Of a stretch of 59,105 nucleotides of DNA, positions 1-59,105 are shown piece by piece. The translations under genes and the position numbers were made by a program. The DNA is from Deltaproteobacteria bacterium (lineage in GTDB: Bacteria; Desulfobacterota; Desulfobulbia; Desulfobulbales; VMSU01), in NCBI GenBank assembly GCA_024275235.1, contig JAJRZN010000053.1, forward strand, positions 1-59,105, read 5' to 3'. Position 1 is the stretch's first letter, and every line of letters begins with the position of its first letter. The notes beneath the pieces were generated by a model, which ran no database searches, was not told the origin of the DNA, and saw only the letters and a list, made by a program, of their open reading frames with translations.

Positions 1-2
1 AA

Positions 3-94
3 TGGCGGAGAGGGAGAGATTCGAACTCTCGGTGGAGTTTAACCCCCACACTCACTTAGCAGGCGAGCACCATCGGCCTCTCGGTCACCTCTCC
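3..94 (-). tRNA. tRNA-Ser (anticodon GCT)
   Basis: Read on the minus strand, a seven-base acceptor stem GGAGAGG/CCTCTCC is followed by discriminator G and an encoded CCA. The anticodon loop reads CTGCTAA on a five-pair stem, giving anticodon GCT for AGC/AGU serine codons. A long variable arm, the class II feature of serine tRNAs, lies between the anticodon and T arms. The T loop reads TTCGAAT. Confidence 0.95.
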
Positions 95-172
95 ACGCCA
101 AAATTTATATAACATATTTTATTAAAAAATCCACCATTTCAAAGCTAATGTAATATTTTTTTGTTTTTGGGT

Positions 173-200
173 CCGTAGGGGCAACCCTGTGTGGTTGTCC
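173..200. repeat. Short intergenic repeat related to 54213-54241
   Basis: CCGTAGGGGCA followed by ACCCTGTGTGGTTG parallels CCGTAGGGGCA ... CCCTTGTGGTT at 54213-54241. It sits between tRNA-Ser and the TauE/SafE stop codon. Probably a fragment of a common bacterial intergenic palindrome family. Confidence 0.5.
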
Positions 201-213
201 TTTTTCCATAATT

Positions 214-930
214 CTAAAAGGCGGTCAGCAGCATAACACCACCCATAACCAATAAGAGCCAGAACATTATCCTGATGTAGGTCTGACGGTTAATGCGGTT
301 ATAGAGTTGGACACCGGCCCAGACTCCAAGGAGCGTAAAAGGGGCACTTCGTATGAAATCATGCAGTATCAGTGGTGTGGTCAGACCACTGACAGCTTGA
401 CCCAGGGCGGTGAAGATGCTGGTTATTAAAAAGAAAATGGAGAGGGCCGCTTTTATTTCATCATTTGTCCAGCCGGTCATGGTGACATAAATAATGGTGG
501 GCGGGCCGCCGGCACCAAGGGAAGCGCTTATTCCTCCGGTACAGAAACCGGCGGCATAGGCCCAGCCGGTGGATATTTTCCCCTTAATTTTTCGAGTAGT
601 TGAACTAAACAGATTATAACTGGCATAAAATATAATCAACAGACCAAGGCTGATCTGGAGAATAATATTCGGGACGTGTTTTAAGACCAGGAGACCAAAA
701 ACGATCCCCGGCAGACAACCGGCGAGAAGGGGAAATATTCGTCGCCAGTTAATATGCCGCCTGAGCTGCAGCGACAGGCAGGTGGTGATTATGAGGCTGT
801 TTAAAACGCATAACGGTACCGCGGTTTTGATGGTAAGAAAGGTGGTTAACAGCGGCATGGCTATCAGAGCGGAACCAAAACCGGATACCCCTTGCGTAAA
901 TCCGGCCAGCAGAAAGATAAGGTAGAGCAC
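214..930 (-). CDS. TauE/SafE family membrane permease
   Basis: About 239 residues, almost wholly hydrophobic, with the two-half layout of the TauE/SafE (TSUP) family: a glycine-rich first helix (GFTQGVSGFGSALIAMPLL) and an equivalent second-half segment (GGISASLGAGGPPTII). Family members export sulfite, sulfoacetate or other organosulfonates across the inner membrane; the substrate here cannot be told. The frame can be extended upstream to a TTG at 996, but that would overlap the preceding gene by 67 bases. A GTG at 930, sharing one base with that gene's stop codon, fits translational coupling better; no clear Shine-Dalgarno sequence decides it. It is the last gene of a minus-strand run. Confidence 0.8.
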   Translation of the reverse strand: MLYLIFLLAGFTQGVSGFGSALIAMPLLTTFLTIKTAVPLCVLNSLIITTCLSLQLRRHINWRRIFPLLAGCLPGIVFGLLVLKHVPNIILQISLGLLIIFYASYNLFSSTTRKIKGKISTGWAYAAGFCTGGISASLGAGGPPTIIYVTMTGWTNDEIKAALSIFFLITSIFTALGQAVSGLTTPLILHDFIRSAPFTLLGVWAGVQLYNRINRQTYIRIMFWLLLVMGGVMLLTAF

Positions 931-2240
931 TATAGACGGCCGAACCAGAGGTTGCAGATAAACACCGAAGCCAGGAGACCGGCGGCATCGGCGCAAAGGG
1001 CGGCTGGCAGGGCATGACGGGTGCGTTTAATCCCCACGCTGCCGAAATATACCGCCAGAACATAGAAGGTAGTCTCGGTGGAACCCTGCATGGTGGAAAC
1101 CAGAAAGGATAAAAAGCTGTTGGGGTCACGATTGACTATCTCCGACATCAGGCCAAAGGCTCCACTGCCGGAGAGAGGACGCATCAAGGCCATACTCAAG
1201 GCCTCGGCCGGCATGCCAATAAGGGAGGTGAGGGGCGAAAAGAGGCGGATGATAATATCCATGGCTCCGCTGGCTCTGAACATGCCAATGGCGACAAAGA
1301 TAGCCACCATAAAGGGGATAATCCGCACCGCGGTTAAGAATCCCTCCCTGGCGCCCTCACTCACCGATTCATAGAGTTTAACCCCTCTGAAATAACCAAA
1401 GACTAAAAAAGCGGAGATTAATACAGGAATAAGCCAGTTGGAGACCTGATTAATCATTGCTGTGGACCAGACCAGGGAGTGGACAGCGCTCAGCCGGTAG
1501 ATGATAGCGCCGCCAAAGGCCAGTATCAAAATAGAGACAAAAATTTTCCCTGCCCGGCTGGGGGGACAAAGCTCTGCCGCCTCATTTTCTGCCGCCGGTT
1601 GTGCTTCTGTCTCCTCCGGTTTTTGGGCGGTTGCAATAAGGGGATCATGACCGCGGCCGGCCATTAATTTGGCCGCCACTACCGCCACAAGAGTGGAACA
1701 ACAGGTGGCAATAATGGCCGGTACCAGAATAGCGGCCGGATGAGCGGCACCGGCCGCGGCCCGTACCGTAATTACCCCCAGGGGCAGGATGGTAACGCTG
1801 GAGGTGTTTATGGCGAGAAACAGGCACATGGCGTTAGTGGCGGTGCCTTTTTCCGGGGTGAGCTTTTCCAGCTCCTGCATGGCCTTAATTCCCATGGGGG
1901 TGGCGGCGTTGCCCAGTCCCAGGGTATTGGCGGCCATATTCATAATCATGGCCGCCATGGCCGGATGGTCTGGCGGCACATCCGGGAAGAGGCGAACCAT
2001 AAGCGGTCGCAGGCCCCTGGCAATGAAGCGCATTAAGCCGCCGTCTTCCGCCACCTTCATAATTCCCAGCCATAGAGCCATGGGGCCGATGAGACCAATG
2101 GCCAGAGTTACGGCGCTTTTGGCTGAATCAAAGGAGGCCTTGGTTACCTCGGACATGCGACCGGTATAGGCCGCGGTCAGGGTGGCAAGAAGAATCATGC
2201 TCAGCCAGATAATATTTATTGCCGATGGTTTATGGCTCAT
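930..2240 (-). CDS. Fused SpmA/SpmB-like nucleoside-recognition (Gate) membrane protein
   Basis: About 436 residues with two copies of the Gate domain that in Bacillus is split between SpmA and SpmB. The first half carries the conserved segment around NMAANTLGLGNAATPMGIKA, the second the matching GSGAFGLMSE region. Membrane helices fill both halves. The family is widespread in non-sporulating bacteria, where its transport role is unproven, so a sporulation function should not be assumed. The chosen ATG at 2240 overlaps the upstream stop in an ATGA junction (2237-2240); a longer frame to 2300 would run into the neighbouring gene. Confidence 0.85.
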   Translation of the reverse strand: MSHKPSAINIIWLSMILLATLTAAYTGRMSEVTKASFDSAKSAVTLAIGLIGPMALWLGIMKVAEDGGLMRFIARGLRPLMVRLFPDVPPDHPAMAAMIMNMAANTLGLGNAATPMGIKAMQELEKLTPEKGTATNAMCLFLAINTSSVTILPLGVITVRAAAGAAHPAAILVPAIIATCCSTLVAVVAAKLMAGRGHDPLIATAQKPEETEAQPAAENEAAELCPPSRAGKIFVSILILAFGGAIIYRLSAVHSLVWSTAMINQVSNWLIPVLISAFLVFGYFRGVKLYESVSEGAREGFLTAVRIIPFMVAIFVAIGMFRASGAMDIIIRLFSPLTSLIGMPAEALSMALMRPLSGSGAFGLMSEIVNRDPNSFLSFLVSTMQGSTETTFYVLAVYFGSVGIKRTRHALPAALCADAAGLLASVFICNLWFGRL

Positions 2241-3745
2241 AATTTTTTTATTTTCGTCTGCTGGATTATCTTTGGTATGGGGTAGAGCAGAATCCGGCAT
2301 TGCTCGGGGGCCAGTAACTGGCTCAAGCTGTGTTTTATCCTGACCCCGATTACTACAGCATCCTGTTCTCTGGGGCGGTTGAGAAGCTGATAATCGACAA
2401 TATCATCGGCCAGTACTTTGGTGTGCCATAAAACTTTTGGCCGGTTATTGGTCCAGGCCAGGATATTTATTTTATTTTCTCCAAGATTGAATTTATCATT
2501 GCCGATAATAAAGGCCCCCGCGGTAATTATTTCCGGGAAGCCGTTGCCGTTGATATCATGGACTATGATCCGCCGTTCCCGGCTGTCCTGTTGGTTGCTG
2601 ATCATTAAGGACTTTAAGGCCTCCGGTAAACCGGCTGTGGAACGCCATAGATAGCGGCCGTCTGGACGTATAATCCATAATTCTCCTTTGGTCATGGTAA
2701 TTATCTCTATTTCCTGGTCTATATTCAGATCCGCTTCGGCAAAATTGAAGATATTTACCGGAAGTGGCAGAGGCAGCAATTGTTCCGGCACCAGACGTCC
2801 ATCCTTACGGCCCATGAGATAGATACCTTTTTTTAAACTTCCCGTCCCCCCTCCATATTGCCCGGCCAGGGTTTTTTTCCCGTTACCTCTTCTTATAACA
2901 CGTAGATAACAATCAATATCGCGGTCAATGTAATATAACTTCCGTCCCTGCCAGCCAAGAATATATGATGATGGGCCCTCCTGATTTCTGGCCCCTATAT
3001 ATATTTCATCTAAACCGTCATGGTTTAAATCGGTGAGGCTGACCCCGATAATGTGGTTGTCCGGCGGCCCGTTGAAGCGGGTCAGGATGGTAAATTTATC
3101 GCCATTTATTTTTAAAATTAAAAGTTTATCATCCCCGGCCAGTATTAGATCATTATGACCATCACCATCCACATCCCCCACATTTAAAACCTTGAGGGCA
3201 AGATTAAAGGGTTGGCTCTGCCGCCAGGGAAGGGCCGGGTGTCTGTTGAGTAATTTTCGGGGCCGGGGGATTGCTGCCGGCGGTCGGTTTTTAACCACGG
3301 GACGCAGGCCAAAGAGACGGCCGATATCTATACTGAGTCCGTCAAGAGCTGCTATGAGATCAGCCGGCCGCCGGGCTGTCTTGGTAAATTTGATTTTATG
3401 TTTTTGAGCCGGGCGTTGAATCTCTACCTCAAGACGGTTTTCTCTGGCGCTATAATGCCCCTGGATCAAGGCGGATTGCTTTTTATTGTCGGCCGTTGTC
3501 GAGACAATCATTCCCAGGGCTGCCAGGCGGCTGGCCAGCATATCACGCAGTCCGGTTTTTAAATAATTGTTTTTGGGGTCTTTAACCGTAAAAGGCCGCA
3601 GTAGAGCGCGGGGAGCGGCCTGAGCCGTGGTTGATAAAATAAGGAGGCAGGATATAAGGAGAACAAAACACGGGGTCAAAGATTTGCCCCCATAACTCTG
3701 TTGATGGCGTCGTAAAAAGTCCGATCTACTCTGTTTAAAAGGCAT
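2237..3745 (-). CDS. Exported FG-GAP/VCBS-repeat protein
   Basis: Up to 502 residues. A hydrophobic export signal (FVLLISCLLILSTTAQA) is followed by a roughly 110-residue domain and then FG-GAP blades with calcium-loop-like Asp/Asn motifs (DVDGDGHNDL, DLNHDGLDEI, DINGNGFPEI), implying a beta-propeller in the periplasm or envelope. The ATG at 3745 overlaps the preceding phosphatase by 11 bases and would put about 23 residues before the signal peptide. Those residues are encoded by a 29-base dispersed repeat (3701-3729) also found at 58965. A TTG near 3680, just before the signal sequence and preceded by GGGGG, is an alternative start. Its function is unknown. Confidence 0.75.
   Translation of the reverse strand: MPFKQSRSDFLRRHQQSYGGKSLTPCFVLLISCLLILSTTAQAAPRALLRPFTVKDPKNNYLKTGLRDMLASRLAALGMIVSTTADNKKQSALIQGHYSARENRLEVEIQRPAQKHKIKFTKTARRPADLIAALDGLSIDIGRLFGLRPVVKNRPPAAIPRPRKLLNRHPALPWRQSQPFNLALKVLNVGDVDGDGHNDLILAGDDKLLILKINGDKFTILTRFNGPPDNHIIGVSLTDLNHDGLDEIYIGARNQEGPSSYILGWQGRKLYYIDRDIDCYLRVIRRGNGKKTLAGQYGGGTGSLKKGIYLMGRKDGRLVPEQLLPLPLPVNIFNFAEADLNIDQEIEIITMTKGELWIIRPDGRYLWRSTAGLPEALKSLMISNQQDSRERRIIVHDINGNGFPEIITAGAFIIGNDKFNLGENKINILAWTNNRPKVLWHTKVLADDIVDYQLLNRPREQDAVVIGVRIKHSLSQLLAPEQCRILLYPIPKIIQQTKIKKL
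3701..3729. repeat. Dispersed 29-bp repeat, copy 1
   Basis: These 29 bases are identical to 58965-58993 at the other end of the window. Here the copy lies inside the 5' end of the FG-GAP protein frame and is translated on the minus strand as SDFLRRHQ. The second copy is intergenic and continues into a palindromic element, so this one is probably a fragment of the same mobile or REP-like family. Confidence 0.8.
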
Positions 3746-4388
3746 AAGAGACTATCTCAGCTGGAGTCGCGGCAATATTCCAGGCCTCATTTTTTTCAAG
3801 TTCGGCTCTATCCCTGAACCCCCATTCGACCCCAATGGTTTTCATTCCGGCCCTTTTGCCGGTCTGCATATCGGTGGCGGTGTCTCCAATATAGAGAAGG
3901 TCCCCCGTAACGAGTCTCATTTTGGCGGCAAGCTCAAGTGCTCCGGCGGGATCAGGTTTTGGAGCAATACCATCCTGCTGCCCGTAAATATAAAGGAATG
4001 GATGATCGGGGAAAAATGTTTCCACACATATCATGGTGAAGGCATGGGGCTTATTGGAAAGTACGGCGAGTTTCATCCCGGCATGAGATAATGCCGCAAT
4101 CATTTCAGGAACCCCAGGGTAGGGTGCCGTATTGACATTCCAGCACTGTTTATATACCTCGTTAAATTTTTTTATATAGTTCTCAAGCTGTTTGTCGTTA
4201 ATTGCAGAATCGGGAATAATCCGCCGCATCAGAGTTTTGAGCCCTTCCCCCACAAAATAACGGTAATCATCCACCGGGTGCTCAGGAAAACCAAAACTGG
4301 CCAGGGTGGTATTAGCGGCAACGGCCAGATCTTCAAGGGTATCTAACAGGGTACCGTCCAGATCAAAAATAACGCCTTTGTATTTCAT
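3735..4388 (-). CDS. HAD-family phosphatase, phosphoglycolate phosphatase-like
   Basis: 217 residues, the usual length for the Gph/PGMB branch of the HAD superfamily. Motif I is FDLDGTLLDT near residues 8-17 (nucleophile and acid/base Asp), motif II is the LSNKPH segment, motif III Lys lies in the KPDP segment, and motif IV is IGDTATDM. A helical cap follows motif I, as in 2-phosphoglycolate phosphatases. Likely reaction: hydrolysis of 2-phosphoglycolate or a similar small phosphomonoester in the cytosol; substrate choice in this family cannot be read from sequence. It is the first gene of the minus-strand group running to 214 and overlaps the next frame by 11 bases. Confidence 0.85.
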   Translation of the reverse strand: MKYKGVIFDLDGTLLDTLEDLAVAANTTLASFGFPEHPVDDYRYFVGEGLKTLMRRIIPDSAINDKQLENYIKKFNEVYKQCWNVNTAPYPGVPEMIAALSHAGMKLAVLSNKPHAFTMICVETFFPDHPFLYIYGQQDGIAPKPDPAGALELAAKMRLVTGDLLYIGDTATDMQTGKRAGMKTIGVEWGFRDRAELEKNEAWNIAATPAEIVSYAF

Positions 4389-4476
4389 TTTTTCATTCCA
4401 CCCGCATCCACAGAGGCCCCTTGTTGGTGCCCTTGATGATGCCTGAAAAATTAATTTGCAACTGACTTAGCCATCT

Positions 4477-4517
4477 TTAGTTAGTGATGGACTTTTTATG
4501 AGTCCATCACTAACTAA
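4477..4517. repeat. Perfect 17-bp inverted repeat (hairpin)
   Basis: TTAGTTAGTGATGGACT (4477-4493) is exactly complementary to 4501-4517 across a seven-base loop. It lies in the intergenic space between the SQR operon and the phosphatase gene, downstream of the terminator hairpin at 4533-4563 on the minus strand. It may be a backup terminator, an mRNA 3'-end stabiliser or a palindromic element. Confidence 0.75.
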
Positions 4518-4532
4518 TAAAACAATAAAAAA

Positions 4533-4563
4533 GGGGGGTCAATTTTTTTATTATTGACCCCCT
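4533..4563 (-). terminator. Rho-independent terminator of the ArsR/SQR operon
   Basis: On the minus strand a ten-pair GC-rich stem (GGGGGTCAAT with ATTGACCCCC) is followed directly by TTTTTTATTGTTTT. It begins 33 bases after the SQR stop codon, so it ends the minus-strand operon that starts at ArsR. Confidence 0.85.
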
Positions 4564-4595
4564 TGTCCACTGCTTTCCTGTGATTTCTTGTTTTA

Positions 4596-5786
4596 TTATG
4601 GTAACTGACTGTATCCGTGCCGCATTTTCCAGAGAAAGTATTTTTCAAATTGAATTTTAGCGGCTTTTACCCACCATGACTTTTTTAAATATGATTTTTG
4701 CCGGGGCGGCAGAATGGGTTCAGCCACCATTAAGGCCGCGGTTTTTCCCATATCCATAAAGCATACGACACTGAGTTCTTTTTCGCGGGACGGCGAGAGA
4801 TGCTGCATGTCAGCCGCGATATTAGCTGCTGCCGCTTTGGCCATTTTTACGGTCATGAATCCGGTTTTTGGGACTCCCGTCGGTATCGGGGTGGGTTCCG
4901 GCGGGGCTAAGGCCATGGCGACCCCGATGGTGTAAATATTATTGTGCCTGGGGTGACGGTAGTAGTTGTCAGCGGGAATAAATCCGCGCGGGTTGCCAAG
5001 GGATGCTACCCCCTGAACCCCTTTGAAAGGCGGGGCCAGCATGGCCAGTTTAAAGGGCAGTTTGCCGCCGCCTGCCAGACGGATTTCATCGGGGGTGATT
5101 TCATCTATTGCTTGATTGGTAACCGTCTGTATGTCCAGATCGGCAAATTCATCCTCCATGAAGCGTCTGGATTTGCCGAGTCCTCCCACTCCCATATGTC
5201 CCAGGTAAGGTTCCGAGGTAAGATAGGTAATGGGAACCTTGTGACGCATTTTTCGTTTCCGCAGCTCTTGATCCATCTCAAAAGCCAGTTCATAATAGGG
5301 CCCGAAACAACTTGCCATTTGGGTTGAACCGAGAACTATGGGGCCGGGGTTTTCCAGCAGTCTGTTCCATGCCTCTCTGCTTTTCAGGGCCTGCTCCATA
5401 CTGAAGGTACAATTAGTGTAACCCTCTTCCGGACTGAGGCCCGGTATTTCATCACATGAAAGATGGGGGCCGGTTGATATTATCAGGTAGTCGTATTCAT
5501 ATTCTTCCTTTTCGGTATGAACTTTGAGTTCATCCGGCATGACTTCCTTTACAGTGTCATGGATAAATCTTATTCCTTTCGGTTTAAGAATATCAGCCAC
5601 ACTGAGAGTAATATCCGCCGGTCGACGTGAGCCCATGATTACCCAGGGGAGTGAAGGCATAAATACAAAATCTTTATCTGAGCTGATCAATACAACCTCA
5701 GCCTTGTCTCCGAGAAGCCGTCTAACCTCAAGGGCGGCGGTAAGCCCGCCGAAGGAGCCGCCGATAACCACAATTTTCTTTTTCAT
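4596..5786 (-). CDS. Sulfide:quinone oxidoreductase-like flavoprotein
   Basis: 396 residues. An N-terminal FAD-binding Rossmann motif (VVIGGSFGGLTAA, residues 6-18) starts a two-dinucleotide-domain flavoprotein. Cysteines at 111, 126, 160 and 342 include three whose spacing matches the SQR cysteines (about 128, 160 and 356 in characterised enzymes) that carry the bridging persulfide. The amphipathic, Trp/Lys-rich C-terminus (about 365-390) resembles the SQR membrane-docking segment. Family reaction: oxidation of sulfide to polysulfide with electrons passed to quinone. It is the last gene of the ArsR-led operon, 39 bases after the DsrE-like selenoprotein, with an AAGGAAG ribosome site. A flavocytochrome-c-like or polysulfide-reducing role is also possible. 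Confidence 0.8.
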   Translation of the reverse strand: MKKKIVVIGGSFGGLTAALEVRRLLGDKAEVVLISSDKDFVFMPSLPWVIMGSRRPADITLSVADILKPKGIRFIHDTVKEVMPDELKVHTEKEEYEYDYLIISTGPHLSCDEIPGLSPEEGYTNCTFSMEQALKSREAWNRLLENPGPIVLGSTQMASCFGPYYELAFEMDQELRKRKMRHKVPITYLTSEPYLGHMGVGGLGKSRRFMEDEFADLDIQTVTNQAIDEITPDEIRLAGGGKLPFKLAMLAPPFKGVQGVASLGNPRGFIPADNYYRHPRHNNIYTIGVAMALAPPEPTPIPTGVPKTGFMTVKMAKAAAANIAADMQHLSPSREKELSVVCFMDMGKTAALMVAEPILPPRQKSYLKKSWWVKAAKIQFEKYFLWKMRHGYSQLP

Positions 5787-5825
5787 AGTGCTTCCTTTTG
5801 GTAATACATTCTGCTTGAACGGATT

Positions 5826-6146
5826 CTAAAATGTCAGAACCCTTTCACTCTCCTCAATCATTTCATAGAGGTCGGTCATAAAGCCCATGGGGCAAGATGA
5901 TGATCCCGTCTGACCACGGGATTTAAGGCAGACGCCTCAGACAATAAGCTCTCCGCCCCTGCTGTAAAATTCTTCAATCTGGCCGTTAACATCAAAGTTT
6001 TCAGATGAAATATCATTGAATTCAACCCCTTTGCCAAGCATGAACATATTAACTTCTTTGCCCTTGCTGAGACTGACATTGGCGAGTCTTACCGCATTGT
6101 AAACGGTCTCCGCGTTGTTTGTTGATATAATATAAAGCCATGCCAT
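5826..6146 (-). CDS. DsrE-like selenoprotein (in-frame TGA read as Sec at residue 70)
   Basis: Read through TGA 5939-5937, the frame gives 106 residues, a normal DsrE length; stopping there leaves only 69. The sequence after the TGA (GVCLKSRGQ, then CPMGFMTDLYEMI, then SERVLTF) is the conserved C-terminus of DsrE-like sulfur-relay proteins. The TGA sits where relatives have the first Cys of a CGxCLK motif, giving U-G-V-C. A SECIS-like hairpin at 5903-5922 begins 14 bases after the TGA. DsrE-fold proteins move persulfide sulfur in the cytosol, and DsrE-like families are, from memory, among known bacterial selenoproteins. The ribosome site GGGAGGAG precedes the ATG. A point nonsense mutation is the alternative, made unlikely by two neighbours with the same arrangement. 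Confidence 0.85.
5903..5922 (-). promoter_or_regulatory. SECIS-like hairpin of the DsrE-like gene
   Basis: On the minus strand a perfect seven-pair stem ATCCCGT/ACGGGAT closes a six-base loop GGTCAG. The loop starts 21 bases after the TGA, inside the usual bacterial SECIS spacing, and opens with GGTC, as in the Escherichia coli fdhF element that binds SelB. Confidence 0.75.
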
Positions 6147-6219
6147 ACCGTCTCCTCCCTTTGTGTGGATACTTGGTTAGTATCTCTTTGTAAACACTTC
6201 ACGAATAGAGCTGTTATGA

Positions 6220-6489
6220 TTAATTATTCACATCTTGATGCTGCCGGATAATATCTTCTAACTCCTGTTCATTAATGTCTTGCCCCTCGATAATTATTTC
6301 TCCATCAATGGTGCTAGCCGGTGCCTTGGGTAGTCCAGGTTTGGCGTAAGTTTCTGACTGATATTCCTGGCGCGGTTTTGAGATGGATTCAATGTCTATG
6401 GTAAATTTTTTACCCAGTCCGGGTAATATTTCCTGGAAATGGCTTCAGGTTTTGCCATTTGGTTCGTTCAGGAAAATTTTTATCAACAT
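6220..6489 (-). CDS. Small thioredoxin-fold selenoprotein (TGA/Sec at residue 15)
   Basis: Normal decoding stops after 14 codons, but reading TGA 6447-6445 as Sec gives an 89-residue protein starting MLIKIFLNEPNGKT-U-SHF. A first beta strand, then the redox residue at the start of helix 1, then a KAPAST segment (likely the cis-proline loop) and IDGEIIIEGQDI near the C-terminus fit a minimal thioredoxin/glutaredoxin fold. There is a single Sec and no CxxC partner, suggesting a monothiol-type (selenol) reductase or a protein resolved by a partner. AAGGAGG lies just upstream of the ATG. It sits between two other TGA-containing genes in the ArsR operon. The exact family is not recognised. Confidence 0.75.
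6410..6426 (-). promoter_or_regulatory. SECIS-like hairpin of the thioredoxin-fold gene
   Basis: On the minus strand a perfect six-pair stem TTACCC/GGGTAA closes the five-base loop GGACT. The loop begins 24 bases after the in-frame TGA, and G occupies its first two positions, as bacterial SECIS elements require. Confidence 0.7.
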
Positions 6490-6524
6490 AACAGCCCCTC
6501 CTTTTCAGTTATATGTCTGGTATC

Positions 6525-6974
6525 TTAAACTTCTTTCTGCCGCTGAAGTTTTGCCAGTAGAAAATCAGCTCCCCTCTTTGAGAGTCCCAGGCTCTCCGCA
6601 AGGTCTCCAGTTGTGCCTTGGGGGTGTTGTTTAAGGTAGGCCGCCACCTCGTACTCCAGTTCATCAAGCCAGCTTTCAAAGAGAATCAGGATATCCGGGT
6701 CCGTGACTGCCATCAACTGCCTGGATTGAGCGACCTTGTGTACCAATGTTTGACACATATGTGTTGGGTCGACACCTTCGCCCATGCATTCGGCGAGTCA
6801 GAGATCCACCATACTGGAAATTTTATCGCTGCCGGCTTCATCAATTAAATCTGTTACAAAATTGATCCTGGCATCCTCATCAAGATGGGCGAGGATTTTT
6901 TTGAGTTGCGGAGCTAAAGCCGTCAAGGCTTCGTCTGGTTCCATTGCCTCAATAATTTGTTGTAGTTCCTTCAT
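6525..6974 (-). CDS. Unrecognised selenoprotein with C-terminal winged-helix-like segment (TGA/Sec at residue 59)
   Basis: Reading TGA 6800-6798 as Sec joins a 58-residue N-terminal part to an 86-residue C-terminal part beginning five residues on, giving 149 residues in one unbroken frame. The Sec lies in MVDL-U-LAEC, so Sec and Cys are four residues apart, as in a redox pair on one helix. The C-terminal 40 residues (GTTGDLAESLGLSKRGADFLL) look like a helix-turn-helix with a recognition helix. A redox-sensing DNA-binding or adaptor protein is one inference; the family is unknown to me. It is the second gene of the operon, 20 bases after ArsR, with an AGGA ribosome site. Without readthrough the two halves would be separate short frames. 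Confidence 0.7.
6765..6784 (-). promoter_or_regulatory. SECIS-like hairpin of the third TGA-containing gene
   Basis: On the minus strand TGGGCGA pairs with TCG-A-CCCA (one bulged A) around the loop AGGTG. The loop starts 20 bases after the TGA and its GG is 21 bases away, the same spacing as in the DsrE-like gene. A second, weaker stem TCGCC/GGCGA overlaps it. Confidence 0.6.
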
Positions 6975-6994
6975 TGTCTATCCTGTAAAAAACG

Positions 6995-7333
6995 TTAAAA
7001 TGCTTTTCTGTTGGCCAGAAGTTCTGCCGCCAGGCTGTTTAGTTTCGAAAGAATTGTTACTATGCGGTGATCCGCCAACTCGTAATAAATAAACGGGCCG
7101 CTCCTCTCAACCTTTACCAGCAGGGCCCGCTTGAGTTCTTTAAGATGATGGGAGGCCAGAGGCTGTGAAATACCTATTTCTTCAACAATGCGGGAAACCG
7201 GTTTTTTACCCTTAGCCAGTACCATGATGATTCGCAGTCGATTTTCGTCAGCCATGGCTTTGGCTAGAAATGCCACAGCCTGCGGATCGGCATTTGTTAA
7301 ATTATCAGGTATAACTTTTACGTGTTTTTCCAT
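6995..7333 (-). CDS. ArsR-family transcriptional regulator
   Basis: 112 residues with the ArsR/SmtB winged-helix pattern: an N-terminal helix with LAKAMADENRLRIIMVL, the recognition helix ISQPLASHHLKELKRALLV (about 62-80), and a beta wing (VERSGPFIYYEL). The protein has no cysteine, so it cannot use the Cys-pair persulfide switch of SqrR/BigR or the Cys metal sites of ArsR/CadC; any ligand must bind differently. It leads the minus-strand operon of three TGA-containing genes and SQR. It is divergent from NDH-2, with a dyad (7372-7387) over the predicted -10 elements of both directions, so autorepression plus control of NDH-2 is likely. Confidence 0.9.
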   Translation of the reverse strand: MEKHVKVIPDNLTNADPQAVAFLAKAMADENRLRIIMVLAKGKKPVSRIVEEIGISQPLASHHLKELKRALLVKVERSGPFIYYELADHRIVTILSKLNSLAAELLANRKAF

Positions 7334-7352
7334 TAATCTTTCAATGCCGTCC

Positions 7353-7400
7353 TTGATTTGAATTATTGTTTGTATATATAAATATACGTTTATGTGTGAA
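7353..7400. promoter_or_regulatory. Overlapping divergent promoters, arsR operon and NDH-2
   Basis: Minus strand: TTCACA (7400-7395), 16-base spacer, TATATA (7378-7373), about 40 bases before the arsR ATG. Plus strand: TTGATT (7353-7358), 16-base spacer, TATATA (7375-7380), facing NDH-2. Both -10 boxes lie in the same dyad. These are pattern matches in AT-rich DNA only. Confidence 0.45.
7372..7387. promoter_or_regulatory. Candidate ArsR operator dyad
   Basis: GTATAT-ATAA-ATATAC is a perfect inverted repeat with a four-base centre, the size of ArsR-family operators. It lies 39 bases upstream of the arsR start and overlaps predicted -10 boxes of both divergent units. AT-rich sequence makes chance dyads more likely, hence moderate confidence. 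Confidence 0.5.
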
Positions 7401-7470
7401 TGTCAATAAAAAATTCAGGGCCTGAAAAAATGGGTGAGTTATTAACAACCTACCAGGAGAGGTCAATATT

Positions 7471-8748
7471 ATGAATAAAGATAAAGCGCAACATATCATT
7501 ATTATCGGGGCCGGATTCGGTGGACTTTATGCGGCGAAGCAGTTTTTAAAAGGTGGAAATAATTTTGAGATTACAATTATTGATGTCCGAAACTTCCATT
7601 TATTTCAACCCCTGCTTTATCAGGTTGCGACAGCCCAGCTTTCTCCCGAAGATATTGCTTATCCGATAAGAGCAATTTTTGAGCGCCATCCCAATATCAC
7701 TATCTTAAAAGAAAGGGTGAGTTTGGTTAATTTAAACAATAAATCTGTAACCGTTGACCATGGTGAACTCTCTTATGATAAACTGATTATTTCCGTTGGT
7801 GTTATACCTGATTATTTTGGTAACGACAGCTGGGAAGAAAACGCGCCGCCTTTAAAAAATTTGGAAGATGCTTTAAATATCAGAAAAAAAATATTAACAG
7901 CTTTTGAAAGGGCTGAGTCGGAAATACTGCATCCTGGTGATAAATATCCCCTGAACTTTGTAATAATCGGCGGTGGACCTACCGGTATTGAACTTTCCGG
8001 CGCCCTGGCCGAATTGAGTGTATACGCGTTAAAAAATGAGTTCAGAAAAATTAATCCTGAAAGATCTAAAATATACCTGCTTGAAGCAGGGAAAAATATT
8101 TTACCTGGATTTCCTGACAAGTTAATTAATTCAGCAAAAAAATCTCTTGAACAACTTGGAGTTATAGTAAAAACAAATTCTACGGTAACAAGTGTCAGAA
8201 CTAATGGTGTAGAAATAATATCAAACGGTTCATCTAAATTTATACAAAGTAAAGTTGTTATCTGGGCTGCCGGGGTTAAGGCGAATTTTAAAGACAGTGT
8301 TTTATCAACGGATAATAATGTGAAGTTTGATGAAAAGGGCAGGGTGTTGATTAATAAAGATTTAACAGTGGCAAACTTTAAGGATGTTTATGTAATTGGT
8401 GATTTTGGAAGTTTGATGGATGATAAAGGCAGGCCCTTACCGGCCACAGCTCCGGTTGCGATGCAGCAGGGTATTTTTGCCGCCCGGCATATCATGGGAA
8501 AATCACCAGCTCAGTTTAAATATTTTAATAAAGGCAGTCTGGCGGTTATTGGCAGGAATGCGGCGGTGGCTGATTTTGGTTCATTGCAGATAAGTGGATT
8601 TTTCGCCTGGGTTCTTTGGGCTTTTGTGCATATCGGTTATCTGATTGGACATCGGAATAAATTTATTATTATGGTTAAATGGGCCTGGAATTATTTTACC
8701 CGCAAACCAAGCGCGAGAATAATATTACGCGATTTTGCTGGTAGATGA
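7471..8748 (+). CDS. Type II NADH:quinone oxidoreductase (NDH-2)-like flavoprotein
   Basis: 425 residues. The FAD motif IIIGAGFGGLYAA (about 10-22) is followed by the NDH-2 hallmark FHLFQPLLYQVATAQLSPED; the second dinucleotide motif is IIGGGPTGIELSGALAEL. The C-terminal FAD contact is a GDFGSL segment, and the last 60 residues are hydrophobic/basic, as in membrane-bound NDH-2. Family reaction: NADH oxidation with quinone reduction and no proton pumping. Base composition is clearly more AT-rich than the genes on either side, which may indicate later acquisition. It is divergent from the ArsR/selenoprotein/SQR operon and may feed the same quinone pool. AGGAGAGG precedes the ATG. Confidence 0.85.
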   Translation: MNKDKAQHIIIIGAGFGGLYAAKQFLKGGNNFEITIIDVRNFHLFQPLLYQVATAQLSPEDIAYPIRAIFERHPNITILKERVSLVNLNNKSVTVDHGELSYDKLIISVGVIPDYFGNDSWEENAPPLKNLEDALNIRKKILTAFERAESEILHPGDKYPLNFVIIGGGPTGIELSGALAELSVYALKNEFRKINPERSKIYLLEAGKNILPGFPDKLINSAKKSLEQLGVIVKTNSTVTSVRTNGVEIISNGSSKFIQSKVVIWAAGVKANFKDSVLSTDNNVKFDEKGRVLINKDLTVANFKDVYVIGDFGSLMDDKGRPLPATAPVAMQQGIFAARHIMGKSPAQFKYFNKGSLAVIGRNAAVADFGSLQISGFFAWVLWAFVHIGYLIGHRNKFIIMVKWAWNYFTRKPSARIILRDFAGR

Positions 8749-8831
8749 CGATGTCAGGTTTGTCAGGTAAGGTGAAAGATGAAAGTCGCGGCAGGGACAA
8801 CAACCATGAGTTGGTAATTATAAGGGGTAAA

Positions 8832-9389
8832 ATGGCCGATAAACATCAAACTAAATCTCAGCGGAAAAATATTATATTAACTGGATACAGGGCTGTAGGT
8901 AAAACCTCGGTGGGTAAAATTCTGGCCCGGCGGCTCGGGATGGATTTTATTGATACCGACCAGGAGATAGTGCGTCGGGAAGGCCGGCAAATAAATGATA
9001 TAGTCGCCCGGGGTGGCTGGGATTATTTCCGGGCTCGGGAGGGGGAGCTGTTAGTGGAACTGGCTGCCGGGACGGGAATGGTAATTGCCACCGGCGGCGG
9101 AGCAGTTACCCATGAGTGCTGGCCCCGGTTGCTGGCCTCCGGGGTGGTGATCTGGCTCACCGCCGATGAGGAAACAATCTGCCGGCGGCTGACCGCTGAT
9201 GATAATACTGCCGCTCAGCGGCCTTCGTTGACCGGTAAAACTATCCTGGCAGAGGTTAGTGAAATCCTGGCGGTTCGCCAACCTCTTTATCGACAGGGTA
9301 GTCATATAATGGTGGATACCTCCAGGCTGGATATAACTTCCATTGTTGAAAAAATTATCAGGATTGTAAGCAACAGCCATGCCAGCTGA
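8832..9389 (+). CDS. aroK: Shikimate kinase
   Basis: About 185 residues from the ATG at 8832; the frame also opens at 8745, overlapping the NDH-2 stop in ATGA, but the extra 29 residues are not family-like. A Walker A motif GYRAVGKTS lies near residues 18-26, the shikimate-binding DTD segment just after it, then the RGGWDYFRAREGE region and GGGAV loop. It phosphorylates shikimate at the 3-hydroxyl with ATP in the cytosol. A GGGG ribosome site precedes 8832. Chorismate synthase lies 0.5 kb downstream, so two late shikimate-pathway genes are close together, separated by an opposite-strand gene. Confidence 0.88.
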   Translation: MADKHQTKSQRKNIILTGYRAVGKTSVGKILARRLGMDFIDTDQEIVRREGRQINDIVARGGWDYFRAREGELLVELAAGTGMVIATGGGAVTHECWPRLLASGVVIWLTADEETICRRLTADDNTAAQRPSLTGKTILAEVSEILAVRQPLYRQGSHIMVDTSRLDITSIVEKIIRIVSNSHAS

Positions 9390-9404
9390 CTTTCAGGTTG
9401 GGGT

Positions 9405-9719
9405 TTATTCCAGTAATTCCATGGGTCTGCCACAGCAAAGGGGAATGGTATCACCCTTCTTCAGGTTGATATATTTATTACAGGTAGAGCAGTAATAGGT
9501 GCCGTCGGCCGGGGCGGTTTTATCGGATGATTTAGTCATTCCGCCGGCCTCTCCCTCTATGAAAAAACTGGCGGTATTTTTTTTCTCCGGGATATATTCG
9601 CCGATGGGGGTAATTTTTTTATTAGTCCCCATACAGTCCACTAACAACCGCCACATTTCAACCAGCGATTTTGTCTCTTCCTCATTTTCCGGATGAAACT
9701 CGATAATATTTTTATCCAC
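9405..9719 (-). CDS. Small zinc-ribbon protein
   Basis: 104 residues. The C-terminus carries CSTCNKYINLKKGDTIPLCC, a CxxC plus CC zinc- or iron-binding knuckle like those in rubredoxin-type ribbons, ending GRPMELLE. The N-terminal half is acidic and helical. Nothing identifies a partner. It is convergent with aroK (15-base gap) and divergent from aroC. The family is not recognised beyond the ribbon. Confidence 0.7.
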   Translation of the reverse strand: MDKNIIEFHPENEEETKSLVEMWRLLVDCMGTNKKITPIGEYIPEKKNTASFFIEGEAGGMTKSSDKTAPADGTYYCSTCNKYINLKKGDTIPLCCGRPMELLE

Positions 9720-9897
9720 ATTTATTTTAATGATTAATCTCCCTTTAAATAGTTAGTAATTGTTATCAATAATATAGTTTTATTAGGCAGGATGTCAACA
9801 ATAATAGAACATTACTTGACTTTTTTTCCATAGAACGTACCATCTTGAAGACAGGATTATGAATTCAGACGACTCCTTAAAATAAACGGGTAATATA

Positions 9898-10950
9898 ATG
9901 GCAGGTAATACTTTTGGTGAAATTTTTCGGGTTACAACCTGGGGTGAATCGCATGGCACGGCAGTTGGAGCGACCATTGATGGCTGTCCGCCTGGGCTTG
10001 AGTTAAACGAAGATATTATTCAGGCTGATCTTGACCGGCGGCGGCCGGGAACCGGTGGCGCCGCCAGCCCGAGGAAAGAGCCTGACAAGGTACAGATTCT
10101 CTCCGGCATCTTCGAGGGCAGGACTACCGGAACCCCAATCTCGTTAATTATATTTAATAAAGACGCTCACAGTAAGTCTTACGACAACCTGCGGGATATT
10201 TTTCGGCCCGGTCATGGCGATATTACCTATTTAGAAAAATACGGTATTCGGGATTACCGGGGCGGCGGCCGGGCCTCGGCCCGGGAGACGGCGGCCAGGG
10301 TGGCAGCCGGTGCTGTGGCTCGTTTACTGCTGAGCGGCCATGGGATTAAGGTAACGGCCTTTACCATAGCCCTGGGCGGCATTACCACCAACCAGCGTGA
10401 TATGGCGGCAGCGGCTAAAAATCGGCTTTTCTGTCCCGACGAAGAGGCCGCATTGCGTATGGAGGAGAAAATCAAAGGGGTCAGGGCCCAGGGCGATACC
10501 CTGGGGGGGGTAGTTGAGGTGCGGGCCACCGGCTGCCCCGCTGGTCTTGGTGAGCCGGTTTTTGACAAGCTGGATGGAGCCCTGGCCCGGGCCCTGATGT
10601 CCATTGGGGCGGTGAAGGGGGTGGAGATTGGTGACGGTTTTGCCGCTGCCGCCAGTACTGGTTCTCAAAATAACGATTCCCTGACCCCGGATGGTTTTGC
10701 CTCTAATCACAGCGGCGGTATTCTGGCTGGGATCTCCAATGGTGATGAGATAATCGTCCGGGCGGCAGTAAAGCCCATTCCCTCCATCGGCCGGGAGCAG
10801 CAGACCATTAACCTGAAACATGAAATTGTTAACATAAAGATTGGCGGCCGCCACGACATATCGGCTATCCCCCGTATTATCCCGGTCTGCGAGGCCATGG
10901 TCTGTCTTACTCTCGCTGATTTTTTCTTACGGCAGCAGGCTGTAAAATAG
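9898..10950 (+). CDS. aroC: Chorismate synthase
   Basis: 350 residues, standard length. Signatures are all present: the N-terminal FRVTTWGESHG, the Arg-rich RPGTGGAASPRKEPD loop, the FRPGHGDITYLEKYGIRDYRGGGRASARETA block, and the SIPSIGRE-like PIPSIGREQ near the C-terminus. It converts EPSP to chorismate using reduced FMN. The next gene, glgA, begins one base after its stop, so the two are probably co-transcribed. Confidence 0.95.
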   Translation: MAGNTFGEIFRVTTWGESHGTAVGATIDGCPPGLELNEDIIQADLDRRRPGTGGAASPRKEPDKVQILSGIFEGRTTGTPISLIIFNKDAHSKSYDNLRDIFRPGHGDITYLEKYGIRDYRGGGRASARETAARVAAGAVARLLLSGHGIKVTAFTIALGGITTNQRDMAAAAKNRLFCPDEEAALRMEEKIKGVRAQGDTLGGVVEVRATGCPAGLGEPVFDKLDGALARALMSIGAVKGVEIGDGFAAAASTGSQNNDSLTPDGFASNHSGGILAGISNGDEIIVRAAVKPIPSIGREQQTINLKHEIVNIKIGGRHDISAIPRIIPVCEAMVCLTLADFFLRQQAVK

Positions 10951-10951
10951 G

Positions 10952-12550
10952 ATGACAGCAATTAAATCTATCTGGATGGTCAGTCGGGAATATGGTAACC
11001 TGGCTGGAGCCGGAGGCATCAAGGATGTAGTATGCCAACTCTCTGCCGCCCTGGTCCGGCAAGGCCGGAAAGTAAGCGTTATCCTGCCCTGCTACGGTTT
11101 TATGAAACCGGAGAAATCAGGTTTCAAGCCTCTGCTCTCTCTATGGCTTGATCTCTCATATTCGCAGGAGGAGAGGCGTGAAGAGGCTTTGATCTGGCAG
11201 GGACGGCAAGACGGGGTTACAGTCTATCTTGTTGACAGCCCCAGGTTTCGGGAAAAACTGGGTATCTACAGCTATACCGCCGCTGAGGCCCGTGCCACCC
11301 CTTATCATAAGGAGGGTGACGGCCACTATGACTATTTCGCCATGAATGTTCTGCTTGAGAAGGCGGCTCTGGGCTTGATAACCCGCCTGCATACACATCC
11401 GGATATAATTCATTGTCACGATGGTCATACCGCTCTGTTGCCGGTGATGGCCAGAGAGTTAGAGGGCTACCGCCATTATTTTCACCAGACCGGCTTTTTG
11501 CTCACCATCCATAACGCCGGTCTGGGCTATCATCAGGAGGTGGCCGACCTGCCCTTTGCCCAGGCGATAACCGGGCTGACTTCCCAGGTGATTAAGCGTG
11601 GTATTCTGCATGGCAGTTTTGATCCCCTGTTGAGCGCCGCTGATTACAGCTTCGTTAATACGGTCAGCGAAAACTATGCCCGTGAACTGCGTGAGACCGA
11701 TACCGACAGGCTCACCGGCTGGCTGGGCCACGAATTGCTTAACCGGGGAATAAAGCTTATGGGGATTACCAATGGTATAGAGCCGGAATCTTATAATCCC
11801 CAAACCAGGTCTTCGTCTATCGCTGCCGCTTTTACTCCCGGCAGTCATGCCGCCGGGCTGATTCCCGGTAAGAGAAAATGTAAAGAGGAGCTGATAAGGG
11901 CTGTGGTTCAGCGTTCTATCCCTGATATACGGCAAAGTGGAACATTAACGCTTAATTACGACCAGCCGCTCTTTACCTTTGTCGGCCGTTTTTCTGCCCA
12001 GAAGGGGATAGATAAATTATTAGAAGCTCTGAAAAAACTGTTGCCTATTGACCCTGATTTTCAGATACTTATCTTAGGCAGCGGACAACAGGTGGTGGAG
12101 GAGGCTTTGCAGGCTCTGGCTGTGGCCAACAGGGGGCGGGTGTGTGTACTTATGGGGTATGATCCCTTAACCGCCCGGCGTATTTTCGCGGCGGGTGACT
12201 TTTTTCTCATTCCCTCGCAATATGAGCCTTGCGGGTTAACTGATTATCAGGCCCAGCTTTTTGCTAATCTGCCCATTGTTCACGCGGTGGGCGGTTTAGT
12301 TAAGGTTGTTGACGGCGAGACCGGCTTTTCCTATCCCGGTTCCAGGGCTGCTACCCTGGGGGATGCCATGCGGCGGGCCATTGTTCTTTATCGTCATGAA
12401 CCCGAGGTCATCGCTCAGATGCAGAGGCGGGCTCTTGAGGTTATTAAAGAGCGTTATACCTGGGACAGGGTTGTGGAACGTTATATGACCCTCTATAAAC
12501 AATTACGGCAAAAAAAGGAGATTAATCATGACCATCAGAATCGGCATTAA
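10952..12550 (+). CDS. glgA: Glycogen/starch synthase-like GT5 glycosyltransferase
   Basis: 532 residues with the GT5 two-domain layout: an N-terminal starch-synthase catalytic domain (GGIKDVV near residue 22, the HCHDGHTALLP segment, TIHNAG) and a C-terminal GT-B domain with FVGRFSAQKGIDKLLEAL and SQYEPCGLTDYQAQ, whose Glu is catalytic. The usual KxGG motif that holds the ADP-glucose phosphate reads GAGG here, so the Lys is missing; related divergent forms occur in anaerobes, and donor or acceptor may differ from true GlgA. It begins one base after aroC and its last 23 bases overlap the GAPDH start. Confidence 0.8.
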   Translation: MTAIKSIWMVSREYGNLAGAGGIKDVVCQLSAALVRQGRKVSVILPCYGFMKPEKSGFKPLLSLWLDLSYSQEERREEALIWQGRQDGVTVYLVDSPRFREKLGIYSYTAAEARATPYHKEGDGHYDYFAMNVLLEKAALGLITRLHTHPDIIHCHDGHTALLPVMARELEGYRHYFHQTGFLLTIHNAGLGYHQEVADLPFAQAITGLTSQVIKRGILHGSFDPLLSAADYSFVNTVSENYARELRETDTDRLTGWLGHELLNRGIKLMGITNGIEPESYNPQTRSSSIAAAFTPGSHAAGLIPGKRKCKEELIRAVVQRSIPDIRQSGTLTLNYDQPLFTFVGRFSAQKGIDKLLEALKKLLPIDPDFQILILGSGQQVVEEALQALAVANRGRVCVLMGYDPLTARRIFAAGDFFLIPSQYEPCGLTDYQAQLFANLPIVHAVGGLVKVVDGETGFSYPGSRAATLGDAMRRAIVLYRHEPEVIAQMQRRALEVIKERYTWDRVVERYMTLYKQLRQKKEINHDHQNRH

Positions 12551-13532
12551 CGGCTTTGGACGGATTGGCAGGAATGTTTTTCGGGCTCTTGATAAGGATC
12601 CCGCTTTTAAGGATATTGAGGTGGTGGCCCTTAACGACCTGACCAATAATGAAACCTCGGCCCATCTCCTGAAGTATGATTCCATTATGGGGGTCTATGA
12701 GCGGCAGGTGGCGGCAACTGAAAAGGGTATTACCGTCGACGGCCGTCAGATTGATATATTCAATCACCGTAATCCGGCGGATATTCCCTGGGGGGATATT
12801 GGGGTGGATTATGTGGTGGAGTCCACTGGTTTTTTCACCAACGATGAAACTGCCGGGGCTCATCTCGAGGCTGGAGCCAAGAAGGTGGTTATCTCCGCCC
12901 CGGCCAAAGGTAAGGTCAAGACCATTGTTATGGGGGTCAACGAGGATGAATATGACCCACTGGAGCATAATATTGTTTCCAACGCCTCCTGCACCACGAA
13001 TTGTCTGGCCCCGGTGGCCAGTGTTATTCTGGAAAAATTTGGTATTAAGAAGGGCCTGATGACGACCATTCACGCCTATACCAATGATCAGCGTATTCTC
13101 GATTTTCCTCATAGTGATCTGCGCCGGGCCAGGGCTGCCGCCCTGTCTATGATTCCCACCAAGACCGGGGCGGCGGCGGCTGTTTCCCTGGTGCTGCCGG
13201 AGTTAAAGGGTAAATTTGATGGTCTGGCGGTGCGGGTACCTACCCCCAACGTCTCTCTCGTGGATGTGGTGGTTGAGGTGGAGCGTGAGGTAACGGTTCC
13301 TGAGGTCAACGAGGCCTTAAAGGCGGCTTCGAACCGCTTTCTCGGTTACTCGGAGGAGCCGCTGGTCTCCATAGATTATCAAGGTAATCCTCATTCATCC
13401 ACCGTGGACGCTTTATCAACCAAGGCGATTGGTAAAATGGTGAAAATTCTCGCCTGGTATGATAATGAGTGGGGTTATTCCAACCGCCTGATTGATCTGG
13501 TTCTGCTCATGGAGGCCAATAAGCCGGTTTGA
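12528..13532 (+). CDS. gap: Glyceraldehyde-3-phosphate dehydrogenase, type I
   Basis: 334 residues. The NAD-binding motif is INGFGRIGR at the N-terminus; the catalytic Cys155 lies in SNASCTTNCLAP and His182 in TTIHAYTNDQ; WYDNEWGYSNR is at the C-terminus. An Asp at residue 37 after strand 2 fits NAD preference. It catalyses the reversible oxidation of glyceraldehyde-3-phosphate to 1,3-bisphosphoglycerate in the cytosol. AAGGAG precedes the ATG, which lies inside the end of glgA, linking glycogen and glycolytic genes. Confidence 0.97.
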   Translation: MTIRIGINGFGRIGRNVFRALDKDPAFKDIEVVALNDLTNNETSAHLLKYDSIMGVYERQVAATEKGITVDGRQIDIFNHRNPADIPWGDIGVDYVVESTGFFTNDETAGAHLEAGAKKVVISAPAKGKVKTIVMGVNEDEYDPLEHNIVSNASCTTNCLAPVASVILEKFGIKKGLMTTIHAYTNDQRILDFPHSDLRRARAAALSMIPTKTGAAAAVSLVLPELKGKFDGLAVRVPTPNVSLVDVVVEVEREVTVPEVNEALKAASNRFLGYSEEPLVSIDYQGNPHSSTVDALSTKAIGKMVKILAWYDNEWGYSNRLIDLVLLMEANKPV

Positions 13533-13549
13533 TTGTAAGCGCTCCATGA

Positions 13550-13589
13550 ACGCCCTGCTGCACGTACTTAATTACGCACAGCAGGGCGT
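13550..13589. repeat. Inverted repeat downstream of gap
   Basis: ACGCCCTGCTG (13550-13560) pairs perfectly with 13579-13589 over an 18-base loop. Two AGCGCT palindromes flank it (13538 and 13618). There is no T-run, so it is not a classic terminator; a REP-like palindrome or 3' stabiliser is more likely. A TCGTAGTCGTA string near 13607 recurs near 44669. Confidence 0.6.
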
Positions 13590-13663
13590 CCCTGAAACGA
13601 TATGCGATCGTAGTCGTAGCGCTAAGACAAGTGCCTTTTTCCCGGCCGTAATAAAGAAAAATA

Positions 13664-16600
13664 ATGTCCAGTTCAAAACCCATAAAATCAGATGCCTTAA
13701 AGGCCAATCTCCAGGAAACCGCTGTCGATAAGGTGCTTATTGATCCATCCTATAATGTCCTGATGGATATTGTCCGGGACTATCGGGGGATATCGAGGAG
13801 CCTTTATGAACTGCTGGTGGAGATCAATCACCCCTTTCGTAACTGGAGCCTGATTCTTCCCCGTTTACGGGCCTATATCCTGAAACATAACCGTCATTAC
13901 ATGGTTCATCCTCAGGGCCCGGTGGCTATGCGCCGCTTTGTGGATATCTTCCTTGAGGCGGTGAGCGGAGCCCTGGTTCTGGTTGGAGCTAAAGGTCTGG
14001 GGCCGGTGTCGGCCGGCTATGGTCAATCTTCACCAAAGAATGCCGCGGCTATTGTCAGCTTGACCATGGAATCAATGCTGGCCTATCTGGAAAAATTGAT
14101 CCGGGATCTTAAACCAGCCGCTCTCCCGGATTATCAGGATTCTTTTGATCATTGTTTTACCAAATTATATAAACTGAATGATGATATTCTTACCCATCTC
14201 GTGCAGGGCTATCATCCCATTAAAAATATTGCCGCCGCTTTTCTTAAGGCCGCGGCCGCCTGTCCGGATTTTAATCTCAACACCTTTACCAGGCTTTATA
14301 AACGTCTGGAAATAATAGATTATAATTACTGGCTGAGAGAGGAAGATCCCCTGCCCTGGTTCATAGAGGCCTGCGGCCATGAGCAGGATGACTGGAAGGT
14401 GGATGAACTTTTTGCCCCTGTTTCCCACCAAAGTATTGCCGCCCATCTTGACGCCCTGACCGGGAACGAGGAGGCGGACAGCCGAAAGGAACTGGCTCGT
14501 CTCCTCAAGCTGCCCGGTCATATAGACATTGTCCGTTTCTATAAGGATATTCCCCGCCAGTTACTGACGGTGCCCTTTCCCAATGCCTCTTATCCCGGCA
14601 GTCATGATTTGTCGGCTCAGGCAGGCGGCAGTTCCTCGGTGGAGACGGATAAGGATCGTTTCGCCGAGAACCGCAAGCTTCTCTTTCTCTTCCGGATTAT
14701 GGATATCCCCGGTCTCTTTTTGATTCACGAGGAAACCCTGCGGGAGATTAACCGCAGTCTGGTGCATCTTATTCAGCAGCAGTCCTTTGAGGAGATTGAA
14801 CAATTCCTTCTTACCACCTTTCAACTCCTAAAGGCCAATGTCAAAAAATTCCCTCATACCTCACTGCAGTGTATTCAGATTCTGGGGACAGAGGTCTTTA
14901 AACGGGAAAGCGGCCGGCTGGTGGAGAGTTTTCTCTGGGAGGTGGTGCGTTTTGGCTTTCAATATGCCAATGTTACCGGGGTGGATGAGGACTGGCAGCC
15001 CATCTCCAATCCGGCCCATCTGATTAATATCCGGGTTTGGCTCAGTCTTATCATGCAGGAGCCCAAATGGTGTTCCACCCTGTTTTCCGCTCTGATTATC
15101 AATCTGCATCTCTCCGGCACCTGCATTAAGGATACCGATCTTTTTCAACGGGATATTACCAAGCTCCTTAATCATCCCATTGAGCCCCTCTATAACCTGG
15201 CCAAACAATTTGCCAAGTTGCTGCCGGTTTTCTTTAATGATATCGGGGCTGAGGGTGAATTGCGGGAGGTGTCAACCGAGTTGGACGAGATTCATCATCG
15301 CCATGATCTGCTTATTCATTTTCTCCGCAAACAGAGTCATGTGGAATCCAGCAATCTCATCGTCGCCTTTATTGAGGCCATTTTTTCCTTCTGGCGCACC
15401 AGGGACAAGGAGCTGCTGGCTGATTTTCTGCCCCCGGAGGTCTTGCAGCAGGTCGATACTCACGGCCCCTTTATTGATGATCTCCATATTTTGCTGAAGA
15501 GGGTCTTTGAACTGCCGGCTATTCAGGGGGTACAGGATCTCCTGAACTGGCCCCAGTCGGAACGGCAGAGCTTTTTAAATCAGCAGGCCGATCTGAATCA
15601 GGTGGAGCTGCGCCGTTTCACCCTGCTGGTGGAGATGTATTACCTGCTGTACGAAAAATATAACCTGGGTCTTCAGGATATGCGGCAGCAGTTGGAGCTG
15701 GCGGTCAATGCCGGTTTTCCTGAACTCAGCGAATTGATTGAGGCCCTGGAGGCCGGCGGCACCTTTGAGTGCCTTGAGGCCCTGCTTGATCATCTTGAAA
15801 ATCTCCAGAAGATTATTTTAAGCAAGGAAGTTTTTGAGGCCAAAGAGGATATTTATTATAAACGGCATATTGCCGTTGATATTCCTTCGGTATACGGCCG
15901 TTACCGGGAACGTAAATTTGACGCCCTGGGCCTTACCTTCCGCCTGGAGAATATGGCCAATATCTATCTTGAGAAGATTCCCCAGACCGTGAACCTCTCT
16001 TTCATCACCGAGGCTACCTTTATCAGGATTATCAACTGCTTGAAGCTCTATATCAGGGCTCTGAAGATAGATGGTATTACCAGTCGTTATCTGGAGTCCT
16101 ATCTGGCCCTGCTTGGCAACTCCCTGGAGCAGAAGCGCTTCTCTTATACCCAGTATCTTGATATCTTCCGGGGTCTGTCCGAAGGGGTTAAAGATATTAT
16201 TTATGCCTTTTATACCAACGTCCACCAGAATAATCTCTCCATCATTATTCCCCAGATTGGAGCTGATAATCTTATGCCCCGCTACCGCAGTCTCTGGCAT
16301 GAAGACGACAAGACCGGCAGTATCCACCGCTTAAGTGAATCTTTTTTACGGGATATTATCTCTGGTACCTTCGGTCTGCAGCACCTGGATAATTTTATTA
16401 CCCGCATCTACCAGACCCTGGAAATCCAGAAGGAGCTGCTGGATGAAAAAAAGCTCGACCTGCTGATGACCTATAATCCGGAAAACGTTATCACTTTTCT
16501 CCATCAACGTAACCCCCATACCGATAATATCCTCATGTTAGGTAATAAGGGGTATAATCTGAAGCTGCTGGCCGCTGATGCCCAACAGGTGCCGCCCGGT

Positions 16601-18019
16601 TTTGTGATTACCACCGAGATGTTTCGCTGCTGGCCGGTGATTAAGGACTTTTTTAAGGCCCGTGAGGAGTTCATGGCCCAGATCAGGCAGGCCATGCACG
16701 AGCTGGAGGAGACGACCGGTAAGGGCTATGGTGATCAGAAAAATCCGCTGCTGGTTTCGGTACGGAGCGGAGCGGCGGTTTCCATGCCTGGAATGATGGC
16801 TACCCTGCATAATATTGGTTTGAATGAGGATATTGCCGAGCACTTTGCCAGGGAAAGCGGTCTGGAGTATCTTGCCTGGGATAATTATCGGCGGTTTTTG
16901 CAGTCCTGGGCCATGACCAGCGGGGTTTCCCGTGAAACATTTCAGGCCTTAATGGATGAGGCCAAGAGCAAATATGATGTCCAGGTCAAGCGCCAGTTCA
17001 CCCCGTCCCAGATGAAGGAACTGGCCCTGAAATATCAGAAGACCATTCGCGGCATTGGCATTGGTATCCCCGATGATCCCTGGCTGCAGTTAATTGCCGC
17101 CCTGGAGATGGTGCTTAATTCCTGGAATACCTCAAAAACCCGTGATTATCGGGCTCTGATGGATGTCTCTGATTCCTGGGGCACGGCGGTTATTATCCAG
17201 TCCATGGTTTATGGTAATCTGGGCCAGGAGAGCGGCAGCGGCGTCCTCTTTACCGCCCATCCCTATCGTAAGGTACGGCGGGTGGCCCTCTGGGGTGACT
17301 ACGCCCCCGGCGATCAGGGGGAGGATATTGTCTCCGGCCTGGTTACCGCCTATCCCATCTCCGTGGAACAGGCCGAAATTGACGGCCGTTCTAAGGATTT
17401 TACCCTGGAACGGCGTTTCCCCAAGATATACCAGCGTCTGCGCAGTATTGCCAGGGAGTTGGTTTATGACAAGCACTGGAACCCCCAGGATATTGAATTT
17501 ACCTTTGAAGGCCCGGAGGATGATGATCTCTATCTCTTGCAGACCAGGGATATGATAACCATCAAGAAGAAGGAGAATTTTTCCGCCTTTATTGATAATA
17601 TGGAGATGAAGAAGGCGGTTCTCGGCAAGGGCATAGGGGTCAGCGGCAGCGCCCTGGTGGGCCGGGCCGTGTTTACGGTGGGAAATATAAACCGTCTGCG
17701 GCGGGAAGATCCCAAAACCCCGCTTATTCTGGTGCGTCAGGATACGGTACCGGAAGATATCAAGGAGGTATCCATGGTCGATGGCCTGATTACCGCCCGC
17801 GGCGGTCAGACCTCTCATGCCTCGGTGGTGGCTCTGCGGCTTGATAAAACCTGCGTAGTGGGCTGCAAGAATCTCAAGGTCTATGAGACTGAAGAACGCT
17901 GTGAGATCAGTGGTCATGTTATCCGTTTTGGCGATCCCATCTCCATTGACGGCCGCAAGGGGCTCTTCCTGCGCGGCAGCCATCCCGTTCAAAAGGAAGT
18001 ACATATCCTGCCCATCTGA
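13664..18019 (+). CDS. Giant PEP-synthase/PPDK-like phosphotransfer protein (1451 aa)
   Basis: About 940 N-terminal residues match no family I recognise and are rich in helix. They are followed by a PPDK-type ATP-grasp domain (LGNKGYNLKLL near 960, VSVRSGAAVSMPGMM, ending in YLLQTRD) and a phosphohistidine swivel domain with GGQTSHASVVALRLDKTCVVGC near 1385, whose His would carry the phosphate. The C-terminal PEP/pyruvate TIM barrel of PPDK and PEP synthase is absent, so it cannot make PEP alone; the phosphate acceptor may be the N-terminal region or another protein. It follows gap, which may link it to central carbon flow. Shares its domain types with the protein at 50113. Confidence 0.75.
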   Translation: MSSSKPIKSDALKANLQETAVDKVLIDPSYNVLMDIVRDYRGISRSLYELLVEINHPFRNWSLILPRLRAYILKHNRHYMVHPQGPVAMRRFVDIFLEAVSGALVLVGAKGLGPVSAGYGQSSPKNAAAIVSLTMESMLAYLEKLIRDLKPAALPDYQDSFDHCFTKLYKLNDDILTHLVQGYHPIKNIAAAFLKAAAACPDFNLNTFTRLYKRLEIIDYNYWLREEDPLPWFIEACGHEQDDWKVDELFAPVSHQSIAAHLDALTGNEEADSRKELARLLKLPGHIDIVRFYKDIPRQLLTVPFPNASYPGSHDLSAQAGGSSSVETDKDRFAENRKLLFLFRIMDIPGLFLIHEETLREINRSLVHLIQQQSFEEIEQFLLTTFQLLKANVKKFPHTSLQCIQILGTEVFKRESGRLVESFLWEVVRFGFQYANVTGVDEDWQPISNPAHLINIRVWLSLIMQEPKWCSTLFSALIINLHLSGTCIKDTDLFQRDITKLLNHPIEPLYNLAKQFAKLLPVFFNDIGAEGELREVSTELDEIHHRHDLLIHFLRKQSHVESSNLIVAFIEAIFSFWRTRDKELLADFLPPEVLQQVDTHGPFIDDLHILLKRVFELPAIQGVQDLLNWPQSERQSFLNQQADLNQVELRRFTLLVEMYYLLYEKYNLGLQDMRQQLELAVNAGFPELSELIEALEAGGTFECLEALLDHLENLQKIILSKEVFEAKEDIYYKRHIAVDIPSVYGRYRERKFDALGLTFRLENMANIYLEKIPQTVNLSFITEATFIRIINCLKLYIRALKIDGITSRYLESYLALLGNSLEQKRFSYTQYLDIFRGLSEGVKDIIYAFYTNVHQNNLSIIIPQIGADNLMPRYRSLWHEDDKTGSIHRLSESFLRDIISGTFGLQHLDNFITRIYQTLEIQKELLDEKKLDLLMTYNPENVITFLHQRNPHTDNILMLGNKGYNLKLLAADAQQVPPGFVITTEMFRCWPVIKDFFKAREEFMAQIRQAMHELEETTGKGYGDQKNPLLVSVRSGAAVSMPGMMATLHNIGLNEDIAEHFARESGLEYLAWDNYRRFLQSWAMTSGVSRETFQALMDEAKSKYDVQVKRQFTPSQMKELALKYQKTIRGIGIGIPDDPWLQLIAALEMVLNSWNTSKTRDYRALMDVSDSWGTAVIIQSMVYGNLGQESGSGVLFTAHPYRKVRRVALWGDYAPGDQGEDIVSGLVTAYPISVEQAEIDGRSKDFTLERRFPKIYQRLRSIARELVYDKHWNPQDIEFTFEGPEDDDLYLLQTRDMITIKKKENFSAFIDNMEMKKAVLGKGIGVSGSALVGRAVFTVGNINRLRREDPKTPLILVRQDTVPEDIKEVSMVDGLITARGGQTSHASVVALRLDKTCVVGCKNLKVYETEERCEISGHVIRFGDPISIDGRKGLFLRGSHPVQKEVHILPI

Positions 18020-18022
18020 TTT

Positions 18023-19141
18023 ATGCCCTTTCTCCTTTATTCATATATAGGCGCTGAAATTCTGGCCCCTTTTTTTGCCAGTCTGTTGATTTTAAACGGG
18101 GTACTCTTTATTGGCCGTCTGATGCAGGTGGTGAATCTTATCTTTGCCATGAATATAGGTTTCAGTGATTTTATCCGTCTCTGTATTTATTTGTCCCCCA
18201 AGCTTCTGCTCTTCTCCCTGCCCATGGCCAGTTCTATTGCGGTGATCCTTGCTTTTAGCCGTCTAAATAATGATAATGAAATTATCGCCTTGAAGGCGGC
18301 CGGGGTCAGCCTTTACAAAATGATGCCGCCGGTGATTCTCTTTGCTGCCTGTACGGCCCTGATAACCGGGTATTCCGCGGTGCATTTTATCCCGGCCGGT
18401 TCCACGGCTATGAACAATCTTTTTATTAAACTGGCTACCGAGAAGATAAACAGCGGGGTGCGGGCCAAACGCTTCAGTGATGACACCGGTCCTCTGGTTA
18501 TTTATGCCGATGAGGTGAATTCCCATACCAGAACCTGGAAGGGGGTGTATATCTCCGACCTGCGGGATAAGGTACACCCGGTAACCATTATTGCCGCCAG
18601 TGGAACCTTAACCCCTCATCTTGATCGGATGTATATAAGCCTGAGCCTTGATAACGGTACCATGCACCGCACGGACGGCCGTCTGACCCAGACCATTAAA
18701 TTTGCTCATTATAATATTAATCTGCCGGTAAAACCTCCTAAACTCATTGCCGGGGTGGGAAAATCACGTTCCAGCATGACCCAGGAGGCCTTGCTGAAAG
18801 CGGCGCGTAATCCGGCAAAGACTTCGGTCCAGCGGGCTGAATTTTTGAGTGAATATCATAAACGCCTCGCTCTGGCCGGTGGCTGCTTTATCCTGACAAT
18901 TCTCGGGATGCCTCTGGCCCTGCGCGGCCGTCCCGGCCGCCGTAACCTCGCTCTGCCCCTTGGTATTGGTTTTTTTCTGCTCTATTTTATCTGTTTAAGC
19001 ATAGCCGAGAGTCTGACCATGACTACCGTTTTGCCGGTGGGCCTTATTATGTGGCTGCCTAACATAATACTGGGGCTCATAACCATCATTATAACACGTT
19101 CCACCGCTGCTGAGGGCTGGCAAAAACATAAGTTGACTTAG
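18023..19141 (+). CDS. LptF/LptG-family permease
   Basis: 372 residues. Three N-terminal membrane helices, a periplasmic beta-jellyroll region (about 130-260) and three C-terminal helices match the YjgP/YjgQ family. The segment LAFSRLNNDNEIIALKAAGVSLYKM is the conserved cytoplasmic coupling helix that contacts the LptB ATPase. These permeases extract LPS from the inner membrane and load it onto the periplasmic Lpt bridge. Its usual partner gene is not next to it. It starts three bases after the preceding stop. Confidence 0.85.
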   Translation: MPFLLYSYIGAEILAPFFASLLILNGVLFIGRLMQVVNLIFAMNIGFSDFIRLCIYLSPKLLLFSLPMASSIAVILAFSRLNNDNEIIALKAAGVSLYKMMPPVILFAACTALITGYSAVHFIPAGSTAMNNLFIKLATEKINSGVRAKRFSDDTGPLVIYADEVNSHTRTWKGVYISDLRDKVHPVTIIAASGTLTPHLDRMYISLSLDNGTMHRTDGRLTQTIKFAHYNINLPVKPPKLIAGVGKSRSSMTQEALLKAARNPAKTSVQRAEFLSEYHKRLALAGGCFILTILGMPLALRGRPGRRNLALPLGIGFFLLYFICLSIAESLTMTTVLPVGLIMWLPNIILGLITIIITRSTAAEGWQKHKLT

Positions 19142-19360
19142 TTGGTAAGGATGTTTAATGTTGCTTGCAAATTGCTTTCCCGCCATTAAGGGGCCTTAAT
19201 TCCCTATGTTTTTTATGAAAAAATAAACTTTTGGGAGAGCTGTTGATAAAATGTATAACATATTGAATTTGTTACTTTTAAAATAGTGGCCGGATGCGAT
19301 CGGTTGTTTGGCTGAATAGTTGCAGAAAATCAAAATATATTTCTTTTTTTAGGAGAATAC

Positions 19361-21736
19361 GTGGATTTAAATGACTCACTAACCACAGGTATCAGCGATT
19401 TTTTTGATCTGGAAAATCAGGAAATTCCAGAGGAGCTGCCTGTAATGGCAGTACGGGATGTGGTTATATTTAATTATATGATTATTCCCCTTTTTGTCGG
19501 CCGCCCCGCCTCGGTGGCTGCGGTTAATGATGCCCTGGCTAAGGATAAACTGCTGCTGCTCGTCACCCAGAAAGACAGCACCCTGGATAAGCCGGGGCCT
19601 GATGATATTTATAAGGTGGGTATGGTCAGTATGATTATGCGTACCCTGAAACTGCCGGACGGCCGGCTCAAGGTGCTGATTCAGGCCTTGAGTAAGGCCA
19701 GGATAGATGAGCTGATCCAGACCGACCCCCATTTTCTGGCCAGAATCACCGTCCTTAATGATGAGGATACTACCGAGGTTGATGTTGAGATAGAGGCCCA
19801 GATGCGCACGGTGCGGGAGCAGACGGAAAAGCTCCTTGCCTTGAAGGGTATCATGGCCTCCGAGCTGATGATGATTCTGAATAATATTGAAGAACCCGGC
19901 CGTCTTGCTGATCTGGTTATCTCCAACCTGCGCCTGCGAACCAACGAGTCTCAGGAGGTTCTGGAGACCACTGATCCGGTTCAGCGTTTACGCAAAGTGG
20001 CGGAATTTCTGCGTAAAGAACTGGCAGTCTCCATCATGCAGGACAAGATTGAGTCCCAGGCCAAGGACGAGATGAGCAAGAGTCAGCGGGAGTATTATCT
20101 TCGGGAGCAGATGCACGCCCTGAAAAAGGAGCTGGGTGACGTTGACGACCGCTCTGAAGAGCTTGATGAGCTGCGTAAAAAAATCACCAGGATGCGGATG
20201 CCTAAAGAGGTCAAGAAAGAGGCCTTGAAGCAGTTGAAACGTTTTGAGATGATGCATCCGGACGCCTCCGAAGCCACCATTATCCGTACTTATCTCGACT
20301 GGATTGTTGATATTCCCTGGCAGTGCAGCACCAAGGATAAACTTGACCTGAAAGAGGCCCGCCGGGTGCTGGACAGTGACCATTACGGCCTTGATAAGGT
20401 CAAGGAACGGATTTTGTAATATCTTGCCGTCCGTAAACTGAATAAGAGTACCAAGGGGCCTATTCTGTGTTTTGTGGGGCCGCCAGGGGTGGGTAAGACC
20501 TCTCTCGGCCGTTCCATTGCCAGGGCCATGGGCCGTAAATTTTATCGGCTTTCCCTCGGTGGTATGCATGATGAGGCTGAGATCCGCGGTCATAGCCGCA
20601 CCTATATCGGTGCCATGCCCGGCCGCATTATTCAGGGGTTGAAGAGCGCCGGCTCCAATAATCCGGTATTTATGATGGATGAAATAGACAAGGTGGGGCA
20701 GGATTACCGGGGTGATCCCTCTTCAGCCCTCCTTGAGGTGCTGGATCCGGAACAGAATTTTTCCTTTTCTGATCATTACCTGAATCTGCCCATGGATCTT
20801 TCCAGGGTCATGTTCATTGTCACCGCCAATATGGTCGACACCATCCCCGCTCCCCTCTATGACCGCATGGAAATTATCCGTCTCTCCGGTTATACTCAGG
20901 AGGAAAAGCTGATTATTGCCAAACGTTATCTCGTGCCTCGTCAATTAAAGGATAACGGGCTCAAAAAGAAGCATATTGTTATTGACGATCAGGTTCTGGG
21001 GCTGATTATCAGCGGTTATACCATGGAGGCTGGTCTGCGAAATCTGGAGCGTGAGATTGGCAAGGTCTGCCGTAAGGTGGCTCGTAAGATAGCTGAGGGC
21101 GGCCGCGGCCCCTATAAGATATCTAAACGGACTTTGAGTAAATATCTCGGGCCGCAGAAGTTTCTGCCCGAGGCCGAGCAGGATAAAATCGATCAGCCCG
21201 GTCTGGCCACTGGTCTGGCCTGGACTGAGACCGGCGGGGTTCTCCTGTATATCGAGGTTTCTGTCCTGAAGGGCAAGGGTGGCCTTACCCTCACCGGGCA
21301 GTTGGGCGATGTGATGAAGGAATCGGCCCAGGCGGCTTTAAGCTTTTGCCGGGCCCATGTCGGTAAACTGAAATTACCGGATAATTATTTTGAGGATATT
21401 GATATTCATATTCATGTCCCGGCCGGGGCTATTCCCAAGGACGGCCCGTCGGCCGGGGTAACCATGGCCACTGCCCTTTATTCCGCCATTTCCGGCCGTC
21501 AGGTACGTTCAGACATCGCCATGACCGGTGAGATTACCCTGCGGGGCCGGGTTCTGCCCATTGGCGGCCTTAAAGAAAAGGCCCTGGCCGCTCTGCGGGC
21601 CGGGATCAAAACTGTGATTATTCCGGATGAGAACAAAAAGGATCTGGTGGAAATCCCCAAGGATATTCGGGAAAAGATGGAGTTTATCCCGGTCAGGAAT
21701 ATGAACCGTATTTTAAATATTGCCTTTAAAAAATAA
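19361..21736 (+). pseudogene. lon: Lon protease interrupted by an in-frame TAA
   Basis: Full-length Lon reading frame (791 codons) broken by one ochre codon at 20417-20419, where relatives have Glu (KERILEYLAV). Upstream part: N-terminal substrate-binding domain and the start of AAA+. Downstream, in the same frame: Walker [10 protein letters not shown], Walker B MDEIDK, and the protease domain with Ser in PKDGPSAG and Lys in [10 protein letters not shown]. Everything after the stop is intact, so this is either a very recent GAA-to-TAA change or a sequencing/assembly error. The GTG start at 19361 follows AGGAG. Lon degrades damaged and regulatory proteins in the cytosol. If the stop is real, no active protease could be made without readthrough. 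Confidence 0.85.
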
Positions 21737-21752
21737 TCAGCCATTCATAGAT

Positions 21753-22832
21753 ATGCCGGAGAAACGGGGGCGGTGGATTGTGGTTGCCGCCCTGCTGTTT
21801 TTGCTTGCCGCTCTTTTAAGCTTCAACCTCTGGCATTATTCCAGAACTCCTCTGACTACCGGGGTCTCCGGTGCCAAGGTGGTTGTTTATATCCCCCCCG
21901 GCACTTCTTTTAAACAAATTCAGCATATTTTGAGCCGTGCCGGGTTAATAGAGCCGGATCGCCGTTTTCTTATTCTGGCCCGCTTAACCGGGGCGGTGGG
22001 CCGCCTGCGGGCTGGTGAATATCGTCTTCCCGGCCGGATTTCACCCTTGGATTTATTGCGCCGTCTGCGTCAGGGCAAGACTCTGCGTCATTTTCTGACC
22101 ATTCCCGAGGGAGCCAATATCTTCCAGACCGCCAGGATTATTGCCGACAGCGGTCTGACTGATGAGCGGCAAGCCCTGTCTTTACTCCGTGATGCTGATT
22201 TTATTCACTCTCTGGGGTTACATGAGACCAGTCTTGAGGGTTATATTTTTCCGGATACTTACTCCTTTAAACGGGGGATGACGGCCCGTTCGGTGATTGG
22301 CCGCATGGTAAAGAGGATGACGGTTAAATTCACCGAAGAGTGCCGCCGGCAAAGTTCAGATGACAAGGTCATTATAGATTGTAATCTGTTAAAGGTGTCA
22401 AGTCCGGTTGATTTTCTGCCCAGGGGGTATATTCATCTCAAGGCCCGCGAGGCCCTTATCCTGGCTTCTATTGTTGAGAAAGAGACCGCCGCCCCGGAAG
22501 AGAGGCCGATAATTGCCGAGGTCTTCATAAATCGTCTGCGCCGGGGAATGCGTCTGCAGACAGACCCAACAGTTATTTATGGCCTGAAAAAATTCCACTC
22601 ACCCCTTTCCAGGGTAGATTTGAGAACTCCAACCCCTTATAATACCTATCTTCTGCCGGCCCTGCCGGAAGGCCCCATCTGCAATCCAGGTTCTGCCTCC
22701 CTGCGGGCGGTTATGCGCCCAGCCATTGGTAATTATTATTATTTTGTTTCCCGCCATAACGGTCATCATTATTTTTCCACTACCCTCAAGGAACATAATC
22801 GGGCGGTACGTAAATATAGAGGTCTTCGATAA
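21753..22832 (+). CDS. mltG: Endolytic murein transglycosylase
   Basis: About 359 residues from the ATG at 21753; the frame extends to a TTG inside lon, which is less likely. One N-terminal membrane helix (VVAALLFLLAALLSF) precedes a LysM-like region (YIPPGTSFKQIQHIL) and the YceG catalytic domain. The catalytic Glu lies in SIVEKETAAPEERP, followed by the signature FINRLRRGMRLQTDPTVIYG. It cleaves nascent peptidoglycan strands at the inner membrane and limits glycan length. It directly follows lon. Confidence 0.92.
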   Translation: MPEKRGRWIVVAALLFLLAALLSFNLWHYSRTPLTTGVSGAKVVVYIPPGTSFKQIQHILSRAGLIEPDRRFLILARLTGAVGRLRAGEYRLPGRISPLDLLRRLRQGKTLRHFLTIPEGANIFQTARIIADSGLTDERQALSLLRDADFIHSLGLHETSLEGYIFPDTYSFKRGMTARSVIGRMVKRMTVKFTEECRRQSSDDKVIIDCNLLKVSSPVDFLPRGYIHLKAREALILASIVEKETAAPEERPIIAEVFINRLRRGMRLQTDPTVIYGLKKFHSPLSRVDLRTPTPYNTYLLPALPEGPICNPGSASLRAVMRPAIGNYYYFVSRHNGHHYFSTTLKEHNRAVRKYRGLR

Positions 22833-22945
22833 AATAATTGATTGAGAGTTTAAGTGGTTTGTTTTACCGGTAAAATAATGTATTTTAACATCGTCAGTTG
22901 AGTTGAATATTGCTGGCAAACGTGAAAATTATTAAGAGGTGCAGC

Positions 22946-23395
22946 ATGAAATCAAGAATCCATCTCCCGGCTCTGCGGGAATCGGCCGGCGGCCGCCAAA
23001 GTGGTTTTTCCCTGATTGAATTATTGATTGTCATGGTCATTCTTGGCCTGTTAGCCTCTCTTGTCGGCCCCAAGATGTTCAGTAAGCTGGGAATGGCTAA
23101 ACAGAAAACAGCCCAGACCCAGATTGAAATGTTAATGACCGCCCTGGATTCATACCGTCTTGATGTCGGGCGTTATCCCTCTTCACAGGAGGGGTTGGAG
23201 GCCCTGGTGCGCAATACCGGCAATGATAAATGGCATGGCCCCTATTTAGCCAAGGGCCTGCCCAAAGACCCCTGGGGCAATAAGTATCACTATCAGAATC
23301 CCGGCGAACATGGTGAAGTTGATATAACCTCTTATGGGGCCGACGGCACCAGCGGCGGTGAAGGTGAGAACGCCGATATTGGCAGCTGGCAGTAA
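22946..23395 (+). CDS. gspG: Type II secretion major pseudopilin GspG
   Basis: 149 residues from the ATG at 22946, chosen because AAGAGGTG precedes it. The prepilin cleavage and helix motif is G-FSLIELLIVMVILGLLASL (Glu at +5), followed by the GspG-specific C-terminus: YPSSQEGLEAL, PYLAKGLPKDPWGNKY and the calcium-site TSYGADGTSGGEGENADIGSW. It is the main subunit of the T2SS pseudopilus. No other gsp gene is nearby, and the next gene begins directly after its stop codon, so it is an orphan copy inside an envelope-biogenesis run. Confidence 0.93.
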   Translation: MKSRIHLPALRESAGGRQSGFSLIELLIVMVILGLLASLVGPKMFSKLGMAKQKTAQTQIEMLMTALDSYRLDVGRYPSSQEGLEALVRNTGNDKWHGPYLAKGLPKDPWGNKYHYQNPGEHGEVDITSYGADGTSGGEGENADIGSWQ

Positions 23396-25281
23396 ATGTA
23401 CAATCAGTTTAAAAAATTAAACTTCTGGCTTATTATCGGTACAGACTGCCTGCTGTTAAGTTGCGCTCATATCCTGGCCTACTGGATACGTTTTGCTCAG
23501 CTCAGCGCTTCCGAATGGCACAATATACTTCTTGTTCTGCCTTTGCTGCTGCTCTTTAAAATTATCGTCTTCTCTATGCTGGGTCTTTATCGCGGCATGT
23601 GGCGTTATACCGGCATTAATGATCTCTTAAAGGTTATCAAGGCCGTAGTCATACCACCATTACCGCCCTCGCTGTTCTGGCGGTGGTCAACCGCTTAGAG
23701 GGGTTCTCACGTTCCGTCTTCATCCTTGACGGTATCCTTACCCTGCTCTTTATCGGCGGTTTTCGTCTTGCTCTCCGGCTTTATTATCAACGCTCCGGCG
23801 GCAGTTTTTTCGCCCTTGACCGGGCCGCCCGCCTGTCTCAAAAAAAGCGGCTGTTGATTATCGGGGCCGGAGACGCGGCCGAAAAGATGGTGCGTGAAAT
23901 CAGAGACAACCCCCACCTGCCTTATCTCGTAGTTGGTTTTCTTGATGATATGCCCGTCAAGATAGGTAACCGGATTCACGGTATTACGGTGTTGGCTCCC
24001 ATCTCTGAACTGCACGAGACCATTATTAAGACCAAGAGTCAGGAAGTGTTAATTGCTATTCCTTCGGCCAGTCGTGATCAGATGCAGCGTATAGTTGATC
24101 TCTGCCGAACCGGCTCGGTACCCTATAAAACCCTGCCCAGTCTCGGCGAGATTATTAATAACAAAATATCCATCCGGGGGATCAGGGATGTCGCTTACCG
24201 CGACCTCCTGGGCCGCCCTCAGGTGCGCCTTGACCAGAGGCAGATAGAGGAAACTTTCCAGGGTAAAAGTATTCTTGTTACAGGAGCCGGTGGTTCAATT
24301 GGCTCAGAACTCTGCCGCCAATTACTGCGTTTTGCCCCTGGTTGTTTAATCCTGCTTGATGCTGGCGAGCAGAATCTCTATCAGATAGAGATGGAGTTGT
24401 TGCATGAGCATGGTTTTGCCGATTATGTGACCATCTTAGGCAAGGTGCAGGACAGGGAACTGCTTGACAGTATATTTAAACGTTATCATCCTCAGATAGT
24501 TATCCATGCCGCGGCCTATAAACATGTACCAATGGTGGAGAAAAATCCCTGGGAGGGGGTTTTTAATAATGTCTTTGCCTCCCGGCGTCTGATGCGGGCC
24601 GCCTGCCGGTACGGGGTGGAGCGTTTTATTGTGGTTTCCACCGATAAGGCGGTACGCCCCACTAATGTCATGGGAGCCACTAAACGGCTCTGTGAACGGA
24701 TTATGCAGGCCTACTGCATAGCCAACAAGGAGAGGGGAAAAACCCGCTTTATGGCGGTACGTTTTGGTAATGTCCTGGGTTCCTCCGGCTCGGTAATTCC
24801 TCTTTTTAAGCGCCAGATTGAGATGGGCGGCCCGGTGACCGTAACTCATCCGGAGATTAACCGCTATTTCATGTCCATTGATGAGGCGGCCCAGCTTATT
24901 CTCCAGGCCGCGGCCATGGGTGAGGGTGGGGAAATATTCATCCTCAAGATGGGTTCGCCGGTTTTGATCGCCCAGATGGCCCGTGATCTCATAAGGCTGT
25001 GCGGCAAAGAACCGGATACTGAAATTGAGATTAAATATACCGGCCTGCGCCCCGGGGAAAAGCTCTATGAGGAGTTGATTACCGAAGGTGAGGGAATTGT
25101 CGCCACCCGGCATGAAAAGATTATGGTCTTGCGTGGTAACGGCATCCAGTTAGCCGAGCTCCGGCCGCTCCTCGAAAAACTGAAAGACTGCGCCCGTCAC
25201 CATGATGCCGGGGGGATTAAAAAAATTCTGCTGGAGATGGTGCCTGAATATACCCCGGAGGAGAATGAGGCGGTACTCTAA
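23396..25281 (+). pseudogene. CapD/FlaA1/WbpM-like nucleotide-sugar 4,6-dehydratase, frameshifted
   Basis: The N-terminal part (23396 to about 23650) encodes the membrane helices and RGMWRYTG; the remaining 530 codons are one frame over. At 23651-23653 one base is missing: adding it restores a continuous sequence across the junction. The rest has a CoA/NAD-binding domain (LIIGAGDAAEKM) and the CapD domain: VTGAGGSIGSELCRQLL, HAAAYKHVPMVEKNPWE and STDKAVRPTNVMGATKR. Family role: UDP-GlcNAc 4,6-dehydration or epimerisation for O-antigen, capsule or glycoprotein sugars, anchored in the inner membrane. The break is early and the rest intact, so it may be an assembly error; a GTG near 23683 could give a soluble form. 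Followed by a heptosyltransferase. Confidence 0.8.
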
Positions 25282-25384
25282 TCAGGAATAAGTAATCAGG
25301 GGACAGGGGGTAGGTTCCGGTTTTATACTCCTGATCCACCTTTTTGGTATCATACTGAAGTTACAAACAAATTAGCTGTCTTTT

Positions 25385-26422
25385 GTGAATATTATTATAG
25401 TTAAAACCAGCGCCATTGGTGATGTTACTCACAGTCTGCCGGCTTTAAAGGCCCTGCGGGGGCAATTTCCCAGGGCTGTCATCAGCTGGCTGGTGGAGGA
25501 AGAGGCGGCGGATATTCTGGTGGGGCATCCCGACATCGACCGTCTGCTCATCTCGCCGCGTAAGCGCTGGTTGCGGCAGTTAAAGGCCGGTAAAATTTTT
25601 CCCACCATTAGAGAAATATGGCGTTTTACAAGAGAGCTTAGAGCCGTTAAATATGATCTTCTGCTTGATTTTCAGGGACTCTTAAAGAGCAGTATTTTCA
25701 TCGCTCTCTGCCGGGCCCGGAGAAAGGTGGGCTTTGGGCGGGGTATGGAGCATAGTGAAGGCAGCTACCTGTTTTTAAACGAAAAAATAGCGCCTGTATC
25801 CATGGATATCCACGCCGTGGAGCGGGAATTGCATCTGCTTAATGCCATCGGGATTAAAACCGGTCAGACGGCCTGCGAGCTGCCCATTGCCCCGCAAAGC
25901 CGTAAGGAAGCGGCTGATATTCTTCGCCGGGCCGGGGCAGATCACACTCGGCCTCTGGTCGTTCTAAACCCCATGACCACCTGGCCCACCAAGCATTGGC
26001 CGCCGGAGAGTTTTGCGGCCCTCAGCCGTCTTCTGGCAACAAAGGGGGCGCGAATTGCCTTCACCGGCAGTCCGGCTGACCGGGATGAGATTGCGGCCAT
26101 AATTCGTAAATCTCAGACCAGAGCCCTCAATCTGGCTGGTAAAACCAATTTGCGCCAGTTGGCCGCCGTTTTTGCCGGAGCCGCCGTGGTCATCAGCACG
26201 GATACCGGGCCCATGCATATCGCTGCCGCCGCCGGAGTTCCGGTAGTGGCCCTCTTTGGCCCCACCGCCCCCTGGCGCACCGGCCCCCATGGTGGTCAGC
26301 ATACCATTATCAGAACCGCCCCCTCCTGCAGCCCCTGCTTCAAAAAAGAATGCCCCACCAGTAGCTGCATGAAGGATATAAAGGCCGAAGAGGTATACCG
26401 GGCCGCCCTCCTCTATCTATAA
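25385..26422 (+). CDS. waaC: Heptosyltransferase I-like GT9 (LPS core)
   Basis: 345 residues, GT9 family. The N-terminus IIVKTSAIGDVTHSLPALKALR is the WaaC/RfaC signature, and the acceptor-side Asp lies in IGD. The C-terminal GT-B domain holds STDTGPMHIAAAAGVPVVALFGPT, which binds ADP-heptose. It adds L-glycero-D-manno-heptose to Kdo-lipid A at the inner membrane. GTG start. It ends at 26422, exactly abutting the convergent gene that ends at 26423. WaaC rather than WaaF is favoured by the N-terminal SAIGDVTH; this is not certain. Confidence 0.82.
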   Translation: MNIIIVKTSAIGDVTHSLPALKALRGQFPRAVISWLVEEEAADILVGHPDIDRLLISPRKRWLRQLKAGKIFPTIREIWRFTRELRAVKYDLLLDFQGLLKSSIFIALCRARRKVGFGRGMEHSEGSYLFLNEKIAPVSMDIHAVERELHLLNAIGIKTGQTACELPIAPQSRKEAADILRRAGADHTRPLVVLNPMTTWPTKHWPPESFAALSRLLATKGARIAFTGSPADRDEIAAIIRKSQTRALNLAGKTNLRQLAAVFAGAAVVISTDTGPMHIAAAAGVPVVALFGPTAPWRTGPHGGQHTIIRTAPSCSPCFKKECPTSSCMKDIKAEEVYRAALLYL

Positions 26423-27061
26423 TCAGGCCTCTTTTACTACCCTGTCCTGGCGATAATAGAGGCGCAGATTGCGGCCATAGATAACCATACCGAAGGCCTG
26501 ACCGACGAACAATACCGGATCACGTCTGAAAATCGCGTAACTGATTACCATAAGTGAGCCAAAGAGGCTTATAACCCAGAAGCCCAGAGGAAAGACTGAC
26601 TTTTTTATCCGTTCGATATAGAGCCATTGATAGATAAAACGTCCGGTAAAGACAAACTGACCGGCCAGCCCCCAGAGCATGAGTTTTAAGGGAATCTGTT
26701 TGTTAAACAGCATATTATTAAAGCTGTAGCTATCTCCCAGCATCAGCCAGAGGAGGGCGGTGAGGGGGAACAGCCAGCCCACTACGCGGAACAATACCGG
26801 CATTTTCTGCCAGCTGCCCTGGTAATGGAGATTGCGGATATAAACACCATAGGTGATGGATTGACCGGCAATAATGGCCAGATCCCGGCGCAGAATACCG
26901 TATACCATGAGGATAAAGGAGGCCACAATGCTCAATTGCCAGAAGAGAAGCGGCGATACAACCCGGCCGGCCCGCTCGGAGAAGAGCCATTGCACCAGAA
27001 GCCGGGCCGAAAATAAGAGTTGAGCCAGAAAGCCGACGCTATAAACAAAATATTGATTCAT
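26423..27061 (-). CDS. Lipid-A-disaccharide synthase N-terminal-domain membrane protein
   Basis: 212 residues with two tandem LABN units: FLAQLLFSARLLVQWLFSE with GQSITYGVYIRNL, then GLAGQFVFTGRFIYQWLYIE with GQAFGMVIYGRNL. Each has two to three membrane helices. LABN proteins accompany glycosyltransferases that modify lipid A or move undecaprenyl-linked sugars. Here it follows a GT2 gene by 63 bases, fitting a small lipid-sugar operon. Confidence 0.88.
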   Translation of the reverse strand: MNQYFVYSVGFLAQLLFSARLLVQWLFSERAGRVVSPLLFWQLSIVASFILMVYGILRRDLAIIAGQSITYGVYIRNLHYQGSWQKMPVLFRVVGWLFPLTALLWLMLGDSYSFNNMLFNKQIPLKLMLWGLAGQFVFTGRFIYQWLYIERIKKSVFPLGFWVISLFGSLMVISYAIFRRDPVLFVGQAFGMVIYGRNLRLYYRQDRVVKEA

Positions 27062-27124
27062 GCGTTGTTAGATAGATGTGTGGAGAGCATTAATAAAGCT
27101 GAGAGGGGCCTGATGCTGTCGATT

Positions 27125-27886
27125 TCAGTCAGCAGTTTTTGGCTCAGAACGACTGGCGACCTTATAATTAATATAGCGTTTCCGCATCCAGATAAAGGCC
27201 AGGGTATCAAAGAAAGGGCCCAGTAGACGATTCCAGAGATTGTACTTGGCAGTGCCCGCGTAACGAGGGAAATGAGCCACCGCCACCTGTTTGACCCGCC
27301 CCCCCTGGAGTTGTATCAGGGCAGGCAGAAAGCGGTGGGTGCCCTTGAAAAAGGGAATCCGGCGGGCGTAATCAGCTTTCATGATTTTTAACGGGCAGCA
27401 GGTATCAGCTATGTGATCGTTAATCATCAAGCGCCGGAAGCTGTTGGCGAATTTGGAAGACATTCTCTTGACGAAGTTATCCTGTCTCCTGGCTCGAATA
27501 CCGTTTACCATATCGTAGTCCGGGAAAAATTCAAAAAAAGTGGTGAAATCTGCCGGGCTGGTCTGAAGATCGGAATCTATATAACCAATAAGAGTGGAAC
27601 GGCAATTGTCAATACCAGCCTTTACCGCCGTACTTAAACCGCGGTTTTGGGTTAGATGGATAAACCCATAACGCCTGTCAGTCCGGCAAATGGCCTCGAT
27701 CAAAGCCTGACTGTTGTCCGTTGAACCGTCATTAACAAAGAGGACACTGATTCCGGCCCGGCCACTATTATTTAAAAAGGCATCCATCTCCTCCCGAAAA
27801 TGCCCCAGACTTTCCTCTTCATTGTAGACCGGTACAATAATGGTCAACCAGGCCTCACGCCTCACAGTATTATTCTGCAAGTTCAA
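27125..27886 (-). CDS. GT2 glycosyltransferase, dolichyl/undecaprenyl-phosphate-sugar synthase type
   Basis: 253 residues. GT-A motifs: IIVPVYNEEESL (10-25 region), FVNDGSTDNS, NRGLSTAVKAGID and the metal-binding YIDSDLQTSPAD. The C-terminal region GTAKYNLWNRL is typical of the DPM1/GtrB/ArnC group, which links a sugar to a polyprenyl phosphate. No large C-terminal membrane domain is present, so it is the short DPM1-like form. It overlaps the upstream carbonic-anhydrase-like gene by an ATGA junction (27883-27886) and precedes the LABN protein. Confidence 0.85.
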   Translation of the reverse strand: MNLQNNTVRREAWLTIIVPVYNEEESLGHFREEMDAFLNNSGRAGISVLFVNDGSTDNSQALIEAICRTDRRYGFIHLTQNRGLSTAVKAGIDNCRSTLIGYIDSDLQTSPADFTTFFEFFPDYDMVNGIRARRQDNFVKRMSSKFANSFRRLMINDHIADTCCPLKIMKADYARRIPFFKGTHRFLPALIQLQGGRVKQVAVAHFPRYAGTAKYNLWNRLLGPFFDTLAFIWMRKRYINYKVASRSEPKTAD

Positions 27887-28629
27887 CGCCCCACGCAGAG
27901 ATTAGCAAATTCCCGGCCAATGGTACTGAGCAGGGGCATCTTCCGCAGTTTAGCCGGAGAACGTTCGCCGTTAATATTGATTATTATCAGACGACCGGAG
28001 CCATGCTTATAAATATTATCAAAATCCAGTATTGTACCCAGTACCACCAGGCGGCCGCTGCGTACCCGATCATGGTAGCGAACCACGGCGAGGTCGGTTT
28101 GATAATCGACATCGGCCTCGACGTTTTTCCGCAGACGCTCTTTGAAGGATAATTTTTTATAATTAACATGAGAAAGAGCCAGGTGGAGATGGTCAAGGTC
28201 ACGACGCAGGGCACCGGGTAAATCACCATAGCCCTCCATAAAGAGCCGTACAGCCTTATTCCCGGAATCCACGGTGATTAACAGTACCGGAGTTAAAAGA
28301 TGCCGCACGCCATAATCAACCGCTCCGGCTGAGAGTTCCAACTGACTGCCAAAATTCCGTATTGTATATATGCCGCCTTCCCCTGAATTAATCAGACTGG
28401 GAACAATCTGGGCATCGGGATCAGTGAGCCAGGTTATATCGGGGCGGGTTCCCGGCTCATAGAGCTTAATTCCATGCTTTAAAGCCTGGTTATTTCCGAT
28501 CAGCATCTTTTTGATGATTTCGTAAGGCGGTACCCCGGCTCTTATCTTATAAACACTACGCATCCGGGCCTTAACCCCGCCGGCAGTCCCGAGACAAAAT
28601 ATAAGCAATATAAAAACCAGCTTTTTCAT
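27883..28629 (-). CDS. Exported beta-carbonic-anhydrase-like protein lacking zinc ligands
   Basis: 248 residues from the ATG at 28629 (GGGAGA upstream), beginning with a signal peptide (KKLVFILLIFCLGTAGGVKA). The rest follows the beta-carbonic anhydrase pattern: MLIGNNQ (usual LxxGNxRF), GIYTIRNFGSQLELSAGAVDYGVRHL (usual VxRxAGN...SLEYAV) and a C-terminal SGRLVVLGTILDFD. The usual CSDSR is TDPDAQ (69-74) and the HxxCG segment is DSGNK (121-125), so all four zinc/acid residues (Cys, Asp-Arg, His, Cys) are lost or shifted. It is probably a periplasmic non-catalytic binding protein. First gene of an operon with GT2 and LABN genes. Confidence 0.7.
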   Translation of the reverse strand: MKKLVFILLIFCLGTAGGVKARMRSVYKIRAGVPPYEIIKKMLIGNNQALKHGIKLYEPGTRPDITWLTDPDAQIVPSLINSGEGGIYTIRNFGSQLELSAGAVDYGVRHLLTPVLLITVDSGNKAVRLFMEGYGDLPGALRRDLDHLHLALSHVNYKKLSFKERLRKNVEADVDYQTDLAVVRYHDRVRSGRLVVLGTILDFDNIYKHGSGRLIIININGERSPAKLRKMPLLSTIGREFANLCVGR

Positions 28630-28665
28630 ATTAATCTCCCTCTGACCATCAAACTTATTATCTTT

Positions 28666-28679
28666 GTAACTATTCAGCG
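28666..28679. repeat. Short dispersed repeat, copy 1
   Basis: GTAACTATTCAGCG is identical to 44172-44185. Both copies are intergenic and close to gene starts. Fourteen bases is short, but such strings are not expected twice by chance in this window. Confidence 0.4.
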
Positions 28680-28793
28680 AGGGCCGCAAATTACCCTCAA
28701 CTCGTAACTGTAACTGCTCGGCACCATCTTTTATACGGTATTTAATACCTTAATTAAACATTTTTGCCAAAATCAATTTTACAATTCACTTAC

Positions 28794-28822
28794 TTGACAA
28801 GGACAAACAGCATACTTATTGT
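28794..28822 (+). promoter_or_regulatory. Candidate sigma-70-type promoter of grpE-dnaK
   Basis: TTGACA (28794-28799), a 17-base spacer and TATTGT (28817-28822) lie about 130 bases before grpE. The -35 is perfect and the -10 matches four of six. No CIRCE element was found in this gap. Confidence 0.4.
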
Positions 28823-28950
28823 TGCTTTCAATTATCGGTAAGAGGAAACATAAAACCCGGAACTGTTTTAATTAACAAGGATTTTCAGGCATGTTCAGCT
28901 TTCTTGCTATGAATTTTTTCTCAAAATTAATCCAGAAAAAGGAGTAATTA

Positions 28951-29547
28951 GTGACAAGGCAGGAAGAAAATACCCAGATGGATAACAGTCCAGATGAGAA
29001 GCGGAATCAGGCGGCCGGTACGGTTGAAACGGATCATAACCCTGTGCCGGCCCAGGATGGAGTTGATGAAGCGGAAGATATAGATCATGATTTAAATCAG
29101 CTGACAATTCTCAAGGACGAAAATAAAGAGTGCCGCGACAAACTTCTGCGTCTCGCCGCTGAATTTGAGAATTATAAGAAACGGCAGGCTAAAGAATACG
29201 ACAACGCCCTGAAATACGCCGCCGAGGATATTCTCAAACAATTACTGCCCACCATTGATAATCTGGAACGGGCTCTGGATCATCATGATTCCAAAAATCC
29301 CGCCACCATGATCGAAGGGATAGAGTTGACCTTGAAGGGCCTGACAACCATGCTGAATAAATTGGGTGTTGAACCAATTTCAAGCACGGAACAGCCCTTT
29401 GATCCCAACATTCATGAGGCCATGGTCATGGAGGCCAGTTCCGAGGTTCCGGCCCAGCATGTTATCCGGGAATTTGAGAAGGGGTATCGTTACAAGGATC
29501 GTCTGCTGCGGGCCGCCAAGGTTGTAGTGTCCAAGGGGGCGGAATAG
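28951..29547 (+). CDS. grpE: Nucleotide-exchange factor GrpE
   Basis: 198 residues with a GTG start. A low-complexity acidic N-terminus (1-50) is followed by the long coiled-coil helix (LRLAAEFENYKKRQAKEY) and the compact beta domain with the signature GVEPISSTEQPFDPNIHEAM and VVSKG at the end. It releases ADP from DnaK. dnaK follows 101 bases downstream; hrcA and dnaJ are not adjacent. Confidence 0.96.
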   Translation: MTRQEENTQMDNSPDEKRNQAAGTVETDHNPVPAQDGVDEAEDIDHDLNQLTILKDENKECRDKLLRLAAEFENYKKRQAKEYDNALKYAAEDILKQLLPTIDNLERALDHHDSKNPATMIEGIELTLKGLTTMLNKLGVEPISSTEQPFDPNIHEAMVMEASSEVPAQHVIREFEKGYRYKDRLLRAAKVVVSKGAE

Positions 29548-29549
29548 TT

Positions 29550-29575
29550 ACAGGGGCCGTTTAATCAGCCCCTGT
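29550..29575. repeat. Hairpin between grpE and dnaK
   Basis: ACAGGGGC (29550-29557) pairs with GCCCCTGT (29568-29575) three bases after the grpE stop. It lacks a T-run, so an mRNA processing or stability element that separates grpE and dnaK expression is more likely than full termination. Confidence 0.5.
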
Positions 29576-29647
29576 CCGAACAGTTATAAATAAAGTTCCC
29601 GGCTGGTGAAATGTCAGCTCACGGAAATCAGAATAAGGAGAATTATC

Positions 29648-31567
29648 ATGGGAAAGATTATAGGTATAGATTTAGGAACCACCAACTCCTGCGTAGCCAT
29701 TATGGAAGGCGGCGATCCGCAGGTTATCACCAACGCCGAGGGCAATAGAACGACCCCCTCCATTGTTGCCTTCAGCGATAACGGTGAGCGTTTAACCGGT
29801 CAGGTAGCCAAACGTCAGGCGGTTACCAACCCCACCAAGACCCTGTTTGCCATTAAGCGCCTCATCGGCCGCAAATTTACCGATCCTGAAGTCACCAAGA
29901 GCCTGGAGGTCAGCCCCTTTAAGATCGTCAAAAGCAAGGACAACCGGCCCATGGTTGAGATTGACGGCAAGACTTACGGCCCGGCTGAGATTTCGGCGAT
30001 GATCCTCACCAAGATGAAACAAACCGCTGAAGAATATCTCGGTGAGCCGGTTACCGATGCCGTAATCACCGTCCCGGCCTATTTCAACGACAGCCAGCGT
30101 CAGGCCACCAAGGATGCCGGCAAGATTGCCGGCTTAGAGGTGCAGAGGATCATTAACGAGCCTACCGCCGCGGCTCTGGCCTATGGTCTGGATAAAAAGA
30201 ACGAGGAAAAAATTGCCGTATTCGATCTTGGCGGCGGTACCTTTGATATATCCATCCTGGAAATTGGCGATGGGGTCTTCGAGGTTAAATCAACCAATGG
30301 TGACACCTTTCTCGGTGGTGAGGATTTTGACCTGCGGATTGTTAACTGGCTGGCCGATGAGTTCAAACGGGAAAACGGCATTGATCTCCGTCAGGATAAC
30401 ATGGCCCTCCAGCGCTTAAAGGAAGAGGCGGAAAAGGCCAAGAAAGAATTATCCACCACCATGGAGACGGACATCAATCTACCCTTTATTACCGCTGACG
30501 CCAGCGGCCCGAAGCATTTAAACATAAAGTTAAGCCGCGCCAAACTTGAGGATCTGGTGGGAGATCTTGTTGATCGCACCTTGACTCCCTGCCAGACAGC
30601 CTTAAAGGATGCCGGTCTTAATGCCTCTGACATTGACGAGGTAATCCTGGTGGGCGGTATGAGCAGAATGCCCCTGGTACAGAAAAAGGTGCAGGAGATT
30701 TTTGGTAAGGAGCCCCATAAGGGGGTTAATCCTGATGAGGTAGTAGCCATTGGCGCCGCTATTCAGGGCGGGGTATTGAAGGGTGATGTCAAGGATGTTC
30801 TGCTTTTAGATGTTACCCCCCTCTCTCTCGGTATTGAGACCCTGGGCGGTGTTACCACCAAGCTGATTGAGAAAAACACCACCATCCCCACCAAGAAAAG
30901 TCAGATATTCTCCACTGCCGCCGACAACCAGCCAGCCGTCTCCATCCATGTCCTGCAGGGTGAACGGGAAATGGCAGCCGACAACAAGACAATCGGCCGT
31001 TTTGAGCTCACCGATCTGCCGCCTGCTCCGCGGGGTGTGCCGCAGATTGAGGTTACCTTTGATCTTGATGCCAACGGTATTCTGCACGTTTCGGCCAAGG
31101 ATATGGGAACCGGCAAGGAGCAGTCCATCCGGATTACCGCCTCCAGCGGTCTCTCCGAGGATGAAATTGAGAAAATGAAGCGTGATGCCGATGCTCATGC
31201 CGATGAGGATAAAAAACGTAAAGAGCTCATTGAGGCCAAGAATCAGGCCGATTCCATCATCTACGCCACCGAAAAGAGTCTGAAGGAGGTTGGTGACAAG
31301 GTAGATGCTGATACCAAGAAAAAGGTGGAAGATGCCAGTGCCAAGCTCAAAAAGACCATGGAAGGCGATGACGCCCAGGCCATCAAGAACGATACCGAGG
31401 CTCTGACCCAGGCCTCTCACAAGCTGGCTGAGATTATGTACTCACAGGCCACCAAGGATCAGCCGGGTTCCGGCCCCGAGGCCGGAGCAGGGCCTGGAGC
31501 CGATGCCGGAGCCGGTAAAAAAGACGATGATGACGTGGTTGATGCCGACTTTGAAGAGGTAAAATAA
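29648..31567 (+). CDS. dnaK: Chaperone DnaK (Hsp70)
   Basis: 639 residues from the ATG at 29648, preceded by AAGGAG; the frame extends upstream without family support. Hsp70 signatures: [14 protein letters not shown] at the start, [10 protein letters not shown]-type [14 protein letters not shown], and [14 protein letters not shown]; then the substrate-binding domain and lid, ending in a Gly/Ala/Asp-rich tail. It folds and refolds proteins with GrpE and DnaJ. trpS starts nine bases after its stop, an uncommon pairing. Confidence 0.98.
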
Positions 31568-31576
31568 GTTTTATCC

Positions 31577-32542
31577 ATGAAAATATTATCCGGCATTCAG
31601 CCCTCAGGGCAGCTTCATATCGGTAATTACTTTGGTATGATGCTGCCCATGATTAATCATATGGATAAAGGTGAACTCTACGCCTTTATCGTTAACCTTC
31701 ATGCCCTGACCACGGTTCACGACCCCGAAGGTCTGAAGCGGCAGACCCTGAACGCCGCCATGGACTTCATGGCTCTGGGGCTCAACCCCGAACGCTGCGT
31801 ATTCTGGGTGCAGAGCGATGTACCGGAGGTGACGGAGCTGAGCTGGATATTATCCACCATCACCCCCATGGGTCTGCTGGAACGTTGTCACTCCTATAAA
31901 GATAAAGTCGCGAAAGGAATTGCTGCCAGTCACGGTCTCTTTGCCTATCCAGTTCTCATGGCGGCCGATATTCTCATCTACCAGGCCGATAAGGTGCCGG
32001 TGGGCAAGGATCAAAAACAGCATCTTGAGGTGGCCCGCGATATTGCCGTCAAGTTCAATAATGCCTTTGGCGAGACCTTTGTGCTGCCGGAGGCGGTGAT
32101 TGATGATAATGTTGCCACTGTCCCTGGTATAGACGGTCAGAAGATGTCCAAATCTTACGGCAACACCATTAATATCTTTCAGGATGCCAAATCCTTAAAG
32201 AAATCGGTAATGGCCATCAAAACCGACTCTACCCCGGTGGAAGAACCCAAGAACCCCGACCGGTGCAATCTCTATAATATATTCAAGCTCTTTGCCCCCG
32301 CTGAACGTTTGTCTGAGGTCAGAGATCTTTATCTCAACGGTGGAGCTGCCTATGGCTACATTAAGCTGGAGCTGGTGGATATCCTCTGGGAGTTTTTTCG
32401 TGAACCGCGGGCCCGCCGGGCAGAACTGAGCGCTGATCCCGGCCAGGTTAAAGAGATACTGCGTCAAGGGGCCGCCAAGGCCAGAGAACAGGCCGTTGCC
32501 ACCCTGGATATTGTTAAGGAGCGTGTCGGCCTCCGTTATTAA
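31577..32542 (+). CDS. trpS: Tryptophan--tRNA ligase
   Basis: 321 residues, normal for bacterial TrpRS. Class I motifs: HIGN at residues 14-17 (after SGIQPSG) and KMSKS at 189-193. It charges tRNA-Trp in the cytosol. Nine bases separate it from dnaK, and a strong terminator follows, so it is probably transcribed from the heat-shock operon, perhaps with a promoter of its own inside dnaK. Confidence 0.97.
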   Translation: MKILSGIQPSGQLHIGNYFGMMLPMINHMDKGELYAFIVNLHALTTVHDPEGLKRQTLNAAMDFMALGLNPERCVFWVQSDVPEVTELSWILSTITPMGLLERCHSYKDKVAKGIAASHGLFAYPVLMAADILIYQADKVPVGKDQKQHLEVARDIAVKFNNAFGETFVLPEAVIDDNVATVPGIDGQKMSKSYGNTINIFQDAKSLKKSVMAIKTDSTPVEEPKNPDRCNLYNIFKLFAPAERLSEVRDLYLNGGAAYGYIKLELVDILWEFFREPRARRAELSADPGQVKEILRQGAAKAREQAVATLDIVKERVGLRY

Positions 32543-32594
32543 TAGCAGTTGTCAATTTTTTGACAAAGAGTAATTTTTCTCCTTATGTAATCCC

Positions 32595-32627
32595 ATCAGC
32601 CGGGCAATTTCTGCCCGGCTGATTTTT
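32595..32627 (+). terminator. Rho-independent terminator of grpE-dnaK-trpS
   Basis: A twelve-pair stem ATCAGCCGGGCA/TGCCCGGCTGAT (32595-32606 and 32612-32623) with a five-base loop runs into TTTTT. It lies 53 bases after trpS. Confidence 0.9.
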
Positions 32628-32770
32628 CCCATCCCAAGACCAATCTTTGTTTTTCCCCTTATTTTTCACCCCTTATTGCCTTTGCCTGTGGTCTCCCCAT
32701 CGTTTTTTCTGTTTGGCACGATAATAGCATTAAGTAATAAAGCAAAGATGCCGATAATTATTGTTAGAAT

Positions 32771-32802
32771 GTTAAAAGCCGTTGCGCCGCAAGAGCTTTA
32801 AC
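32771..32802 (+). promoter_or_regulatory. Structured leader of the diguanylate cyclase gene
   Basis: GTTAAA-GC pairs with GC-TTTAAC (one bulged A), with an inner TTGC/GCAA helix. An exclusive alternative, CCGTT (32779-32783) with AACGG (32800-32804), would break the outer stem. It lies 27 bases before the start codon. It does not match the c-di-GMP riboswitch consensus I know, so regulation is only a guess. Confidence 0.35.
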
Positions 32803-32828
32803 GGTTCGGTTTTACAAGGAGATGAACA

Positions 32829-33836
32829 GTGATGCTTGGGACAATGACTTACGATAATCCGAGTCAGGAAATAAATCTAAACAGCCTGGTGGTTGAGTTG
32901 GAGCATTATCGACGGCAGTCAGAATGGTTAGGTCTGGTGAATGATCTTCACGCCAGGCTGTCCGGGGCCGTTGATCTGCCTACCATGCTGGAGGCTTTTT
33001 CCGTCTGGTTGACCCCTCTGGTAAATCATGAACTGATGGCTTATGAGAACCAGGAACGTAACCGGATTCATATGCTCTGTTCCTGCCATGGGCCTGACCG
33101 TCGCCAGATCATAGAAATCGCCAAAGAATCCCTTAAGTTGCAGACCAATATTGAAGATTCTTATTGCGGCCTGCATGGCAATTTTCATCTCCACCGCTGG
33201 AGCCTTGATAAATTCAAGGCCAGCGGTATTCTGCTGGTGCTTAAGAAGGATAAAAAAATCAGCCAATATGAGGAGGGCTTAATTAATAAAGGTCTGGAGA
33301 TTTTAAGTGAGCCCCTGCAGCGGGCCCTGGAATATGAAGACCTCTATGAGCAGGCCAGTCACGATGCCTTGACCGGACTGCTTAACCGCCGGGTCTTTGA
33401 GGAGCGGATTACCTCCATCATGGCCCAGTCCCACCGTCATGGTCATCCAGTTACCCTGGCCTGTCTCGATCTGGATAAATTTAAGGAGATAAATGACACC
33501 CATGGTCATGCCGTGGGCGATATGGTTTTACAAAAAATGGCCAGAATTATGGAAGGTATGGTGAGAAGCTGTGATATCCTGGCCCGCATCGGCGGTGATG
33601 AGTTTGTCATAATCCTGCCGGAAACTAAGTTAGCTGAGGCCCAATTCCTGGCTAACCGCCTGTGCCAGGCCATTGAGCAGGTTGATTTACCCGCTCTTGG
33701 CAGTAGTAAATTGGGAATCAGTATTGGTCTGGCCGAATTAGAGTCCGGCCAGAGCCAGGAGAAATGGCTGCAGCTGGCCGATGAGGCCCTGTATCAGGCC
33801 AAGGCCGCCGGTCGCTCACAAGTCTGCAGCCTGTAA
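32829..33836 (+). CDS. GGDEF diguanylate cyclase
   Basis: 335 residues from GTG 32829, or from the ATG three bases on; AAGGAGATG lies upstream. Residues 1-165 form a soluble sensor-like region, probably GAF-type. The GGDEF domain starts near DALTGLLNRR (179-188), with the active site GGDEF at 255-259 and a complete RxxD inhibitory site (RSCD, 246-249). It should make c-di-GMP from GTP and be product-inhibited. No membrane helix is present. SerA-like gene follows 7 bases after its stop. Confidence 0.93.
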   Translation: MMLGTMTYDNPSQEINLNSLVVELEHYRRQSEWLGLVNDLHARLSGAVDLPTMLEAFSVWLTPLVNHELMAYENQERNRIHMLCSCHGPDRRQIIEIAKESLKLQTNIEDSYCGLHGNFHLHRWSLDKFKASGILLVLKKDKKISQYEEGLINKGLEILSEPLQRALEYEDLYEQASHDALTGLLNRRVFEERITSIMAQSHRHGHPVTLACLDLDKFKEINDTHGHAVGDMVLQKMARIMEGMVRSCDILARIGGDEFVIILPETKLAEAQFLANRLCQAIEQVDLPALGSSKLGISIGLAELESGQSQEKWLQLADEALYQAKAAGRSQVCSL

Positions 33837-33843
33837 ACCAGCC

Positions 33844-35013
33844 GTGCGGATAAAGACCTTAAACAATATTGCCGCCGAGGGCCTGGCCCTGCTGGGCCCA
33901 GATTATAAAGCGGGGCCGAAGGTTGATCATCCACAGGCAATTATCGTTCGCAGTTCCTCAGTAAATACCGGTAAATATCCCGGCCTCCTGGCCGTGGCCA
34001 GAGCTGGAGCCGGAGTAAACAATATCACCGTTACCGAGGCCACCAAGGCCGGGATCTGCGTTTTTAATACCCCGGGAGCTAACGCCAATGCCGTGGCGGA
34101 ACTGGTCTTTATGATGCTTGGGGTCTGGGCCCGCAACCTCCACCAGGCCCATGATTTCTGCCGCCAGTTGAGTGCCTTAAATGATGAGAAGATCAAGGCC
34201 CGCACCGAGGCCGAAAAGGCAAATTTCAAGGGGTTTGAACTGGCCGGTAAAACCCTGGGAGTTATAGGTCTGGGGCAGATCGGCATTAAAGTGGCTAACG
34301 GCGGGGCCTTCCGCCGCATGCGGGTTATCGGCTTTGATCCCAATCCGGCTCTGAAAAATATCCATCTTCTCTCCCCAGAGGTTATTCTGTCCCGTTCCCT
34401 GACTGAATTACAGGAAAGTGCTGACATCATCAGCCTCCATCTCCCCTTGAACGACAAGACCCGCGGCCTGATAAACCCCGATTTCATCAAGCGTCTGAAG
34501 CCGGGTACCGCCCTGTTGAATTACGCCCGCGGCCCGGTGGTGGACGAAGGAGCTGTACTTGCCGCCCTGGACAGTGGTCAGCTTGGTATCTATATAAACG
34601 ACTTCCCGAGCCGGTCTTTACTCCGTCACCAGCGGGTAATCACTACCCCTCATCTCGGGGCCAGTACCGGTGAATCCGAAGAACAATGCGCTAAAATGGC
34701 GGTCAGTTCTCTCAAAAACTATCTGGAGTACGGTACCATCAGTCACAGCGTCAATTTCCCGGCCGCCGAGGCCATCATCCGTCACAATACAGCCTGCCGC
34801 CTGATTATGATTAACAACGATATTCCGGGAATGATTGGTTTTGCCTCACAGATACTTGGCAGTTCCGATATCAATATCGCCAGTTATAATAATCAAAGTA
34901 ACGGCCGTATAGGTTACAACATCATAGATATTGAAACACGCCCCGCGCCTGAAGTGATCCAGGCTATAGAGAATAACCCCGATGTGATGCGCGTCCGCCT
35001 GATAAATTTTTAA
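33844..35013 (+). CDS. Phosphoglycerate dehydrogenase-like (SerA family, ACT domain)
   Basis: 389 residues from GTG 33844; the frame opens at 33781 inside the previous gene. The N-terminal catalytic part has RSSSVNTG and AGAGVNNIT; the NAD motif is GVIGLGQIGIKVA; the catalytic Arg lies in NYARGPVVDEGAVL and His in TTPHLGASTGES. A C-terminal ACT domain (about 315-389, NDIPGMIGFASQIL) suggests serine feedback. It oxidises 3-phosphoglycerate, the first step of serine synthesis. This short ACT-containing form is common in anaerobes. It ends convergently 30 bases from the DUF748 gene. Confidence 0.85.
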   Translation: MRIKTLNNIAAEGLALLGPDYKAGPKVDHPQAIIVRSSSVNTGKYPGLLAVARAGAGVNNITVTEATKAGICVFNTPGANANAVAELVFMMLGVWARNLHQAHDFCRQLSALNDEKIKARTEAEKANFKGFELAGKTLGVIGLGQIGIKVANGGAFRRMRVIGFDPNPALKNIHLLSPEVILSRSLTELQESADIISLHLPLNDKTRGLINPDFIKRLKPGTALLNYARGPVVDEGAVLAALDSGQLGIYINDFPSRSLLRHQRVITTPHLGASTGESEEQCAKMAVSSLKNYLEYGTISHSVNFPAAEAIIRHNTACRLIMINNDIPGMIGFASQILGSSDINIASYNNQSNGRIGYNIIDIETRPAPEVIQAIENNPDVMRVRLINF

Positions 35014-35043
35014 CTATCAACCACGACGTCCCGTAGCCCCCCC

Positions 35044-38000
35044 CTACTTAATAACCAGCCCTACCCGCATACCGCTGGTCTTGTTTTTGTCACCGCTGAG
35101 CGGCAATCGCGGTTCAATAATAAAGAGACGATCAGGCTTTACCCCTTCTTTATTCACCAGATAATTAACCACCTTCTCCGCTCGTTTGTGGGCCAGAAGG
35201 CGCAGGTCGCTATCGTTTATCGTGATATTGGCCCGAATGATCCTGGCCATCTCCCCGGAAGTGATTTTAGGTTTTTTAGAGAATATACCCCTGATTAATC
35301 CCCAGGCCTTTTCTCCTTTGCTGCGCGGGTGAAGGCGCTCCTGCAGTGACTCGTAGGCCATTTTCAGATATTCTGGATATTCATCCGGGCCCATGCTGAC
35401 TTTCTCGAGCCGGGCAGGCTGCCCCTTAATCGGCGCTGTTTTTTCCCGGCGGGCCTTCTCAAGTTTAAGTAAACGGACAAATGCTATATCCCTTAACTCT
35501 TTACTGTCCTGAACCTCTGCCGCCATGCCGACAACATCCATCTGCAGGCCGGGACGTTCATAAAGTACCCTGGCTATTGCCGCCAGTTTTTTGTTGGCGG
35601 CGGCTGACAGCTCCGCCCTGCCGGGGCGGAAAGAAATATATTTCAGATCTTCTCCGTTCGGGATCAGAGCCCCAAGAAGAGCAAAGGGTGAGGTAACCGC
35701 CTTGGTAATGATGTTGAAAATAACCTTCATCACCACCCCGCTGACGCTGAATTCAGGGTCATTTAAATTACCCTCAACCGGGATATTAAGATTGATTTCA
35801 CCCTGACGATTTCTTAAGAGGGTCAGGGCCAGGTGAATCGGCAGATTAACCGCATCGGGGCTGTCAACCTTCCTGCCAAGGGTGAATTGATCGAGGAAAA
35901 TTTTGTTATCTGCCTTGATTTTCCGGTTATCAATCAGATAATGCAGGTTCAGGGTCAACTTGCCTTTTTTAGTTGTGTAACCGATACTCTTCCCGGTATA
36001 TGGTGAGGCCGGGCTTAGGTCAATATCATGAAAATTAAGATTTAAGCTGGCGTAAAGCGGTTTTTTGAAGGGGTTGATCCGGCCGCTGATATCTATTGGC
36101 GAGTGCTGATTTATCTTGCCGGATATTTTTAGCGCGGCCGTGGAGCCAGGATCTGAAGACAGGCCGTTGACGGTGCCGGAAATGTCATCGATAACGGCGT
36201 TATATGAGGGCTTTATATCGAAGTCGAAAAATTCAAGGGCGGCCTTGTTCAAGATGATCCTGCCAATTTTGAGGGCCGGAAGTTCAGCTGGCGGGCCGCC
36301 GGGTTTTGCGGGCTTGCCCCTGCTTTTGACCAGCAGGGAAGAAAAATTAAGCCTGCCGTTGGGTTCACGCTCAATCCGGCTGAATAAATTTTTAATAGTG
36401 ATGGTATTAATGTTTAAGGCCGGCGGTTCGCTTCGGTATTTAAATCCTGCCAAATCAAGGGCAGACCATTTTATCAGGTCATTGCCATGAGCAGTGTCAA
36501 TGGTTGCGAAATTGGCGATATTCCAGGCGCCGGTAAAGGCTGCCGGCATTTTGCCGCCCTTCCGCTTCACGGATAAATGACCTTTAATATTCAGCTCACC
36601 ATTGGTGACAATCAGGTTTAAGCGCCTGTTTACATAGGGCTGCAGGGGGGTAAGACTCAGCTTGCTAAGTGTGAGGTTAAGGGAGAGGGCCAGCGGCTTC
36701 AGGGCCACGCTGCCGGAAGCCCGCAGCCGGCCGCTCTTGTTAAGCCGCATACTGACAAGCAGCTTCGCCTTTTGAGATATGGCGGCCAGGTCAGAGAGGG
36801 TCAGCGAAATTTTGTCGGCCGTCATGGTGGCCGGACGTTTAAGACTGTCATCGGTGAAGGAAAGCGCCGCGTTGCTTAAAGCCGCTTTGTTGAGCGATAT
36901 TCGCCAGGGCTTTCCTGGGGTGCTGTTTTTTGGGTCAGAAGCCGGTTTTTGTATGGCTGTTTTTTTTGATTCAGCCGCCGGAATGGCAGGTTTGATTAAC
37001 CGGGTAATATTCAGCCCGCCGTTTTTCTCTTTAAAGATATGTAAAATCAAATTCCGGGCCTTGATTTCACCGATGTGAGCCTCCCTGTCTTCAAGTCCTA
37101 CGGAGCATTTACTGATTCTGAGGTCAGGCAGCCGGAGCAGCGCGCCATGTTTATCCCGCAGGCGCAGATGCCTTAATTCGACATTAATATCCGTCAGCCT
37201 TGTCTGGTTGTTTCCTTGATCGTCTGCTGAAAAGCTGGTGTTGGCAGAGACGTCCAAACTGCCCTCTGTAAGTTTAGGGCGGATAAACTGTTGGCTGTAG
37301 GGCTCGTATTTGGCAAGCTTTATATCTCTTAATGAGATATTCGCATTGACCCGCACGGGGTAGAGGCTGATATTGCCATGGGCGGTAATTTGTTCGGCGG
37401 ATTCGGTTTCCGCGGAGATTGTGACGGCCGCTTTATGGCCGGGAATGGTACTGAAATCTTTAAGGCTCAGCTCAAAGGGCTTAACCAGAGTCATAAAGGG
37501 TGAGGCTGTCTCATCGGTAAAGCGAATCACGCCCCCGTGGAGGGCAAAGTTTTTTACGCTTAAATGAAGGGCTGATTTCCGAGGGGGAACACGCGGCCCG
37601 GCATTTGCGGGTGTGGTCTTGTCCGACTCTGCAAAATACAGTGGCGCAATTTTGCCATCCTTAAAACGGCGCAGGGTAAACTGTGGTTTATCAATGGTGC
37701 ATTTGACAATATTTATTTCTTTTGCCAGAAGATTTGAGGGCCCGGTTTGTATGGATATCTGAGGAATTTTGAGATAAGGCGTTTTGTTTTTATCTGTTAT
37801 AATAATTCGCCTTAAGTTCAGAATGCCGCTGAATGAAAGCCTGGGCAAAGCCGAATTTTTATTATTTTTATTGTTATAGGTCAGACGGCCCTTGATGTCG
37901 AGGAGGGCTGAGGCCAGCCTGATCTGGGTAGGATTGGTTATATAGCCCAGATATGCCGGGATGTTAATACCCTTGATACCGATTTCAATGTTTGTCTCCT

Positions 38001-38694
38001 TAGATGAAGCAAAAGGTTTGGTGACCCCGTTAACGGTAAATTTTGTCCCATTAATGGTGGCGGCAAAGTTCGGCTGGATATAGCCGGCAATCCGGTAAGG
38101 CAGATTGGAAACCTGGGGAATTGCCAGCATAAGTCTGGTTATTTTGTGTGATTTATGTTTGGGAAGATCATTAAAATATATGGTCCCGCGGCTGATCTGA
38201 ATATTGTTGATTGAAAACAGAAAGGGCCGGGACGTCTGAGCTTTTTTCGCGGGCGCAGAGCCATCCGGCAGCAGATCGGAAAAGCTGTATGTCAAATCAT
38301 TATTGCGGCGGCAGGAGATAACCGGGGCGGAAAGCGCGATTGATTTGATGATTAAGGCCCTTTTCCAGATAGAGGCAGTTTCAAAATTAACGGCCAGCCG
38401 TTTAAATCTGATAAATTCTTTTTCCCCTCTGCCCTTTTGCCTTAGAGAAAAGTCCTCAATTACCGTTTGCAGGGTAAATGGATTAAATTCTATGCTGCCG
38501 ATGGAACACGCCCGGCCCAGGCCTTGTGTAATTTTTTTCTGTAAAATAGATTTTGCCAGCGGCGGGATGGCGAAAAAGCCGGTCAGGGTGTAAACCAGCA
38601 AAGATATAATAATCCAGAGCAGGGTTTTGTGGAGTCGGGACAGGGCTTGATAATGCCGAAAACCAGTTGTTTTTTGACCTGTTTCGTTTTTCAT
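35044..38694 (-). CDS. Giant DUF748/AsmA-like envelope protein
   Basis: 1216 residues. One N-terminal membrane helix (LLWIIISLLVYTLTGFFAIPP) anchors a long chain of AsmA/DUF748-type beta repeats (IEFNPFTLQ, NVELRHLRLRD, LTLSKLSLTPLQPY and similar), of the kind that form periplasm-spanning grooves in the TamB/AsmA/YhdP group. The last 200 residues contain an OmpA-like segment (RPGRAELSAAANKKLAAIA and, later, AHKRAEKVVNYLV) that may bind peptidoglycan. Likely role: bridging inner and outer membrane or phospholipid movement; this is inferred. Start near 38694 gives a normal signal anchor. Confidence 0.82.
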   Translation of the reverse strand: MKNETGQKTTGFRHYQALSRLHKTLLWIIISLLVYTLTGFFAIPPLAKSILQKKITQGLGRACSIGSIEFNPFTLQTVIEDFSLRQKGRGEKEFIRFKRLAVNFETASIWKRALIIKSIALSAPVISCRRNNDLTYSFSDLLPDGSAPAKKAQTSRPFLFSINNIQISRGTIYFNDLPKHKSHKITRLMLAIPQVSNLPYRIAGYIQPNFAATINGTKFTVNGVTKPFASSKETNIEIGIKGINIPAYLGYITNPTQIRLASALLDIKGRLTYNNKNNKNSALPRLSFSGILNLRRIIITDKNKTPYLKIPQISIQTGPSNLLAKEINIVKCTIDKPQFTLRRFKDGKIAPLYFAESDKTTPANAGPRVPPRKSALHLSVKNFALHGGVIRFTDETASPFMTLVKPFELSLKDFSTIPGHKAAVTISAETESAEQITAHGNISLYPVRVNANISLRDIKLAKYEPYSQQFIRPKLTEGSLDVSANTSFSADDQGNNQTRLTDINVELRHLRLRDKHGALLRLPDLRISKCSVGLEDREAHIGEIKARNLILHIFKEKNGGLNITRLIKPAIPAAESKKTAIQKPASDPKNSTPGKPWRISLNKAALSNAALSFTDDSLKRPATMTADKISLTLSDLAAISQKAKLLVSMRLNKSGRLRASGSVALKPLALSLNLTLSKLSLTPLQPYVNRRLNLIVTNGELNIKGHLSVKRKGGKMPAAFTGAWNIANFATIDTAHGNDLIKWSALDLAGFKYRSEPPALNINTITIKNLFSRIEREPNGRLNFSSLLVKSRGKPAKPGGPPAELPALKIGRIILNKAALEFFDFDIKPSYNAVIDDISGTVNGLSSDPGSTAALKISGKINQHSPIDISGRINPFKKPLYASLNLNFHDIDLSPASPYTGKSIGYTTKKGKLTLNLHYLIDNRKIKADNKIFLDQFTLGRKVDSPDAVNLPIHLALTLLRNRQGEINLNIPVEGNLNDPEFSVSGVVMKVIFNIITKAVTSPFALLGALIPNGEDLKYISFRPGRAELSAAANKKLAAIARVLYERPGLQMDVVGMAAEVQDSKELRDIAFVRLLKLEKARREKTAPIKGQPARLEKVSMGPDEYPEYLKMAYESLQERLHPRSKGEKAWGLIRGIFSKKPKITSGEMARIIRANITINDSDLRLLAHKRAEKVVNYLVNKEGVKPDRLFIIEPRLPLSGDKNKTSGMRVGLVIK

Positions 38695-38891
38695 GCGTAA
38701 AGAGTGGACAAAGGTATTATTATCACCTGTCTTAACATGGTTATGGAATTAAGTCTCTGGAGAATATCCAGACCGCTCCTGCCTTCACTTGCCTTTCAAC
38801 AGCCTTTAGGTTTATATTTATGGTCATACCTGATTTCTCTGGAACAGTTTGCAGTGGTTACTGCTCAAAAAAATAAACGGTTTTATCCTTA

Positions 38892-40316
38892 ATGCCTCAA
38901 TCCAGACATACCATAAGATATCGCCTGATCCGCCTGTATTGCCTGAGCTTCGCGATTGTCACTCTGATGATTATCGCCTATTCATGGCAGATGCTGTCCT
39001 TTGAGAAAAAAATGACCAATCTGGAAAATGTCCACGCCCTCTTTGATAATGTCCTGGAGATGCGGCGTTATGAAAAAAACTTTCTGCTGCATGCCGGAGG
39101 TGATAATCTAAAAAAAATCATCTTCTATCTTAAGAAGGTGGAAAAGGATGTTCATGAGTCCGGCCCCAACCTTGTTCGAATTGCTGGTCAGGAGAATTTA
39201 GAGAAATTTAAAAACACCTTGCGTTCATACAAGGCGATATTTCAGCGAACCACTCCTGGAACCCCGGTGGATCAGCGCTCAGCCCGGCAGCAGGGTAAAA
39301 TCCTGACAGACTTTACCGATCAGCTGCTCTCCATTCAGCACCCCCGGATCAGACATGAGTTAAAATTAATTTTTTATAGTTATATAACAGTTACCGGCCT
39401 CTTCTTTCTGGTCATTCTGCCGCTTTTTATGATGCGGGTTAACAATATTCTGCAACGTATGTCCTTTTTACAGAAGGCCATCCATGACCTGGCAAATGAC
39501 AACTTCACTCCGATTCCCGACCCCAAAGGCGAAAACGATGAGGTGTCTGAACTGCTTCTGGCCTTTAACAAAATGGCCGCTGAGCTGAACGCCAAGCAGA
39601 ACCAGCTGATTCGTTCCCGTAAATTAGCCGCAATCGGCACCTTTTCCTCCGGCGTTGCCCACGAATTAAACAACCCCCTTAATAATATTTCGCTCTCTGC
39701 CGATACCCTGTTAGAGGAATATCATACCCTTAGTGCCGAGGAATCTAAGGAGATTCTCACCGATATTATGATTCAAACGGAGCGGGCCGGCAAGATTGTC
39801 AAAAACCTGCTGGATTTTTCCAGGGATAAGGCCCCTGAAACCGCCACCCTTAATATCAGGGAGGTTATTGATCCCACCATTGATCTTATTGCCAATCAGC
39901 TGAAAATTAATTCCATCTGGGTTGAAAATTATATCCCGGCCGATCTGCCGGAAATCAGCGGCGATCTTCAGCAGCTGCAGCAGGTTTTTCTAAATCTATT
40001 TCTGAATTCCATCCAGGTAATGCCGGATGGCGGCCTGATCCATTTAAAGGCCGTGGAGGAGCCGGCAGGCTATATTCAGGTCAATGTCGGCGATACCGGC
40101 AGTGGTATCGCCTCGGAACACATAGAACATATTTTCGCTCCCTTCTATACCACCAAGGAGGTTGGCAAGGGTACGGGTCTCGGCCTGTCCATTGTTTATG
40201 GTATCATCAAAAAACATGGCGGCTATATTAAAGTTAAGAGTAAAATAAATGTCGGCACCACCTTTTCCGTTTATTTACCACTTGCCGCCGCAGACCAGAG
40301 GAAATCAATAAAATGA
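38892..40316 (+). CDS. Sensor histidine kinase with HBM-like periplasmic domain
   Basis: 474 residues. Two membrane helices (about 17-33 and 160-181) flank a helical periplasmic domain containing EMRRYEKNFLL (56-66), which resembles HBM sensors. HAMP-like linker, then HisKA with the phosphorylation His257 in GVAHELNNPLNN, then HATPase with the N box (LNLFLNSIQVMP), G1 (DTGSGI) and G2 (GTGLGLSIVYGI). It passes phosphate to the NtrC-type regulator that starts in the overlapping ATGA at 40313. The kinase at 48312 shares the same EMRxxEKN motif and order, so the two are paralogues. Confidence 0.93.
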   Translation: MPQSRHTIRYRLIRLYCLSFAIVTLMIIAYSWQMLSFEKKMTNLENVHALFDNVLEMRRYEKNFLLHAGGDNLKKIIFYLKKVEKDVHESGPNLVRIAGQENLEKFKNTLRSYKAIFQRTTPGTPVDQRSARQQGKILTDFTDQLLSIQHPRIRHELKLIFYSYITVTGLFFLVILPLFMMRVNNILQRMSFLQKAIHDLANDNFTPIPDPKGENDEVSELLLAFNKMAAELNAKQNQLIRSRKLAAIGTFSSGVAHELNNPLNNISLSADTLLEEYHTLSAEESKEILTDIMIQTERAGKIVKNLLDFSRDKAPETATLNIREVIDPTIDLIANQLKINSIWVENYIPADLPEISGDLQQLQQVFLNLFLNSIQVMPDGGLIHLKAVEEPAGYIQVNVGDTGSGIASEHIEHIFAPFYTTKEVGKGTGLGLSIVYGIIKKHGGYIKVKSKINVGTTFSVYLPLAAADQRKSIK

Positions 40317-41671
40317 GCATGCGGGTTGCTGTTATTGATGACGAAAAAACCGCTGGACATCTCGTTAAAAGGGTTCTTGAGCAGGAGGGCTTTGCCGTCG
40401 AGCTCTTCACCGCCGGTCAGCCCTTTTTAAGCCGCATGAAACAGGAGCCCTTTCAGATTGTCTTTATAGATTTACAGCTGCCGGATATAGACGGCTTGAC
40501 CATTCTTAACCTCGTCAAACAACTGAACGAGGACACCGAGGCCGTCATCATAACCGGCCACGCCTCGATAGAAACCGCTTTAGACGCCACCGAGAAGGGG
40601 GCCTTTCACTATATCACCAAGCCCTGTAAACGCCACGATATCCGCTTAGTGGCCCAGCACGCTCGTGAAAAGATTACACTCCGGGCGGAAAACCGGCGCT
40701 TAAAGCTGGCCATGGGCGGCGATGATCCCATCTCCGGTTTTGTGGGGGCCAGCGAGGTCATGCGGGATATTTTCGCCATGATAAAGAAGGTGGCAAAAGT
40801 TAATTGCAATGTCCTGCTGCAGGCCAAAACCGGCACCGGCAAGCAGATGGTGGCCAGGGCCATTCACTCATTAAGTCCTCGAAAAGATAAGCCTTTTATA
40901 TATTTTAACTGTGGCGGCTTTGCAGAGGAATTAATCTGTAACGAATTATTCGGCCATGAGAAAGGGGCCTTCACCGGAGCCGTAGACACCAAGGTCGGCC
41001 TCTTCGAGACCGCGGCGGGCGGTACCGTCCTGCTTGATGAAATAGGTGAAATGCCTCTATCCATGCAGGTTAAACTCCTGCACGTCCTGCAGGAACGCCA
41101 GATTTTAAGGGTGGGCGGTACCAGTCCCATTGATCTCGATATCAGAATAATCGCTGCCACTAATATTGATTTGAGAACAGCCGTTGAGCGGGGTTCCTTC
41201 CGGGAAGACCTCTTCTACCGGCTTAATGTCGTGAGTATGCGCCTGCCGAGCCTCACTGAAAGGCGGGAGGATATCCCGCTCTTGAGCGCCCATTTTATTG
41301 ATAAATTCAACCTGGCCTTTAATAAAAAGATTAAAGGTTTTTCGCCCCAGGCCCAGGAGCTGCTTAATAATTATGATTTCCCCGGCAACGTCCGGGAATT
41401 AGAAAATATAATTCAGCGCGCCGTGGCTCTGGCGGACAGCAGTGAGATCCTGATTCGTGATCTGCCCGCCAGGCTGCGCAAGACAAATACGTCCAACCCG
41501 GCAGACACTACTCCTCTGATATCCCTGGATGAAATGGAAAAGCAGCACATCTCCAGCGTCCTAAAGCAGACATCTTATAATAAAAATCTGGCCAGCAGCA
41601 TATTGAAACTGCCCCGTACCACCCTCTGGCGGCGCATAAAAAAATACAAACTGCGCCTGCCGGACGAATAA
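40313..41671 (+). CDS. NtrC-type sigma-54-dependent response regulator
   Basis: 452 residues: receiver domain with acceptor Asp53 in IDLQLPDIDG and Lys in ITKPC; AAA+ domain with GAFTGA at 218-223, the loop that contacts sigma-54; Walker A reads AKTGTGKQ instead of the usual GESGTGKE, keeping the essential GTGK; Walker B TVLLDEIGEM; then a C-terminal Fis-type helix-turn-helix (NLASSILKLPRTTLWRRIKKY). It is encoded with its kinase and is the likely activator of the sigma-54 promoter at 41999-42014 through the dyad at 41750-41766. Confidence 0.95.
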   Translation: MSMRVAVIDDEKTAGHLVKRVLEQEGFAVELFTAGQPFLSRMKQEPFQIVFIDLQLPDIDGLTILNLVKQLNEDTEAVIITGHASIETALDATEKGAFHYITKPCKRHDIRLVAQHAREKITLRAENRRLKLAMGGDDPISGFVGASEVMRDIFAMIKKVAKVNCNVLLQAKTGTGKQMVARAIHSLSPRKDKPFIYFNCGGFAEELICNELFGHEKGAFTGAVDTKVGLFETAAGGTVLLDEIGEMPLSMQVKLLHVLQERQILRVGGTSPIDLDIRIIAATNIDLRTAVERGSFREDLFYRLNVVSMRLPSLTERREDIPLLSAHFIDKFNLAFNKKIKGFSPQAQELLNNYDFPGNVRELENIIQRAVALADSSEILIRDLPARLRKTNTSNPADTTPLISLDEMEKQHISSVLKQTSYNKNLASSILKLPRTTLWRRIKKYKLRLPDE

Positions 41672-41749
41672 TCCATTTTGAAACACATAGCTAAGCAAAA
41701 AGGCCGCCATGCCTTTGTATTACTGAGTATCCCTGCCAATAGACACCTT

Positions 41750-41766
41750 TGTTTCTTTTTGAAACA
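41750..41766. promoter_or_regulatory. Candidate activator-binding dyad
   Basis: TGTTTC-TTTTT-GAAACA is a perfect 17-base dyad. Half-sites occur on both sides: TGAAACA at 41679 and TGTTTCA at 41778. This cluster lies about 240 bases upstream of the sigma-54 promoter, a usual enhancer distance, directly after the NtrC-type regulator gene. Confidence 0.55.
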
Positions 41767-41998
41767 CTGGTTGTTACTGTTTCAATTTTACCACCCCTAA
41801 TCGCGCTCTATCGCGGCCATATTCCATTGCTAAACACCGGCGTATCGCACCAAAAGGCTGTTATTACAATTAGTTATTTGTTCAATTGTTGAGTAGTTGT
41901 CTTTTATCTGTCTGTTTTCTGTTTTTTTCATGCTTAATTCCTTGAATTATCGTACATATAATTAATAAATTCAATAATGCTCAATGTTTTTATCCTCC

Positions 41999-42014
41999 TG
42001 GCATCCATTGTGCA
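41999..42014 (+). promoter_or_regulatory. Candidate sigma-54 promoter
   Basis: TGGCATCCATTGTGCA carries GG at -24 (42000-42001) and GC at -12 (42012-42013), ten bases apart as required. TGGCA and TGCA match the consensus well. It points toward the TauE/SafE gene 300 bases downstream. Confidence 0.6.
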
Positions 42015-42114
42015 AAGGGTTAGGTCAAAATGTCCATAAGCAACGACCGCAGCCGCTATGTCGCGTTATTTACTCCATATTGCGCCGAGATTAAATAATT
42101 TGAGGAGAAGCGTC

Positions 42115-42153
42115 ATGCCTGATTTGCAAAAGCTGTATACGGGATATGATTAG
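42115..42153 (+). CDS. Possible 12-residue leader peptide or gene remnant
   Basis: ATG at 42115 is preceded by GAGGAGA at a good distance and runs MPDLQKLYTGYD then TAG. It lies between the sigma-54 promoter and the large hairpin. It could be a translated leader or the start of a longer gene that has been lost; sequence alone cannot decide. Confidence 0.25.
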   Translation: MPDLQKLYTGYD

Positions 42154-42184
42154 GAAAGTTGGGATATGGGGAGAGGCGTTTCCA

Positions 42185-42238
42185 GCCTGCCGCCTGTTTC
42201 TGCCCTGTCAGTAGACAGGGCAGAAACAGGCGGCAGGC
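42185..42238. repeat. Perfect 25-bp inverted repeat
   Basis: 42185-42209 and 42214-42238 are exactly complementary, separated by AGTA. No T-run follows. Perfect pairing over 25 bases suggests a young palindromic element or a strong RNA hairpin in the leader of the TauE/SafE operon, 76 bases before its start. Confidence 0.85.
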
Positions 42239-42314
42239 AGAAGGGAATATAATTTTATTTGGTTTTGAGTAATTGGGCTCATGCAAATTTAATCAAAAAG
42301 GAGATTAAAAAATA

Positions 42315-43256
42315 ATGTGGCACATGTATCTTCCCATTGCGGGAAACAGCGTAAATGTTATTACCATCTTTGGCCTGGGCGGCGTTGTCGGCCTGCTGTC
42401 AGGGATCTTTGGGGTTGGAGGCGGATTTTTGATGACCCCATTGCTGATAATGATTGGTATCCCCCCCACCGTGGCGGCTGCCTCGGATTCCAACCAGATC
42501 GTCGGGGCATCCACCTCCGGCACCCTGGCCCATTGGCGGCTGGGGAATGTTGACGTCAAGATGGGATTGTTACTTCTCGTCGGCGGAGTAATCGGCGGCA
42601 CCGGGGGCGTTCAGGTAATCAAGGTGCTGCGTGCCATGGGTAATGCCGATTTTCTGATTAACATTACCTATGTTCTTATGCTGGGCGGGGTTGGATCTTA
42701 TATGTTCTGGGAAAGCCTGCAGGGTTTAAAGCAGGAGCCTGAAACTTCACCGTCCCGGGAGACGGCAGCGGCAGCTCCCAAAAAGGAATCCACCTATGCC
42801 CGGCTGCTCAAAATGCTTCCCTGGCAGACAAAATTTGAAAAATCAGGCTCGGAGATTTCCATCCTGCTGCCTCTTGTTTTCGGCACCCTGGTGGGTGTCC
42901 TGGCCGCTATTATGGGGGTTGGCGGCGGTTTCATCATGGTACCGGTAATGGTCTATTTACTGCGGATGCCCATGCATGTCGTAGTTGGTACCAGCCTGTT
43001 CCAGATTCTCTTCACCTGTGTAAATGTTACCATTATGCAATCATACAGTAACCATACGGTTGATTTTGTTCTGGCCCTTCTGCTGCTGGCCGGTTCCACC
43101 ATCGGCGCCCAGTTTGGTACCGCGGTGGGGAAAAAATTAAAAGGTGATCAATTAAAAATTCTATTAGCGTCACTGGTTCTTCTTGTCTGCGTAAAAATGT
43201 TGGCCGGACTCCTGATAACGCCGGATATTCTCGTCGCTTTAAAGGGAGGACATTGA
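42315..43256 (+). CDS. TauE/SafE family permease
   Basis: 313 residues. Both halves show the family motif: GLLSGIFGVGGGFLMTPLL and, after a hydrophilic loop (about 130-185), GVLAAIMGVGGGFIMVPVM. About eight to nine membrane helices. Such permeases export sulfite or related anions. It is followed three bases after its stop by a TIGR02186-like exported protein, a pairing I know from other proteobacteria, and is likely driven by the upstream sigma-54 promoter. Confidence 0.9.
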   Translation: MWHMYLPIAGNSVNVITIFGLGGVVGLLSGIFGVGGGFLMTPLLIMIGIPPTVAAASDSNQIVGASTSGTLAHWRLGNVDVKMGLLLLVGGVIGGTGGVQVIKVLRAMGNADFLINITYVLMLGGVGSYMFWESLQGLKQEPETSPSRETAAAAPKKESTYARLLKMLPWQTKFEKSGSEISILLPLVFGTLVGVLAAIMGVGGGFIMVPVMVYLLRMPMHVVVGTSLFQILFTCVNVTIMQSYSNHTVDFVLALLLLAGSTIGAQFGTAVGKKLKGDQLKILLASLVLLVCVKMLAGLLITPDILVALKGGH

Positions 43257-43258
43257 TA

Positions 43259-44023
43259 ATGAAAAAGATAATAACTCTGTTAAGTATTAGTTTTCTGGCC
43301 TTTTTAGGCATGGCCCAGGTTGGCCTCGCGGCAGATGTCGACATGACAATAACACCTGCTGCCGTTGAGATAAGTGCCTTTTACAATGGCACCTCAGTAA
43401 TGGTCAAAGGCCGGATCCCGGCCAATGCCGAAGCCGTAGTCCGGGTCAGCGGTGCCGGAGAAGAACTGCATCTGAAGAAGAAGGGCAAGGTCGGCGGTTT
43501 TTTATGGATGAATACCGGCGACGTTACCCTTGAGAACGCTCCCAACGTCTATATGGTGTATACACCCAGGGAAATTACGGATCTGGATAATTCTCCGGCC
43601 AGACGGCTCAGTATTCCAGCTCTGAAAGATCGAATCACCGTAAGCCCGGCCAGCGAAGACAAGGACTTTATTGTCGGCGAGTTTATCAAGCTGAAGAAGA
43701 AATACGCCCTGTACACCATTAACGACGAGACCGTAAAGTACGGTGCCGTTATTAACGGCGCCAAGATATTTAAGGTGAAAGTTGCTATCCCGCCCAGAAT
43801 GAAACAAGGGATTTACAAGATTGATCTCGGCATCGTGCAAGATGGTAAGCTGACAAAGGTCATCTCAAAGGAACTTAAGGTGAAGCTCATCGGCTTTCCG
43901 GCTCAGTTAAGCAAGCTGGCCTTCGGTAAACCCTTAACACACGGTATTATGGCAGTATTGGTTGCCATCGCCGCCGGGTTGCTCATGGGGGTTATCTTCA
44001 GGGGTAAAGGCGGCGCGCATTAA
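43259..44023 (+). CDS. TIGR02186-like exported membrane-anchored protein
   Basis: About 254 residues from the ATG at 43259. A signal peptide ending in VGLAA is followed by a beta-rich periplasmic domain starting DVDMTITPAAVEISAFYNG (typical family start) and a single C-terminal membrane helix (GIMAVLVAIAAGLLMGVIF). The function is not known; it is coupled to the TauE/SafE permease and may be its periplasmic accessory part. Confidence 0.8.
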   Translation: MKKIITLLSISFLAFLGMAQVGLAADVDMTITPAAVEISAFYNGTSVMVKGRIPANAEAVVRVSGAGEELHLKKKGKVGGFLWMNTGDVTLENAPNVYMVYTPREITDLDNSPARRLSIPALKDRITVSPASEDKDFIVGEFIKLKKKYALYTINDETVKYGAVINGAKIFKVKVAIPPRMKQGIYKIDLGIVQDGKLTKVISKELKVKLIGFPAQLSKLAFGKPLTHGIMAVLVAIAAGLLMGVIFRGKGGAH

Positions 44024-44171
44024 CCAGGCCATGGTGACTACACCTCACAGCAGATTTCGGGCCGCGGATTTATTTTCCGGAACTCGGAATCTGCGGCTGA
44101 GTCCGCCTCATTGTAACAACTTACTACACATCTCTACTGCGAATTCCGCACTCACCTGTCTATTAACCTTC

Positions 44172-44185
44172 GTAACTATTCAGCG
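44172..44185. repeat. Short dispersed repeat, copy 2
   Basis: Identical 14-mer to 28666-28679, again intergenic (between the TIGR02186-like gene and the receiver gene). Confidence 0.4.
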
Positions 44186-44223
44186 TGATACCTGAAAGTG
44201 ACGAAAACCTCGGAGCTGAACAG

Positions 44224-44250
44224 GGGCAGGGGCGCTTAGCGTCCCTGCCC
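44224..44250. repeat. Twelve-pair GC-rich hairpin before the receiver gene
   Basis: GGGCAGGG and CCCTGCCC extend through a G-T pair and CGC/GCG to a three-base loop. It sits 39 bases before the start at 44290. No T-run follows. It could end transcription of the permease operon inefficiently or shield the ribosome site. Confidence 0.55.
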
Positions 44251-44289
44251 GCCCGGTTACCAGATAAATGCCATTGTGGAGAGCTGTTC

Positions 44290-44676
44290 ATGAGCGATGA
44301 AGGTAAAATCAGTATCTTGATTCTGGATGATGAACCGATAGTCAGCAAACGCCTTAAACCATCCTTGGAGAAAAAGGGGTATGAGGTGGAGACCTTCACG
44401 GCCAGCATAGACGCCCTGCAAAGAACCGGGGAAAGGGATTTTGATATTGTGATTACTGATTTAAAGATGGAAGGCCTGGATGGGATGGAATTTTTAACTA
44501 AGGTCAAAGAACGGTCACCACGGACCAGAGTAATTGTTATTACCGGTTTTGCCACCCGGGAAACAGCAAGAGAATCTTTTGCGAAAGGGGCCTCCGATTT
44601 CCTGGCCAAACCATTCAAACTCAGTGAAATCACCAAGGCTATAGAAAAGGCGGCCCTGAAACGCTTACGTTCGTAG
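44290..44676 (+). CDS. Receiver-only response regulator
   Basis: 128 residues from the ATG at 44290 (GGAGAG upstream), chosen over an upstream frame extension. Acidic pair in LILDDEP, phosphoacceptor Asp57 in VITDLKMEGLDG, Thr/Ser switch in VITGFA and Lys in LAKPFKL. It has no output domain, so it acts as a phosphate shuttle or by protein contact. It closely resembles the receiver at 49720. Confidence 0.9.
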   Translation: MSDEGKISILILDDEPIVSKRLKPSLEKKGYEVETFTASIDALQRTGERDFDIVITDLKMEGLDGMEFLTKVKERSPRTRVIVITGFATRETARESFAKGASDFLAKPFKLSEITKAIEKAALKRLRS

Positions 44677-44684
44677 TCGTACCG

Positions 44685-45335
44685 CTACCCCGCAAGTTTA
44701 AAAGCCCCATGTAATCCTTCAATCACCATCTGTGTCCCGATTACCGCCAGAATCAAGCCCATCATGCGCGTTATTACTCCTAAGGCTCCAACCCCAATGA
44801 AGGTAACAAACTTTTCACCAAAGACAAAAAACACGTAGGTGATGAGACAAAGAACAGCAAAAGAAACGATGGTTACCACCATTCCGGTCAGCCCGCCTCC
44901 GGCGGAAAAGTTCATTGCCGTGGCGATAGTACCTGGGCCTGCCAGTATCGGCATGGCCAGGGGAGAGATAGCGACGCTTAGTGCCGCCTCGCGGCATTTT
45001 TGTTTATCCTTGTCATTGGGATGATGAATGCTTGACTGTTTACCCTGCAGCATATGAAAGCCGATAAGAAAGACCAGCAGACCGCCGGTAATCCGAAAGG
45101 CGGGCAGAGTGATACCAAAAAGCTCGAAGATCACCTTGCCGGCAATGGAGAACACAACAATTACCAAAAACGCCAGGGCCAGTGACTGTAAGGCCACGGT
45201 CTTAGTTGTCAGTTTATCATCACCGCTGGTCAGGCCAAGAAAAATCGGCACATTGGCAATGGGGTTCATAATGGCGAAAAAACCCATAAATACTGTTAAG
45301 CTGTGGAGTAGTACATTTTCCATATTTTTATCCAT
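44685..45335 (-). CDS. MarC/UPF0056 family membrane protein
   Basis: 216 residues, six membrane helices, with the family segments FAIMNPIANVPIFLGLTSG and PLAMPILAGPGTIATAMNF. The family was once linked to multidrug resistance; some members may transport amino acids. It is convergent with the receiver gene at 44290 (8-base gap) and divergent from the DUF202 operon. Confidence 0.9.
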   Translation of the reverse strand: MDKNMENVLLHSLTVFMGFFAIMNPIANVPIFLGLTSGDDKLTTKTVALQSLALAFLVIVVFSIAGKVIFELFGITLPAFRITGGLLVFLIGFHMLQGKQSSIHHPNDKDKQKCREAALSVAISPLAMPILAGPGTIATAMNFSAGGGLTGMVVTIVSFAVLCLITYVFFVFGEKFVTFIGVGALGVITRMMGLILAVIGTQMVIEGLHGAFKLAG

Positions 45336-45518
45336 TATCTCTTGCCCACGAAGGCCTCTGTCGGCAGATTCATCTTTTTATTTTATTGCTTCACCGGTAC
45401 GAATAGCTTATAGTAAAAAAATTTCTTGACATTTTTGTGCGTATTTATTTCTAACCACGTTCAAAATCAAATTTTTTAAAATTTACTATTTTTTAGTAAT
45501 TATATACCGTTATTTTTC
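45336..45518. promoter_or_regulatory. Divergent promoter gap, MarC / DUF202 operon
   Basis: AT-rich 183-base gap. TTGACA at 45426-45431 is a perfect -35 for the plus strand but its -10 partner is weak. TTACTA-TTTTT-TAGTAA (45483-45499) is an inverted repeat 20 bases before the DUF202 gene and might be an operator or leader hairpin. Confidence 0.35.
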
Positions 45519-47087
45519 ATGAGCGTAAAAGAAAAAGATATTTTGACAGGGCAAGGGCAGGGGCTCAATAACCTGGCCAGCCTGGCAGCTGAGTACAACT
45601 GCCCCTGGGTGCTGTTTAGTGAAGGCATAACCGGCCCGCCGGATTTATTACGGTGGATGGATATGGAAGATCTCAAAAAGCATGGCTGGTTTCCCAAAGA
45701 GGTTACCGATCAGAAAGCCACAGTTATCATCTGTCGGCCACCCAAAGAATTAATCGCGGAGATCAAAAACAGTCTGCAGGTTGATGAGGTTGAGTTTATT
45801 GTTACTACTCCCGCTGATCTGCGTAGGATTGTAGAGCATAATCAGGATATTAATCCAGGTTTTCCGCCATGCGCCGGCCGCACCCCGCTGGCAAGGGTGC
45901 GGACTCACCTGGCCGGCCGCCGCTCCCTCCTTTCCCTTTACCGGACATTGATGGCCAAAAGCCGAACCAACCTGGCTCTGGTGCGCACCGGTTTTTCTTT
46001 TATTGCCATTGCCCTGCTTTTCATCCGCACCTTTCCGCCGGTTATGGGAACCAGAACCTTTGGCGCCCTGGTAGTAGAATTACCCTTGCTATGCCTGGGA
46101 ATATATATGGTCGTGGTTAATATGTTGAAGTACCTGCCGGCCAGAAAGATAAACATTGTTTTACCCCCTTACGCCTCCACAACTCCCACCGGGGGCACCT
46201 CGGTACTCAAGGTAGAGAATGAGGAGGATTACCCAATTTTCAGCCGCACCCCGGAAGTAGCGGGCGCGGCGGAGCTCAGGGCTGACTGGTCCAGCCTGTC
46301 GCCGGTTATGCGGCGCCGCTTTCTGGCCAGTGACCGGACTGATTATGCCGAAGAACGGACAACCATGGCCTGCTTAAGAACCTGGGTGGCCAACGTCAGA
46401 ACCTGGTTGGCCTTTGTTCGTACCGGCGGGGCCTTTCTGGGCCTGGGATTAGGTCTGATCCGCGCCTATAACGCCGGGTTATGGCGTATTTTAGATTTCT
46501 CCCTGGTTGGCTTAGGCCTCATTATGATTGCTGAAGGACTCTACTGGTATTCCCGGGGCCATCAAACCGCCAAGGTCGGCTTCAATTCGGTTAAGCGAAT
46601 GAATGCCAAAGAAAATATATGGGATTTCTTTTTCCCGCACCGTCAGCTTTCCGATTCTTTAATTAAAATGACTCCCCTGCCGGTGCATAAGGGGGCGGCG
46701 GCCGGTATATGGGCAACCACCGGCCTGGCCCTCGAAAGAACGGTTCTCGCTGACCGCCGGAACTTTATGGCCCGCCTGCGCACGGTTATGGCCTGTGGCA
46801 TCCGCACGGGTTATTCTTATATTCGTACCGGCCTGACCCTCTTTTTTATCGGCCTGGTCTTTGCTGTTTATTTTCATAAAACTAATATTTACTGGTATGT
46901 TTACGAAATATCCATGATGATGGGGGGGCTGGCACTTATTGCTGAAGGTCTGTTATGCGCCCTGCCGGCGGAAAAACTAAGGCAGCAGTTCCCTTACTGT
47001 AACGCGGATATAGAAATAACTATCCCCAATTACGGCGTACCCTGCCGAACCTGGAAAAAAGCAATATTCGATCGTGAAAGCAAATAA
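45519..47087 (+). CDS. Membrane protein: MshEN-like head plus three DUF202-like modules
   Basis: 522 residues. Residues about 15-110 resemble the GspE N-terminal/MshEN domain (LASLAAEYNCPWVLFSE, TPADLRRIVEHN), some of which bind c-di-GMP. Three DUF202-like modules follow (about 121-205, 268-348, 403-487). Each begins with a helix having Arg-Thr at seven-residue steps (121, 128, 135, 142, 149, 156; then 273, 280, 287, 294, 301; then 407, 414, 421, with one slip, 436) and continues into membrane helices ending in a GLxLIAEGL-type segment. DUF202 occurs in YidH and in VTC polyphosphate polymerases. Function unknown. The next gene starts inside its last codons. Confidence 0.7.
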   Translation: MSVKEKDILTGQGQGLNNLASLAAEYNCPWVLFSEGITGPPDLLRWMDMEDLKKHGWFPKEVTDQKATVIICRPPKELIAEIKNSLQVDEVEFIVTTPADLRRIVEHNQDINPGFPPCAGRTPLARVRTHLAGRRSLLSLYRTLMAKSRTNLALVRTGFSFIAIALLFIRTFPPVMGTRTFGALVVELPLLCLGIYMVVVNMLKYLPARKINIVLPPYASTTPTGGTSVLKVENEEDYPIFSRTPEVAGAAELRADWSSLSPVMRRRFLASDRTDYAEERTTMACLRTWVANVRTWLAFVRTGGAFLGLGLGLIRAYNAGLWRILDFSLVGLGLIMIAEGLYWYSRGHQTAKVGFNSVKRMNAKENIWDFFFPHRQLSDSLIKMTPLPVHKGAAAGIWATTGLALERTVLADRRNFMARLRTVMACGIRTGYSYIRTGLTLFFIGLVFAVYFHKTNIYWYVYEISMMMGGLALIAEGLLCALPAEKLRQQFPYCNADIEITIPNYGVPCRTWKKAIFDRESK

Positions 47088-48315
47088 CCCGCAGAAATCA
47101 AGTCCATTCAGTCTTCTCGTTTCCTCCGGCTCTCTTTCGTCAGATTCCTTTGAGGCTGCTACTCAAACCGCGGCCGCGAACAACCTGCCTCTGACTCAGG
47201 TATTGATGCGGGAATACGGCCTGTCACGTGCGGTTCTTCTGCAGGCCCTGGCCGATTATTATAAATGCCCGTCTATTGAATATGATGAGCGGCTGCCCAT
47301 ACCGCCGGAGCTGCTGACAACCGGCATTACAACGGATAAACTCCGGGCCGAGGGCTGGTTTCCTGTTATTAAGGAGAAAGACGGCTCCATTGTTATAGCC
47401 TGCACCAACCCGGCGGCCCCCGAACTGCCCGCCCAGGTGGGGGCATATCTTGGTTCCGGGCCTTACATATTTCAGGTCTGTCTGCCGGATGATATCGTCT
47501 GGTTCACCGATGACTTTCTTAATGCCAAACCTGGTGAACTCATCGGCACCGAACGTACTGACAATGCCTTCTGGCGTAATACCATGGCCCAGTGGCGGAC
47601 GCTGCTGGCCTGTTACCGGACTGATATGGCCAGAACCAGAACCGCTCTGGCGCTTACCCGGGCCGGACTGGCGCTGGTTACCATAACTTTTGCCTATTCC
47701 CGCATCCATCAGGAAGCTTCGCCCATCGGCCTGTCAGGCAGCATTATGCTTATCGCCTCTATTCTGACCATCATCGGCCTGCCCGCCTACCTCCAGGTTC
47801 ACTGGTCCCGGCTTAAGCCGCCGGGGGGCTTGACCTTGATGGAAGTTACCAGTGCCGCTCTACTGTTTCTGGAAAACTTTCATTTTGTCGACGGTCCTCA
47901 GCTCAAAACCAGCACCAGGCCTACAATGCTTGGCCGTTTAAGCGATTTCCTGGCCGAATTCTGTACCATCTACTATTACCCCGCCCCGGCCAGCCGGGAA
48001 CGTACTCATCTGGTACGGGAACGTAATGTTCTGGCGGCCCAGCGCACTATCGCCGCCTGTAATCGTACCATTTACGCCCGGGCCCGTACCGGTCTCTCTT
48101 TTACGCGTACCGGTATTTCCTTTATGAGTATAGGTATCGGCCTGATTATCTATTTTGGTATCGGGATGGACATAATTTTCTATGGCACCCTTATTCTCAT
48201 CGGCCTGCTGTTGGCTATTGACGGAATTTTGTGGTACATCCCCGCCTATCGTCAACAGGCGGATTTTTCCAAATTAGGAACTCGTTTTCGACTTCAAGCC
48301 AAAAAGAGTCCATGA
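47074..48315 (+). CDS. Membrane protein: MshEN-like head plus two DUF202-like modules
   Basis: 413 residues, GTG start 14 bases inside the previous gene. The head (about 10-150) is a more complete MshEN-like domain (FSLLVSSGSLSSDSFEAA, LLQALADYYKCPSIEYDE). Two modules follow, each with a perfect Arg heptad: 161, 168, 175, 182, 189, 196 in the first, and six Arg seven residues apart starting near 309 in the second. Each helix then enters paired membrane helices. It is a paralogue of the preceding protein with one module fewer; the two probably form a complex. Its stop overlaps the following kinase start in ATGA. Confidence 0.7.
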   Translation: MKANNPQKSSPFSLLVSSGSLSSDSFEAATQTAAANNLPLTQVLMREYGLSRAVLLQALADYYKCPSIEYDERLPIPPELLTTGITTDKLRAEGWFPVIKEKDGSIVIACTNPAAPELPAQVGAYLGSGPYIFQVCLPDDIVWFTDDFLNAKPGELIGTERTDNAFWRNTMAQWRTLLACYRTDMARTRTALALTRAGLALVTITFAYSRIHQEASPIGLSGSIMLIASILTIIGLPAYLQVHWSRLKPPGGLTLMEVTSAALLFLENFHFVDGPQLKTSTRPTMLGRLSDFLAEFCTIYYYPAPASRERTHLVRERNVLAAQRTIAACNRTIYARARTGLSFTRTGISFMSIGIGLIIYFGIGMDIIFYGTLILIGLLLAIDGILWYIPAYRQQADFSKLGTRFRLQAKKSP

Positions 48316-49727
48316 AAATTTCAAAAAAAATCTATCTCACCACCTTTGTAAATCTTGGTCTGATTGTCGTAATCGGGATGTTCGCGATTTTCAGTTTTAA
48401 TCAGATTTCGACAAAATTCAAATTTACCATAATCGCCGACAAACTAAACGCCTCATTTCTCGAGATGCGGCTGCTTGAGAAAAATTATTTTTTATATAAT
48501 GACAAGGGCGGACTTTTAGAAATTCAGGAAAAAGCCGCTGAAACAAGCATTACCTTAAACGAGATGCGGGCCGATATTATAAAGGCGGTGGGTGAAGAGA
48601 AGTTTTTGCATATGCAGAAGCTGCTGCGGGATTACTCCAGGATGGTTGCCCTGGGTATTAAAAATAATAAAAATGATGCCTGGACAAAGAGGGAAATTCG
48701 GCTGGTCGGCCAAAAACTGAAGAGTTACTCTGAAAATGTTACGGCCCTGGAACGTCAGCATGTCTGGGATATCATTACTAAAACCAGTATGGTTATGAGG
48801 CATTCATTATGGATTATCATGATTTTTGCCTTTATTTTCAGCCTCTTTATCGTCCGGAGTATTCGCCAGCCCCTGCACCGGATTGTAGCTCTCACCAAAA
48901 GGATTTCCAAGGGTAACTTCCAGAAAATAAAGACCAAGCCGCCGGCCAATGAAATGGGGGCGGTGATTATCGCCATTAACTCCATGGCCGAGGAGTTGAG
49001 TAAGCGCGAAAAGGCTATTGTGCAGTCGAGGCGGCTGGCCTCCATCGGGGTACTGGTGGCGGGGGTAGCACATGAACTCAATAATCCTTTAAACAATATT
49101 GCTATAATCGCCCAGACCTATAATGAGGTTTACGATAAACTGGATAAAGAGCAGCACATAGACTTTATGGCGCAGGTTGAGGAGCAGGTTGAGCGTCTGC
49201 AGAAAATCATCAAAAATCTGCTGGAATTTTCCAAGCCCAAGGAACCGAAACTGGCAGAAAAAGATCTGAATGAGGTCTTTATGCATTCGCTTGAGCTGGT
49301 ACAAAATGTAATGACGGTGGCGAATGTGCAGACTCGTCTCCAGCTGGCGGACAGTCTGCCGAATATATATATTGATGAACACCAGTTTCAACAGGTATTG
49401 GTTAACATGATGATTAATGCCACTCAGGCTATGAGCTCCGGCGGTGAACTTACTGTTAAAACCAGTTTTATAAAGGACAAAGACGCCGTCGAGATAAGTA
49501 TATCCGATACCGGAAATGGAATTGCGCCGGAGTTTCTGGATCATATCTTTGATCCGTTTTTCAGCACCAAGGAAGACAGCGGTACCGGACTGGGTCTTTG
49601 GGTAAGTTACGGTATTGTCAAAAAGCACAAGGGTAGAATAAAGGTAAAAAGTACAGTCGGGCAGGGGACGACATTCACAATTATTATGCCGACCAGCAAA
49701 AAATATAAGGAAGAAGACAATGAGTAA
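48312..49727 (+). CDS. Sensor histidine kinase with HBM-like periplasmic domain
   Basis: 471 residues from the ATG at 48312, the ATGA overlap with the previous stop. Membrane helices at about 9-29 and 163-183 flank a helical sensor with EMRLLEKNYFL (51-61). HAMP, then HisKA with His254 in GVAHELNNPLNN, then HATPase (DTGNGI, GTGLGLWVSYGI). Paralogous to the kinase at 38892. Its receiver partner at 49720 overlaps its end. Confidence 0.92.
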   Translation: MKISKKIYLTTFVNLGLIVVIGMFAIFSFNQISTKFKFTIIADKLNASFLEMRLLEKNYFLYNDKGGLLEIQEKAAETSITLNEMRADIIKAVGEEKFLHMQKLLRDYSRMVALGIKNNKNDAWTKREIRLVGQKLKSYSENVTALERQHVWDIITKTSMVMRHSLWIIMIFAFIFSLFIVRSIRQPLHRIVALTKRISKGNFQKIKTKPPANEMGAVIIAINSMAEELSKREKAIVQSRRLASIGVLVAGVAHELNNPLNNIAIIAQTYNEVYDKLDKEQHIDFMAQVEEQVERLQKIIKNLLEFSKPKEPKLAEKDLNEVFMHSLELVQNVMTVANVQTRLQLADSLPNIYIDEHQFQQVLVNMMINATQAMSSGGELTVKTSFIKDKDAVEISISDTGNGIAPEFLDHIFDPFFSTKEDSGTGLGLWVSYGIVKKHKGRIKVKSTVGQGTTFTIIMPTSKKYKEEDNE

Positions 49728-50085
49728 ATATAATATTCTTATTATCGATGATGAAAAAATTGTTTGTGATATGATGAAATTATCCCTTGAGCAGGAAGAG
49801 GGATATGAGGTTGAGAGCTTTTTAAACGGTGCCGCGGCCTTAGAACGGCTTAAAGAAAAGAAATTCGATATGGTGGTGACCGATTTTAAAATGAAGGGTA
49901 TTGACGGCCTTGAGGTCTTGCGTACCGTCAAGCAGCTCTACCCCAAAACCGCGGTTATCATGATCACGGCCTTTGCCAACCTTGATGTGGCGATTGAGGC
50001 CTTGCGCGAGGATGTCCACGACTTTTTCCCCAAACCTATCAAGATTAAAGATTTGAAAGAGTCCATCCGCAGGGCTCTGCCTTGA
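49720..50085 (+). CDS. Receiver-only response regulator
   Basis: 121 residues. IIDDEK acidic pocket, phosphoacceptor Asp55 in VVTDFKMKGIDG, MITAFA switch and Lys in FPKPIKI. No output domain. It overlaps the kinase by eight bases and precedes the 865-residue PEP-synthase-like protein by 27, so the latter is a plausible target or phosphate acceptor. Confidence 0.92.
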   Translation: MSKYNILIIDDEKIVCDMMKLSLEQEEGYEVESFLNGAAALERLKEKKFDMVVTDFKMKGIDGLEVLRTVKQLYPKTAVIMITAFANLDVAIEALREDVHDFFPKPIKIKDLKESIRRALP

Positions 50086-50112
50086 CCCGCCACAAACAAT
50101 AGAGCGCCGCCT

Positions 50113-52710
50113 ATGACCACTCCTGATAACGCATCATCAATTATTAAAACTTTGGGCGACTCAACAACGAAGTGGCTGCGTAATCGTTTTGCCAAAAAAC
50201 GGCCCCTTGGTGAGATTTACCGGTATTTTAAGAAGGTACTCGAAAGCAATAACCACGCCTTGGAGCTCATCACGGATATGGGCCAGAAGCTTGATGGCAG
50301 CTATATCTTTGATATTAATTACATCAAAAGAATTTATCCTGAACTTGCCGATACCCTGCGGACATCAATTGATCTCTTTAACCGGTTGACAAGAGATAAC
50401 TACGCCATTGAACCAGCTTTCGCCCATATTGATTCGCTGATTTCAGAAATGATTTATGGAGAGGGAACCGCGGGCGATGACAGTATCCTTTTTCTTGATG
50501 ATGTCCAATGGTTCAGGGCTCGTGAGGTTGGGGGTAAAAGCTTTCATCTCTCCGAACTCAAAAATAATCTGCGTCTGAATATTCCAGATACCTTCGTCTT
50601 GACCACCAGGGCCTATGATGAATTTCTGCAATATAACGGGCTTAAAGAAATCATGCTGCCCGCCCAGGGTGACGAGGCCCGGCAGCCGAACGCGGAGGCC
50701 GTGCAGGATGCGATTATGGCGGGCAGTTTTCCGCCGCATCTCGAAGAGCAGCTCGATAATATTTTACAAACCATGCAGTCCCGGCATGGTTCCAAAGCCA
50801 CTTTGGCAGTGCGAAGCAGTGCCGAAGAGGAAGATGATCTGTTTTCCTTTGCCGGTCAGTTTGAAACGATATTAAATGTGCCAATAGTGAAGCAGGATGT
50901 TATCAGGGCCTGTAAAAAGGTTTATGCCAGCCTTTTTGACGCCAACGCCCTGGCCTATCAGGCACGGCTGGATTATGCCTTTGGCAGTCTGCGCATGGCA
51001 ATTGGCTGTGTTCTACAGATTGACCCCGTGGCCAGCGGGGTGATTTATACGGCAAATCCGGTGAATGGCAATGTTGATGAAATTTTAATCAACGCTACCT
51101 GGGGGCTTGGTACCTCGGTTGTGGATGGCACCATTGAGGTTGACAACTATGTGGTGGAGCGCGGCAAGTCCCTGCGGATCAGGGAATCCAAGGTGGGAAG
51201 TAAGGAGTATATGAACGTTCTCGACAGTGCCCAGCCGGGCAGAATACGAGAGATCCCCACCCCGGATGATAAAAAAAATCTCCCATGTCTTTCCCCCGCC
51301 CTTGTTCTTGAACTGGCCGCCAAGGCCTCTGATATCGAAAAATATTTCCGGACACCGCAGGATATTGAATGGGCTCTGGACGCCGCTGGTTCCATCTTTT
51401 TGCTGCAGTCCAGGCCGTTGAAAATCGTCAGCCCTCAGGTTAAAGCAGACCTGCCCCGCTATGCCCGGGACGCTGATTCCGCCCATCGCCCCTTCCTGTT
51501 CAAAAAACCGGGAATTGTGGTACAAAAAGGTATCGCGGCCGGCAATGTCTATGTCCTGCACCGTATTGATGAACTCAACGACTTCCCCAAAGGGGCTATT
51601 CTGGTAGCTCACAGTGATTCACCGCATTTTATTCGGATAATGCCCTTTGTCGCCGCAATTATTACTGATACCGGTTCTGTTACCAGCCATATGGCTTCGG
51701 TCTGCCGGGAATTCGGCATTCCCACCATCGTCAACACCGGGGACGCGACTAAGATTTTACAGCACGGCGGTGAAATTACTCTAAAGGCTGATGAGTCTGG
51801 CGAGATCACTATTGTCAACGGTCTTGATAACAGTATCCTCAAGAGCAAGCAGCAGCATATCCGCAAAATGGAGGAGCTCTATGAGTACAGACGGCAAAAA
51901 TATATTCTCCGCCATATCGCGCCGCTTAATCTGGTAAACCCCCTGGCCGATGAATTCACCCCGGCTAAATGCCGGACTCTGCATGATATATTGCGTTTTA
52001 TCCATGAGAAATCAGTTCAGGAACTTATTGCTATTTCTCAGAATGGTCTCTTTGGTAAACCATCTCTTCTCCGCTTAGATCTTGATGTGCCGGCCGGTAT
52101 TCACGTGCTTGATATCGGCGGCGGGCTGCCCGCTAAGATTAAGCCCCCTCTTACCGCCGATGATATAGCCTCTTTGCCCTTCAAGGCCCTGCTTAAGGGG
52201 ATGACCTGGAAAGGGGCCTGGAACACGCAGGCGGTGGCCTTGAACGTTAAAGATTTCATGGGCAGCGTCGGCCGCTTTTCAGTCCTGGCTTCCGGGGCCT
52301 CGGGTTTCGCGGAAAACAATATTGCCGTAATCTCCAAAGAGTATATCAACCTGCATATGAGCTTAGGCTATCATTTTAACCTTGTTGACAGTTACTGCAG
52401 TGAGAAGGCGGCCAATAATCATATATATTTTCGTTTTGTGGGCGGTGCCACCGATATTGTCAAACGCTCCAGAAGAATTAAACTGATTGATAAAATTCTG
52501 GTTGAATTCGGTTTCAATATAAATATAAAAGGCGATCTGCTCATCGCCCGGCTCTCCCATGTCGCCCAGGAGGAGATAATCGAGACCCTTACCATGGTCG
52601 GCAGACTCATCGCCTATGCCAGGCAGATGGACGCGGTACTTCGTGACGAGAGTGATGTTGAACTTTATGCCGGGAGATTTCTTGAGGGTAACTTCGAATT
52701 TGTAGAATAA
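50113..52710 (+). CDS. PEP-synthase-like phosphotransfer protein with novel C-terminus (865 aa)
   Basis: Residues 1-135: helical region of no known family. About 138-440: PPDK/PEP-synthase ATP-grasp domain (GGKSFHLSELK, VRSSAEEEDDLFSFAGQFET, QDIEWALDAAGSIFLLQSRPL). About 475-575: phosphohistidine swivel with TDTGSVTSHMASVCREFGIPTIV, His near 520. About 600-865: a C-terminal domain I do not recognise (LDIGGGLPAKIKPPLT, FMGSVGRFSVLASGASGFAENNIAVIS), replacing the usual PEP/pyruvate barrel. ATP would phosphorylate the swivel His, but the final acceptor is unknown. Last gene of the DUF202/kinase/receiver operon. Confidence 0.75.
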   Translation: MTTPDNASSIIKTLGDSTTKWLRNRFAKKRPLGEIYRYFKKVLESNNHALELITDMGQKLDGSYIFDINYIKRIYPELADTLRTSIDLFNRLTRDNYAIEPAFAHIDSLISEMIYGEGTAGDDSILFLDDVQWFRAREVGGKSFHLSELKNNLRLNIPDTFVLTTRAYDEFLQYNGLKEIMLPAQGDEARQPNAEAVQDAIMAGSFPPHLEEQLDNILQTMQSRHGSKATLAVRSSAEEEDDLFSFAGQFETILNVPIVKQDVIRACKKVYASLFDANALAYQARLDYAFGSLRMAIGCVLQIDPVASGVIYTANPVNGNVDEILINATWGLGTSVVDGTIEVDNYVVERGKSLRIRESKVGSKEYMNVLDSAQPGRIREIPTPDDKKNLPCLSPALVLELAAKASDIEKYFRTPQDIEWALDAAGSIFLLQSRPLKIVSPQVKADLPRYARDADSAHRPFLFKKPGIVVQKGIAAGNVYVLHRIDELNDFPKGAILVAHSDSPHFIRIMPFVAAIITDTGSVTSHMASVCREFGIPTIVNTGDATKILQHGGEITLKADESGEITIVNGLDNSILKSKQQHIRKMEELYEYRRQKYILRHIAPLNLVNPLADEFTPAKCRTLHDILRFIHEKSVQELIAISQNGLFGKPSLLRLDLDVPAGIHVLDIGGGLPAKIKPPLTADDIASLPFKALLKGMTWKGAWNTQAVALNVKDFMGSVGRFSVLASGASGFAENNIAVISKEYINLHMSLGYHFNLVDSYCSEKAANNHIYFRFVGGATDIVKRSRRIKLIDKILVEFGFNINIKGDLLIARLSHVAQEEIIETLTMVGRLIAYARQMDAVLRDESDVELYAGRFLEGNFEFVE

Positions 52711-52729
52711 TGGGCCGCGGTTGAAGCAG

Positions 52730-54172
52730 TTATCGGCTGAAACGCAGACTCACCGGGCAATGATCAGAACCCATGATCTCATTTAATATCGCCGCCTCCA
52801 ACAGCCGTTTATCGCTTTTGGCATCGACACAGAAATAATCAATCCGCCAGCCGATATTCCTCGCTCTGGCATTAAAGCGGTAGCTCCACCAACTGTAGTT
52901 ATCCGGTTCCTGATTGAATTTACGAAAGGTATCAATATAACCATCGTCTATAAAGCTGTCCATCCAGGCCCGTTCCTCGGCTGAATAACCGGGGTTCATC
53001 TCGTTTGCCTGAGGATTCTTGAGGTCAATGGCCTTATGTGCCACATTGAAATCACCGCAGATTACGACTGATTTTTTTTGGCTTAGAGAATTGGCGAATT
53101 TATGAATGGCGGAGTTAAAGGCCAGTTTATAATCCATTCTCTTTAATTCATGCTGGGCGTTGGGGAAATAGGCGTTAACCAGGAAAAAATTTTCATATTC
53201 CAGGGTTATAACCCGGCCCTCGGCATCAAATTCGTCTTCTCCCAGACCGTAGATAACCGCCCGCGGCTCTATTTTACTGTATACCGCCACCCCGGAATAC
53301 CCCTTACGCCGGGCAGAATGCCAATAGGATTTATAACCCTCGATATTATGCAGGGCGGCGGATAACTGCTCCGGCTGAGCCTTGGTCTCCTGGACTGCCA
53401 GGATATCCGGGGCCAGGCTCGTGACAATATCCACAAAACCCTTTTTTTCGAGAGCCCGAATCCCATTTACATTCCAGGAGATCAGGTTAAGGCCGTCGAG
53501 CCTCCTGTCCCTGGCGGTTGAAGGTATTTTGCGTGCTTTTACTCCAAGCCGCGGACAATAAGACCGGATGATACAACGGTCACAGTGTGGGGCCACCGGT
53601 TTGCAGGTTCCCTGACCAAAGGCCACGAGAAGAGAATTTATTTCCAGCCAGTACTTTTGAGGCAGCTTATTCCGCAGAGCCATTTCGGTCTGCAGGGGGG
53701 TTGAGGTCTTGACATAGCCCCAGATATTCATAATACGATGCACATGGGTATCCACGCAGATGGCGGGCTTGCCAAAGGCCACGGCCCGTACCAGATTGGC
53801 GGTTTTTCTGCCAACACCGGGGAGCTTGACAAGAGAGTCGATATCAGCCGGAACCCGGCCCTGGTTAAGACTTTGAAGAGCGTCTGGTAATTTATGGAGA
53901 TAACCGGCCTTGGCCCGGTAAAATCCCACTGGATAGATTAACTTCCTGATCTCGTCTTCACTCAATGAGGCGAGACCGGCCATATCCGGAGCCCTGGCAA
54001 AGAGACGCCTCGCGGCCTGCGCCGTAGTCTCATCTTTGGTGCGGGCGGAGAGAATGGTAGCGGTCAAGACCTTGAAGGGGTCGGCGGTCTGAGCGGCAAT
54101 GAGATCCACCACCGGTACCTGATATGATTTTATTTCTTCACGAAGAGTAGTGATTACGCGGGCTATGTCCAT
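52730..54172 (-). CDS. Fused endonuclease III - exonuclease III DNA repair enzyme
   Basis: 480 residues in one frame. Residues 1-225 are endonuclease III: helix-hairpin-helix LPGVGRKTANLV with catalytic Lys123, Asp141 in CVDTHVHR, and the iron-sulfur cluster Cys190, 197, 200, 206 (C-x6-C-x2-C-x5-C). Residues about 228-480 are exonuclease III: ISWNVNGIRA, Glu262 in VQETKA, GDFNVAH with Asp374/Asn376, and SDHCP with Asp470/His471. All catalytic residues are intact. One chain would remove oxidised pyrimidines, cut the abasic strand and then clean the 3' end. It is convergent with the gene ending at 52710. Confidence 0.93.
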   Translation of the reverse strand: MDIARVITTLREEIKSYQVPVVDLIAAQTADPFKVLTATILSARTKDETTAQAARRLFARAPDMAGLASLSEDEIRKLIYPVGFYRAKAGYLHKLPDALQSLNQGRVPADIDSLVKLPGVGRKTANLVRAVAFGKPAICVDTHVHRIMNIWGYVKTSTPLQTEMALRNKLPQKYWLEINSLLVAFGQGTCKPVAPHCDRCIIRSYCPRLGVKARKIPSTARDRRLDGLNLISWNVNGIRALEKKGFVDIVTSLAPDILAVQETKAQPEQLSAALHNIEGYKSYWHSARRKGYSGVAVYSKIEPRAVIYGLGEDEFDAEGRVITLEYENFFLVNAYFPNAQHELKRMDYKLAFNSAIHKFANSLSQKKSVVICGDFNVAHKAIDLKNPQANEMNPGYSAEERAWMDSFIDDGYIDTFRKFNQEPDNYSWWSYRFNARARNIGWRIDYFCVDAKSDKRLLEAAILNEIMGSDHCPVSLRFSR

Positions 54173-54212
54173 GCCTTTCCTTTATTGTTTGTGGTGTATT
54201 TTGTATTCCACC

Positions 54213-54273
54213 CCGTAGGGGCAGGCAATCCCTTGTGGTTACCCTGTTCCTGGGTACCCGGGATTGCCCCTGC
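54213..54273. repeat. Palindromic intergenic repeat
   Basis: GGCAATCCC (54224-54232) pairs with GGGATTGCC (54260-54268), with outer GCA/TGC pairs and an inner ACCC/GGGT stem. It lies between two minus-strand genes and may act as a 3'-end hairpin for the antiporter mRNA. Its left end, CCGTAGGGGCA, and the following GTGGTT recur at 173-200. Confidence 0.6.
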
Positions 54274-54291
54274 AAATGTTTTGGGCAGAAT

Positions 54292-56391
54292 CTAAAGATT
54301 TGAGGCCGGGTAAACGGTTATCATCGTTTTTTCGCAGCCTTGAGCGATTGCGGCATATAGCGAACCAAACATCAGCCGTTGGGCCAGGGCCTGGGGCGGC
54401 GGGGCGGCCATGATCAGCAGATCGTGGCTGGCGGCCTCTGCCAGGACAGTATCCTTGCGGGCCTCAGTAGCCAGTACCTGACAGTTGGTAACTGCCGACA
54501 GCCCCTCTGCCGCCGCCCAGTCCTCCAGGCCTCTGGCCGCCCGTTTAATATCCTTATCTGAATCAGAAGAAGACATTAAAAGTAAAAGGGTGATTTTGTG
54601 GCGGCCCACCGCGGCCATGGCCCGCAGGGGAATTCTTATTTCATCTAAGCCCGTCAGGGAAATAATCGGCACCAAAATACGTTCGGTATGAAAAACCCCG
54701 CCGAATTTAATAATCAGGGTGGGACAGGGGGCGTTCTCAATTATTTTACCACAAATTTTCTGGGAGACCGGAAGGGGTGAACAGCCCATGACAATGGCCC
54801 AGGCTCCGGACTGCCGGGCAGTATCCAGAATACCGGCGGCCACATCATTTTCCTCTTTGACAATGGTGTAAAGTTCGGAGCCCATCCCCTGCACCTCGCT
54901 TTGTACCGCGGATAACAGGGCCTGATCGTCTGCCCGTCTGTTTTTATCGGGTTGATAAGCAGGCGGTACCACTCGGAGCATGAGGGGATAGGCCTGATGA
55001 AAATGGGCGATAATCGCCGCTATCCGGGCCAGAGCGGCACCGGTGGCAATATGGCTGACTCCGAACAGCACTACCCCCTCCGGACGTTCTAAATGACTGA
55101 GCCGGGGCCAGGTCCAGGGGACAAGGGGAACGCCGGCCGGTACGGTGGAAAGCGAGGCCCCGGTATGGTGGTTTTTGTTCGCCACCGGCAGTTCATCCGC
55201 CAGTTTAAGGGCCAGATTAGCAAAAATCGGGCCTGAAATTTCAGATAACAGAACCCCGGCCAGAACAACCTGGGTGATGAATTCAGCATAAGCGCTGCTG
55301 GCCGGATTATTGCCAATGAGAAAAATAAGACCGATGGCTACCCCGGCTTGAGGGGTAAGGGCCAGGCCGAGATAACGCTTCACCTGAAGCGGAGCTGACG
55401 AGAGTAGAGATCCGACCCCGGCACCGCCGATCTTGCCGATAGTGCGGCAGAAAAAGTAGGTCAGCCCCAGCCATCCTGCTGTGGTTAGGGCCGCCAGGTT
55501 GAGATGTACCCCGGCCAGGGTAAAGAAAAGGACATAGATGGGGGGCTCAAAGGCGTTAAGAGCCCGGAAAAGGCGGGAATCTCGATGTTCACGGTTAATC
55601 ACCGTAGAACCGGCCGCCATACCGGCCAGGAGGGGTGACATGTTCAACAGGCGGGCCGCTTCACCACAGAGAAGAAGAATGGCCAGGCCGCCGGTGAGCA
55701 TATCACTTTTTCTGCTCATATGGCTGTTTATAAAGTCCAGCAGGAGACCGGTAATAACCCCGATAACCAGCGAACCGGCAATTTCCAGAATACTGGCAGA
55801 TATCATAGCCAGCATGCCGCCCTGGCCGGCGGCATTCAGGTGATTAACTATTGCCATGGCCACTCCAAAGGCCATAATTGCCAGACCGTTATCTAAGGCG
55901 ATGACGGCCAGCAGCATAGTGGTCAGAGGGCCGGACGCCTTGTTTTCGCGAATAACATGCATAACGGTGGCCGGGGCAGTGGCAATGGAAACCGTACCCA
56001 ATAACAACGCCACGGCCGGGGCATGAGGAATAACGGCGGTCAGGCCGCTGAGTTTCATGATTAGAAGGCTGCCTGAGCTGACCATTAAAAAGGCGCCGCA
56101 GGCCTCGGCGATGCCGATCAAAGCCAGACTTCTGGCTGCTGAACGGAGGCGGGCAATCTCCATATGCTCGCCAATCCCGAAAGAGATCATCATCAGGGCC
56201 AGTTGGATAAAATGCTGCAGCTGATTACCCACTGCCGCCCCGGGGATCAGGTTAAATCCGGAGGGCCCAAGCAGCAGGCCGACACAGATATAGCCGGTAA
56301 CCGAAGGCAGACGGATTAACTGGCAGAGACGGCCGCTTAAAAAGCCGCCACCCAATAAAATCGCCAACGTCAGGGTGATATTTTCCACCAT
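54292..56391 (-). CDS. CPA2-type cation:proton antiporter with C-terminal USP domain
   Basis: 699 residues. The first 390 are membrane helices in the KefB/NhaS-like CPA2 order (GRLCQLIRLPSVTGYICVGLLLGPSGFNLI; DNGLAIMAFGVAMAIVNHL with the exchange Asp). Residues about 430-699 are soluble and hold universal-stress-protein-like folds (VVLFGVSHIATGAAL; KITLLLLMSSSDSD), likely a regulatory nucleotide-binding part. It exchanges Na+ or K+ for protons at the inner membrane. Distant from the next gene by 123 bases. Confidence 0.85.
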   Translation of the reverse strand: MVENITLTLAILLGGGFLSGRLCQLIRLPSVTGYICVGLLLGPSGFNLIPGAAVGNQLQHFIQLALMMISFGIGEHMEIARLRSAARSLALIGIAEACGAFLMVSSGSLLIMKLSGLTAVIPHAPAVALLLGTVSIATAPATVMHVIRENKASGPLTTMLLAVIALDNGLAIMAFGVAMAIVNHLNAAGQGGMLAMISASILEIAGSLVIGVITGLLLDFINSHMSRKSDMLTGGLAILLLCGEAARLLNMSPLLAGMAAGSTVINREHRDSRLFRALNAFEPPIYVLFFTLAGVHLNLAALTTAGWLGLTYFFCRTIGKIGGAGVGSLLSSAPLQVKRYLGLALTPQAGVAIGLIFLIGNNPASSAYAEFITQVVLAGVLLSEISGPIFANLALKLADELPVANKNHHTGASLSTVPAGVPLVPWTWPRLSHLERPEGVVLFGVSHIATGAALARIAAIIAHFHQAYPLMLRVVPPAYQPDKNRRADDQALLSAVQSEVQGMGSELYTIVKEENDVAAGILDTARQSGAWAIVMGCSPLPVSQKICGKIIENAPCPTLIIKFGGVFHTERILVPIISLTGLDEIRIPLRAMAAVGRHKITLLLLMSSSDSDKDIKRAARGLEDWAAAEGLSAVTNCQVLATEARKDTVLAEAASHDLLIMAAPPPQALAQRLMFGSLYAAIAQGCEKTMITVYPASNL

Positions 56392-56514
56392 AAAACCTTT
56401 AGTAATTATTTGAGAATTGGAGTAACTTCAACGAGCTGGCCGGGTCACCGCCAGTTATTTACCTAAAGAGAATAATTTAGACCAATTATGACATTAAACC
56501 AATGGTAAATTTAA

Positions 56515-57618
56515 ATGAAGGTTAATGGTAAGCAATACCGTACAATCTGGCTTGATGAGGATAATCCGCATATCGTTAAAATTATTGACCAGCGCCTTTT
56601 ACCCCATCAGTTTGTGGTGGAAGAACTACGGACGGTTGAGGACTTTGCCGCCGCCATCAGGGAGATGCACGTCAGGGGCGCTGGTCTCATCGGGGCGGCG
56701 GCTGGATTTGGCATGTATATGGCCCAGGTGCAAAGTCCGGCCGACGACCCGGAGTATCTGCGCCGGGCGGCAGAAGTCCTTATTGCCACCCGGCCCACGG
56801 CCCGGAATCTCGCCTGGGCCGTAAACCGGATGCGGCAGGAGATTAATGAGGAGTCCACTTCAGCGGCAAGAGAGTGCCGGGCTCTGACGGAAGCCCGTAA
56901 AATAGCCGATGAGGACGCGGAATATTGCCGCCGTCTGGGAGCCCACGGCCTAAGCATTATCACAGAAATCAGCCGCCGGAAACAGGGCCCGGTGAATATT
57001 CTTACCCATTGCAACGCCGGCTGGCTGGCCTTTGTTGATTATGGCTCGGCCACGGCCCCCATCTATGCCGCCCAGCAGGCCGGAATTGATCTCCATGTCT
57101 GGGTGGATGAAACCCGTCCCTGGCTGCAGGGCTCCCGGCTTACGGCCTGGGAGTTGGGCCAGCAGGGCGTGCCGCATACCCTTATTGCCGATAATACCGG
57201 CGGCCATCTTATGCAGCACGGCATGGTGGATATGGTAATTGTCGGCACGGACCGTACTACACGCTGCGGAGATGTGGCAAATAAGATAGGCACCTATTTG
57301 AAGGCCCTGGCGGCTCATGACAACGGAGTGCCATTTTATGTGGCTCTGCCCTCTTCCACCTTTGACTGGCAGATATGTGACGGTCTGGCGGAAATCCCCA
57401 TTGAGGAACGTTCCGACGCGGAAATCAGATATGTCAGCGGCGCCCTCGATGACGGCGGCATAACCAGGGTGGCAATCGCTCCGCCCCATACCAGGGGGGC
57501 AAATTACGGCTTTGATGTCACTCCGGCCCGGCTGATATCCGGCCTGATTACGGAGCGGGGGATTTGCGGAGCAAATGAGAAAGAGATTATGGCGCTGTTC
57601 CCGTCGACAGCCGGATAA
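56515..57618 (+). CDS. mtnA: S-methyl-5-thioribose-1-phosphate isomerase
   Basis: 367 residues in the eIF2B-like fold. MHVRGAGLIGAAAGFGMYMA near the start, catalytic Cys in ILTHCNAGWLA, catalytic Asp in VGTDRTTRCGDVANKIGTY and the end motif NYGFDVTPARLISGLITERG. It converts methylthioribose-1-phosphate to methylthioribulose-1-phosphate in methionine salvage. The usual RGAPxIG is RGAGLIG and the GAD before the catalytic site is GTD, so related sugar-phosphate isomerases are possible. A terminator follows. Confidence 0.87.
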   Translation: MKVNGKQYRTIWLDEDNPHIVKIIDQRLLPHQFVVEELRTVEDFAAAIREMHVRGAGLIGAAAGFGMYMAQVQSPADDPEYLRRAAEVLIATRPTARNLAWAVNRMRQEINEESTSAARECRALTEARKIADEDAEYCRRLGAHGLSIITEISRRKQGPVNILTHCNAGWLAFVDYGSATAPIYAAQQAGIDLHVWVDETRPWLQGSRLTAWELGQQGVPHTLIADNTGGHLMQHGMVDMVIVGTDRTTRCGDVANKIGTYLKALAAHDNGVPFYVALPSSTFDWQICDGLAEIPIEERSDAEIRYVSGALDDGGITRVAIAPPHTRGANYGFDVTPARLISGLITERGICGANEKEIMALFPSTAG

Positions 57619-57620
57619 AA

Positions 57621-57652
57621 AAAAGGCGGCGGAATTAAATCCGTCGCCTTTT
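57621..57652. terminator. Bidirectional terminator, mtnA / flgM
   Basis: AAAAGGCGGCGGA (57621-57633) pairs with TCCGTCGCCTTTT (57640-57652), with one G-T pair and a six-base loop. A-run on one side and T-run on the other let it serve the convergent genes mtnA and flgM. Confidence 0.85.
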
Positions 57653-57676
57653 CCATAGATCTGCAAGAACCGTGAA

Positions 57677-57979
57677 CTATTTTATAATTTCACTTTCAGA
57701 AAGCAAATTCATGAGCATCTTGTCGGCCACCCGATAGGGATCAACCTCATAGTCGCCGCGCTCAATCTGTTCTTTTAAAGCCTGTACTCTATCCATGCGC
57801 AGGTCGGGGGTATTTTGAATGATCCCTTTCATTTTTTGCACATCAAGCGAACTGGCGGAAATATCCACCCGGTCTCCAACCTGAGAAGCGGCGGAGGACG
57901 ACTCCGCTCCCTTGACACCTCTGGCCTTGTTGATTTTGTTATCTGTTTTGATCTGGGGTATAAAATCACCTATTTTCAT
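57677..57979 (-). CDS. flgM: Anti-sigma-28 factor FlgM
   Basis: 100 residues. Disordered, polar N-terminus, then the FlgM domain: GDRVDISASSLDVQKMKGII, LRMDRVQALKEQIERGDYEVDPYRVADKML. It binds and holds FliA until it is exported through the flagellar hook-basal body. No other flagellar gene lies in the window to this side. Confidence 0.92.
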   Translation of the reverse strand: MKIGDFIPQIKTDNKINKARGVKGAESSSAASQVGDRVDISASSLDVQKMKGIIQNTPDLRMDRVQALKEQIERGDYEVDPYRVADKMLMNLLSESEIIK

Positions 57980-58405
57980 ATAGCACCCCCATAAACATTA
58001 TGTCGTTCCATCGTTACCAACTTCGCCCCTGGCCAATCCATGACCAATAATGTTATTTTACCCTATTGTCTAATTACCATATCGGACTTTGAATAACAAA
58101 CTTAAATTTTTTTATCTTCAGAGACGATCTATATGGCTTATTCCCCACTTTGGCTAACTCGCTATATTAAGAGAGTTGGTGCGTTTGTCCGGCAATGAGC
58201 AAGTGAGCAGTTTGTCTTCCCTTGGTCGTTTTAAATATTTTGCTTCAAGTCTTTGCGGTGCGGTCAACAACAGCCGCTGATAAAAAGCCAAATAGCAGCG
58301 TGAAATCAAGTTGTTGCACCAAGTGAAGAAGTTGGGTATATAATAACTTGTTCGGCAGGTAGGCGATATAACGGTTAACTGGAAATTAACAGCACGGGAA
58401 ATATC
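57980..58405. other. 426-bp AT-rich gap without a recognisable gene
   Basis: I see no supported gene, RNA or terminator here. Frames on the minus strand between 58154 and 58495 overlap the next gene and look unlike a protein. The base composition resembles the following orphan gene rather than the rest of the window. Confidence 0.5.
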
Positions 58406-58954
58406 ATGGCAAAATGTTCTATTTGTAACTCCAGAAAAGGTAAGAGAAAGTGCAAAATAAATGAGACTTTTATATGTAGCCTTTGTTGCGGCCAAACGCG
58501 GAATATTGCTGAATGTGAAGGTTGCTCATTTTTTAAAAATGTAGGTCAGAACAGAAATTATCGAAAAGTACCCTTCTACGAAATAAATCAAATGTCTGAT
58601 TCCATGGAACTCCAGGACATCTCAAATACGATTGAATCAATTTTGTGCGATTTAGAACTGAAATACAAGGAACTGTTTAATGATAAAACTGCTATTAGGT
58701 TGTTAGAGCTGTTTTTTGATAAATATTATTTTAAGGATTTGGAGTTAAATTTTGGTACCGCAGAAGAAAAAGAACAATTTAATGAAATGGTTGCAATAAT
58801 TAAGCAAGATTTATCTTCCATCCCTGAAGAACAATGTATAAAAGTCGTGGCCTCAATTTATCGTTCAATTCAGCGAAGAACAAACGGCGGAAGAGAATAT
58901 TTGCAATTTGTTCAACAATATATCGGCGTAAGAATTCTGTCTGGCGCAAGATAA
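58406..58954 (+). CDS. Cys-rich hypothetical protein
   Basis: 182 residues. N-terminal double metal-binding knuckle: CSICNSRKGKRKCKIN, CSLCC and CEGCSFF (residues 4-46), which could hold one or two zinc ions. The rest is helical and acidic, with FVQQYIGVRIL near the end. AT-rich and unlike its neighbours in codon use, suggesting transfer. The family is not recognised; a small nucleic-acid- or protein-binding role is only a guess. The dispersed palindromic repeat begins 10 bases after its stop. Confidence 0.65.
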   Translation: MAKCSICNSRKGKRKCKINETFICSLCCGQTRNIAECEGCSFFKNVGQNRNYRKVPFYEINQMSDSMELQDISNTIESILCDLELKYKELFNDKTAIRLLELFFDKYYFKDLELNFGTAEEKEQFNEMVAIIKQDLSSIPEEQCIKVVASIYRSIQRRTNGGREYLQFVQQYIGVRILSGAR

Positions 58955-58964
58955 CTAACAACCA

Positions 58965-59105
58965 TTGATGGCGTCGTAAAAAGTCCGATCTACGGTGTTG
59001 TGGCGTTTCGGCAGACCTTCGGCATACCATATGTATGGCCGAAGCCCTGCCGAACCACCACGCCTCGCAGTCTACGCTTAGCTGTATATCGAACTTTTCG
59101 CAGTC
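58965..59105. repeat. Palindromic dispersed repeat, copy 2 (truncated by window end)
   Basis: Its first 29 bases equal 3701-3729. An imperfect inner palindrome follows (CGGCAG ... CTGCCG around TTCGGCATAC and GTATGGCCGAA). The right end (GAACTTTTCGCAGTC on the plus strand) resembles the reverse complement of the left end. This looks like a non-coding element with terminal inverted repeats, of the kind scattered in Desulfobacterota genomes. Confidence 0.75.

Follow-up and report, generated by a model that had tools for sequence, protein, structure and literature searches.

A tso-type operon with three predicted selenoproteins and a sulfide:quinone oxidoreductase homologue in a deltaproteobacterium

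Gene organization of the locus

In the window, by which the whole analysed stretch of 59,105 nucleotides is meant, tsoR, tsoA, tsoC, a DsrE-like gene (dsrE) and a gene for a homologue of sulfide:quinone oxidoreductase (SQR) stand head to tail on the minus strand, separated by 20, 35, 73 and 39 bp (Table 1). An earlier sequence-only reading had placed an ArsR-type gene upstream and an SQR gene downstream of three TGA-interrupted genes, and both are present. With gaps of 20–73 bp, tsoA, tsoC and dsrE are predicted to form a single operon. The dyad reported in the divergent intergenic region was also found; it is operator-like and matches a motif common to the regions upstream of tsoR in relatives. 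Its pattern has a sole site in its own genome at up to two mismatches, and a reversed control pattern gave three matches. Downstream of the SQR stop, where a single terminator had been described, there are two hairpins, and the T run follows the 10-bp stem on the minus strand. Neither was listed by an automatic terminator scan, and an Rfam scan of the whole window returned a single tRNA and nothing else.

Table 1. Coordinates of genes and candidate signals at the locus
Feature	Position	Strand	Description
Divergent NDH-2	7471-8748	+	shares intergenic region with tsoR side
tsoR operator candidate	7376-7395	.	20-bp AT-rich dyad
tsoR	6995-7333	-	ArsR/SmtB-type regulator, 112 aa
tsoA	6525-6974	-	predicted LULAEC-motif selenoprotein, 149 aa, Sec59
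UGA = Sec59 of tsoA	6798-6800	-	read-through ORF
SECIS-like hairpin of tsoA	6765-6784	-	loop AGGUG
tsoC	6220-6489	-	predicted NEPNGKTU thioredoxin-fold selenoprotein, 89 aa, Sec15
UGA = Sec15 of tsoC	6445-6447	-	read-through ORF
SECIS-like hairpin of tsoC	6410-6426	-	loop GGACU
DsrE-like (YchN-related) gene	5826-6146	-	predicted selenoprotein, U-G-V-C motif, 106 aa, Sec70
UGA = Sec70 of DsrE-like gene	5937-5939	-	read-through ORF
SECIS-like hairpin of DsrE-like gene	5903-5922	-	loop GGUCAG
SQR homologue	4596-5786	-	396 aa, no TGA
Likely terminator	4534-4562	-	hairpin with 10-bp stem and T run, 3' of SQR
Second hairpin	4477-4517	.	perfect 17-bp inverted repeat

Evidence for three selenoprotein genes

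Exactly one TGA lies in each ORF of tsoA, tsoC and dsrE, and read-through of TGA only opens all three; the three consecutive genes with intact downstream parts described earlier were recovered as the same ORFs. Relatives retain Sec at the three TGA columns and the protein beyond the TGA is conserved. Among homologues at the fetched loci, the Sec motif was present in 122 of 131 TsoA matches, 115 of 116 TsoC matches and 27 of 35 DsrE matches. The proposed comparison of the TGA columns with Cys in relatives gave a divided result. Cys stands at the Sec column in four DsrE relatives (L090, L095, L173 and L183), with Cys and Sec forms adjoining in L173, and in a single TsoC (114 U, 1 C), whereas no Cys form of TsoA occurred among the 131 matches, and the TsoA Sec column was invariant in an alignment of 30.

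Hairpin loops had been placed 20–24 bases downstream with GG at the first or second position. Measurement agreed, with loop onset 20 (tsoA), 24 (tsoC) and 21 (dsrE) bases after the UGA and GG at loop positions 2, 1 and 1, respectively. Plain folding energy of the 48 nt after the UGA was not significant for tsoA (p = 0.06), so it was replaced by a test for hairpins of SECIS shape against a null of synonymous-codon shuffles, run on distinct post-UGA sequences (85 tsoA, 101 tsoC and 25 dsrE). Hairpins with a GG loop and an energy of −4 kcal/mol or lower were present in 84/85, 96/101 and 25/25 of these, and were stronger than in the shuffles (Wilcoxon p = 1.7e-14, 8.9e-18 and 6e-8, respectively, kinship ignored). 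The window's own tsoA hairpin is unexceptional, being equalled by 7 of 25 shuffles; for its tsoC and dsrE hairpins, none of 25 shuffles was as good in either case. In tsoB genes of other loci, whose two UGAs lie close together, the same test at the first UGA found a hairpin in 2 of 62, weaker than the null. The suggested search of the source genome for the Sec machinery found all four components over cut-off, namely selA (607 bits), selB (379), tRNA-Sec (selC, 73.7) and selD (376). Three clustered selenoprotein genes in the window are therefore supported as a prediction from sequence.

Relation to the described Tso system

The name "Tso (three selenoprotein operon)" is used in a 2026 review, and Haft and Tolstoy (2025) are cited for Tso in PMC13188914. 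NCBIfam holds models for TsoA (NF045695), TsoB (NF045694), TsoC (NF045708) and TsoR (NF045707). Three of them are matched over cut-off at the locus: TsoA with 220.8 bits (cut-off 170), TsoC with 125.9 (cut-off 45) and TsoR, which also has an HTH_5 domain, with 157.1 (cut-off 115). The gene set had been considered undescribed, which does not hold, as TsoA, TsoC and TsoR are named families, Tso appears in a review and a DsrE-like selenoprotein was listed in 2006. The locus shares with Tso these three families on one strand, tsoR and tsoA in first place as in relatives, where TsoA nearly always follows TsoR, and three selenoprotein genes. It differs in that the third selenoprotein is DsrE-like, SQR is last in the operon and the genome has no match to TsoB, itself a selenoprotein that fuses rhodanese and DsbD. 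Within this genome, which is 93% complete, the best TsoB score was 70.7 bits against a cut-off of 805, with none at E 1e-50. Since TsoB was not found, a canonical Tso assignment was rejected; the locus is almost certainly a tso variant.

No function or biochemistry of the Tso proteins was found in the literature covered. TsoA is predicted to be helical (mean pLDDT 69.7, pTM 0.38), and structural search of the model gave no significant fold match. Its C-terminus scores 19.8 bits against Pfam HTH_24, below the cut-off of 21.9. Given the middling model confidence and the lack of a significant structural match, a helix-turn-helix-like end is only weakly suggested. The predicted fold of TsoC matches thioredoxins, and the window copy has no Cys.

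TsoR had been read as cysteine-free, and this was confirmed. The window's protein has no cysteine, 46 of 117 distinct relatives have none over the aligned part (residue 16 onward), and no Cys column is conserved, any one being common to at most 41 of the 117. TsoR resembles the persulfide-sensing repressors SqrR and BigR in its ArsR fold and in the apparent control of a sulfide-linked operon, but it scores 43.6 bits against the BigR model (cut-off 155) and lacks their conserved cysteine pair. SqrR/BigR-type sensing was thus rejected, and sensing by TsoR must differ from theirs.

The DsrE-like protein and SQR

The DsrE-like protein matches PF02635 with 34.5 bits (cut-off 22.7), and Sec replaces the first cysteine of the CxxC motif in this domain. 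Its profile also matches YchN (1jx7), where the U column falls on a Cys. In 2006, PMC1794560 included a DsrE-like selenoprotein in its list for Desulfovibrio vulgaris, and one with UxxC (PF02635) stands in a table of PMC13188914. The present protein is like the D. vulgaris type in its domain and in having Sec in U-G-x-C; it differs in being operonic, directly before SQR. Relatives, mostly with one TGA, were found in 72 of 395 genomes. Many of these lack TsoA and the genes mostly stand alone, indicating a protein that is not specific to tso. When 20 stretches surrounding Sec-DsrE genes distant from TsoA were retrieved, they gave no SQR match, and the only recurrent partner was an ArsR neighbour in a few genomes.

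The SQR gene product matches the Aquifex SQR 3hyv, the closest solved structure, over its full length (3.3e-91), followed by Acidithiobacillus-type chains such as 3sy4 and 3kpk. Here, by contrast with these solved chains, the gene is operonic with selenoprotein genes. Of its cysteines (Cys111, 126, 160 and 342), Cys160 and Cys342 align with cysteines of 3hyv and are presumably the redox pair. The match is unique in its own genome at E 1e-20. Assignment as an SQR homologue is supported, its enzyme function being predicted. A Sec-containing type III SQR (NF049943) was rejected, with 98.9 bits against a cut-off of 525 and no TGA.

Comparison of tso loci

From 128 fetched loci and the window, removal of those with an identical TsoA translation or lacking a TsoA match of 60 bits left 120, some of which are distant or fragmentary TsoA matches; 83 of them had adequate flanks (at least 4.5 kb downstream and at least 2.6 kb upstream). 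TsoB, Sec-DsrE and SQR were called within 8.5 kb using profiles built from these loci and fixed bit cut-offs that we set. Among the 83 distinct loci, 39 carried TsoB only, 21 Sec-DsrE only, none both and 23 neither (Fisher p = 8e-8, kinship ignored). SQR or Sec-DsrE occurred at 2/39 TsoB loci versus 27/44 loci without TsoB (p = 3e-8), and SQR at 8/21 Sec-DsrE loci versus 8/62 others (p = 0.02), kinship being ignored in both. An independent-pairs test of the TsoB/Sec-DsrE exclusion, with 76 of the 83 loci on a quick, poorly resolved tree, gave four well-supported pairs, too few to reach significance. Wherever DsrE and SQR were both present, DsrE lay directly upstream (8/8), and the gene pair occupies three different positions at tso loci. 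TsoB and SQR occur together at two loci (L100 and L154).

The divergent NDH-2 had been counted as part of the gene set. It is present in the window, yet it lies beside tso at 1 of 120 loci and was rejected as a system member. Six NDH2 matches at other loci fell on an SQR gene (five) or on another flavoprotein (one; L123, 23% identity, 41 bits).

Proposed function and alternative explanations

The families of DsrE, rhodanese, DsbD and SQR are well known to act on sulfur or in thiol redox reactions, and the partners of the tso selenoproteins suggest the handling of reactive sulfur. The variant ties two selenoproteins of no assigned function to families of known chemistry and suggests a replacement for TsoB. 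It is about an even prospect that this tso-family operon, with Sec-DsrE and SQR in place of TsoB, encodes an inducible selenol-based sulfane-sulfur system linked to quinone via SQR; the sulfur mechanism itself is rated slightly below even. TsoR would repress the operon until a signal arrives. SQR would then oxidize sulfide, passing electrons to quinone and leaving sulfane sulfur, which the Sec-DsrE selenol may take up. TsoC, probably a thioredoxin fold with Sec and no second thiol in the window copy, and TsoA could hand the sulfur onward or reduce it. The equivalent task in the classical operon would fall to TsoB, working across the membrane through rhodanese activity and DsbD electron transfer. 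A persulfide relay onto quinone, proposed from sequence, is a plausible reading, and the replacement pattern at related loci supports it indirectly. The purpose is likely to be reactive-sulfur control or detoxification rather than bulk energy metabolism.

ArsD and ArsC bind or reduce metalloids with thiols, and the operon might likewise serve metalloid or organometal defence, in which case TsoR would sense the metal(loid), selenols in TsoA, TsoC and DsrE would bind or reduce it, and SQR would be an accessory flavoprotein. We regard this as unlikely. TsoR belongs to the ArsR/SmtB family and is labelled a metalloregulator by NCBIfam, but it has no conserved Cys ligands, the only ligand type examined. 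An ArsM-like methyltransferase at seven tso loci and an MbdU-like DUF5714 protein at six, labels given from one representative each and below NCBIfam cut-offs, point towards metals, as does ArsD (3kgk, E 0.016) among weak fold matches of TsoC. Within one genus (G055, G091 and G017), Sec-DsrE adjoins ArsR, a permease and an ACR3-like gene, the latter two labels being read by eye from sequence. Against this, no arsenic gene was seen in the window's operon, TsoB is a rhodanese/DsbD fusion, and SQR, present at 18 of 120 loci, has cysteines that align with those of the Aquifex enzyme.

Oxidative or electrophile stress defence, in which the three selenoproteins act as a chain to reduce peroxides or disulfides while SQR holds sulfide low, is distinctly improbable. 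It would agree with the predicted thioredoxin fold of TsoC, with genes resembling thioredoxin reductase in the vicinity of some tso loci (cluster 23, nine genes, labelled by eye) and with PMC1794560, where most Cys-to-Sec families are thiol-redox homologues. However, the domain and NCBIfam profile matches in the operon included no peroxidase family, and the partners TsoB, DsrE and SQR act in sulfur transfer or on sulfide. Gene decay, with TGAs that simply end translation or stem from sequencing errors, is scarcely credible: the assembly is fragmented (269 contigs) and another gene of the window, lon, has an in-frame TAA, but relatives in other assemblies share the TGA columns, the protein downstream is conserved, the hairpins exceed the synonymous null and the Sec machinery is complete, all of which contradicts it.

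Returning to sulfane-sulfur handling, a broader and rather doubtful extension would regard Tso as interchangeable modules, in which a core of selenol proteins (TsoA, in most cases joined by TsoC), governed by a single repressor without conserved thiols, plugs either into TsoB as a membrane rhodanese/DsbD conduit or into the respiratory quinone pool via Sec-DsrE and SQR, an arrangement that would amount to a relay of sulfane sulfur based on selenium and serving respiration or sulfur defence. Going further, TsoA, with its selenol and helix-turn-helix-like end, may itself be the redox sensor that gates TsoR. Low SQR expression is reported in two Desulfurivibrio studies (PMC5516251 and PMC12142623), which speaks against the sulfur mechanism. 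If that mechanism holds, sulfate reducers and sulfur disproportionators would be using selenocysteine to transfer sulfane sulfur, and cultured Desulfurivibrio would offer a setting in which to test the operon.

A selenoprotein operon of the Tso family

Five minus-strand genes lie head to tail in the window, with intergenic gaps of 20, 35, 73 and 39 bp, and two hairpins are found downstream of the SQR stop codon. The coordinates and description that the sequence-only reading had given for the locus proved accurate in nearly every detail.

Features of the tso locus in the window
Feature	Position	Strand	Remark
SQR gene	4596-5786	minus	without TGA
DsrE-like gene	5826-6146	minus	106 aa, one TGA
tsoC	6220-6489	minus	89 aa, one TGA
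tsoA	6525-6974	minus	149 aa, one TGA
tsoR	6995-7333	minus	ArsR regulator
tsoR operator candidate	7376-7395		dyad, motif match
NDH-2	7471-8748		divergent from operon

NCBIfam names TsoA, TsoC and TsoR above cut-off in this operon, and by these profile matches the locus is a tso-family operon. A 2026 review (PMC13188914) presents Tso as a "three selenoprotein operon" next to which further selenoproteins occur, and cites Haft and Tolstoy 2025. Among the literature matches listed for Tso terms, this review alone treats Tso, and no description of Tso function was found. In addition, a list in PMC1794560 includes a DsrE-like selenoprotein for Desulfovibrio vulgaris. The sequence-only reading had not recognized the gene set, but it is already known in part, because the Tso families are named in NCBIfam and Tso is described in the review. 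The window operon is a variant of a named system rather than categorically new, and offers a link to sulfide oxidation that can be tested.

Recoding of the UGA codons

Judged from sequence, the UGA codons in tsoA, tsoC and dsrE are recoded, and a three-selenoprotein operon is well supported. Two of the checks proposed by the sequence-only reading bear on this. The first, for selA, selB, selC and selD in the source genome, found selA, selB, tRNA-Sec and selD all above curated cut-offs in an assembly of 2.79 Mb (269 contigs, 93% complete). The second, for Cys in relatives at the TGA columns, was borne out for the DsrE-like protein (Cys in four relatives, including one that stands in tandem with a Sec form) and for tsoC (114 Sec, 1 Cys), and failed for tsoA, where the motif column of 131 matches holds 114 Sec, 1 Arg and no tallied Cys, the other 16 lying outside the motif. 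Read by eye, eight of these 16 carry Sec in a divergent context and eight are fragments, other frames or sequences with no Sec motif. The Arg replaces the Sec residue in tsoA of a single MAG (locus L135). Alignments of relatives show conserved protein downstream of each of the three UGA codons, and TsoA is above cut-off in 33 of 395 sampled phylum genomes, every such match having one internal TGA.

The GG loops in the window start 20 (tsoA), 24 (tsoC) and 21 (dsrE) bases 3' of the UGA. Among distinct Sec-motif homologues, which come from related loci, a GG-loop hairpin of -4 kcal/mol or lower occurs in 84/85 tsoA, 96/101 tsoC and 25/25 dsrE sequences, and for all three genes the hairpins are weaker when these sequences are shuffled among synonymous codons. 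The overall folding energy after the tsoA UGA was not significant, and the window tsoA hairpin was equalled or bettered by 7 of 25 shuffles. In L098, the closest relative that shares this operon, the DsrE-like gene at 7249-7386 has apparently lost its 5' half together with the Sec codon; tsoA, tsoC and SQR appear intact there.

Partners of the tso genes

The classical Tso operon, as at locus L107, is ordered R-A-B-C, and its TsoB, a rhodanese/DsbD/thioredoxin protein of 573 aa, has two UGA codons in its gene. The window operon has no TsoB and is not of this form. A profile search of its own genome found no TsoB (best match 70.7 bits against a cut-off of 805). Scanning a TsoA alignment against genome contigs gave 159 relatives, of which 80 were kept; the titles were nearly all deltaproteobacterial or Desulfo-/Syntropho-, with four "Proteobacteria" and one Nitrospirae. 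Further stretches from phylum genomes were added, giving 120 loci after repeats were dropped. At 117 of these, TsoR is encoded no more than 1 kb upstream of TsoA.

Among 83 loci with adequate flanks, 39 carry TsoB, 21 Sec-DsrE (the DsrE-like selenoprotein), none both and 23 neither (Fisher p 8e-8, kinship ignored). SQR was found at 2/39 TsoB loci versus 14/44 TsoB-less loci (Fisher p 0.002, kinship ignored). Sec-DsrE and SQR occur together at eight loci, with DsrE directly upstream of SQR in all eight. The position of the pair varies: it closely follows the tso genes, lies about 5 kb downstream of them or precedes tsoR. A search of 20 stretches surrounding Sec-DsrE genes that lie apart from TsoA, chosen from 72 genomes and at most 11 kb long with some shorter, gave no match to SQR. 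Genome-wide, 11 of 36 TsoA genomes searched gave no TsoB match at E 1e-50, as did 8 of 11 searched genomes with a Sec-DsrE tso locus; in G184, G231 and G273, genomes with such loci, the only TsoB match was partial, below cut-off, without TGA and in the DsbD part. In a quick TsoA tree the TsoB and Sec-DsrE labels change many times. Across four well-supported independent pairs, too few for significance of the exclusion, TsoB went in the same direction as Sec-DsrE in none and in the opposite direction in 2.6 on average, with no difference in 1.4.

Other neighbors were also noted. At L102 and L142, about 5 kb separates tsoC from the DsrE/SQR pair. Neighbors that recur near loci of this kind are a LolA-like protein, so labeled from a search, and two proteins labeled without one, an MMPL-like transporter and an outer-membrane-like protein. 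The TsoX SGNPxU motif is found on the tsoA strand at 22/120 loci with varied partners (e.g., L119, L144), and a TsoY (SLAC1-family) gene, labeled from one representative above cut-off, at eight. A VTT-domain (TVP38-like) membrane protein is encoded at 32 loci, of which 27 carry TsoB, and in every case on the same strand; among 25 listed positions, most are 2-4 kb downstream of tsoA.

Protein features

Aquifex SQR is a full-length match to the window SQR, whose Cys160 and Cys342 fall on cysteines of the Aquifex chain. No other SQR was found in the genome. Genome G240 likewise has a single, tso-adjacent SQR match, and in G195 SQR lies away from the tso locus. We infer that the G240 protein is the SQR of Desulfurivibrio sp. 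AMeS2, which a passage in PMC12142623 reports as not well expressed. TsoC is modeled with a mean pLDDT of 71.1 as a thioredoxin fold, the best structural match having E 8e-4; the window copy has no Cys, but 94 of the 116 TsoC matches contain one or more. TsoA is modeled as helical, and its C-terminal part is similar to helix-turn-helix domains, though not significantly so. For the DsrE-like protein, YchN is closest among solved structures.

Regulation by TsoR

A 20-bp AT-rich dyad recurs upstream of tsoR in relatives. The heptamer ATATAAA (either strand) occurs in 74 of 114 tsoR upstream regions versus 7.7 expected, and the fitted dyad motif, trained on the same sequences, exceeds the 95th percentile of shuffles in 65/114 and fails in 49. 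The window dyad is the only genome site at two or fewer mismatches (three matches for a reversed control pattern); a lone match does not prove specificity, but it does favor a local regulon over a wide one. TsoR looks like a local repressor of the window operon, judging from its putative operator, and possibly also represses the divergent NDH-2. NDH-2 had been counted in the gene set, a place it has in the window alone, among 120 tso loci.

SqrR and BigR sense via cysteines. TsoR differs from them: the window copy is cysteine-free, as had been claimed, 46 of 117 relatives also lack Cys in the aligned part, and no Cys column is common to more than 41 of the 117. Sensing of the SqrR/BigR type is therefore ruled out for TsoR.

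A possible role in sulfur transfer

Among the partners in which loci differ are rhodanese/DsbD for one form of the operon and DsrE and SQR for the other. Because these partners all belong to sulfur-transfer or sulfide families, a selenol core for sulfane sulfur is suggested, which would accept sulfane sulfur and hand it on, being wired to a transmembrane thiol conduit in the first form and to quinone via SQR in the second. A metalloid function of the operon keeps weight as a rival explanation, since an ArsM-like methyltransferase and an MbdU-like protein lie near a few tso loci.

Other features of the window

Two TauE/SafE-family sulfite exporter homologues are encoded at 214-996 and 42315-43253. 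A plus-strand frame that we read as lon protease (19361-21736) has an in-frame TAA at 20417-20419, explained either by an error in the sequence or by decay of the gene. Overlapping plus-strand ORFs in different frames (23396-23698 and 23683-25281) resemble one split gene, possibly through a frameshift.
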